DNA from: Deltaproteobacteria bacterium
Lineage (GTDB): Bacteria > Desulfobacterota > Desulfomonilia > Desulfomonilales > Desulfomonilaceae
Direction: 5' to 3'
DNA: 33,789 nucleotides
Assembly (NCBI GenBank): GCA_021777225.1
Contig: JAJYDQ010000044.1
Location: 1 to 33,789 of the forward strand
Positions 1-33,789 of the stretch are shown one piece after another. Under the pieces are notes generated by a model. It saw only the letters and a program-made list of their open reading frames with translations. It had not been told where the DNA came from and ran no database searches. The translations under genes were made by a program, and so were the position numbers. Position 1 is the first letter of the stretch; each line of letters begins with the position of its first letter.

Positions 1-756
1 CTTGATAACTTCAGGATTCTCCTGGATTTCCGCCGGCGTGCCATCAGCAATTTTCACCCCAAAATTCAATGCCATGACGCGATCCGACAGGTCCATGACA
101 ACACCCATGTCATGTTCGACTAAAACACATGTGATATTCCAACGCTTATCTTCATTTATATCTATAATAAAACGGGCCATATCTTCGACTTCTTCGAGGT
201 TCAAACCGGCTAGAGGCTCGTCCAGCAGAATAAGTTCCGGTTTCACAGCCAAGGCCCTAGCTAATTCTATTCTCTTCTGGAGACCATACGGAAGCATCCC
301 GGTAACTTCATTTCGAACCGCTTCAATTTCAAGAAGATCTATAATCTCTTCCTCAATAAATTTTCTGGTTTCTATTTCTTCCCGGGACGTTCGTCCCCAG
401 TACATGCACGAACTAAGCAAGCCGGATTTGAGATGCAGATGTCGGCCAAGACGAATATTGTCAAGGACCGTCATGCCACCGAATAGTTCTATTTTTTGAA
501 ATGTTCTCGATAAACCCATGGAAGCGCGTCGATGCGGCGAATATTTACTTATATCCACACCCTTGAAGAAAAGTTCGCCCTTCTTAGGGTGATACAAGCC
601 GTTAACGCAGTTCATCATGCAGGTCTTACCCGCGCCGTTAGGGCCTATGATCGAGAAGATCTCTCCCTTATGCACCTTAAAACTGACGTTGGTTAGAGCG
701 GCCACTCCATGGAACGATAGAAAAATGTTCTTCGCCTCAAGTATGACTTCCGACAT
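1..756 (-). CDS. livG: Branched-chain amino acid ABC transporter ATP-binding protein, LivG type (3' end cut by window)
   Basis: ATPase subunit of a HAAT-family importer, which would power uptake of leucine, isoleucine and valine (or related acids) from the cytoplasmic side. The frame is open from an ATG at 756 to the window edge, giving 252 residues without a stop, so the C-terminus is missing. Visible are Walker A GPNGAGKT (about residues 38-45), the LivG-style signature LPYGLQKRIELARALA, Walker B ending LILLDEPLAGL, and the switch region VLVEHDMGVV. A Shine-Dalgarno AAAGGGGAT sits just upstream of the ATG. It is divergent from the acyl-CoA operon starting at 1575, which fits uptake of leucine beside its degradation. 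The exact substrate is inferred. LivG rather than LivF is favoured by the HDMGVVMDLSDRV stretch. Confidence 0.9.
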   Translation of the reverse strand, partial: MSEVILEAKNIFLSFHGVAALTNVSFKVHKGEIFSIIGPNGAGKTCMMNCVNGLYHPKKGELFFKGVDISKYSPHRRASMGLSRTFQKIELFGGMTVLDNIRLGRHLHLKSGLLSSCMYWGRTSREEIETRKFIEEEIIDLLEIEAVRNEVTGMLPYGLQKRIELARALAVKPELILLDEPLAGLNLEEVEDMARFIIDINEDKRWNITCVLVEHDMGVVMDLSDRVMALNFGVKIADGTPAEIQENPEVIK

Positions 757-927
757 TCAATATCCCCTTTGCGAATCGCATGAAACAAATTGAGCGTCTT
801 GGCGACGGAACAAACTATTTTTGGTAGCAATAATTTAGCAAAAAAGTACGTATTCCCGTCCTAGCTAATCGACGGGGATACCCAGCTGAAGATGAGGGTC
901 AGACTCTACCAAAAATAGCCGTTATGA

Positions 928-1116
928 TCAACTTAATGTTGACTCGACGATACGACGCAATATTTCTCTAATAAAAAAACCAGCTTTGGAATTCAAAGAG
1001 ACCGGGACGAGTGGTTTCCCGTGGCTCTGACACGTTGTTAACCTCATGTCATCATATAAACGCGGACCATGAAACTTCATGAATTCACGACCTGCAGTAT
1101 TGAAGTAAACAGCCAC
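928..1116 (-). CDS. Doubtful 62-residue open frame, possibly a gene remnant
   Basis: GTG-started frame giving a 62-residue protein with a basic, Leu/Ile-rich C-terminus (FFIREILRRIVESTLS). The frame stays open upstream to about 1191, so a longer degraded gene is possible, but no start with a good ribosome binding site is visible. I recognise no domain. It lies alone in a divergent intergenic region. It may be only chance coding; it is listed because nothing overlaps it. Confidence 0.15.
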   Translation of the reverse strand: MAVYFNTAGREFMKFHGPRLYDDMRLTTCQSHGKPLVPVSLNSKAGFFIREILRRIVESTLS

Positions 1117-1132
1117 ACCACTACTTGATCGA

Positions 1133-1169
1133 CGCTGTGGCGCCTTTGGCGACAGCGACTGAAATTTTT
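1133..1169 (+). terminator. Possible terminator-like hairpin
   Basis: CGCTGT (1133-1138) pairs with ACAGCG (1152-1157), and inside it CGCC (1141-1144) pairs with GGCG (1148-1151) around a TTT loop, with a two-base GG bulge. A run of five T follows at 1165-1169, seven bases after the stem, which is further than is usual. No plus-strand gene precedes it, so its role is unclear; it could be a relic. Confidence 0.25.
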
Positions 1170-1417
1170 CATATGATTTGATTGTAGATTAAATCGATGA
1201 GTCATTAATGTATCAATCATGAACAATCTGGAGTTGAAAAGTCAAGACGAAAAATGTTATAGCACTCTTGTTCTTGAATTTCATCCTGAACTTTCTTCTA
1301 GTTAGACCACTCTTTTTTTTATGTTCGGGTCAAGTCTTTTTTTCGATTTTGTTAACCGTTGGTAAAGTAATGAGGTCTTACAACTCGAACGAATTTCTTT
1401 TAATATTTGACAAAGGC

Positions 1418-1435
1418 AGTTCACTATAATGAACT
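1418..1435. promoter_or_regulatory. Palindromic operator-like site with TATAAT core
   Basis: AGTTCA-CTATAA-TGAACT is a perfect 6-bp inverted repeat with a 6-bp spacer, and it contains a consensus TATAAT (1425-1430). A TTGACA lies at 1407-1412 but only 12 bases away, too close to be its -35. The arrangement suggests a repressor site covering a -10 box of the operon beginning at 1575, about 140 bases downstream. The cognate regulator is not in the window. Confidence 0.35.
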
Positions 1436-1574
1436 AATGCGCAATCAAGAACCCAATTAGTCAAATCTTTGGAAAACTAAAATTCCTATACCAGTGAGAA
1501 CATCGGCCTAAGCAGGCATGATCCTCCCGCTGCATCCGATTGTTGTCACCAATTAATTTTTGGAGGAAAGACAC

Positions 1575-2366
1575 ATGGCTGAAGATAGCGCCCTCCTGAA
1601 AGAGTCACATGATGGCGTGCTCGTTTTGACCATCAATCGACCCAACGCGTTAAACTGTTTCAACATGCCTCTTCTTGAGACTTTCCAGTCAACAATAAAC
1701 GAAGTTGCGTTTGACGGCTCGATAAGGGCTATCCTTATTACTGGATCCACTGAAGGAAAGAACGCTTTTAGCACAGGGGCCGATTTGAAGGAACGCGCCG
1801 GTATGACACCAGATGAGGTCAGACATTATATCCGGACAATTCGGGACTTGTTTACGTCTGTAGAAGAATTCCCTAAACCGGTCATTGCCGCTGTCAATGG
1901 TTACGCTTTTGGTGGAGGCCTGGAATTGGCGTTGGCCTGCGATATCAGAATAGCGTCAAGCACTGCCATCGTAGGGCTTACGGAAACTTCTCTCGCTATA
2001 ATTCCTGGGGCAGGCGGCACGCAGCGTCTACCCAGGATTGTCGGAATAGCCAGGGCTAAGGAAATGATTTTTAGGGCAAGGAGAATCAGTGCCGAGGAAG
2101 GTCTTGAATATGGCCTGTTCCTTGAAGTGATCGAACCTCCAAACCTTCTAAAACGAGCTTTTGAGATCGCAGCCGAGATCGCAAAGAATGGGCCAGTAGC
2201 GTTAGCGCAAGCTAAATTCGCCATAAACAAAGGCATAGAGGTCAGTCTCCCTGTTGGGCTTGCCATAGAATCCAACGCGTATGCGGTCACTATTCCGACG
2301 AAAGATCGAGTCGAGGGTCTAACCGCCTTCAGAGAAAAGAGAAAACCCGTATATTCCGGGGAATAA
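1575..2366 (+). CDS. Enoyl-CoA hydratase, probable 3-methylglutaconyl-CoA hydratase
   Basis: Crotonase-fold hydratase, 263 residues. The start is the ATG at 1575 behind the strong Shine-Dalgarno GGAGGAAAG; an in-frame TTG at 1560 lies upstream of it and is unlikely. The oxyanion-hole segments FSTGADLKE (65-73) and FGGGLELALACD (about 112-123) are present, as is ETSLAIIPGAGGTQRLPR (137-154). This last motif closely recalls the AUH/LiuC subgroup (3-methylglutaconyl-CoA hydratase), and both candidate catalytic glutamates (E117, E137) are kept. It is first in an operon with an HMG-CoA-lyase-like gene 13 bases downstream and acetoacetyl-CoA synthetase, which supports hydration of 3-methylglutaconyl-CoA to HMG-CoA in leucine/isovalerate catabolism. 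A generic short-chain enoyl-CoA hydratase is the alternative. Confidence 0.85.
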   Translation: MAEDSALLKESHDGVLVLTINRPNALNCFNMPLLETFQSTINEVAFDGSIRAILITGSTEGKNAFSTGADLKERAGMTPDEVRHYIRTIRDLFTSVEEFPKPVIAAVNGYAFGGGLELALACDIRIASSTAIVGLTETSLAIIPGAGGTQRLPRIVGIARAKEMIFRARRISAEEGLEYGLFLEVIEPPNLLKRAFEIAAEIAKNGPVALAQAKFAINKGIEVSLPVGLAIESNAYAVTIPTKDRVEGLTAFREKRKPVYSGE

Positions 2367-2379
2367 GGGAGGATTACGA

Positions 2380-3519
2380 ATGGGTGTTCACGAACTCAAT
2401 TATCCAGCAAAAGTTCAGATAAACGACATAACCGTTCGCGATGGGTTCCAACACGAGGAAATTTGGATTCCAACAGAAGCCAAGCTATTCTATCTCGAAG
2501 AACTAATCCTTTGCGGAATCAAGCATCTGGAAGTAACCAACTTGGGAAACCCCCTGTCAATGCCTCAGTTCAAAGACTCTGACGAATTGCTCAAAAAACT
2601 GAGAAATTCAAAAAAGCTGTCCCGTGCAGGGGTCAATTGGGATGATATCACGTTGACCGCCATCACCATCAGGGAAAAAGCCGTAGACAGGGCCATCGCC
2701 GCAAGAAAGGAGGGATGGGGGCCAGACCGCATCCTAATGATGGTTTCGACTGACGAAGAACATCATTTCGCAAACTCCGGCACAACACTCCCTGCCTATT
2801 GGGAAGAAGCCAAACGTTGTATTGAAAAGGCAAAGGATGTCGGAATCAAAATGAACGGCACTGTTTCCACAATATGGGGATCGCCTATTTCCGGTCCCAC
2901 CAAGTTGGAAGACGCCGTCGAGTTCACAAAAAGGTGGCTGGATATCGGCGCATATGACATCGAACACGCGGACCATGATGGAAGCGCCCCCCCGAATCAG
3001 GTCTACAGGTACTATTCAATGATTCTAAATGAAATCCCTGATCCGAAGTTGCACATAGCGCATTTTCACGTCACCCGCGGTTGGGGAACCGCAAATTGTC
3101 TGGCTGCATTGCAGGCAGGTATTGAGATTTTTGAAGCTACTTTAGGAGGCTTGGGAGGCCAACCAGCCAATTTTCTCGATCGTGTTCCGGTAAGTGGAAC
3201 TGGCTCATACTACTACCGAGACCCAAACGTAGTGGGTTTGCAGTGCATTGAAGACATGACGGTAATGATGGACGAAATGGGTATTGATACTGGCGTTGAT
3301 GTCGACCGCTTGCTGGACTTGGGGACCATGATGGAAAAGACTATCGGCAGGCGCCTACGATCAGAGTCGATATTGAACCGCAGAATTCCCAAAGAACCTC
3401 GTCTGGAATACAAAAGAAGAGGCCTGAGCGAGTTAAAAAAGAAATTTGGTGAAGCGCCTGGCCAAAACATTCCGGAATCATGGCCTGAGAAGGCGATTTA
3501 CAAGTCAAGAGAGGATTAA
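2380..3519 (+). CDS. HMG-CoA lyase-like DRE-TIM metallolyase lacking the usual catalytic Cys
   Basis: 379-residue TIM-barrel lyase/carboxyltransferase (HMGL-like). By family and context it would cleave HMG-CoA to acetoacetate and acetyl-CoA. Seen: N-terminal ITVRDGFQHE with the metal-ligand Asp (D21), IEHADHDGSAPPN, the HFH metal pair (H228, H230), and the loop GLGGQP at 257-262. HMG-CoA lyases normally read GLGGCP[FY] here, and that Cys is catalytic; this protein has Gln261. It is also longer than the usual roughly 300 residues, with a charged C-terminal tail. Start ATG has GGAGG 6-7 bases upstream. It lies between a methylglutaconyl-CoA hydratase-like gene and acetoacetyl-CoA synthetase, so an acetoacetate-releasing role is likely. 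A different substrate or chemistry is possible. Confidence 0.8.
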   Translation: MGVHELNYPAKVQINDITVRDGFQHEEIWIPTEAKLFYLEELILCGIKHLEVTNLGNPLSMPQFKDSDELLKKLRNSKKLSRAGVNWDDITLTAITIREKAVDRAIAARKEGWGPDRILMMVSTDEEHHFANSGTTLPAYWEEAKRCIEKAKDVGIKMNGTVSTIWGSPISGPTKLEDAVEFTKRWLDIGAYDIEHADHDGSAPPNQVYRYYSMILNEIPDPKLHIAHFHVTRGWGTANCLAALQAGIEIFEATLGGLGGQPANFLDRVPVSGTGSYYYRDPNVVGLQCIEDMTVMMDEMGIDTGVDVDRLLDLGTMMEKTIGRRLRSESILNRRIPKEPRLEYKRRGLSELKKKFGEAPGQNIPESWPEKAIYKSRED

Positions 3520-3522
3520 TAC

Positions 3523-5472
3523 ATGGAGCCACTTTGGATGCCTTCGGCGGAACGTGTAAAAAGTTCTAACATCATGAGTTTCATCAGTAAGGTGAACAAA
3601 AAGTACACCCTTTCCATATCGAATTTTCATGAGCTTTATCAATGGTCGATAGATTGTCGGGAAAATTTCTGGGCTTCCGTTTGGGAGTTTGGGGGTATAA
3701 TTGCTTCCCAGCCTTACGAGAAAGTATTGGAAGATTCTTCGGAAATGATCGGAGCCAAGTGGTTTCAAGGCGCCAGGCTCAACTTCGCGGAAAACCTTCT
3801 CAGATTTAGGGATGATCAGGTGGCGTTAGCGTTTAAGGGTGAGGGTTTACCTGTCCGGAAGATGACTTACGCCCAATTGTACGATGCTGTAGCCCGTTTG
3901 GCTGCGTCCATGAGAGCCGCTGGAGTAACTGTAGGAGACCGAGTCGCAGGATATGTTCCCAACATGACCGAGACCGTAATTGCAATGCTGGCTACCACCA
4001 GTATTGGCGCGATCTGGTCTTCGTGTTCACCCGATTTTGGTATTAAGGGTGTTCTGGATCGTTTCGGACAAATAGAACCCAAAATACTGTTTACCGCCAA
4101 TGGCTATTATTATAACGGGAAGAGTCATGATTGTCTTGGAAAGATAGCGGGAATTATCAAGGAGCTACCCAGCATTCAAAAGGTCGTGGTTTTCCCTTAT
4201 ACCCTGGAAAATCCAGATTTAGCCCCGGTTCCAAACGCTATCCTCCTTGAAGATTTCATGTCAAAGGAAAAGGGTTTGTCGATAACATTCGAACAACTCC
4301 CGTTTGATCATCCGCTCTACATCATGTATTCATCCGGCACTACCGGCCTTCCAAAATGCATGGTTCACGGAGCGGGAGGGACCCTAATCCAGCATCTCAA
4401 AGAGCACTTGTTACATTGCGATCTTAAACGCGAGGACAGGACCTATTACTTCACCACCTGCGGATGGATGATGTGGAACTGGCTTGTGAGCGCCCTAGCG
4501 GTGGGGGCCACAGTGATCCTTTTTGATGGTTCTCCCTTCTATCCTGACCCAGGCGCAATCTTCAAGCTGGCTGAAGAAGAAAAGATGACGATCTTCGGGA
4601 CCAGCGCAAGATATATATCTGGTATTGAAAAAGCCGGACTGAAACCGAAAGAACAATATGATCTTTCGGCACTTAAATTGATGTGCTCAACAGGCTCACC
4701 CCTGGCGGAAGAAAGTTTTCGGTACGTTTATCGGGACATAAAGGAAGATATTGATTTGGCTTCTATATCCGGCGGTACTGACATCGTTTCGTGTTTCGCC
4801 CTCGGATGTCCGATACTGCCTGTATATGAAGGGGAATTGCAGTGCCGTGGCTTGGGCATGAAAATTCAGGCATTCGATGGTTACGGCAAACCGGTGCTGG
4901 GGCAACAGGGTGAATTGGTCTGCACAGCGTCATTTCCATCCATGCCTATATGTTTTTGGAAAGATAGCGATCAGAAGAAATATCGTTCGGCCTATTTTTC
5001 AGTCTTTCCCAAGGTCTGGCATCATGGGGATTATGTAGAGATAACAGAACATGGTGGCGTTAAAATTTACGGCCGATCCGACGCCACCTTGAATCCTTCC
5101 GGCGTCAGAATTGGCACCGCTGAAATATACAGACAGGTAGAATCTCTGGATGAAATTGCCGATAGCATTGTCGTCGGTCAGGATTGGGAGAACGATGTAA
5201 GAGTGCTGCTGTTTGTTAAGACAGCCGCCGGGGTGGTTCTGGATGAAGCGCTAAAACAGAAAATAAAGAAAACCATTAGAGAGAATACAACACCAAGGCA
5301 TGTGCCGGCGCTTATTCTGCCCATAGATGACATTCCGGTGACGCTGAACGGAAAAAAGGTGGAACTCGCTGTCAGGAATATCATCGAAGGGAAACCCGTC
5401 ACCAATAAGGACGCGTTAGCCAACCCTGGGATCCTGGACCAATTCTTGAACTTTCCGGAACTTAAAGTCTAG
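3523..5472 (+). CDS. Acetoacetyl-CoA synthetase (acetoacetate-CoA ligase)
   Basis: Acyl-adenylate-forming enzyme of 649 residues, the usual AACS length, activating acetoacetate with ATP and CoA in the cytosol. Seen: the ACS N-terminal region (YQWSIDCRENFWASVWEF), the phosphate loop YSSGTTGLPK (269-278) followed by the AACS-like MVHGAGG, SGGTDIVSCFALG, YGRSDATLNPSGVRIGTAEIY, and the C-terminal NGKKVELAVR with the catalytic Lys. It starts three bases after the lyase gene stop, behind AGAGGAT, so translation is probably coupled. As the third gene it would turn the acetoacetate released by the lyase into acetoacetyl-CoA for thiolysis. The operon ends here at a clear terminator. Confidence 0.92.
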   Translation: MEPLWMPSAERVKSSNIMSFISKVNKKYTLSISNFHELYQWSIDCRENFWASVWEFGGIIASQPYEKVLEDSSEMIGAKWFQGARLNFAENLLRFRDDQVALAFKGEGLPVRKMTYAQLYDAVARLAASMRAAGVTVGDRVAGYVPNMTETVIAMLATTSIGAIWSSCSPDFGIKGVLDRFGQIEPKILFTANGYYYNGKSHDCLGKIAGIIKELPSIQKVVVFPYTLENPDLAPVPNAILLEDFMSKEKGLSITFEQLPFDHPLYIMYSSGTTGLPKCMVHGAGGTLIQHLKEHLLHCDLKREDRTYYFTTCGWMMWNWLVSALAVGATVILFDGSPFYPDPGAIFKLAEEEKMTIFGTSARYISGIEKAGLKPKEQYDLSALKLMCSTGSPLAEESFRYVYRDIKEDIDLASISGGTDIVSCFALGCPILPVYEGELQCRGLGMKIQAFDGYGKPVLGQQGELVCTASFPSMPICFWKDSDQKKYRSAYFSVFPKVWHHGDYVEITEHGGVKIYGRSDATLNPSGVRIGTAEIYRQVESLDEIADSIVVGQDWENDVRVLLFVKTAAGVVLDEALKQKIKKTIRENTTPRHVPALILPIDDIPVTLNGKKVELAVRNIIEGKPVTNKDALANPGILDQFLNFPELKV

Positions 5473-5494
5473 TAGACATTTTTCATATGTATTT

Positions 5495-5530
5495 GGGCCT
5501 GAAGCGATTTACTCACCTCAGGCCCGTTTT
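5495..5530 (+). terminator. Rho-independent terminator of the leucine-type operon
   Basis: GGGCCTGA (5495-5502) pairs perfectly with TCAGGCCC (5518-5525) around a 15-base loop and is followed by GTTTT. It lies 22 bases after the acetoacetyl-CoA synthetase stop codon. Confidence 0.8.
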
Positions 5531-5830
5531 CCCATCAACTCCCGGATGTCTCGGTTTGGGAAAGTATTTTAGTGAGGCCAGAGTCCAATCTTGTCCTATT
5601 CGACCAGTCCCCCTGCACAAACCCTGTCATGCCTAAGCCTGCGTAACTTCCGTTGATATACTGAGGGGAATCTGATAGGGACGACTGCAGTCGCGCCGTG
5701 CGAAATGAGCGAGACCAGCCATTCGAACTGATCTTCAACAGGCTGAATCTTAAAAGCCACTAGGCTGATCTCATCCAAAGGAGGCTGAATTGCAAGCTAA
5801 TGAGGTAATTCAGGCATCAGGCATTTTGTC
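5531..5830. other. Intergenic island with palindrome, no supported gene
   Basis: Three hundred bases between the terminator and the MFS gene. Short overlapping minus-strand open frames (about 5535-5778) exist, but none has a ribosome binding site or recognisable domain. The segment around 5640-5710 has a repeat-element look: it contains the perfect 12-bp palindrome CGACTGCAGTCG (5682-5693) in a GC-rich context unlike the flanks. I see no second copy in this window. It may be a dispersed intergenic repeat. Confidence 0.3.
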
Positions 5831-7003
5831 ATGACCCAACCGAAAGGTCTCCTAAACCGGCAATTCATAGCTTTAAATGGAATAGCTTTTTTCACCTATT
5901 GCAATCTCGCAATTTTTTTTGAATTCCATGATTATTTGTCAACTCTACCCATACCCTCCATGTGGATAGGCTTCCTTATAGCCGTATTTTCACTTACAGC
6001 ATTGATTGTACGGCCGATAGTGAGCCCATTCATTACTGTTCAGAATTCAAGAAAGTGGATGTTCACAGGTTGTTGTTTTTTGATTGCTTCTTTAACTCTT
6101 TACAATTTTGCGACTGGCTTTTGGAGTATGACGGTCACTCGTGCGATCCATGGCGCCGCATACGTTGTGATGCGCACATCAGCTACTACCAAGTTCGTGT
6201 CTGTTATCCCCGAGGATAGGAGTGCCCAGGCTTTCGGACTTTTGTCTGTCATTTCTCTCTTGCCGTTTGCCTTAATTCCACCATTGCTGAAACCGTTGAC
6301 AGGCTATTTTGAAGGATTTGACGGAGTGATAAACATTTCAGCGGCATTGATGTTGATCAATTTACCTCTAATTGCTTTGTTAAAATCTTCCTGGACCACA
6401 GATCCTGATGGAGAAAGCGCATTGAGCATTAGTGAAATTGCCTTAAATCTTGGGGATCAACGAATCTGGTCGCTACTTGCCATAAATCTAATTGTGTGGA
6501 CATCCTTCACCACAATCTTTTTTTATCTAAAAGGTTTCGGTGAGAAAATAGGGATTTCTAATCCAGGTTATTTCTTTTTAGTTTCAACTTTCACCGAAAT
6601 GGCTGTAAGGGTTTTTGCGGGCCACTTGTTTGATAAAATCAACAAAAAGATTTCCCTTTTGGCGTCACTTATTTTACTAACATTTGGCTACATGTCGATA
6701 GGGATTGCAACTACTCCTATTGGTTTTTACAGCCTGGGACTGGTTTTGGGTTTAGGGTGGGGGACAATTCTTCCAGTGATAAACGGTTTCCTCTTTGATG
6801 TTTCCGCACCGAAATTTAGAGGCTTAAACGCCAATCTTGCAACAGAAATGTTTCAGGCTGGCTTTACACTCGGGCCATTCTTGGGCGGCCTAGTTTTGTT
6901 TAGTTACGGATACTTGCCCCTATTCTTTCTGAGTGGTCTAATATTGTTAGCGGCAATTCCGTTAACATTTCTTTCGACTAATGAGACCAAAGTAAAGCAA
7001 TGA
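5831..7003 (+). CDS. Major facilitator superfamily transporter
   Basis: 390-residue integral membrane protein with about 12 hydrophobic segments in two six-helix halves. The loop after helix 2 contains VRPIVSPFITVQNSRKWMF, a degenerate MFS motif A (the usual G-x-x-x-D-R/K-x-G-R/K-R). The second-half equivalent is AGHLFDKINKKISL. It most resembles small-molecule or drug exporters of the MFS_1 family; the substrate cannot be read. The ATG at 5831 has only a weak upstream CAGG. Codon use is more AT-rich than in the neighbouring operon (many TTT, ATT, TTA). It stands alone between an operon terminator and tRNA-Phe, so it may have been acquired separately. Confidence 0.8.
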   Translation: MTQPKGLLNRQFIALNGIAFFTYCNLAIFFEFHDYLSTLPIPSMWIGFLIAVFSLTALIVRPIVSPFITVQNSRKWMFTGCCFLIASLTLYNFATGFWSMTVTRAIHGAAYVVMRTSATTKFVSVIPEDRSAQAFGLLSVISLLPFALIPPLLKPLTGYFEGFDGVINISAALMLINLPLIALLKSSWTTDPDGESALSISEIALNLGDQRIWSLLAINLIVWTSFTTIFFYLKGFGEKIGISNPGYFFLVSTFTEMAVRVFAGHLFDKINKKISLLASLILLTFGYMSIGIATTPIGFYSLGLVLGLGWGTILPVINGFLFDVSAPKFRGLNANLATEMFQAGFTLGPFLGGLVLFSYGYLPLFFLSGLILLAAIPLTFLSTNETKVKQ

Positions 7004-7068
7004 GTGTTTATGTGACTTTTAGGGAGAGTTTTTAGGTTAGGAACTTATTAAAATCCTTGGTCTTTGCG

Positions 7069-7144
<76 letters not shown>

Positions 7145-7242
7145 AACCGAAAGCCATACTAACGTCTTGAAGGAGTTATGTCAACGGGTTTTGGCGCAAT
7201 CTGGAAGGTAAAACACTATCCCGATTATCAAACTAGGTAAAA

Positions 7243-9099
7243 TCAACTTTTGAGATACTCATTCGCATAGTTTCTTACCCCCTTGTTCTTTAACATGTGA
7301 AACGTTCGCATCTTGCTAACGTGAATTGGATTCAATGATCCAAGGGGGATATACACCACCCGTCTGCCCATACTCTTGGCAAGTTTCTTCCATCGTGACG
7401 CCGGGGGCTTACGGGCTGCATATACAATCCCTGGTTTTTCTGAATAAGCAATCCCAGCCACGAGAAGCCTCTCATGGCGAGTCGGAGCGAAAGTGAACGT
7501 CGGGTCTTTCCATACATCATACATTCTGAGCGGTGGGTAGGAAAGCACGAAACCACCGTGCTCCATCCTGCTTATGCCAGGACCCACGACATCCCTTCCA
7601 GGTGGAGTTGAATAGAAAGCCATGTCGGATTCCTGGGAATGTTCACCAAGCCAGGTCATTTCAAAAGGAAATTTATCGCGCTCCGGATCTTCATCGAATA
7701 TTATTACCACTGAACCAAAGTCCAGGGACACTTCCTCATGACTCTTAACGTAGATTCTATTTTCGTAAAATCGCCGGAGGGTTTCCCTAACATCAACTCC
7801 TCCGCCTATATCCGCCACAAAAGGCTCAGTATGCGATTGGCTGGTCTGCATAAGATGAGTAGCATGCTTTGAAAGCGTCTCACCCCATTTCTCTATTAGA
7901 ACATCTTCCGGTGGAAAAGAACATATGTCTATTTCATCAGGATCAGAGGTTTCCCATTTTTCCTTCAAGTGATCTTTCCACTTCCGTGAGTTGACAGCCT
8001 TCAACCGATAGCGTCGGTTAGGCCCTTTAAAAAGGGATCGCAGCTTTTTATGTAAAGTTATAGTGTGTCCATAATAATGGAGGCTATCTTCGTCCAGTTG
8101 GACAGCCGCCGGGTCATTGGGATCGTTTTCCCAAGCATAGCCTGACAGAAATTCATGAACATGATAGGCAAGGTCCTCGTCCATAGAGGAGCGGGCTGAG
8201 ATGACCAAATGGAAGAGATCCGGGAGGATCATACGCTCGGCCTTCAACCATTTACGCAGAAACCTGGCCCACGTCATGCGCACATACTCAGGAATTTCCT
8301 GACGTGTCTGCTTCGCATAATACTCAATCGCCTCTTTCATGAGACTGATTATTTGCTCGTGGCGGTTCGGTGGGAATTCGGTTTCCTGGTCCTGGCGCCA
8401 GTCTTCGTATGCTTCGGTGATCCTCGGAATATCTGTGAATCCCTTTTTAAGGGTGTCGGGATGAAGCGGAGCAACTAGCGCCGCTTTGGCGCTTTCAAGT
8501 TTTATTAGCGGTATTGCATGGGGCTCGTCCAAAAGATTCGCCACCAAGTTAATCGTAAGCAAATTACCAACGAAAAGCACTCGTTCATAAGTTCTGGCGG
8601 CCTCCTGTAATCGAGCCGCGATAAAAAGTTCACGGCTAGAATTGGTCGGATCATGCCTGGCGGTCATGGATAATCCCAACAACCCCTCCAGGAATGTCTT
8701 CTGACCAACCTGATCAATACTGTAAGCATCTGGGACCTTATCGGATGCCCCTAGTCGATTGCGAGCCAGTGGATCCAGGAACCAGATTGAAATGCCCAGT
8801 TCAGTACCTGATCGAACCGCTTCAAGGATCCCATCAGACCCCTCTATTATGAAGCCCATGTACTGATCGTTATCGTTTCCGTATACGATTACTGAATGAA
8901 ATGGGAGACGTTTAACCGCAGTGACAATTTGTTCACGCAAAGCGACCGGGGCCTCAACGCATATGACATCCGGCCGTTCGCGAAGAATCAATGATCGCAC
9001 CTGACAAGCGAATTCACTACGATAATCTAGTGAACCAACCAGAGAAATCCGCCCCACTCTGACTACGTCAGACCAGCGTTGGCCCATCATAAGCGACAC
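7243..9099 (-). CDS. 618-residue MoxR-associated protein of unknown function, with a degenerate TraB/DUF5682-like N-terminus
   Basis: No family is recognised with certainty. The N-terminal region has a pattern like TraB/TIKI or DUF5682 proteins: RISLVGSLDY (17-26), PDVICVEAP (43-51), and REL-FIAARLQEAARTYERVLFVGNLL (156-181). The histidines normally seen after the first strand and in the second glycine motif are absent, so catalysis by that fold is doubtful. The middle (about 230-400) is helical and charged. The C-terminal 180 residues are mixed alpha/beta with SRMEHGGFVLSYPPLRMYDVW. No signal peptide or membrane segment is evident, so it is probably cytoplasmic. A GTG at 9099 follows AGGGG by 7 bases; ATGs at 9090 and 9087 are alternatives. 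It overlaps the MoxR ATPase gene by 32 bases, implying translational coupling and a shared complex. DUF5682 genes are, from memory, often linked to MoxR ATPases. Confidence 0.75.
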   Translation of the reverse strand: MSLMMGQRWSDVVRVGRISLVGSLDYRSEFACQVRSLILRERPDVICVEAPVALREQIVTAVKRLPFHSVIVYGNDNDQYMGFIIEGSDGILEAVRSGTELGISIWFLDPLARNRLGASDKVPDAYSIDQVGQKTFLEGLLGLSMTARHDPTNSSRELFIAARLQEAARTYERVLFVGNLLTINLVANLLDEPHAIPLIKLESAKAALVAPLHPDTLKKGFTDIPRITEAYEDWRQDQETEFPPNRHEQIISLMKEAIEYYAKQTRQEIPEYVRMTWARFLRKWLKAERMILPDLFHLVISARSSMDEDLAYHVHEFLSGYAWENDPNDPAAVQLDEDSLHYYGHTITLHKKLRSLFKGPNRRYRLKAVNSRKWKDHLKEKWETSDPDEIDICSFPPEDVLIEKWGETLSKHATHLMQTSQSHTEPFVADIGGGVDVRETLRRFYENRIYVKSHEEVSLDFGSVVIIFDEDPERDKFPFEMTWLGEHSQESDMAFYSTPPGRDVVGPGISRMEHGGFVLSYPPLRMYDVWKDPTFTFAPTRHERLLVAGIAYSEKPGIVYAARKPPASRWKKLAKSMGRRVVYIPLGSLNPIHVSKMRTFHMLKNKGVRNYANEYLKS

Positions 9100-9949
9100 G
9101 CCTGACCCCTGTAATTTGGAATACCGCCTGGTTCAAGACGCTATCCTCAGACAAACTAGGCCGAAATTTCAACAGCCTGTAAGCATAGCGAGATATGTTC
9201 ATGCCATCTCTGACACTTAGATCCTCATCATTATTGTGGGACTCCTGAAGTAGATTGACCACATGGTCTATTAACGCGTCACTCGGCCCGTCCAATTTAC
9301 CTCTGATTATCTTGAATTCCTCGTCCCGTGAGGGATAATCCATGTGAATTCCAGGTTGTAACCTGGAATAAATATATTCCGGCACTTCAAAAGTTGAAGC
9401 GTCTTCGTTCATGGTCACGCATATCCTGAATTCCGGCTTGGCGTTAATTTCAACGCCGGCAATTATTGAATATACAGAACGGCGCATATCAAGTAGCGAA
9501 GCTATGGAGGCCCAGCTTTTCTCGCTCATTCGGTTGCCCTCGTCGAGCAGACAAATTCCACCTCGAATCATTGCGGTAACTAGAGGAGACGCCACATATC
9601 GGATCTTTCCCTGATCCGATATCACCGGCGTAATGATCAAATCTTCGGGTTTGGTATCGACTGTGCATTGAAAGACGTAGAGGTCCTGTTTCATCCTTCT
9701 CGCGGCGGCAATAGCCAACGATGTCTTTCCTACTCCGGGCTTTCCGAGAATTCGAGGCTGCATAGGCGGATCGTCCCCATCATCCGACCATGAGGCTAGT
9801 AACTGAACCAGAGGCTCATCCATCCCGATCCATTCGACATCCAAATCGGGTGAGTCCACCAAATGAATTTCGACACCTTTTACTAATATCTTTTCTGTTT
9901 GCTTCCCCATGTTTGAAAATCTCTTTTGCCAGCTTATAAGGTCATTCAA
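9068..9949 (-). CDS. MoxR-type AAA+ ATPase
   Basis: AAA+ chaperone-like ATPase of 293 residues (280 if it starts at the ATG at 9910). Seen: Walker A GKPGVGKT (69-76), Walker B GGICLLDEGNR (130-140), sensor-1 TMNED (179-183), and a likely arginine-finger segment YIYSRLQPG (192-200), all in the MoxR/AAA_5 arrangement. MoxR ATPases usually remodel or activate partner proteins with ATP, often with a vWA-domain protein. Here the only partner is the overlapping 618-residue protein, and no vWA gene is adjacent. Neither candidate start has a strong ribosome binding site (AAGAGAT lies before the inner ATG). It is first in the cassette, with about 117 bases upstream for a promoter. Confidence 0.88.
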   Translation of the reverse strand: MNDLISWQKRFSNMGKQTEKILVKGVEIHLVDSPDLDVEWIGMDEPLVQLLASWSDDGDDPPMQPRILGKPGVGKTSLAIAAARRMKQDLYVFQCTVDTKPEDLIITPVISDQGKIRYVASPLVTAMIRGGICLLDEGNRMSEKSWASIASLLDMRRSVYSIIAGVEINAKPEFRICVTMNEDASTFEVPEYIYSRLQPGIHMDYPSRDEEFKIIRGKLDGPSDALIDHVVNLLQESHNNDEDLSVRDGMNISRYAYRLLKFRPSLSEDSVLNQAVFQITGVRRVAYDGPTLV

Positions 9950-10066
9950 AAATTATCTTCACAATAATTTTCTTGATTCTATGTGACCTCACAAAGGGTG
10001 TCAATCGACGACCGAATCTTGATCGCTCGTCACTCGGTAGTATGATTCGTTAATAGGCCGGTATTT

Positions 10067-11257
10067 CTATATAAATTGAGAGAAGACGATATTCGACAGG
10101 AGTCTGCCTTTCTGGGTCAACTTAATGGTATTGTCTTCGATGGTGAATAGTTCAGCGCCATCAAGATGGCCCAGAGAGTCCCTGACAAATCTGGACGCGT
10201 CAAGTCGATAGGCACAACTCATAAGGGCAAGATCAATGCCCCTGTTCAATCTCAATCCCATTATCATAGCGTCCTTAAATCTGGTAAGGGGGTCCATTTC
10301 AATTAGAGATTCAATCACAGACTGCTTATCGCAAGCGGAACTGAGGTATCTTTCCAGTTTAACCACATTTGAGTAGCGCGTCCTTCCTGTCATCCCGTGA
10401 GCGGCAAGCCCAACGCCCAAGAAAACTTGGTCCGTCCAATACTTTAGATTGTGCCTGGATTCCATTCCAATCCCCGAGAAATTGGATATTTCATATTGTT
10501 CAAACCCATGGCAACAAAGCCTTTCACAAATAGCCTCGTACATGTCAGCCATAAGGTCATCATTAACAAGTGTTTCTTGAGTAAGTTTAATACGATTTTC
10601 AATCTTGGATCCGGACTTTATCTCGAGCATATAAACCGAGATATGCTCAGGCTCCAATTCAATAATTTCTTCCAGACTGTTCATAATCGATGAGAGCGTC
10701 TGGCCGGGATAACCTGTAAGCAGATCTACCGAGATGTTGTGGAATCCCGCTCTCCGGGCATTAATGACAGCGCTTATGGAATCTGAGCGCGAGTGTCGTC
10801 TGTTCATTGATCGAAGTTCAAAATCATTTAGCGACTGTAATCCGATGCTAATTCTGTTCACTCCGGCTTCTTGTAATTTGAAGAACTCATCTTTCGAATA
10901 GGTAGATGGATTTACCTCCACAGTAATCTCTATAGGATCAACAAAGTTAAACTTGCGCTTAATCGCATAAATAATCCTCTCTATGCTTCCAGGGTTGAAA
11001 ACGCTTGGAGTTCCACCACCGATGTATATGGTGTCTAAAGATTCAGGAAAAGAATGAGCGGAGAACAAAGGGGATTTTTCTAGACTGTTGACTTCCCGTA
11101 TGACCGCTTCAACATAGTCGGCCTCCAGAGCCGGTTCAAATGGATATGAAACAAACCCGCAATAGTCGCAACGACTCAGACAAAAGGGTATGTGGACGTA
11201 AACACCTATCGGGCCGCAATCATCAGGATATTTTTCGGATACAGCGTTTGCTTGCAT
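10067..11257 (-). CDS. hemW: Radical SAM heme chaperone HemW
   Basis: 396-residue protein of the HemN-like group. The radical-SAM cluster motif is C26-x3-C30-x2-C33 (PFCLSRCDYCGF), with only these three cysteines plus the F that follows in HemW. GGGTPS (80-85) binds SAM, and the HNLKYW motif (269-274) is the HNxxYW signature that separates heme-binding HemW from true coproporphyrinogen dehydrogenase HemN. The C-terminal HemN domain ends at the stop. HemW binds heme and delivers it to respiratory enzymes in the cytoplasm or at the inner face of the membrane. The ATG at 11257 has no clear Shine-Dalgarno. It follows tRNA-Gln and tsaC on the same strand and may be transcribed with them. Confidence 0.93.
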   Translation of the reverse strand: MQANAVSEKYPDDCGPIGVYVHIPFCLSRCDYCGFVSYPFEPALEADYVEAVIREVNSLEKSPLFSAHSFPESLDTIYIGGGTPSVFNPGSIERIIYAIKRKFNFVDPIEITVEVNPSTYSKDEFFKLQEAGVNRISIGLQSLNDFELRSMNRRHSRSDSISAVINARRAGFHNISVDLLTGYPGQTLSSIMNSLEEIIELEPEHISVYMLEIKSGSKIENRIKLTQETLVNDDLMADMYEAICERLCCHGFEQYEISNFSGIGMESRHNLKYWTDQVFLGVGLAAHGMTGRTRYSNVVKLERYLSSACDKQSVIESLIEMDPLTRFKDAMIMGLRLNRGIDLALMSCAYRLDASRFVRDSLGHLDGAELFTIEDNTIKLTQKGRLLSNIVFSQFI

Positions 11258-11407
11258 TTATCAATACTGAGATCTCTGATCAATCAATACAATCAGCGTT
11301 TATGGAGCGCCCAAGAAAATTTCCAACGAGGATTGACAGGTTTGGAAACCCGTAAGACTTTTAGGAACAGAGTTGAGAGAACATTCGGCAAGTGGCATTT
11401 TTGTTAT

Positions 11408-11481
11408 TGGCTGGGGGACGAGGATTCGAACCTCGGTTAACGGGGCCAGAACCCGTCGTCCTGCCGCTAGACGATCCCCCA
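11408..11481 (-). tRNA. tRNA-Gln (CTG)
   Basis: On the minus strand TGGGGGA (11481-11475) pairs with TCCCCCA (11418-11412), then discriminator G and an encoded CCA (11410-11408). The anticodon stem ACGGG/CCCGT encloses loop TTCTGGC, anticodon CTG, reading CAG codons. The T arm contains GGTTCGAATCC. The unusual U1-A72 start is typical of bacterial tRNA-Gln. Length is 74 bases with CCA. Confidence 0.95.
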
Positions 11482-11531
11482 GCAACAACGGAGCCATTCT
11501 AAGGACGATGTGTTGTTTCTGTCAAGAATAT

Positions 11532-12179
11532 TTAATTTTTTTCCGATTCCCCCAATACTTCGAAGATGCGTTCTTTCGGGACGCGCCCAATTCTTAAGGC
11601 CTTCCAGCCTGCGCCGGACGCGTCCACAATTGTGGAGGGAAGCCCTCCAGGGCACGGTCCAGAATCAACAATCACATCTATTGAATGCATAATTTCCGGT
11701 GAGATATCCGTCACTCTTTTGGGGGATGGTTCTCCCGAAAGATTAGCGCTAGTAGCAGTTATCCAACCACCTACCATTTCCGCCAACAGACGCGCTGAAC
11801 ACATCGGAGGGACCCTAACTCCTATATTACCCGAAGCATTCCGAACATGCCTGGAGAAATCCGCCTGACCAACTAACAAAAGAGTCAAGCTGCCAGGCCA
11901 AAAGCATTTCATTAGGGTTTCGGCAATCTTCGAGGGACCGCTGATTTTTGAATTTATGACATTCTGGTGTGAGGCGATCAGCGGTAATGGATTTTGAAAA
12001 GATCTTCTCTTAATTGAAAAGATCCTCTGGACTGCGGCATCCATAAAAGGATTGGCCGCTATAGCGTAGAAGGTTTCAGTGCCGACAACAACTGTTCCTC
12101 CATGCAGTATAGCTTCAGCAGCTATTTCAAGATCTGAAGAAGCCGCCTGGAGGTCATGACCGGAAATAGTTATCAACAA
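11532..12179 (-). CDS. tsaC: L-threonylcarbamoyladenylate synthase (Sua5/YrdC/TsaC family)
   Basis: 215-residue YrdC-fold enzyme that makes threonylcarbamoyl-AMP from threonine, bicarbonate and ATP, the first step of t6A37 formation in ANN-decoding tRNAs. Seen: GTETFYAIAANP (34-45, the family's P-T-E-T-x-Y-G loop, here with GTE and an Ala), SIKRRSFQNPLPLI with the KxR ATP-binding residues, TATSANLSGEPSP, and PSTIVDASG. It is the short single-domain form without the Sua5 domain. The only in-frame early starts are tandem TTG codons; TTG at 12179 follows AGAGG with 9 bases between, which supports it. It is upstream of tRNA-Gln and hemW on the same strand. Confidence 0.9.
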   Translation of the reverse strand: MLITISGHDLQAASSDLEIAAEAILHGGTVVVGTETFYAIAANPFMDAAVQRIFSIKRRSFQNPLPLIASHQNVINSKISGPSKIAETLMKCFWPGSLTLLLVGQADFSRHVRNASGNIGVRVPPMCSARLLAEMVGGWITATSANLSGEPSPKRVTDISPEIMHSIDVIVDSGPCPGGLPSTIVDASGAGWKALRIGRVPKERIFEVLGESEKN

Positions 12180-12405
12180 CTGTTGGTACCTCTAAACATA
12201 CTTAGGAGATGCGTCGCAAAGCAAACATTGATTCTAGTCTTATTGATAACATACCGATATAACGCTGTTTTGGCAATTGTCACATAATGACGCGAAGTGC
12301 GTTTAAACCACATTTTTTCGAACATTCCGGACTATTTCAACAGGTTATTACAAAAGTTATCCACAGGTTCTGGGGAATTCTATCTTGAGCCCGATCCACC
12401 CTTGC

Positions 12406-12660
12406 TTATGATTTCAAACCTAAGGCTTCCTTGATTTCTTGTTCCTTAAAACCCACTATAACCTTCTCGCCAATTATTAGAGTCGGAAAAGCGCATCTCG
12501 AGGTAAGCTGTTTAATTTCATCTAAAACTGGCTTCCGATCTTCGTCTGAAAGTAAATCTACATCAGTGAACTCATATTCTATTCCACAATCTCCCAGGAA
12601 TCTCTTACAAGCTTTACAATGACTACAGGTACTAAGAGAATAAAGTTTACATTGCTCCAT
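12406..12660 (-). CDS. Glutaredoxin-like small thiol protein
   Basis: 84-residue thioredoxin-fold protein with redox motif C12-S-H-C15 and a third nearby cysteine C18 (TCSHCKACKRFL). FPTLIIGEKVIVGF carries the cis-Pro and the glycine turn typical of glutaredoxins, and a C-terminal helix (QEIKEALGL) follows. The short form with CxxCxxC is common in anaerobes that use it with thioredoxin or ferredoxin-linked reductases rather than glutathione; that partner is inference. It is divergent from gmd, sharing an 85-base intergenic region. Confidence 0.85.
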   Translation of the reverse strand: MEQCKLYSLSTCSHCKACKRFLGDCGIEYEFTDVDLLSDEDRKPVLDEIKQLTSRCAFPTLIIGEKVIVGFKEQEIKEALGLKS

Positions 12661-12672
12661 TTTATAGCTCCC

Positions 12673-12702
12673 TTGACGTTAGTTCGAATGAAGTGATAAA
12701 AT
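12673..12702 (+). promoter_or_regulatory. Likely sigma-70-type promoter for gmd
   Basis: TTGACG (12673-12678) and TAAAAT (12697-12702) are separated by 18 bases, each one base off consensus. They point toward the gmd start at 12746, leaving a leader of roughly 35-40 bases. Confidence 0.55.
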
Positions 12703-12745
12703 CATTTTACTACAGTTATTCCTAAACAACCTCAGGTCTGACAAT

Positions 12746-13828
12746 ATGACACAAAGTGAAGACAAACGGGCCCTAATAACCGGAGTGACCGGACAAGACG
12801 GCGCTTATTTGACTGAGTTTCTTTTGCGCAAAGGTTACATAGTGTGCGGCGTAAAAAGGAGAAGTTCCTTAATAAATACGCAGAGACTCGATAACCTTTA
12901 TGAAGATCCTCACTTTCCTAGTCGACGATTAATCCTCGAATACGGGGACATGACGGATTCTACCAATCTGATCAGGATTATTCAACAGTTTCAACCTACT
13001 GAGATATACAATCTAGCGGCTCAAAGCCATGTCAAAGTTTCTTTCGAAACCCCTGAGTATACTGCAAACTCGGACGCTCTTGGGACCCTTAGACTATTGG
13101 AAGCTATTCGCATCCTCGGCTTGACAGATAAAGTCCGCTTTTATCAGGCTTCAACTAGTGAGCTTTATGGAATGGTACAGGAAATTCCACAGAAAGAAAC
13201 TACACCTTTTTATCCCCGAAGCCCTTACGCTGTGGCAAAGTTGTATGGGTATTGGATCATAAGAAACTACCGGGAAGCTTATGGGATGTTTGCATCCAAC
13301 GGTATACTTTTTAACCACGAGTCCCCGTTGCGAGGAGAAACCTTCGTCACCCGAAAAATTACTAGAGCTGTAGCCCGTATCAAATTGGAGATGCAGGATG
13401 ACCTTTATTTGGGAAACCTGAACGCCAAGCGAGACTGGGGATTCGCCGGTGATTACGTTGAAGCCATGTGGCTCATTTTACAACACGATGAGCCTGATGA
13501 TTTTGTCATAGCTACCGGAGAAAATCATTCGGTGAGGGAATTTGTAGACCGAGCTTTTAGAGAAGTCGGGATCTCGATCACTTGGGAAGGTTCCGGAATA
13601 GATGAAAAAGGTAGGGATAGTGAAACGGGTAAAGTCCTAGTTTCGGTGGACCCTCGCTATTTCAGGCCTACTGAAGTTGATCAACTACTGGGAGAAGGGA
13701 AAAAATCCCGTGAGGTTTTGGGATGGAGCCCTAGATGCAGCTTTTCCGAACTCGTAAAACGTATGGTAGTGGCGGACCTAAGAGAAGCTGAAAAGGAACA
13801 ATTGTGCAAATCTGCAGGATTTAATTGA
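12746..13828 (+). CDS. gmd: GDP-mannose 4,6-dehydratase
   Basis: 360-residue extended short-chain dehydrogenase converting GDP-mannose to GDP-4-keto-6-deoxymannose with bound NADP. Seen: the Rossmann loop [11 protein letters not shown] near the N-terminus, the RRSS NADP-binding motif, the catalytic [14 protein letters not shown] region, YAVAK with the active-site Tyr and Lys, and the Gmd-specific [19 protein letters not shown]. Full length for the family. A promoter-like pair lies at 12673-12702. It overlaps fcl by one base (TGATG), so the two are cotranslated to make GDP-L-fucose for surface polysaccharide. Confidence 0.95.
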
Positions 13829-14772
13829 TGATATCAACTAAACCTAAAGTGTTAGTTGCCGGTTCTTCTGGGATGGTAGGATCGGCGATTTGCAGACGCC
13901 TTGAGTCTGAAAACTATCCGGTGATAAAACATCCAGGCCGTAAGGTAGACTTACGTAATCAATTGGCTGTGTATGAGTTGATTGACAGCATTCGCCCTCA
14001 GTGGGTGTTTCTGGCGGCGGCTCGGGTAGGCGGAATATTTGCCAACAGCACGTTCCCCGCGGAATTCATTTATGACAATTTGATGATGCAAAGCAACGTG
14101 ATGCACGCCTGTTATGAACTCAAGGTGGAAAAAATGCTTTTCTTGGGAAGTTCGTGCATTTACCCGAGGTCAGCTCCTCAACCAATGAAAGAGGAATATC
14201 TCCTGACAGGACCCCTGGAACCTACCAATAAGCCCTACGCTGTAGCCAAGATCGCTGGTATAGTTATGGCTCAAGCATATAGAAGCCAATATGGAGCCAA
14301 TTTTATATCAGTCATGCCGTCCAATCTGTATGGTCCTTTTGACAACTTTGATTTAATAAATTCTCATGTCCTGCCGGCTTTACTCAGGAAAACTCATGAA
14401 GCCAAAGCCTCTAAGGCGCACCATGTTGAAATCTGGGGAACCGGTTCCGTCTTGCGTGAATTCCTTCACGTTGACGATTTGGCGGACGCTTGTGCATTCT
14501 TGATGAAGAATTATAACGAGATGGAAATAGTCAATATAGGATCAGGCTATGACATATCGGTTTTGGATCTCGCAAAATTAATAAAGGAAGTAGTAGGATT
14601 TCAGGGAGAGTTGCGTTTTAAATCGGATATGCCGGACGGAGTTCAGCAAAAATTGTTGGACATTTCTAAGATTACAGCGTTAGGCTGGAAACCTACTATA
14701 GGGTTGAGGGCCGGTTTGGACAATACGTACGAGTGGTATCTTGCTAATCTCGGCCATTGTAGAAATTCATAA
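13828..14772 (+). CDS. fcl: GDP-L-fucose synthase
   Basis: 314-residue bifunctional 3,5-epimerase/4-reductase that turns GDP-4-keto-6-deoxymannose into GDP-L-fucose with NADPH. Seen: VAGSSGMVGSAICRRLE (nucleotide binding), AARVGGIFANSTFPAEFI, SSCIYPRSAPQPMKEE, and NKPYAVAKIAG with catalytic Tyr/Lys, all characteristic of WcaG/Fcl. I place the start at the ATG overlapping the gmd stop; a TTG three bases earlier is less likely. AGGA lies about 9 bases upstream, inside gmd. Confidence 0.94.
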   Translation: MISTKPKVLVAGSSGMVGSAICRRLESENYPVIKHPGRKVDLRNQLAVYELIDSIRPQWVFLAAARVGGIFANSTFPAEFIYDNLMMQSNVMHACYELKVEKMLFLGSSCIYPRSAPQPMKEEYLLTGPLEPTNKPYAVAKIAGIVMAQAYRSQYGANFISVMPSNLYGPFDNFDLINSHVLPALLRKTHEAKASKAHHVEIWGTGSVLREFLHVDDLADACAFLMKNYNEMEIVNIGSGYDISVLDLAKLIKEVVGFQGELRFKSDMPDGVQQKLLDISKITALGWKPTIGLRAGLDNTYEWYLANLGHCRNS

Positions 14773-14787
14773 ATTACCATTTAATTT

Positions 14788-15519
14788 TTGACGCCCATAT
14801 ATTATCACTGTACATCGGTCGAAAACACATTGAATGAACAGATTAACAGGGCCCATAACAACTTGCCACATCTCTTACTGGAAGCTTCAATACCGCTAGC
14901 AAGCCCGCTGGACAATACAAACCCTTCCTACCTCAATCTTGAAATCCATGCAGGACAAGTTGTATGGCTACTGGGCCGTTCAGGAATAGGCAAAACCACG
15001 GTACTGCGCACAATAGCCCGTCTAAACGAAACCCCCGGTGTCTCGATGAAACATAGAGGGACCACTTTCCAGCAAATTGAGCCTCGGCGATGGAGAAGCT
15101 TGATTCTCTATGTCAGCCAGAAACCAATCCTCTTTAGAGGGTCAGTGCGCGAAAATATTTTTAAACCATTTGGACTAAGACTTAACAAATGCCGTACTCC
15201 TAACATCGGACCGGTTACGACGTTGCTAGAAAATCTCTATTTACCGGAATCCATCCTTGAAAGGGACGCCCTCACTCTGTCTGTGGGAGAAGCTGCCCGA
15301 ATCTGTCTTATACGTTCCCTGGTGCTGGCCCCGGAAATATTGTTGCTTGACGAGCCGACAGCTTCTCTTGATCTGGATTCCAGGAAAGCAGTGGCAAAAA
15401 CTTTGATAGAATGGCTGTCAATTACTAACCGTGGAATAATAGGGGTCACTCACGATGAGACACTTACCGGGATAACTCCGGGGCTGGAGATTCATTTAGG
15501 GCGCCGTTTGCAGATTTAA
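14788..15519 (+). CDS. fetA: ABC transporter ATPase, FetA-like (metal export)
   Basis: ATPase of a two-gene exporter with the FetB-like permease downstream; by homology to E. coli FetAB it may export iron or another metal. Numbering from the TTG at 14788: Walker A GRSGIGKT (63-70), Q-loop region YVSQKPILFRGSVREN, Walker B EILLLDEPTASLD, and switch GVTHDET. The signature reads LSVGEAAR where nearly all ABC proteins have LSGGE, a notable change at the ATP-contacting loop. No ATG exists near the front: TTG at 14788 lacks a Shine-Dalgarno, while TTG at 14863 has AGGG upstream and would start just before the family's usual N-terminus. The start is therefore uncertain. Confidence 0.8.
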   Translation: MTPIYYHCTSVENTLNEQINRAHNNLPHLLLEASIPLASPLDNTNPSYLNLEIHAGQVVWLLGRSGIGKTTVLRTIARLNETPGVSMKHRGTTFQQIEPRRWRSLILYVSQKPILFRGSVRENIFKPFGLRLNKCRTPNIGPVTTLLENLYLPESILERDALTLSVGEAARICLIRSLVLAPEILLLDEPTASLDLDSRKAVAKTLIEWLSITNRGIIGVTHDETLTGITPGLEIHLGRRLQI

Positions 15520-15570
15520 CGTTGATCCAGGCAACGTCTTAACAAATATCACGACTGCGCCAATGAAGGA

Positions 15571-16374
15571 ATGATGCCGACACAGATTGTCCCCATTTCG
15601 GACTCTCAATTGATATTTACGGGTATTTTGGTCTTTTTGACTGCGGGCATTTCCGCGTTGTTCAGACTTGGCTTGCTAAAGTCGCTTCTATGGGGAACAT
15701 TCAGGTGTGTATTACAACTAAGCATAGTCGGTTATGCGTTGGCATGGATTTTTTCAGTCAACCGTTTAGAGATAGTAGTTCTCGTAATAGCGATTATGGC
15801 CCTCTTCGCTGCCAAAACCGCCACACGGAGAACTCCTAATGTCTCCGACTTTCCTACACTGCTGGCGTTTATCGCTCTAGCTTCTACAACCTACCTGGTG
15901 GCCGCGATTGTGTCGCTGACAATCATACGCCCTGTCCCTTGGTATGAATCAAGAATAGTTGTGCCTATTTCCGGAATGATATTAGGAAACGCCGTCAGCG
16001 GTATAACACTTTCCATTGATAGGTTGTACGGGGAGGTACGCAGTCATTCCCATGAGGTTGAGGCGCTTCTATCCATGGGGGCCTCACCTTGGGAAGCAGT
16101 ACACGATCTGATTCGAGAAGCTTTAAGGTCGGCCATGACACCGACCATAAATTCATTAATGGTTGTAGGCATAGTTAGCATACCAGGCATGATGACCGGC
16201 CAGATATTGGGTGGAGCCGATCCGGTTGAAGCGGCGAGATATCAAATAGTTGTCATGTTGATGATTTCCTGTGCTGCGGCAGTGGGTAGCATGATCCTCA
16301 TCGGCCTGTCATTCCGGCGTCTATTTACAAAAGATGAGGCGCTTCGACCAAACCTGTTTCGATCTAATTCCTGA
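15571..16374 (+). CDS. fetB: ABC transporter permease, FetB/UPF0014 family
   Basis: 267-residue membrane protein with about seven hydrophobic helices and the family's cytoplasmic coupling segment EVEALLSMGASPWEAVHDLIREALRSAMTPTIN, followed by GIVSIPGMMTGQILGGADP, both strongly typical of YbbM/FetB. It would form the pore for the ATPase encoded 51 bases upstream, for metal efflux and metal or oxidative stress resistance (role by homology). AAGGA abuts tandem ATGs at 15571 and 15574, and the second has better spacing. Its last 11 bases overlap the 3' end of selA, which converges on it. Confidence 0.9.
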   Translation: MMPTQIVPISDSQLIFTGILVFLTAGISALFRLGLLKSLLWGTFRCVLQLSIVGYALAWIFSVNRLEIVVLVIAIMALFAAKTATRRTPNVSDFPTLLAFIALASTTYLVAAIVSLTIIRPVPWYESRIVVPISGMILGNAVSGITLSIDRLYGEVRSHSHEVEALLSMGASPWEAVHDLIREALRSAMTPTINSLMVVGIVSIPGMMTGQILGGADPVEAARYQIVVMLMISCAAAVGSMILIGLSFRRLFTKDEALRPNLFRSNS

Positions 16375-17782
16375 TCCGCCTAAAAGCGTCTACAATTAAC
16401 CTGGGAACGATTTGGGCCTGATTATAGAGAAATGTCCTCGGGTCAAGCAACACACTGTCTTCCTTGACAATTGTGATGACTGCTGGGTTCCCCTTACGCA
16501 GGGAGCTTTCCAGACGGGCGGCTGAAAAAACTTTCGGTTTTATCGATACACGAGGCCCAATAAGGTCACTCATTGGAAGAGCGCCTCCTCCGACCCTACC
16601 AACTCCCTGTTCTACAGAAATTTGGGCCTCATCTCCTAGCTCAGATTCCAATGCTTGAGTTATTTCTTGCACGTCAATCATCAATTCATCAGGTGACTTG
16701 CTAATCATGGCCAAAGTCGGGATGGAACCCGTCGGCCCCACCTGGCTTATATACTCCTGAAGAGTAGCCTCCAACCCAGCAAGTGTCATTTTGTCCATCC
16801 TTAAGGCTCTGACAAGAGGATTCGAACCCATTAGGCTTATATACTCCTCTTTCCCAACCAATATTCCGGCCTGAGGACCTCCAAGTAACTTATCGCCGCT
16901 AAAACTAACTATATCGATACCAGTTGACAGGACATCCTGGACAGTGACTTCGTCGGGCAGTCCAAACGGCGAAAGATCTACCAGGCACCCGCTTCCAAGA
17001 TCCATCATTGTTGGTAGTTTGTATTCCTTGCCGATCTCGACAAGTTCACCAAGAGATATCTCACGCGTGAACCCGACTATTCGATAGTTGCTTGTATGCA
17101 CTTTTAAAATTAGAGCTGTGTTTTCATTAATTGCTTGTATATAGTCTCGTGGATGGGTCCTGTTAGTCGCCCCGACTTCTCGGAGAATTGCGCCAGACTG
17201 AGCCATTACTTCAGGAATGCGAAACGATCCGCCTATTTCAATTAACTCCCCCCTCGACACTATAACCTCTTTTCCTTTAGCTAACGTGCCGAGCGCCAAC
17301 AGTACGGCGGCGGCATTATTGTTGACGGCAAGAATAGCTTGAGCGCCGGTAAGTTCTTCTATCAGCGAGTTCAAGTGAGAGTTTCGCTGACCGCGTTTTC
17401 CTTTCTCCACATCATATTCAAGGTTTGAATATGATGTCGCTATTTCGAGAATCCGCTCCGCTACTTTCCATGATAAAGGCGACCGGCCAAGATTTGTATG
17501 AACAACAACACCCGTAGCGTTAATAAGCGTTTGAAGATTTGGCCTAAGCCTTCTCTCGGCCATCTCACATATTCTGCCTACTACGGAATCAAAAGCGAGA
17601 TCTTCTGGAGTTAATTGATTTTTCTTGATTGAATTTCGCAAATCGTTGAGGGTTGCTATCAAGATGCGTTTTACAACCGCTTGGGCATAGCGGCCTAAAA
17701 GCGCATTAATCCGAGGATGAGACAGTATTTTGTCAACGGAGGGGATTAGGCTGTATAATGCTTCCGAATTGCTATCTGCCAC
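16364..17782 (-). CDS. selA: L-seryl-tRNA(Sec) selenium transferase
   Basis: 472-residue PLP enzyme converting Ser-tRNA(Sec) to Sec-tRNA(Sec) with selenophosphate, the bacterial route to selenocysteine. Seen: N-terminal SelA domain (LIPSVDKILSHP), INATGVVVHTNLGRSPLS, NNNAAAVLLAL, MDLGSGCLVDL, and the PLP lysine in SFSGDKLLGGPQAGI (K298). Full length for the family. GTG start with AGGA three to four bases upstream. It lies 11 bases after an unknown membrane-anchored gene, so they probably form an operon. selB, selD and tRNA-Sec are not in the window. Its presence supports reading the in-frame TGA at 27635-27637 as selenocysteine. Confidence 0.96.
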   Translation of the reverse strand: MADSNSEALYSLIPSVDKILSHPRINALLGRYAQAVVKRILIATLNDLRNSIKKNQLTPEDLAFDSVVGRICEMAERRLRPNLQTLINATGVVVHTNLGRSPLSWKVAERILEIATSYSNLEYDVEKGKRGQRNSHLNSLIEELTGAQAILAVNNNAAAVLLALGTLAKGKEVIVSRGELIEIGGSFRIPEVMAQSGAILREVGATNRTHPRDYIQAINENTALILKVHTSNYRIVGFTREISLGELVEIGKEYKLPTMMDLGSGCLVDLSPFGLPDEVTVQDVLSTGIDIVSFSGDKLLGGPQAGILVGKEEYISLMGSNPLVRALRMDKMTLAGLEATLQEYISQVGPTGSIPTLAMISKSPDELMIDVQEITQALESELGDEAQISVEQGVGRVGGGALPMSDLIGPRVSIKPKVFSAARLESSLRKGNPAVITIVKEDSVLLDPRTFLYNQAQIVPRLIVDAFRRIRN

Positions 17783-17793
17783 GATCCTGCTCT

Positions 17794-18402
17794 TTAGGGG
17801 GATTTAACTATTTTGATCGATTTGATGACATCTTCAAACATAGGGGAATAGGACTTAAAATCTTTTCCAGGGGCAGAAAACTCCAGGTTGATTTCGTGTT
17901 TGACAGTAAAAATTTTTAAGCTCCAGGACATCAATCGGTTAGCGTCGGATGGGACCCTTTCTTTTACAAGAATTCCTTTCGCGTTCGGAATCCGCAGGGT
18001 TTTGACTTTCTCCATAGCTTTGTCCACATTCGCCGCTCTCTTGAAAGTGTTGATCATGGCGGTTCGTGAACCAATGAGTCGAGCGCCTACCACTATATAT
18101 ATTTCACACGAATCCTTGGTCCATTTAAATATATGAGGCTCGTCAACCCCTTCGGACTTAAAATCGTCAGGAATTTTAATTTCCATAACTCCGTCGACTG
18201 AACGAACAATCGAGGCTCGTGTTTGAGAAGGTTGACAGTATGAGATCTGACAAATCAGAATTAAAAGAGCGCAGAGGGCCAATATCAACAATCTCTTGCG
18301 TTCCAAAACATGAAGAGATGAGTTTGCGATAAAATCAAGCGTTCTGACAATAGACGTAAATGGTCGCAAATCAATATAACTCGTTGTAATATGATGGGTC
18401 AT
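17794..18402 (-). CDS. Unknown membrane-anchored or secreted protein upstream of selA
   Basis: 202 residues, not recognised. A hydrophobic stretch at about residues 38-56 (LLILALCALLILICQISYC) follows an unusually long N-terminal region, so it is either a type II anchor or a late signal peptide; the Cys at its end lacks a good lipobox. The rest is a small soluble domain with two halves, including IKIPDDFKSEGVDEPHIFKWTKD and SWSLKIFTVKHEINLEFSAPGKDF, which reads like a beta-rich extracytoplasmic domain. The ATG at 18402 has AAGGA 5 bases upstream, which supports this start despite the odd N-terminus. It is divergent from mtaB and upstream of selA by 11 bases. Confidence 0.7.
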   Translation of the reverse strand: MTHHITTSYIDLRPFTSIVRTLDFIANSSLHVLERKRLLILALCALLILICQISYCQPSQTRASIVRSVDGVMEIKIPDDFKSEGVDEPHIFKWTKDSCEIYIVVGARLIGSRTAMINTFKRAANVDKAMEKVKTLRIPNAKGILVKERVPSDANRLMSWSLKIFTVKHEINLEFSAPGKDFKSYSPMFEDVIKSIKIVKSP

Positions 18403-18486
18403 AAAGATCCTTAGATTGCGGACACCCGTTGCTTCAATTCGGGCTGTCTACAGCAATTTCAAGATTGATAGCATGGATAAACGCAC

Positions 18487-19830
18487 ATGTCAAAAATCAT
18501 GACAACGGATGCGGGTTCGCCTCGCCTCAAGGCCCATTTGTACGTTTTGGGATGCAAGGTTAATCAGGCGGAGGTTGACAGTATCTCAGCCTTCTTGGAA
18601 CAATGTGGTTTTGAGATCGATCACAGCTGTGAGGCTCCTGATCTTGTCTTTATAAATACTTGCTGCGTAACGGATTCTGCGGCCGGAAAATCTCGCCGCT
18701 TGATAAAAAGACTTTCGGAAAAATACTCTCAGACCAAATTGGTTGTTTCCGGTTGCCTTGCCGAGATTCACCCAGCGATGATTACGAAGGTTTCTGCAAA
18801 AGCTTTGGTGCTTGGCACTCACGCGAAAGACCATTTTCCGGAAATTCTTTCTCGTGACGTCTACAATGTCCCACCAGTTAATTCTCATCCTGCTTCATCC
18901 TGTTCTCATTTTTCCAGAGCCTGGCAGACAACGCGATCATCGAGGGCCAGAGCATTCCTGAAAGTTCAGGATGGATGCTCCCATAGGTGTTCATACTGCG
19001 TGGTTCCGATTGCTCGAGGTCCATCCAGAAGTATGGAGCTAAATCAAGCTGTTAGAAGCGCCCAAATTTTAACTGAGAGGGGATATTCCGAGATTGCCGT
19101 TACCGGAATTCACCTGGGGGCATATGGACGTGATCTGTCGCCCAGAATCAAATTGGAAGACCTGGTTGCGGGCCTGTTGTCTGGTGTCCCAGGTTGCAGG
19201 TTCAGGTTAAGTTCCATTGAACCGCAGGACTTCTCTGAGGAACTGCTTTCCCTGATTTCACGTAATTCAGCAATTTGTCGACATTTTCACATTCCAACTC
19301 AAAGCGGTGACGACAAAATCCTCAGAGACATGTACAGGCCTTATAAAACTGACCTGGTTTTGAGATTAACTGCGAAAATATTTGAATCGATCCCGGACGC
19401 TTGCATTGGCATGGATATCATGGTTGGTTTTCCTGGGGAGACAGACGAATCCTTTGAAAAAACCAAGGAATTCATTAAAAAATCAGGTTGCAATTATCTG
19501 CACGTATTTCCGTTTTCGCCGAGAAAAGGAACTGTGGCGACAGAATTGCCGAATCGGGTCCCTAAACAGATAGCCCGCTCAAGAGTTAGAGTTCTTCGTA
19601 ATTTGTCGACCGAGTTGCGGACAACCTTTTTAAACAAATTTGTGGGCCGGAAGCTTGATGCCTTGATTGAATCGGTCGGAGTAAAACCGGACGGACGGGG
19701 CAAAGGACTAACGGATAATTACATCTCAGTTCATATTGGAGGTTTAGAAAACAGCTTAATTAGAAGGATCGTTCCTATCAAAATTGATAAGGTTACCCAA
19801 AAAGAAGTTTTGGGGGAGTGTTCGTCATAA
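18487..19830 (+). CDS. mtaB: tRNA t6A37 methylthiotransferase MtaB
   Basis: 447-residue radical SAM enzyme adding a methylthio group to t6A37 in tRNA, giving ms2t6A. Seen: UPF0004 domain with three cluster cysteines (LGCKVNQ C23, INTCC about C59, SGCLAE C90), radical SAM C164-x3-C168-x2-C171 (GCSHRCSYC), IPTQSGDDKILRDMYRPY, GFPGETDESF, and a C-terminal TRAM-like beta domain. LGCKVNQ rather than LGCxMN assigns it to MtaB rather than MiaB or RimO. It acts on the product of the TsaC pathway, also in this window. ATG at 18487 is preferred; a second in-frame ATG is at 18499. Confidence 0.92.
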   Translation: MSKIMTTDAGSPRLKAHLYVLGCKVNQAEVDSISAFLEQCGFEIDHSCEAPDLVFINTCCVTDSAAGKSRRLIKRLSEKYSQTKLVVSGCLAEIHPAMITKVSAKALVLGTHAKDHFPEILSRDVYNVPPVNSHPASSCSHFSRAWQTTRSSRARAFLKVQDGCSHRCSYCVVPIARGPSRSMELNQAVRSAQILTERGYSEIAVTGIHLGAYGRDLSPRIKLEDLVAGLLSGVPGCRFRLSSIEPQDFSEELLSLISRNSAICRHFHIPTQSGDDKILRDMYRPYKTDLVLRLTAKIFESIPDACIGMDIMVGFPGETDESFEKTKEFIKKSGCNYLHVFPFSPRKGTVATELPNRVPKQIARSRVRVLRNLSTELRTTFLNKFVGRKLDALIESVGVKPDGRGKGLTDNYISVHIGGLENSLIRRIVPIKIDKVTQKEVLGECSS

Positions 19831-19907
19831 AGTCTGGAACTCAAACAGGTGTTGTTTTTAGCCGCTTGATTGCACAAATTCTCTACACGCTATTTGCTCA
19901 GAGTAAA

Positions 19908-21365
19908 CTAACTGGAGCTGTTCGGTTGTCTCGTTAATTGAATCAGCTCCCTGGCCTTGGTAAGATGTTCCTTAACTTTCTCCAAGTCCTCGGGCTTGGC
20001 GTCCTGAAAATAGTTAAAAATAGCTTCACAAGCAAGGTAGGTGTGTGAAATGGATTGCCTAATCAATTCATGGAATTGCTCATACTTTGCAGGTGGAATG
20101 ATAGAAAAGACCTTTGAATCCAGAATCCTAAGGTCTCTCTTCAGAGATTCCAGTTTGAGTCCCAAATCCTGCGGCATTACAGGCGTATTCACTTCGGAAG
20201 GATCATAATCCGACACGTTAAGACTAGGCGCCCTGGCCATAAGTATAGAAAGTTCTTCTAGTACAGGAGCTGTTTCTAAAAGATATAATCTGAGATTATT
20301 TTCCTTGGCGGCCTGTTCATCAAGAGGTGAAGGTATTTTTTCTTTGGGCGGAGCGCTGACTTCAACCTGACCTTCAGGAGCTGCAGTTTCGACTTCTTGT
20401 TTTTCCTTAACAGGCTGTTGTTCTTTTTCTGGGGTCGGAGTGGTGGGTCTTTCTTCGGGAGGTTGCTCCATGTTTTGAACCTCCGTGGATGAAGAAGTCT
20501 CCTGAGGCAAGATATCCTTAGTCTCTGTGGTCTCCGTCTGGGCAACTTTGACGGCAGATTCAGGTTTTGGTTCTTCAAAAGGTAATTGATCGGCCTCTTT
20601 TCTTGCCTGCAAGACCACCCAATCCTCAGGGACCAAAGATTCGTGATCCTGAAGTGCCTCAACCGGAGTCATAACCTGTTCACTTTTTGAAATTTCCAAT
20701 TCCTTAATTTTGGGGATGCTTAGAGGCTGTCGTTTGGTAAAGATTTCCTTAGTAGGCTCAGGGAGCGCTTCCGTGATATTTATGGGAGAGAGTGGAGGCC
20801 CAAACAGATGGCTTTCCCGTTCAATTCCATCTTTCACATTCTGTTCAATATCTTCTTTCTCAATTGGCGCAGGTGATTTTCGATCACCACGATCAAAGGG
20901 TAAGTGAGTGACAGCTTCCTGGGGATCGGCTTCAACCGGCTGCAATGGCGTCTCAACGGGCTGCTCAGGCGTCAGTTTCTCTGTATTTTGATCCGGCGAT
21001 GGCGCAGGTTGAGGTTCAGGCTTAGGCGCAGATTCAGAAGCTGGTGATGGGGCAGGAACAGGTTCAATTCTGGTCTGATTTTCAGGAGTGGGCTGGGGGG
21101 AAATGGGCTCGGGATGTAGACTTTTCGGTGGTTTAGTATTAACGTCTCCTATTATCCGATTCATTTTTATTTCTGGGATTAGGACTTTATATCCGGATGG
21201 ACCCACCGGCGCATAAGTTTCCGATTTCTGGCCAGAAAGCGCGTTTGAAGGACTTGAATGGAACGGGCTGTTCGAAGATTGACCAAAACACACGGAATTG
21301 AAGGTTAAAACCAACAAAGCCGCCATTGCTGATGCAATTAGTTTAATGGCCTGCAAAAGTCTCAT
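19908..21365 (-). CDS. Exported Pro/Glu-rich protein of unknown function
   Basis: 485 residues from the ATG at 21365, chosen because it begins a clean signal peptide (MRLLQAIKLIASAMAALLVL to about residue 29, ending CFGQ). A TTG at 21401 would add 12 polar residues. Residues about 60-360 form a low-complexity region dense in Pro, Glu, Gln, Ser and Thr with many PxP and EP runs, expected to be disordered and extended. The last roughly 125 residues are helical with a Leu-rich, charged pattern. The design resembles periplasm-spanning linkers with a folded C-terminal domain. There is no lipobox and no cell-wall sorting motif. It stands alone on the minus strand, downstream of no obvious partner. 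Confidence 0.75.
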   Translation of the reverse strand: MRLLQAIKLIASAMAALLVLTFNSVCFGQSSNSPFHSSPSNALSGQKSETYAPVGPSGYKVLIPEIKMNRIIGDVNTKPPKSLHPEPISPQPTPENQTRIEPVPAPSPASESAPKPEPQPAPSPDQNTEKLTPEQPVETPLQPVEADPQEAVTHLPFDRGDRKSPAPIEKEDIEQNVKDGIERESHLFGPPLSPINITEALPEPTKEIFTKRQPLSIPKIKELEISKSEQVMTPVEALQDHESLVPEDWVVLQARKEADQLPFEEPKPESAVKVAQTETTETKDILPQETSSSTEVQNMEQPPEERPTTPTPEKEQQPVKEKQEVETAAPEGQVEVSAPPKEKIPSPLDEQAAKENNLRLYLLETAPVLEELSILMARAPSLNVSDYDPSEVNTPVMPQDLGLKLESLKRDLRILDSKVFSIIPPAKYEQFHELIRQSISHTYLACEAIFNYFQDAKPEDLEKVKEHLTKARELIQLTRQPNSSS

Positions 21366-21478
21366 GCGTGAACGATCAGGCGCTACCGAGGCGCCAATCA
21401 AATACCATTAAGTTGTCAAATAGTAATTAACATCTTCTCAACACTAAACACACTATTATATTAACTTGTTGATTACCA

Positions 21479-21955
21479 TTAGTCAAGTTTGTCATTAATT
21501 TCGGAAGTATCGTCCGACAACAAAGGCCCTAAACCAACTGCCCTTATTCTATCAAGTACTCCATTTATGAAAGCGCCGGAATTCTCCACTCCGTATTTTT
21601 TACCTATTTCTATGGCCTCATTCAATATAACTGCGGTAGGAGTTTCTGGAAATCTAGACATCTCGGCTATTGCCATTCTCAGAATATTGCGGTCAACCTG
21701 GTTTATGCGGTGAAGCTTCCAGTTCTCAGAAAATTCAGAGATTAATTGGTCAATGGAGTTCTTGTGATTAGTGACCGCTGTTATCAAAGCGCCTGCAAAA
21801 TCCATGGCGATTCTTTCCATCTGAACAACTTTTTCCGAATCTGAGTTAAAATGGCTTTCCAAAAACTCTAGAGTTTTCACCGGAGACTGATTCAGTGTTT
21901 CGGCCGCGAATAAAACTTGCAATGTGAACTCGCGTGTTTTTCGTCTGGAGGGCAC
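21479..21955 (-). CDS. nusB: Transcription antitermination factor NusB
   Basis: 158-residue all-helical RNA-binding protein acting with NusE (S10) in rRNA antitermination. Seen: the Arg-rich N-terminus RRKTREFTLQVLFA, the central VDRNILRMAIAEM, and VILNEAIEIGKKYGVENSGAFINGVLDRI, the hallmark NusB C-terminus. GTG start without a strong Shine-Dalgarno. It follows ribH by 55 bases, the ribH-nusB order seen in many bacteria, and is probably cotranscribed with the riboflavin genes. Confidence 0.95.
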   Translation of the reverse strand: MPSRRKTREFTLQVLFAAETLNQSPVKTLEFLESHFNSDSEKVVQMERIAMDFAGALITAVTNHKNSIDQLISEFSENWKLHRINQVDRNILRMAIAEMSRFPETPTAVILNEAIEIGKKYGVENSGAFINGVLDRIRAVGLGPLLSDDTSEINDKLD

Positions 21956-22010
21956 TTTTAAACAAACATTCTCAAAGAATTAGAATTGGAGATAATCTGC
22001 ACTCTTTTGG

Positions 22011-22481
22011 TTATGATTCTATGGATTTTAACAGGCCTGCCATTTCAATAGCCGACATAGCGGCCTCTGCTCCTTTATTCCCTGCCTTTGAGCCGGCTCT
22101 CTCTATTGCCTGTTCCAACGTATCAGTAGTAAGGACGCCGAAGCTAACGGGAATACTCGATGCCAAAGCGGTCTGGGCCACTCCCTTGGCAACCTCTGAC
22201 GCTATATAATCAAAATGAGGGGTGGAACCTCGTATAACTGCACCCAAGGCAATGGCCATGTCATATTTTTTCGATTGCGCAGCAGCGTTGACAGCTTGAG
22301 GAATTTCGAAAGCGCCAGGGACCCTCACAATCGTTATATCGTCAGAAGCCATACCATGTCGAACTAAAGCATCAACTGCTCCATCTATGAGTCTTGCCAC
22401 TATAAAATCATTGAACCTGCTAGCGACAAGCACAGCTTTAAGGCCGGAGGCGTCAAACACGCCTTCTATCACTTTAGTCAT
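22011..22481 (-). CDS. ribH: 6,7-dimethyl-8-ribityllumazine synthase
   Basis: 156-residue subunit that condenses 5-amino-6-ribitylaminouracil with dihydroxybutanone phosphate, the penultimate step of riboflavin synthesis. Seen: [38 protein letters not shown] with the catalytic His, and [24 protein letters not shown]. The ATG at 22481 is chosen because GGAGG lies 5 bases upstream; the seven extra residues of the longer frame cover that site. It lies between ribBA and nusB. Confidence 0.95.
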
Positions 22482-22546
22482 TAAGCCTCCAGAACATGAC
22501 ATTTGGGGCGGTCACATCCGCCATTTAGTAGATGTGACCATAGTCT

Positions 22547-23761
22547 TTAACAGGAGGACAACTCGTAGAGATGCCCCATTTTTTCTTTTTTTGTTTTTAG
22601 ATATCTCAAGTTGGTTGAACACGGTTCCACGACAATGGGGACCTGCTCAACGACCTCGAGGCCATAGCCTTCCAGGCCTACTATTTTCGTGGGATTGTTG
22701 GTCATTAAACGCATTTTTTTGACCCCGAGATCGGCCAACATCTGTGCGCCTAGTCCATAATCCCTGAGGTCGGGTTTGAAACCAAGCCTAAGGTTCGCCT
22801 CAACTGTGTCACAACCTTGATCCTGAAGAGCATATGCCTTGATTTTATTCAACAACCCTATACCGCGGCCTTCTTGTTGCATATACAAAATGACGCCTTT
22901 ACCAGCAGATTCAACCATGTGCATGGCCTTTTCCAACTGGTTACCGCAATCACATCTCCGCGAGCCGAAAACATCACCGGTCAAACATTCCGAGTGAACC
23001 CTTACCAGGATAGGGTCTTCAGGGCTAACCTCGCCTTTAACCAAGGCCACATGATTATGATTGTCAACATCATTCTCATAAACAATTAACCTGAAATCGC
23101 CGCCAAATTCTGTTGGCAAGACTGTTTCGGCGCCTCTCCGGACAAGTTTTTCGGTTCTCATCCTGTACTGGATGAGGTCCTTTATAGTGCAAATCTTGAG
23201 ATCATGACGCTCTGCCATTACCATTAAGTCCGGCAGGCGCGCCATTGTTCCATCTTCGTTCAAGACCTCACATATTACGCCGGCAGGGGCCAAACCGGCC
23301 AATCTGGACAGATCGACACTTCCTTCAGTCTGACCGGCCCTAACCAGCACACCACCCTTTTGGGCTCTAAGCGGAAAGACATGGCCGGGTGATATTATGT
23401 CACTGGGCACAGCGCTTTCGTCAACAGCAGTCAGGATAGTAACAGCTCTATCATAAGCCGATATCCCTGTCGTAACTCCTCGCGACGCTTCAATTGAGAC
23501 GGTAAAGTTGGTCCCAAATGGCGACTTATTGTTAGACACCATCATTGGAAGGTCTAAAGATTCGATTTTCTCTTTGGTCATCGACAGGCAAAGAAGTCCC
23601 CGTCCGTATTTGGTCATGAAATTAATGGCCTCTGGAGTCACTTTCTCCGCAGCCATAGTAAGATCACCCTCGTTTTCACGGTCCTCGTCATCAACAAGAA
23701 TTACCATTCTTCCCTGTTTTATCTCTTCAACAGCCTCTTCAACACCTACAAGTACGCCCAT
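22547..23761 (-). CDS. ribBA: Bifunctional 3,4-dihydroxy-2-butanone-4-phosphate synthase / GTP cyclohydrolase II
   Basis: 404-residue fusion feeding both branches of riboflavin synthesis. N-terminal DHBP synthase (about 1-200): [11 protein letters not shown] acidic loop, [27 protein letters not shown]-terminal GTP cyclohydrolase II (about 205-400): zinc cysteines in [16 protein letters not shown], catalytic [11 protein letters not shown], and MTNNPTKI. Both halves keep their key residues, so both should be active. ATG with GGAGG eight bases upstream, 13 bases after ribE. Its stop is 65 bases before ribH. Confidence 0.96.
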
Positions 23762-23774
23762 TCAGGCATCCTCC

Positions 23775-24416
23775 CTACATGAATCCGTATTTTTGCAAAG
23801 TCTGTTCATCGAGCCCAGGCTTGCTTGATTGGACACTTACAAATTTTTCCACGTATTTTCCTATCATATCAAACTCAATATTGACAGTATCATTGATCTT
23901 TTTATCGGTCAACCCCGTCAATGTTGAAGTATGTGGGATGATCATGACCCAAAATCTTTCCTTGTTAACCCTGTTAACGGTCAAACTGACACCATCCACG
24001 GCCACACTGCCCTTTTCTACAAGATAACGTGACGAGTCAACATCAAAACCCATTAGAAATCCCACACCCACTTTACGCTTCTCAACTAGCGTCCCTATGC
24101 AATCCACATGGCCGGATACAATGTGTCCACCAAATCGGGAATCTGCTTTCATGGCCTTCTCGAGATTCACACCAGCGCCGGATTTAGCTTTTCCCAACGT
24201 CGTGACATTAAGGGTTTCCGGTGAAATATCCATAGTAAACTGGCCAGTGCCAGTTGATACAACTGTCGCCGTGAGACACACCCCATCCACACAGATGGAA
24301 TCGCCTTCTTTTACATCCGTCATGTCTATTTCCGAATTTATAATTAACCGAACAAAACCTTGGTATGGTTCGATTGACTTTATGACTCCCCTACTTTCGA
24401 CTATGCCTGTGAACAT
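23775..24416 (-). CDS. ribE: Riboflavin synthase alpha chain
   Basis: 213-residue enzyme with two lumazine-binding beta-barrel repeats, dismutating 6,7-dimethyl-8-ribityllumazine to riboflavin. Seen: [12 protein letters not shown] at the start, repeat 1 [15 protein letters not shown], repeat 2 [15 protein letters not shown], and the linker [15 protein letters not shown]. Starts 40 bases after the ttcA stop and is the first riboflavin gene of the run. No ribD (deaminase/reductase) and no room for an FMN riboswitch precede it here. Confidence 0.95.
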
Positions 24417-24456
24417 TCCAAATTCCCGTACAGTCCGCTCATATCTGCGACCGTCG

Positions 24457-25209
24457 TCAGTTTTTTGTCACGAAGTTTAACAGATGTCTGTTATAAACCC
24501 TACTCATGGAGGACAAGATACTATTTTTAATATTCGGGGCTTCTTTTTCGAGATTGGTCAACAATTCCTTTACCCATAGTCTCTTCGAATCAACCGCTCT
24601 TTGGAATATGCACCCGCAGTCCACAACAGGCAACCCCATTTCTTCGGCCATCCTGGCGGTATTTTCTTCGCGAACGTAAACAAGAGGCCTTATTATGATG
24701 TTCTTCCCGTCATCCGCCGCCAGTTTAGGGCTCATACCCTTTATAGATCCATTGTAAAATAAATTTAACAATAGAGTTTCTACGAAGTCATCCAAATGAT
24801 GTCCTAGTGCAATTTTGTTCCATCCTTCACCGGAGGCGAACGAATAAAGGATACCTCGCCGGATCCTTGAACAAAATGAGCAGGGGTTGGTCCCATTCGT
24901 AAGATGCTTTGTCACTATGGACGAAATATCACAATAAATGAACTTGTACGGAATTCCGTCAGAATTGAGGCGACTGGCCATTTTCCCCAGATATTCAGTG
25001 TTAGGTTCTGGGGCAATTACAACTGCTTGGATCTCATAATTAATCGGCGCTCGTTTTTTTAGCGCCAATAGTGAATACAGCAGAGACCACGAATCCTTTC
25101 CGCCAGACAGAGCAACCAGAATCCGATCATTGTCTTGAACCAAAGAAAAATCACCGATAGCCTTGCCGACTAACTTGATTACCTGTTTGCTCGTCGAGAT
25201 TTTAGACAT
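24457..25209 (-). CDS. ttcA: tRNA 2-thiocytidine(32) synthetase TtcA-like ATPase
   Basis: 250-residue PP-loop ATPase. Seen: SGGKDS (35-40), the cysteine pair in NPCSFCSRIRRGILY (C110, C113), GHHLDDFVETLLLN, and C198/C200 in VDCGC, matching the TtcA layout that binds a [4Fe-4S] cluster for s2C32 formation. The ATG at 25209 is chosen for its upstream AGGA with about seven bases spacing; the 32-residue longer frame looks non-coding. It lies upstream of ribE on the same strand and may be in the same transcript. Confidence 0.88.
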   Translation of the reverse strand: MSKISTSKQVIKLVGKAIGDFSLVQDNDRILVALSGGKDSWSLLYSLLALKKRAPINYEIQAVVIAPEPNTEYLGKMASRLNSDGIPYKFIYCDISSIVTKHLTNGTNPCSFCSRIRRGILYSFASGEGWNKIALGHHLDDFVETLLLNLFYNGSIKGMSPKLAADDGKNIIIRPLVYVREENTARMAEEMGLPVVDCGCIFQRAVDSKRLWVKELLTNLEKEAPNIKNSILSSMSRVYNRHLLNFVTKN

Positions 25210-25497
25210 AAATATTCCTACTTGACTCAAAGAAACAGTCAACGTTCTGGCCAATATGTTGCACGATCCGTCAACAACCGCAGGATTCCGGACTAAACAA
25301 CACATTTGGGAATGTTTGTTTCAAAATAAACTCGGAAATCTCTTACTCGCTCTTGATAAAATCGTCATATAGAATAAATTGTACCGTTACGAATTTCAAT
25401 CAGAGGATATGTGAAGAGAACTCTTGAGGGTACTTCAGTCATCGCTTTGTAAAAATTCGTTGAAAACAATTTGATAGTTTATTCAGGGAGACAATGA

Positions 25498-27480
25498 TTG
25501 ATTTTTCTAAATAATGTAGCCAAATATTACCAGGGCAAAGCGCTTTTTGAACAGATAAATCTTAATGTGCATCGCGGAGATCGAGTCGGGATTGTTGGTC
25601 CCAATGGAGCCGGGAAATCTACTCTGTTGGGCATGATGGAAGGTGTTATAGAACCTGATAAAGGTGAAGTGACTGTTGAAAAGAAAGTTACCGTAGGCGT
25701 CCTTCATCAGGAAATTCTTCAGGGAAGCGACGGTCCTATTCTTGAAGAGGTTATGAACGTATCTGATCGACTGAGGCAGATAAAGACCAGATTACGTGAA
25801 CTTGAACACGCCATGGGGACAGCGACTCCAGGTTCAGAGGACGCCGCCAAATTCCTGGAAGAGCATGGGCATATTCTCAGTGAATTTGAGCAGTTGGGTG
25901 GCTATTCTCTCGAAGCTCGAGCGACAAAGACATTACATGGCTTAGGCTTCTCCGCAGATGACTGGAACCGGCGCTGGAGTGAATTCTCCGGTGGATGGCG
26001 GATGCGCGTCGCGTTAGCCAAAATACTGCTTGCTGAGCCTGACGCCCTATTACTTGACGAACCGACTAACCATCTCGACCTGGAGAGCCTACTGTGGGTC
26101 GAACGCTACCTAGCAGACTTCAGGGGCGCTCTGGTAATCGTTTCCCATGATAGGGCCTTTTTGAACAAACTCGTTACCAGAATCGTGGAGGTAGACGCCG
26201 GGAGAGTAACAACTTGCACGGGAAATTACGATGATCACGAAAGATCAAAGGAAACCCAGCAGGAAATTCTGGTTGCTTCTTACAAAAATCAGCAGGAAAA
26301 AATCAAGAGAATCCAAAAGTTCATAGACCAGAACCGTGTTAAGGCAAGAACGGCCAGTCGCGCTCAGAGCAGATTAAAAATGCTCGACAAAATTGAAAGA
26401 ATAGACCTTCCAAACAGACCTAAAAAAGTCAAGTTTACATTTCCACAGCCACAGCCGTCAGGGAGAAGGGTTCTTGAAATTTCGAATCTTGTTAAAAGGT
26501 ATGGTTCCAAAACTGTATATGATGGGTTTGATTTCAAGGTTGATAAAGGCGAAAAAATTGGACTTGTGGGACCAAATGGAGCTGGTAAATCTACTCTATT
26601 GAAAATAATGGCCGGTGTTTTATCACCTGATGGTGGAATTGTTCATTATGGGCACAATGTCAAAGAAGGCTATTTCGCTCAGCACCAATCTGAAAGTCTC
26701 AACTCAGAGCTTACGGTCCTTCAGGAAGCTTATTCGGTAGCCCCCAGTATTACTGAACAGGAAGTTAGAAACATTTTGGGCGCGTTTTTGTTCTCCGGGG
26801 ATGACGTTTTTAAAAAAGTCAAAGTCCTTTCAGGTGGTGAAAAAAGTCGTCTTGCCTTGACGAAAATTCTGCTCTCTCCACCAAACTTTTTGCTCATGGA
26901 CGAACCTACGAACCATCTCGACATTCCGTCGTGTGAGATTCTTGAAGAGGGTCTTAGAAAATTCTCAGGGACGATAGTATTGATTACTCATGATAGAAGA
27001 CTCATGAATGCGGTTTGCACCGGTATTCTCGAAATTCATGACAACACGGGAGACTTCTTTCCTGGGAACTATGATGATTACCAGTTCAAAAAGGATCTTA
27101 TTAGTAAAGAGGCCCAGAGTTTTACTACTGAAATACAACCAGCTCGTATTGTTGTCGAGACAAGTTCAATTAATTTTGGCAATAAGGATCAGCGAAAAAA
27201 CAAAAAGAGAAAAGACGCCCAAGCACGTCAGGCATTGTCGAAAAAAATCGCCCCGGTTAAAGAGCGAATTACGCGTATAGAAATCGATTTGGTAAAAAAG
27301 GAATCTCGTAGAAAGGAGATTCAAGACTTAATCGCCAATCCCAAAATTTATGAGGATAAAGAATCATTGATGTCACTTTTGACCGAAGAGCCGGCTATCT
27401 CCAAGGAAATCTCCGTTCTAGAGGAGGAATGGGAGACGCTGCACACTGAACTTGAAACACTCGAAGCAGAATCCGGCTGA
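25498..27480 (+). CDS. ABC-F family ATPase (Uup/YheS-type)
   Basis: 660-residue soluble ABC-F protein with two ATPase domains and no membrane part, of the type that acts on ribosomes. Domain 1: GPNGAGKST near residue 35, FSGGWRMRVALAKILL, LLDEPTNHLDLES. The inter-domain linker (about 245-310) is basic and helical, as in the P-site tRNA interaction motif. Domain 2: GPNGAGKST near 360, LSGGEKSRLALTKILL, LMDEPTNHLDIPS. A Lys-rich segment and a C-terminal coiled coil (about 590-658) follow, as in Uup/YheS. The start is TTG at 25498, behind AGGGAG with seven bases spacing, since the typical MIFLNNVAKYY N-terminus begins exactly there. An out-of-frame ATG at 25494 encodes only six codons. Confidence 0.9.
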   Translation: MIFLNNVAKYYQGKALFEQINLNVHRGDRVGIVGPNGAGKSTLLGMMEGVIEPDKGEVTVEKKVTVGVLHQEILQGSDGPILEEVMNVSDRLRQIKTRLRELEHAMGTATPGSEDAAKFLEEHGHILSEFEQLGGYSLEARATKTLHGLGFSADDWNRRWSEFSGGWRMRVALAKILLAEPDALLLDEPTNHLDLESLLWVERYLADFRGALVIVSHDRAFLNKLVTRIVEVDAGRVTTCTGNYDDHERSKETQQEILVASYKNQQEKIKRIQKFIDQNRVKARTASRAQSRLKMLDKIERIDLPNRPKKVKFTFPQPQPSGRRVLEISNLVKRYGSKTVYDGFDFKVDKGEKIGLVGPNGAGKSTLLKIMAGVLSPDGGIVHYGHNVKEGYFAQHQSESLNSELTVLQEAYSVAPSITEQEVRNILGAFLFSGDDVFKKVKVLSGGEKSRLALTKILLSPPNFLLMDEPTNHLDIPSCEILEEGLRKFSGTIVLITHDRRLMNAVCTGILEIHDNTGDFFPGNYDDYQFKKDLISKEAQSFTTEIQPARIVVETSSINFGNKDQRKNKKRKDAQARQALSKKIAPVKERITRIEIDLVKKESRRKEIQDLIANPKIYEDKESLMSLLTEEPAISKEISVLEEEWETLHTELETLEAESG

Positions 27481-27580
27481 GGTTTCTGATGTCTGGGTAT
27501 AAATTGTTACAGCCCCCAGTTTGTTTCACCGAGAGTTTAACATCAGGAACAGACTGCTATCTTTATAAATCACCGATTCG

Positions 27581-27826
27581 TTAACTGGCTCGTTTTTTTA
27601 TTTCATCCACGACACGGTGGACATCGGCTAGACATCATTTTCCAGATGGATTCGTGGTAGCGCATTGACATCCTCCGATTCTCTTTTCCGCCATAATTCT
27701 TTCCATGATCAATGACCGTCCGTTTTTGATGAAATCTTGCTCCAGATCATTCCTGGTGTAGCTAAAGCAGTAGCAGATCAGTTGGTCCTTGTTATGATCA
27801 TCGGATTCACTTAAGTTGGTTGTCAT
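27581..27826 (-). CDS. Selenoprotein: small BFD-like [2Fe-2S] protein with in-frame TGA (Sec64)
   Basis: An 81-residue protein if TGA at 27637-27635 is read as selenocysteine; otherwise the frame ends at 63. Cysteines: C18-Y-C20 (ICYCF), C53-Q-C55 (GGCQC), then NPSGK-U64-C65-LADV. CxC plus a second Cys pair about 32 residues later is the BFD-like [2Fe-2S] pattern, and the C-terminal N-P-S-G-K-C-C-L-G-type motif is, from memory, usual in related CopZ-like iron-sulfur metallochaperones, where U64 would be a Cys. The frame continues through 17 more sensible residues to a TAA. A SECIS-like hairpin follows the TGA. ATG at 27826 has GAGAT upstream. Likely a redox or metal carrier; partner unknown. 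It converges on the ABC-F gene and diverges from the ring-cleavage operon. Confidence 0.85.
27604..27637 (-). promoter_or_regulatory. Bacterial SECIS-like stem-loop directing Sec insertion
   Basis: On the minus strand, 13 bases after the TGA (27637-27635), TCCAC (27621-27617) pairs with GTGGA (27610-27606) around loop CGTGTC. Two G-U pairs (27622/27605 and 27623/27604) extend the stem. The loop starts 18 bases after the TGA and has G in its second position. Both fit the published general bacterial SECIS rules (loop at about 16-37 bases, G in the first two loop bases). Confidence 0.75.
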
Positions 27827-27856
27827 TTGAATCTCGATTCTTTCGGTCCCCCTAGT

Positions 27857-27873
27857 CTGGCGAGCCTCTTGCT
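27857..27873 (+). promoter_or_regulatory. Candidate sigma-54 (-24/-12) promoter
   Basis: CTGGCGAGCCTCTTGCT matches the core TGGC-N7-TTGC (GG and GC exactly 10 bases apart) with correct flanking pyrimidine and T. It points toward the thiolase-BamA operon, but about 600 bases upstream. The 8-base core is expected about once by chance in both strands of a window this size, so the position is the main support. Confidence 0.3.
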
Positions 27874-28036
27874 ACTTTGCAACGCAATTAGAGGCTGAAG
27901 CCTGAGCCTGACAAGCGCCGTCTTTTTGAAAATTCAAGCCCGTTTCGACGTTTTTTGAACCAGTTCATCATATATGTTTAGCGTGCTTCTAATTTGTTAA
28001 CTCTCGTAATTTTATGCGTTATCATGAGGGAATAAT

Positions 28037-28117
28037 ATGAATATTTATTGCGGATCTGTAAAAAGAAGCCCATCCCATGAAAGCTCCAAAACGGTGAACA
28101 TCTCTTTTTTCACTTGA
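28037..28117 (+). CDS. Possible 26-residue small open frame
   Basis: ATG at 28037 follows GAGGG with six bases spacing, and the frame gives 26 residues (MNIYCGSVKRS...) ending in TGA. No family is recognisable. It could be a leader peptide or chance; only the good Shine-Dalgarno argues for it. Confidence 0.15.
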   Translation: MNIYCGSVKRSPSHESSKTVNISFFT

Positions 28118-28480
28118 ATGAAAAACTGAATTGACACAATGTGTGATCAGTTGGACCGTTAATTTATTTTAGGATTAATTAGTTAGAGATGTTTACCACT
28201 TTCATAGGTATTAATATGGTTCGTTCAAAAATTCAGTATAGACTACAAATTTCTGTTGCGCATGAACATTTAAAGGGTTAAACTTAAATTTGGACACACG
28301 ATCACCCTGTCCTAAAGTTCTTTGGACCTAAAAAGGAAAGAGCCCGAACAGCATGTGTGAAATTGAAATCCCTTCATTTTCGTGGAAGAGATTTGTATAC
28401 GTTCGTGAGTGCTGTTCGCTCAAGGTTATTCCCAATTAACACTTTTTCGGACCAGATTCATAATCCGGAGGTATCTATTT

Positions 28481-29656
28481 ATGGATCGTAATGTTTGCGT
28501 TATCGCCGGAGGTATGTCCAAGTGGGGAGTAAGGGATGGCAGCCAGCGAGATTTCTTTCAGGAAGCCGCCAAAGCCTGCTACGATGACAATCCTCAATTA
28601 AACCCTAAAGAAATTGATGGCTTGCTCGTTGCTTCGGCCTATACTGAAAGGACTTCGTACCAGACGCATCTTGCTCCGCTTGTGGCAGAGTATGTCGGGA
28701 TTCAACCCAAGAATATCTGTGCTAGAGTAGAACTGCTTTGCGCGAGCGGCAGTTCCGCGATTATTCTGGCCTTTGCCATGATAAAATCGGGTCAGGCTGA
28801 TGTAGTCATGGTGGCGGGGGGAGAAAAGCTTTACACACCACAGAAATGGGAAGTTTTTTACAGCGAGTTGGCATCCGTTGACCATGATTGGGACGGCGGC
28901 CAGGGATTGGGATTGCCACCGCCTGTGTTCGCTATGGTGGCTAAACAGCACATGCTTCAGTACGGCACCAAGAAAGAACACTTGGGCGTCGTATCGGTGA
29001 AGAACCGCAGGAATTCCTCCAAGAATCCCAAAGCCCAGTTTCAAACGCCTGTAACGATGGAAGAAGTCATGTCAGGACGCATGATCGTCCCGCCACTTAC
29101 GCTATATGACTGCTGCCCCATTACTGACGGCGCTGCGTGCCTTGTTTTGGCGGTTGAAGAAAAAGCGAAACAGATGACGGACAAACCTTTGGTTTACATT
29201 CGTGGGACCGGACAGGCTTCAGTCAATAACATGTCTGCCAACATGCCTAACTGGACCACTTGGGAAGCCCTCAAAATCGCGGCTGATCAGGCATATTCAA
29301 AATCCAAGGTAGACCCGAAAGAGGTCAATGTGGCCATGACGCATGATTGTTTCACAATATCCGAAATAATCGAAATGGAAGATCTTGGGTTCTGTAAAAA
29401 AGGTGAAGGTGGGTTCTTCGTCGCCGATGGCCAAAACGATTTCGGAGGTCAAGTCCCGACCAATACCGATGGTGGATTGCTTGGATGTGGTCACCCGTTT
29501 GGCGGTACAGGAATCAGACAGGGTATCGAGGTGACCCGTCAGTTGCGTGGTGACGCCATTCAGCAGGTACCCAACGCAACCGTCGGCCTCACCCATAATC
29601 TAAGCGGTTTTATCGCCGCTCACACTGTTTTGATCTACGGGAGGGAAGTCGCATGA
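28481..29656 (+). CDS. Thiolase-family acyl-CoA acetyltransferase (SCPx/DUF35-partnered type)
   Basis: 391 residues from the ATG at 28481, chosen for GGAGGT eight bases upstream; a longer in-frame extension to 28409 looks non-coding. Thiolase fold with nucleophile C87 (ELLCASGSSAI), H288 in MTHDCFTISE, and C336-G-H338-P in GGLLGCGHPFGGTG, so all catalytic groups are present. The stop overlaps the next start as ATGA, coupling it to a Zn-ribbon/OB-fold protein, as in two-component thiolases of the SCPx group (BbsAB is an example). Next to BamA and BamR it may cleave a beta-oxidation product of ring cleavage such as 3-oxopimelyl-CoA; that substrate is inference. Confidence 0.88.
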   Translation: MDRNVCVIAGGMSKWGVRDGSQRDFFQEAAKACYDDNPQLNPKEIDGLLVASAYTERTSYQTHLAPLVAEYVGIQPKNICARVELLCASGSSAIILAFAMIKSGQADVVMVAGGEKLYTPQKWEVFYSELASVDHDWDGGQGLGLPPPVFAMVAKQHMLQYGTKKEHLGVVSVKNRRNSSKNPKAQFQTPVTMEEVMSGRMIVPPLTLYDCCPITDGAACLVLAVEEKAKQMTDKPLVYIRGTGQASVNNMSANMPNWTTWEALKIAADQAYSKSKVDPKEVNVAMTHDCFTISEIIEMEDLGFCKKGEGGFFVADGQNDFGGQVPTNTDGGLLGCGHPFGGTGIRQGIEVTRQLRGDAIQQVPNATVGLTHNLSGFIAAHTVLIYGREVA

Positions 29657-30141
29657 GCACACCTGGAATTTCCATACTGGATGGAAAATACATGGTCACC
29701 ATGGACCTGTTCCCTCAACAGTCCAAAGAATTCAACCAGATTTACAAGTTTTACGAGTATCTCAAAGAAGGCCGCTTTACGACCACAAAATGCAAAGATT
29801 GTGGATCGGAGCCTTTTCCCCCGAGGGTCATGTGCCCAGACTGCTACAGCACTAATGTTGAGTGGGTAGATTGGCCTACCGTGGGAACAGTAATTGATGT
29901 TACCGAAGAAGCAGTTGGTGTTCCCCTTGGTTTCGGCAAACCTCCTCTGGTCCACGCATTGGTCGACCTTGACGGCAAAAAAACTTTTTTTGTCCGAATA
30001 ATCAATTGTAAGACAGGCGAACTTAAGTCCGGCGACAAGGTTAAGTTGGCTGTCTTCGATGTCGATCCGGTCCCGCAGGAATTTGGAAGAGAAGTAATTA
30101 ATATCCCAAGGGTTTTCTATGCCTTTGAACCTGTCAAGTAG
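29653..30141 (+). CDS. Zn-ribbon/OB-fold (DUF35) thiolase partner
   Basis: 162 residues: an N-terminal helix region, a zinc ribbon with C47-x2-C50 and C61-x2-C64 (CKDCGSEPFPPRVMCPDC), then a C-terminal OB-fold beta barrel (WPTVGTVIDVTEEAVGVPLGF to the end). DUF35 proteins form complexes with SCPx-type thiolases, often needed for activity and acyl-CoA binding. The four-base ATGA overlap with the thiolase gene implies equal synthesis and a complex. It is followed by a 106-base gap before bamA. Confidence 0.9.
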   Translation: MSTPGISILDGKYMVTMDLFPQQSKEFNQIYKFYEYLKEGRFTTTKCKDCGSEPFPPRVMCPDCYSTNVEWVDWPTVGTVIDVTEEAVGVPLGFGKPPLVHALVDLDGKKTFFVRIINCKTGELKSGDKVKLAVFDVDPVPQEFGREVINIPRVFYAFEPVK

Positions 30142-30190
30142 GCGGGCTCTTTTCGAATTGTGGCGGTCAGTAATATTAAGAGACCCAAAC

Positions 30191-30202
30191 AATTGATCAA
30201 TT
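30191..30202. promoter_or_regulatory. Perfect 12-bp palindrome before bamA
   Basis: AATTGATCAATT is fully self-complementary and lies 45 bases before the bamA start, in the only sizeable gap between the thiolase pair and bamA. It could be an operator for an internal promoter. It is AT-rich and short, so chance cannot be excluded. Confidence 0.25.
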
Positions 30203-30247
30203 AGACCAAGTGGCGCTTGTGTCAAAACAAATAATCAGGAGGATCAC

Positions 30248-31378
30248 ATGACTCTGGAATGGTTGCCTAGAGACAATGGCTCAAAAAACCACATACTTAT
30301 AGGCTCGGAGCACTGGGGTACGGAAGCTCCTTGCACAGTTTATGAAAAGAAACCCCTAACAAATCCCAAGGGAGAAGAAATCCCTGGTCTTTATGTGGCA
30401 TGGATCAGACTTAACAACCCGAACCAGTATAATTCCTACACTACCGAGATGGTAAAGGGCGTTATCGCCGGATTTACAGCAGCAAGCCAGGATCGTTCAG
30501 TTGTTGCGGTCGTGTTCACCGGCACAGGCGACAAAGCTTTCTGTACTGGTGGCAATACAAAAGAATACGCCGAATATTACAGCAAAAGACCCCATGAATA
30601 CGGCGAATACATGGATTTGTTTAATGGAATGGTTGATTCCATCCTTGATTGCAAGAAACCAGTCATTTGCCGTGTAAACGGCATGAGGGTCGCGGGTGGT
30701 CAGGAAATCGGTATGGCGTGCGACCTAGCTATTTCAAGCGACATAGCCATATTCGGACAGGCGGGAGCACGGCATGGGTCAAGTCCTGATGGCGGGTCTA
30801 CGGACTTTCTACCGTGGTTTCTTTCCATGGAAGACGCTATGTGGAACTGTGTAAGTTGCGAGATGTGGAGCGCTTACAAGATGAAGGCCAAAAATCTTAT
30901 CTCCAAAGCTGTTCCAGTACTCAAACAAGGTGATAAATTTATAAGAAATCCTTTGATTATAACGGACACTTATGTAAAAGACGGCGAAATCGTTTTTGGG
31001 GAATTCAAGTCCGGCGATGAAGCTAAGGCGGCTAAAGCGTTAATGAAAGAACTGCCAACAGATTTCACCCTGCTCGACAAGGAAGTGAACAAGGTAATTT
31101 GGACATTCGCCAACCTGTTTCCTGGATGTTTAATCAAGGCAGTCGACGGAATTAGAGCCAAAAAGAAATTCTTCTGGGACCAGTCGAAGCTCCCGAACAG
31201 ACATTGGCTCATGGCCAATATGAGCTACGAAGCATATTTGGGGTTTAATGCTTTTAATTCCAAGAAAATCACGGGGACCGACGTAATCGACTTTATTAAA
31301 TGGAGACAATTGATTGCGGAGGGTGCTCCAGCCACGGACGAAAACTTTGCCAAGGTTTTAGGAAAACCCAAAGAATAA
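30248..31378 (+). CDS. bamA: 6-oxocyclohex-1-ene-1-carbonyl-CoA hydrolase (ring-opening)
   Basis: 376-residue crotonase-superfamily hydrolase, the usual BamA length and about 100 residues longer than ordinary hydratases. It opens the alicyclic ring of 6-oxocyclohex-1-ene-1-carbonyl-CoA to 3-hydroxypimelyl-CoA, the key step in anaerobic benzoyl-CoA degradation. Characteristic segments: CTGGNTKEYAEYYSKRPHEYGEYMDLFN (99-126), GMRVAGGQEIGMACDLA (145-161), FGQAGARHGSSPDGGSTDFLPWF (169-191), and a BamA-specific C-terminal half with NLFPGCLIKAVDGIRAKKKFFWD. Start ATG with AGGAGGA upstream. Followed by a strong hairpin and then bamR. It is a widely used marker gene for anaerobic aromatic degraders. 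Confidence 0.96.
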   Translation: MTLEWLPRDNGSKNHILIGSEHWGTEAPCTVYEKKPLTNPKGEEIPGLYVAWIRLNNPNQYNSYTTEMVKGVIAGFTAASQDRSVVAVVFTGTGDKAFCTGGNTKEYAEYYSKRPHEYGEYMDLFNGMVDSILDCKKPVICRVNGMRVAGGQEIGMACDLAISSDIAIFGQAGARHGSSPDGGSTDFLPWFLSMEDAMWNCVSCEMWSAYKMKAKNLISKAVPVLKQGDKFIRNPLIITDTYVKDGEIVFGEFKSGDEAKAAKALMKELPTDFTLLDKEVNKVIWTFANLFPGCLIKAVDGIRAKKKFFWDQSKLPNRHWLMANMSYEAYLGFNAFNSKKITGTDVIDFIKWRQLIAEGAPATDENFAKVLGKPKE

Positions 31379-31404
31379 TCACTTGATACCTGGATTGTAA
31401 ATGT

Positions 31405-31440
31405 CGCCGGTCCACTCGATTCTAATTTAGTGGACCGGCG
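31405..31440 (+). other. Perfect 12-bp intercistronic hairpin between bamA and bamR
   Basis: CGCCGGTCCACT (31405-31416) pairs perfectly with AGTGGACCGGCG (31429-31440) around a 12-base loop. No T run follows, so it is not a standard terminator. It lies 26 bases after the bamA stop and ends 31 bases before the bamR ATG, clear of its GAGGT. An mRNA-stability, processing or attenuation role is plausible. Confidence 0.7.
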
Positions 31441-31471
31441 CCACAACCATTTCATCCGAGGTTACGGTAAA

Positions 31472-32251
31472 ATGGAATACCGATTGATTAAGGTTGAGAA
31501 ATATTTCGACGAATCTGTGATCAAAATCGTGCTGAATTCGCCTAAATCCAATGTTCTGGAAGCCGCGATGCTGGGTGAAATCTTGGAGGTAATCCAAGAT
31601 CTTAGCATCAACAACAACCTTAAACTGCTAGTGTTTGAAGGCGCAGGTAAGCATTTTTCTTTTGGCGCCAGCGTTCCTGAGCATACCAAAGATAAAGCCG
31701 CCACGATGCTTCGGGCTTTTCATGAGTTGTTTTATCAACTTTCCAACATTGGAGTCTTGACCATGGCTGTAGTGAGAGGCCAGTGTTTGGGCGGCGGTAT
31801 GGAATTGGCCCTATTCTGTAATTTCATTGTGGCTGATTCAACAGCTTTTTTCGGCCAACCAGAGATTGTTCTGGGCGTGTTTCCTCCTCCTGCTTCCGTA
31901 ATGCTACCTCTCAAAGTCGGCCAGACATTTGCTGATGAAATTGCTGTTACCGGACGGTCCCTAGACGCGAATGAAGCCGCTAGAATCGGTCTTGTCAACG
32001 TGCTTTGCGAGGAAGGTCAGGACGCATGGGAACTGGCTTCCGAGTGGATTGAAAAATATATTGTTCCAAAAAGCGCATCAAGCTTGCGGATTGCAAATCT
32101 AGCGGTCAGGACCAATTTCTTCCGTGCGATTCGAGAAGATTTGCCACGTATGGAAGGACTTTATCTAAAGCTCCTGATGGAAACCATTGACGCTAATGAG
32201 GGAATCCAAGCGTTTCTCGAAAAAAGAAAGCCGATCTGGAAAAATGAATAA
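31472..32251 (+). CDS. bamR: Cyclohexa-1,5-diene-1-carbonyl-CoA hydratase
   Basis: 259-residue crotonase-fold hydratase adding water to the dienoyl-CoA made by benzoyl-CoA reductase. The motif GAGKHFSFGASVPEH (57-71) is distinctive of Dch/BamR, replacing the usual F-x-A-G-A-D. GQCLGGGMELALFCNF (103-118) and FFGQPEIVLGVFPPPASVMLP follow. Start ATG 31472 has GAGGT nine bases upstream; an in-frame GTG at 31430 lies inside the hairpin and is rejected. The enzyme for the step between BamR and BamA (BamQ, 6-hydroxy-dienoyl-CoA dehydrogenase) is not encoded in this operon as seen here. Confidence 0.92.
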   Translation: MEYRLIKVEKYFDESVIKIVLNSPKSNVLEAAMLGEILEVIQDLSINNNLKLLVFEGAGKHFSFGASVPEHTKDKAATMLRAFHELFYQLSNIGVLTMAVVRGQCLGGGMELALFCNFIVADSTAFFGQPEIVLGVFPPPASVMLPLKVGQTFADEIAVTGRSLDANEAARIGLVNVLCEEGQDAWELASEWIEKYIVPKSASSLRIANLAVRTNFFRAIREDLPRMEGLYLKLLMETIDANEGIQAFLEKRKPIWKNE

Positions 32252-32280
32252 AATTCTAATTACCGATTGAGATGAGGGCC

Positions 32281-33273
32281 TTATTTAAGAGCTGTTATTA
32301 TCTGATCCATTTGGTCTCCGACGCGAATCACCTTAATATTTCGGAAACCAGCCAGAATGAGGTCTTCATAAATTTCTCTAAACGTATATGTGTTTCCTTC
32401 CCTTGTAGCGACAAGCATGTTCACCGCAAAAACTGCTCCATCTTTCGGTGAAATTCTAGACTCATCCATCACATAGTCTCTGATTATGAGCAGGCCTTTT
32501 GGTTCCAGAGCCTGATGGGCCTTTGAGAACAGAGACCGATTTCTCTCCCGTCCGTTAATGTGAATAATAGCCGACAACAACACTGTATCATGTCCTGTCG
32601 GTAGCTCGTCCGTGTTGAAATCACCTTCAACATAACTTATACGGTGGGCAAATTTGGTCCTGGCAATTCTTTCCCGAGTTATTTCAATTACCAACGAAAG
32701 ATCGAACAACGTTGCGGCCAGATTGGGATTAAGTTCCAATAAAGCCAAGGAATAAACACCTGATCCACCCCCAATGTCCAGGAGATTTTTTCTACCCTCC
32801 AGATTCATATCCTTGGCTATCCGCATGGCCCTTTTCCGGCCAACTACTTCCATGGCTCCTATGAAAGCTTCAATATCATTTCTGGATCTGTCCATTTTTA
32901 CAAAAGACCCCATGTCGAAGTCACCCTTGACTATGGAGGTCAAATTCGACCAACTCTTCCACATGCGAGCCCGATGTAAAAGCATGGGTAATATTGATTC
33001 ATCGGAATTGGGGTCTAAAGCCCCGTAAAGTCGTGGTTCTACAGAATATGATTCTGACGACTTTTTCAATAATTCAAGGGCGGCGAGCGCATCTAGCAGT
33101 ATTCGAAGCCCTCTAAGGTCCCATCCATAAGCTTCACACAGGTCACCAGCCGATTTAGGGCCTGCGACCAATTTGGAAAATATGCCCAGTTCTGCCGCAG
33201 TCAGAATTATGCGTGCTTTCTGGAAACCTACGCTCATTGACTCCATAGCTCTAACATCTAACGCTGTTTCCAA
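32281..33273 (-). CDS. SAM-dependent O-methyltransferase-like protein
   Basis: 330 residues in the two-part layout of plant-type and bacterial O-methyltransferases (Methyltransf_2): an N-terminal winged-helix dimerisation domain (about 1-100, ILTAAELGIFSKL ... YGWDLRGLRILLDALAALELL) and a C-terminal Rossmann domain with SAM motif LLDIGGGSGVYSLALLE, the acidic VEGDFNTDELP, and SAIIHINGRERN, where the His is at the place of the family's catalytic base but the usual following D-D/E is absent. YTFREIYEDLILAGFRNIKVI ends the fold. Substrate unknown. It converges on the ring-cleavage operon with only 29 bases between stops and no clear terminator. It could methylate or demethylate a phenolic or small metabolite; this is a guess. 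Confidence 0.82.
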   Translation of the reverse strand: METALDVRAMESMSVGFQKARIILTAAELGIFSKLVAGPKSAGDLCEAYGWDLRGLRILLDALAALELLKKSSESYSVEPRLYGALDPNSDESILPMLLHRARMWKSWSNLTSIVKGDFDMGSFVKMDRSRNDIEAFIGAMEVVGRKRAMRIAKDMNLEGRKNLLDIGGGSGVYSLALLELNPNLAATLFDLSLVIEITRERIARTKFAHRISYVEGDFNTDELPTGHDTVLLSAIIHINGRERNRSLFSKAHQALEPKGLLIIRDYVMDESRISPKDGAVFAVNMLVATREGNTYTFREIYEDLILAGFRNIKVIRVGDQMDQIITALK

Positions 33274-33295
33274 TCTTTAATCTCCCATTACCAAT

Positions 33296-33697
33296 TCAGT
33301 GGGACAAATATTTGAAAAGTTCCAGGCCCGCCGAACTCATTACTATAAGGATCGTCCCTAACATTATATACAAGCCAATGGATGGAAGCGCCGTCATATA
33401 TACCTTATAACGTCGAACTACAAACAATTTGATGATTAAGATGACAAAAACGGCCATTCCCAGGAAACCGTGAATCAGAAAATTTACTGGAGTGCTTTCA
33501 AAGAGTGCGACACGCGGGATCATGTATACAAAAAAGACGCTAAACAGAACCACAAAAAGACGTCCTAGCCATCGATGCGCAAATTTGAAAATTTCCGGTC
33601 CACCTCTTCGCCCCAGAATCTCCGTGATAAACATAGTATTGACAATTCCCAAAACCGCCAGGATGATTGCGCCTGTAAGAATTATTGATTCCGGCAT
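33296..33697 (-). CDS. Small four-helix membrane protein with intramembrane histidines
   Basis: 133 residues from the ATG at 33697, chosen over a TTG at 33727 because AGGGG precedes it by 10 bases. About four hydrophobic helices are visible. Two carry His at their ends (FKFAHRWLGRLF and VNFLIHGFLGMAV), and RRYK lies in a cytoplasmic loop. Paired His in a small four-helix protein resembles heme-b-binding membrane families (cytochrome b561-like or DUF420-like), but I cannot assign one. It is on the same strand as and just upstream of the O-methyltransferase-like gene (22 bases), so they may be cotranscribed. Confidence 0.65.
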   Translation of the reverse strand: MPESIILTGAIILAVLGIVNTMFITEILGRRGGPEIFKFAHRWLGRLFVVLFSVFFVYMIPRVALFESTPVNFLIHGFLGMAVFVILIIKLFVVRRYKVYMTALPSIGLYIMLGTILIVMSSAGLELFKYLSH

Positions 33698-33789
33698 ATT
33701 GACACTACCCCTAATTTTACGAAGCAATTTCGAACGAATCCTAACTTACTTACAATAGCTTTTTTTTTAACCTATGCAAACGGTAACCA

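Follow-up and report, generated by a model that had tools for sequence, protein, structure and literature searches.

A "(2Fe-2S)-binding protein (copper chaperone Copz family) form 1" has been catalogued among the prokaryotic selenoproteins both in 2022 and in 2026 (PMC9312934, PMC13188914). Its entry lists WP_245779778.1, cd10141 and, in the 2026 catalogue, the motif GxUC (PMC9312934, PMC13188914); the study referenced for it in the catalogue leaves the family unmentioned in its main text (Zhang and Gladyshev, 2008). The stretch of DNA analyzed here (33,789 nucleotides; referred to as the window) carries on its minus strand, at positions 27581 to 27826 with the final TAA included, an 81-codon gene for a protein of the CopZ N-terminal/BFD-like [2Fe-2S] type. 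The catalogued form 1 belongs to the same domain family by name and has its Sec residue first in a U-C pair following G-x; the window protein has G-K-U-C. Judged from the catalogue description, the window protein fits form 1 by domain and motif, with the GxUC motif being present in the TGA-containing homologues and the domain being judged by NF047645 and Fer2_BFD. The selenoprotein family as such is therefore not new, and the uncertainty voiced in an earlier, sequence-only reading of the window as to whether the family had been described with Sec is settled by these catalogue entries (PMC9312934, PMC13188914).

The reading frame begins with ATG, runs for 63 codons up to the residues NPSGK, reaches an in-frame TGA at codon 64 (27635 to 27637, minus strand), and continues through CLADVHRVVDEIKKRAS to TAA. 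Translation bears out the sequence-only reading, which had reported a 63-codon minus-strand frame with TGA directly after NPSGK and an onward frame to TAA. The product comprises 81 amino acids with the TGA in the context NPSGK-U-C; standard ORF calling truncates this protein to 63 residues.

To follow the codon at this position, we collected homologues from genomes at three taxonomic levels. The gene was found in 6 of 18 genomes of the order (seven copies) and in 8 of 42 genomes of the class, with a TGA within every match; in the phylum, 59 of 395 genomes (about one in seven) gave a match, and in 57 of these the TGA lay inside it. When the distinct same-phylum homologues were re-aligned to a profile, the column of codon 64 contained TGA 66 times, a Cys codon three times, and no other codon. 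The alternation between Cys and TGA that had been named beforehand as a test of Sec is thus present. Homologues ending naturally at NPSGK, which had been named as evidence to the contrary, are not what we found; the frame is kept on both sides of the TGA, C65 is invariant beyond it, and L66, D68 and V69 are nearly so. The Cys versions are longer proteins in two genomes of the phylum, together with a divergent third, and further Cys versions are plasmid proteins from Deinococcus and Stanieria. Plasmid records yielded seven matches, each with less than 60% identity, and no relative was found in the viral contigs searched. At one locus (L070, 930 to 2960, minus strand), a Cys-version CopZ-type domain lies in one open frame with a flavoprotein resembling mercuric reductase or lipoamide dehydrogenase. 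In one same-genus relative, two separate contigs apparently each carry a copy of the TGA gene (L021, G003:C184; L025, G003:C355).

Downstream of the TGA, the transcript can form the SECIS-like hairpin GUCCAC-CGUGUC-GUGGAU (27605 to 27622, minus strand; loop at 27611 to 27616). The sequence-only reading had described a hairpin 13 bases after the TGA with five Watson-Crick pairs, a loop at 18 bases and G at loop position 2; we found the same element, with one additional G-U pair. The stem opens with the 13th base following the TGA, the loop begins after 18 bases, and its second position is G. The folding energy of this element is unremarkable (z of -1.55; 13 of 200 shuffled sequences fold equally well), and the Rfam search at gathering thresholds returned two tRNAs only and no match at the hairpin. 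Since the hairpin is ordinary by energy alone, the case for a SECIS element rests on comparison. Among 53 distinct TGA sequences, standard pairs occupy 304 of the 318 pair-cells of the six-pair stem, compared with 228 +/- 6 (maximum 246 in 2000 draws) when codons are redrawn for identical proteins. Under a stricter null, in which the codons are kept per position, the expectation rises to 295.5 +/- 1.1, and none of 1000 synonymous shuffles reached 304. Sliding the partner strand by one to three bases lowers the count of pairs to between 84 and 175.

The individual pairs covary as well. With the T of the TGA numbered 0, C-G, U-A and A-U all occur at pair 18/29, C-G and U-A at pair 17/30, C-G and G-C at pair 20/27, and A-U, G-U and G-C at pair 19/28. 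At several loci, a nonsynonymous base on one side of the stem has a synonymous counterpart on the opposite side; e.g., an exchange of H to Y is paired with GTG to GTA at locus L023, and at loci L049, L062 and L065 a change from GTC to GTT accompanies D to N. Judged from these sequences, such paired nonsynonymous and synonymous changes are unexplained by selection on the protein. A G is found within the first two loop positions of 52 of the 53 TGA sequences, and five Cys homologues retain just one to four of the six pairs. The near-complete pairing, the compensatory changes and the loss of the stem in Cys homologues together support the SECIS element that had been proposed from the window.

The host genome is equipped to read such a signal. 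The gene selA for L-seryl-tRNA(Sec) selenium transferase is located in the window at 16364 to 17782 on the minus strand, not adjacent to the selenoprotein gene, and its match to TIGR00474 (579 bits, cut-off 267.9) confirms the selA noted there before. Absence of selB, selD and tRNA-Sec had been named as a finding that would speak against Sec; all three are present, tRNA-Sec with 68.4 bits (gathering 47) and selB with 402 bits. The selD gene (L090, G000:C14:30209-31135, minus strand) has a TGA at the canonical Sec site (SLAKTSG-U-AAKIG), so that SelD is itself a selenoprotein. All 59 gene-carrying genomes of the 395-genome sample are also among those with a selB match; this co-occurrence lends mild support, because selB is found in 94% of the sample. 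The window also encodes a YruB-like glutaredoxin with Cys (12409 to 12660, minus strand; 51 bits, below cut-off); the selenoprotein catalogues include a TIGR02196 family in a Sec form (PMC9312934, PMC13188914).

From the aligned codons, the covarying hairpin and the conserved residues past the TGA, which uphold the claim that this TGA specifies Sec, we conclude that UGA64 is almost certainly decoded by the host SelA, SelB, SelD and tRNA-Sec, directed by the hairpin 13 bases downstream. A genuine stop at the TGA, with a protein of 63 residues and accidental similarity downstream, would agree with the insignificant folding energy of the single hairpin and with the missing Rfam match; it is at odds with the 66:3 ratio of TGA to Cys without a third codon, the conservation beyond the TGA, the covariation of the SECIS element and the completeness of the Sec machinery. 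We regard a true stop as extremely improbable and rejected it on the post-TGA conservation, the codon ratio and the SECIS statistics.

Sequence relatives of the selenoprotein are the C-terminal half of NCBIfam NF047645 (CopZ_Nterm_CC), Fer2_BFD and the N-terminal domain of A. fulgidus CopZ, in line with the earlier suggestion of kinship to BFD/CopZ [2Fe-2S] proteins that have Cys at the TGA position. The match to NF047645 reaches 57.7 bits, below the cut-off of 100, and covers only model positions 79 to 137 of 138; that to Fer2_BFD (PF04324) scores 17.3, below the gathering score of 26. The short form is accepted by no NCBIfam model and stays below the curated cut-off in every family model tested. 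Membership in NF047645, NF045877 and NifU was rejected on such scores. A Foldseek search with the predicted structure (pLDDT 84, pTM 0.67) gave no match at E <= 0.001, with E values above 1. A second-look aligner placed the fold closest to Bfd, with Z of 6.0 to 6.3 over 52 to 53 residues, above the other rows and below 8. Taken together, we consider it very likely that the product is a [2Fe-2S] protein of the CopZ-N/BFD type.

This likeness to Bfd would fit a selenoprotein that, like bacterioferritin-associated ferredoxin, serves general electron transfer, with Sec tuning the [2Fe-2S] cluster or binding it directly and without any particular connection to metalloids. However, six Cys/Sec residues (C18, C20, C53, C55, U64 and C65) show no variation among 37 sequences, whereas the cluster needs four. 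By analogy to the related families, four of them would hold the cluster and two would be spare. As to which two, we infer that the ligands are probably C18, C20, C55 and one of U64 and C65, which would leave C53 and the other member of the U64-C65 pair as a spare selenol/thiol couple. The selenenylsulfide or metal site that the sequence-only reading proposed for U64 and C65 beside the cluster is conceivable, and C53, as the invariant extra Cys, is an equally possible partner; U64 itself might also be a cluster ligand.

The genomic surroundings of the TGA genes bear on what such a spare pair might do. Arsenic-resistance genes lie within 4 kb of 19 of 50 TGA loci and near none of 32 control stretches (4 to 8 kb, nearly all from the same genomes as the TGA loci). 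At 11 loci, a gene for an ArsP_1-type permease ends 31 to 58 bases upstream on the same strand; six of these loci fall into one family (f79), four into four other families, and one is unassigned. The fullest cluster (L028) comprises arsR, arsC, an ArsP-type permease gene, the TGA gene, and genes for a TauE-type permease and an ArsE-like thioredoxin, followed by acr3, arsF and arsG. No arsenic gene lies close to the remaining 31 TGA loci, the window included. The window copy is a solitary gene, flanked by an ABC-F gene on one side and genes for benzoyl-CoA degradation on the other; a relative (L027) has the same order of genes. The benzoyl-CoA degradation genes (28484 to 32251, plus strand) encode a thiolase, a 6-oxocyclohex-1-ene-1-carbonyl-CoA hydratase (TIGR03200) and a cyclohexadiene-carbonyl-CoA hydratase-like protein (TIGR03189, below cut-off). 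The acr3, arsC and arsR genes of the host genome are located on another contig that is devoid of the selenoprotein gene. While the 31 loci without arsenic genes agree with a general electron-transfer protein, the association at 19 of 50 loci against none of the controls argues against it, and we view this alternative as possible but somewhat improbable.

Two plasmid matches inspected individually are long Cys forms situated in mercury gene clusters. These, along with the homology to the CopZ N-terminal domain, speak for a CopZ-like chaperone whose soft metal would be copper or mercury instead, with the arsenic clusters being one context among several. The 81-residue protein, on the other hand, is devoid of a copper-binding HMA domain, and no copper or mercury genes were recognized beside the TGA loci examined, where the systematic queries addressed arsenic only. 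We deem a copper or mercury chaperone unlikely. As an association, the neighborhoods, including the mercury genes of the long Cys relatives, point to soft metal(loid) chemistry.

A role of the selenoprotein in metal(loid) handling, with arsenic the most likely substrate, is plausible from this gene association, at roughly balanced chances. The spare pair may bind or reduce soft metal(loid)s, with trivalent or organic arsenicals as the most likely species, and would then hand these on or provide electrons in a pathway ending in export by ArsP, ACR3 or ArsG. In the genus represented by the window, where the gene stands by itself, the same task would be carried out from a separate transcription unit; this is the weakest step. 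The entire chain, from selenoprotein to [2Fe-2S] protein with a spare pair, to arsenic handling, and to the same function in the window's genus, could hold or fail with about equal probability. More tentatively, and with somewhat less than even prospects, the short and almost always Sec-containing [2Fe-2S] protein may be a recurrent part of the arsenic export clusters of this phylum, its Sec/Cys site taking up or reducing trivalent or organic arsenicals and coupling them to ArsP-type permeases. If true, this would constitute a Sec-dependent arsenic module without a description in the literature searched. In the titles and abstracts covered by this search, which did not extend to Haft and Tolstoy (2025) and Haft and Gwadz (2023), no arsenic association of the protein was found. 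The link to arsenic genes offers a testable role for a catalogued selenoprotein that is little described and functionally blank.

Compared with the known systems, Bfd (4e6k, 6e6r) is the nearest fold by the second-look aligner; at 23% identity, it differs from the window protein in that it lacks Sec and has its second Cys pair spaced differently. The Csac_0668 family (NF045877; form 2, motif CU) is a related [2Fe-2S] selenoprotein family in which Sec is the second residue of the pair, while it is the first in the window protein, whose score of 25.6 bits falls short of the family cut-off of 190. The putative iron-sulfur metallochaperone CopZ_Nterm_CC (NF047645) and the N-terminal domain of A. 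fulgidus CopZ (2hu9) are alike in the C-terminal half, with CxC...C-x-C...NPxGxCC. These proteins of about 130 to 160 residues possess an extra N-terminal part and a Cys-Cys pair, whereas the window protein corresponds to their C-terminal part alone and carries Sec.
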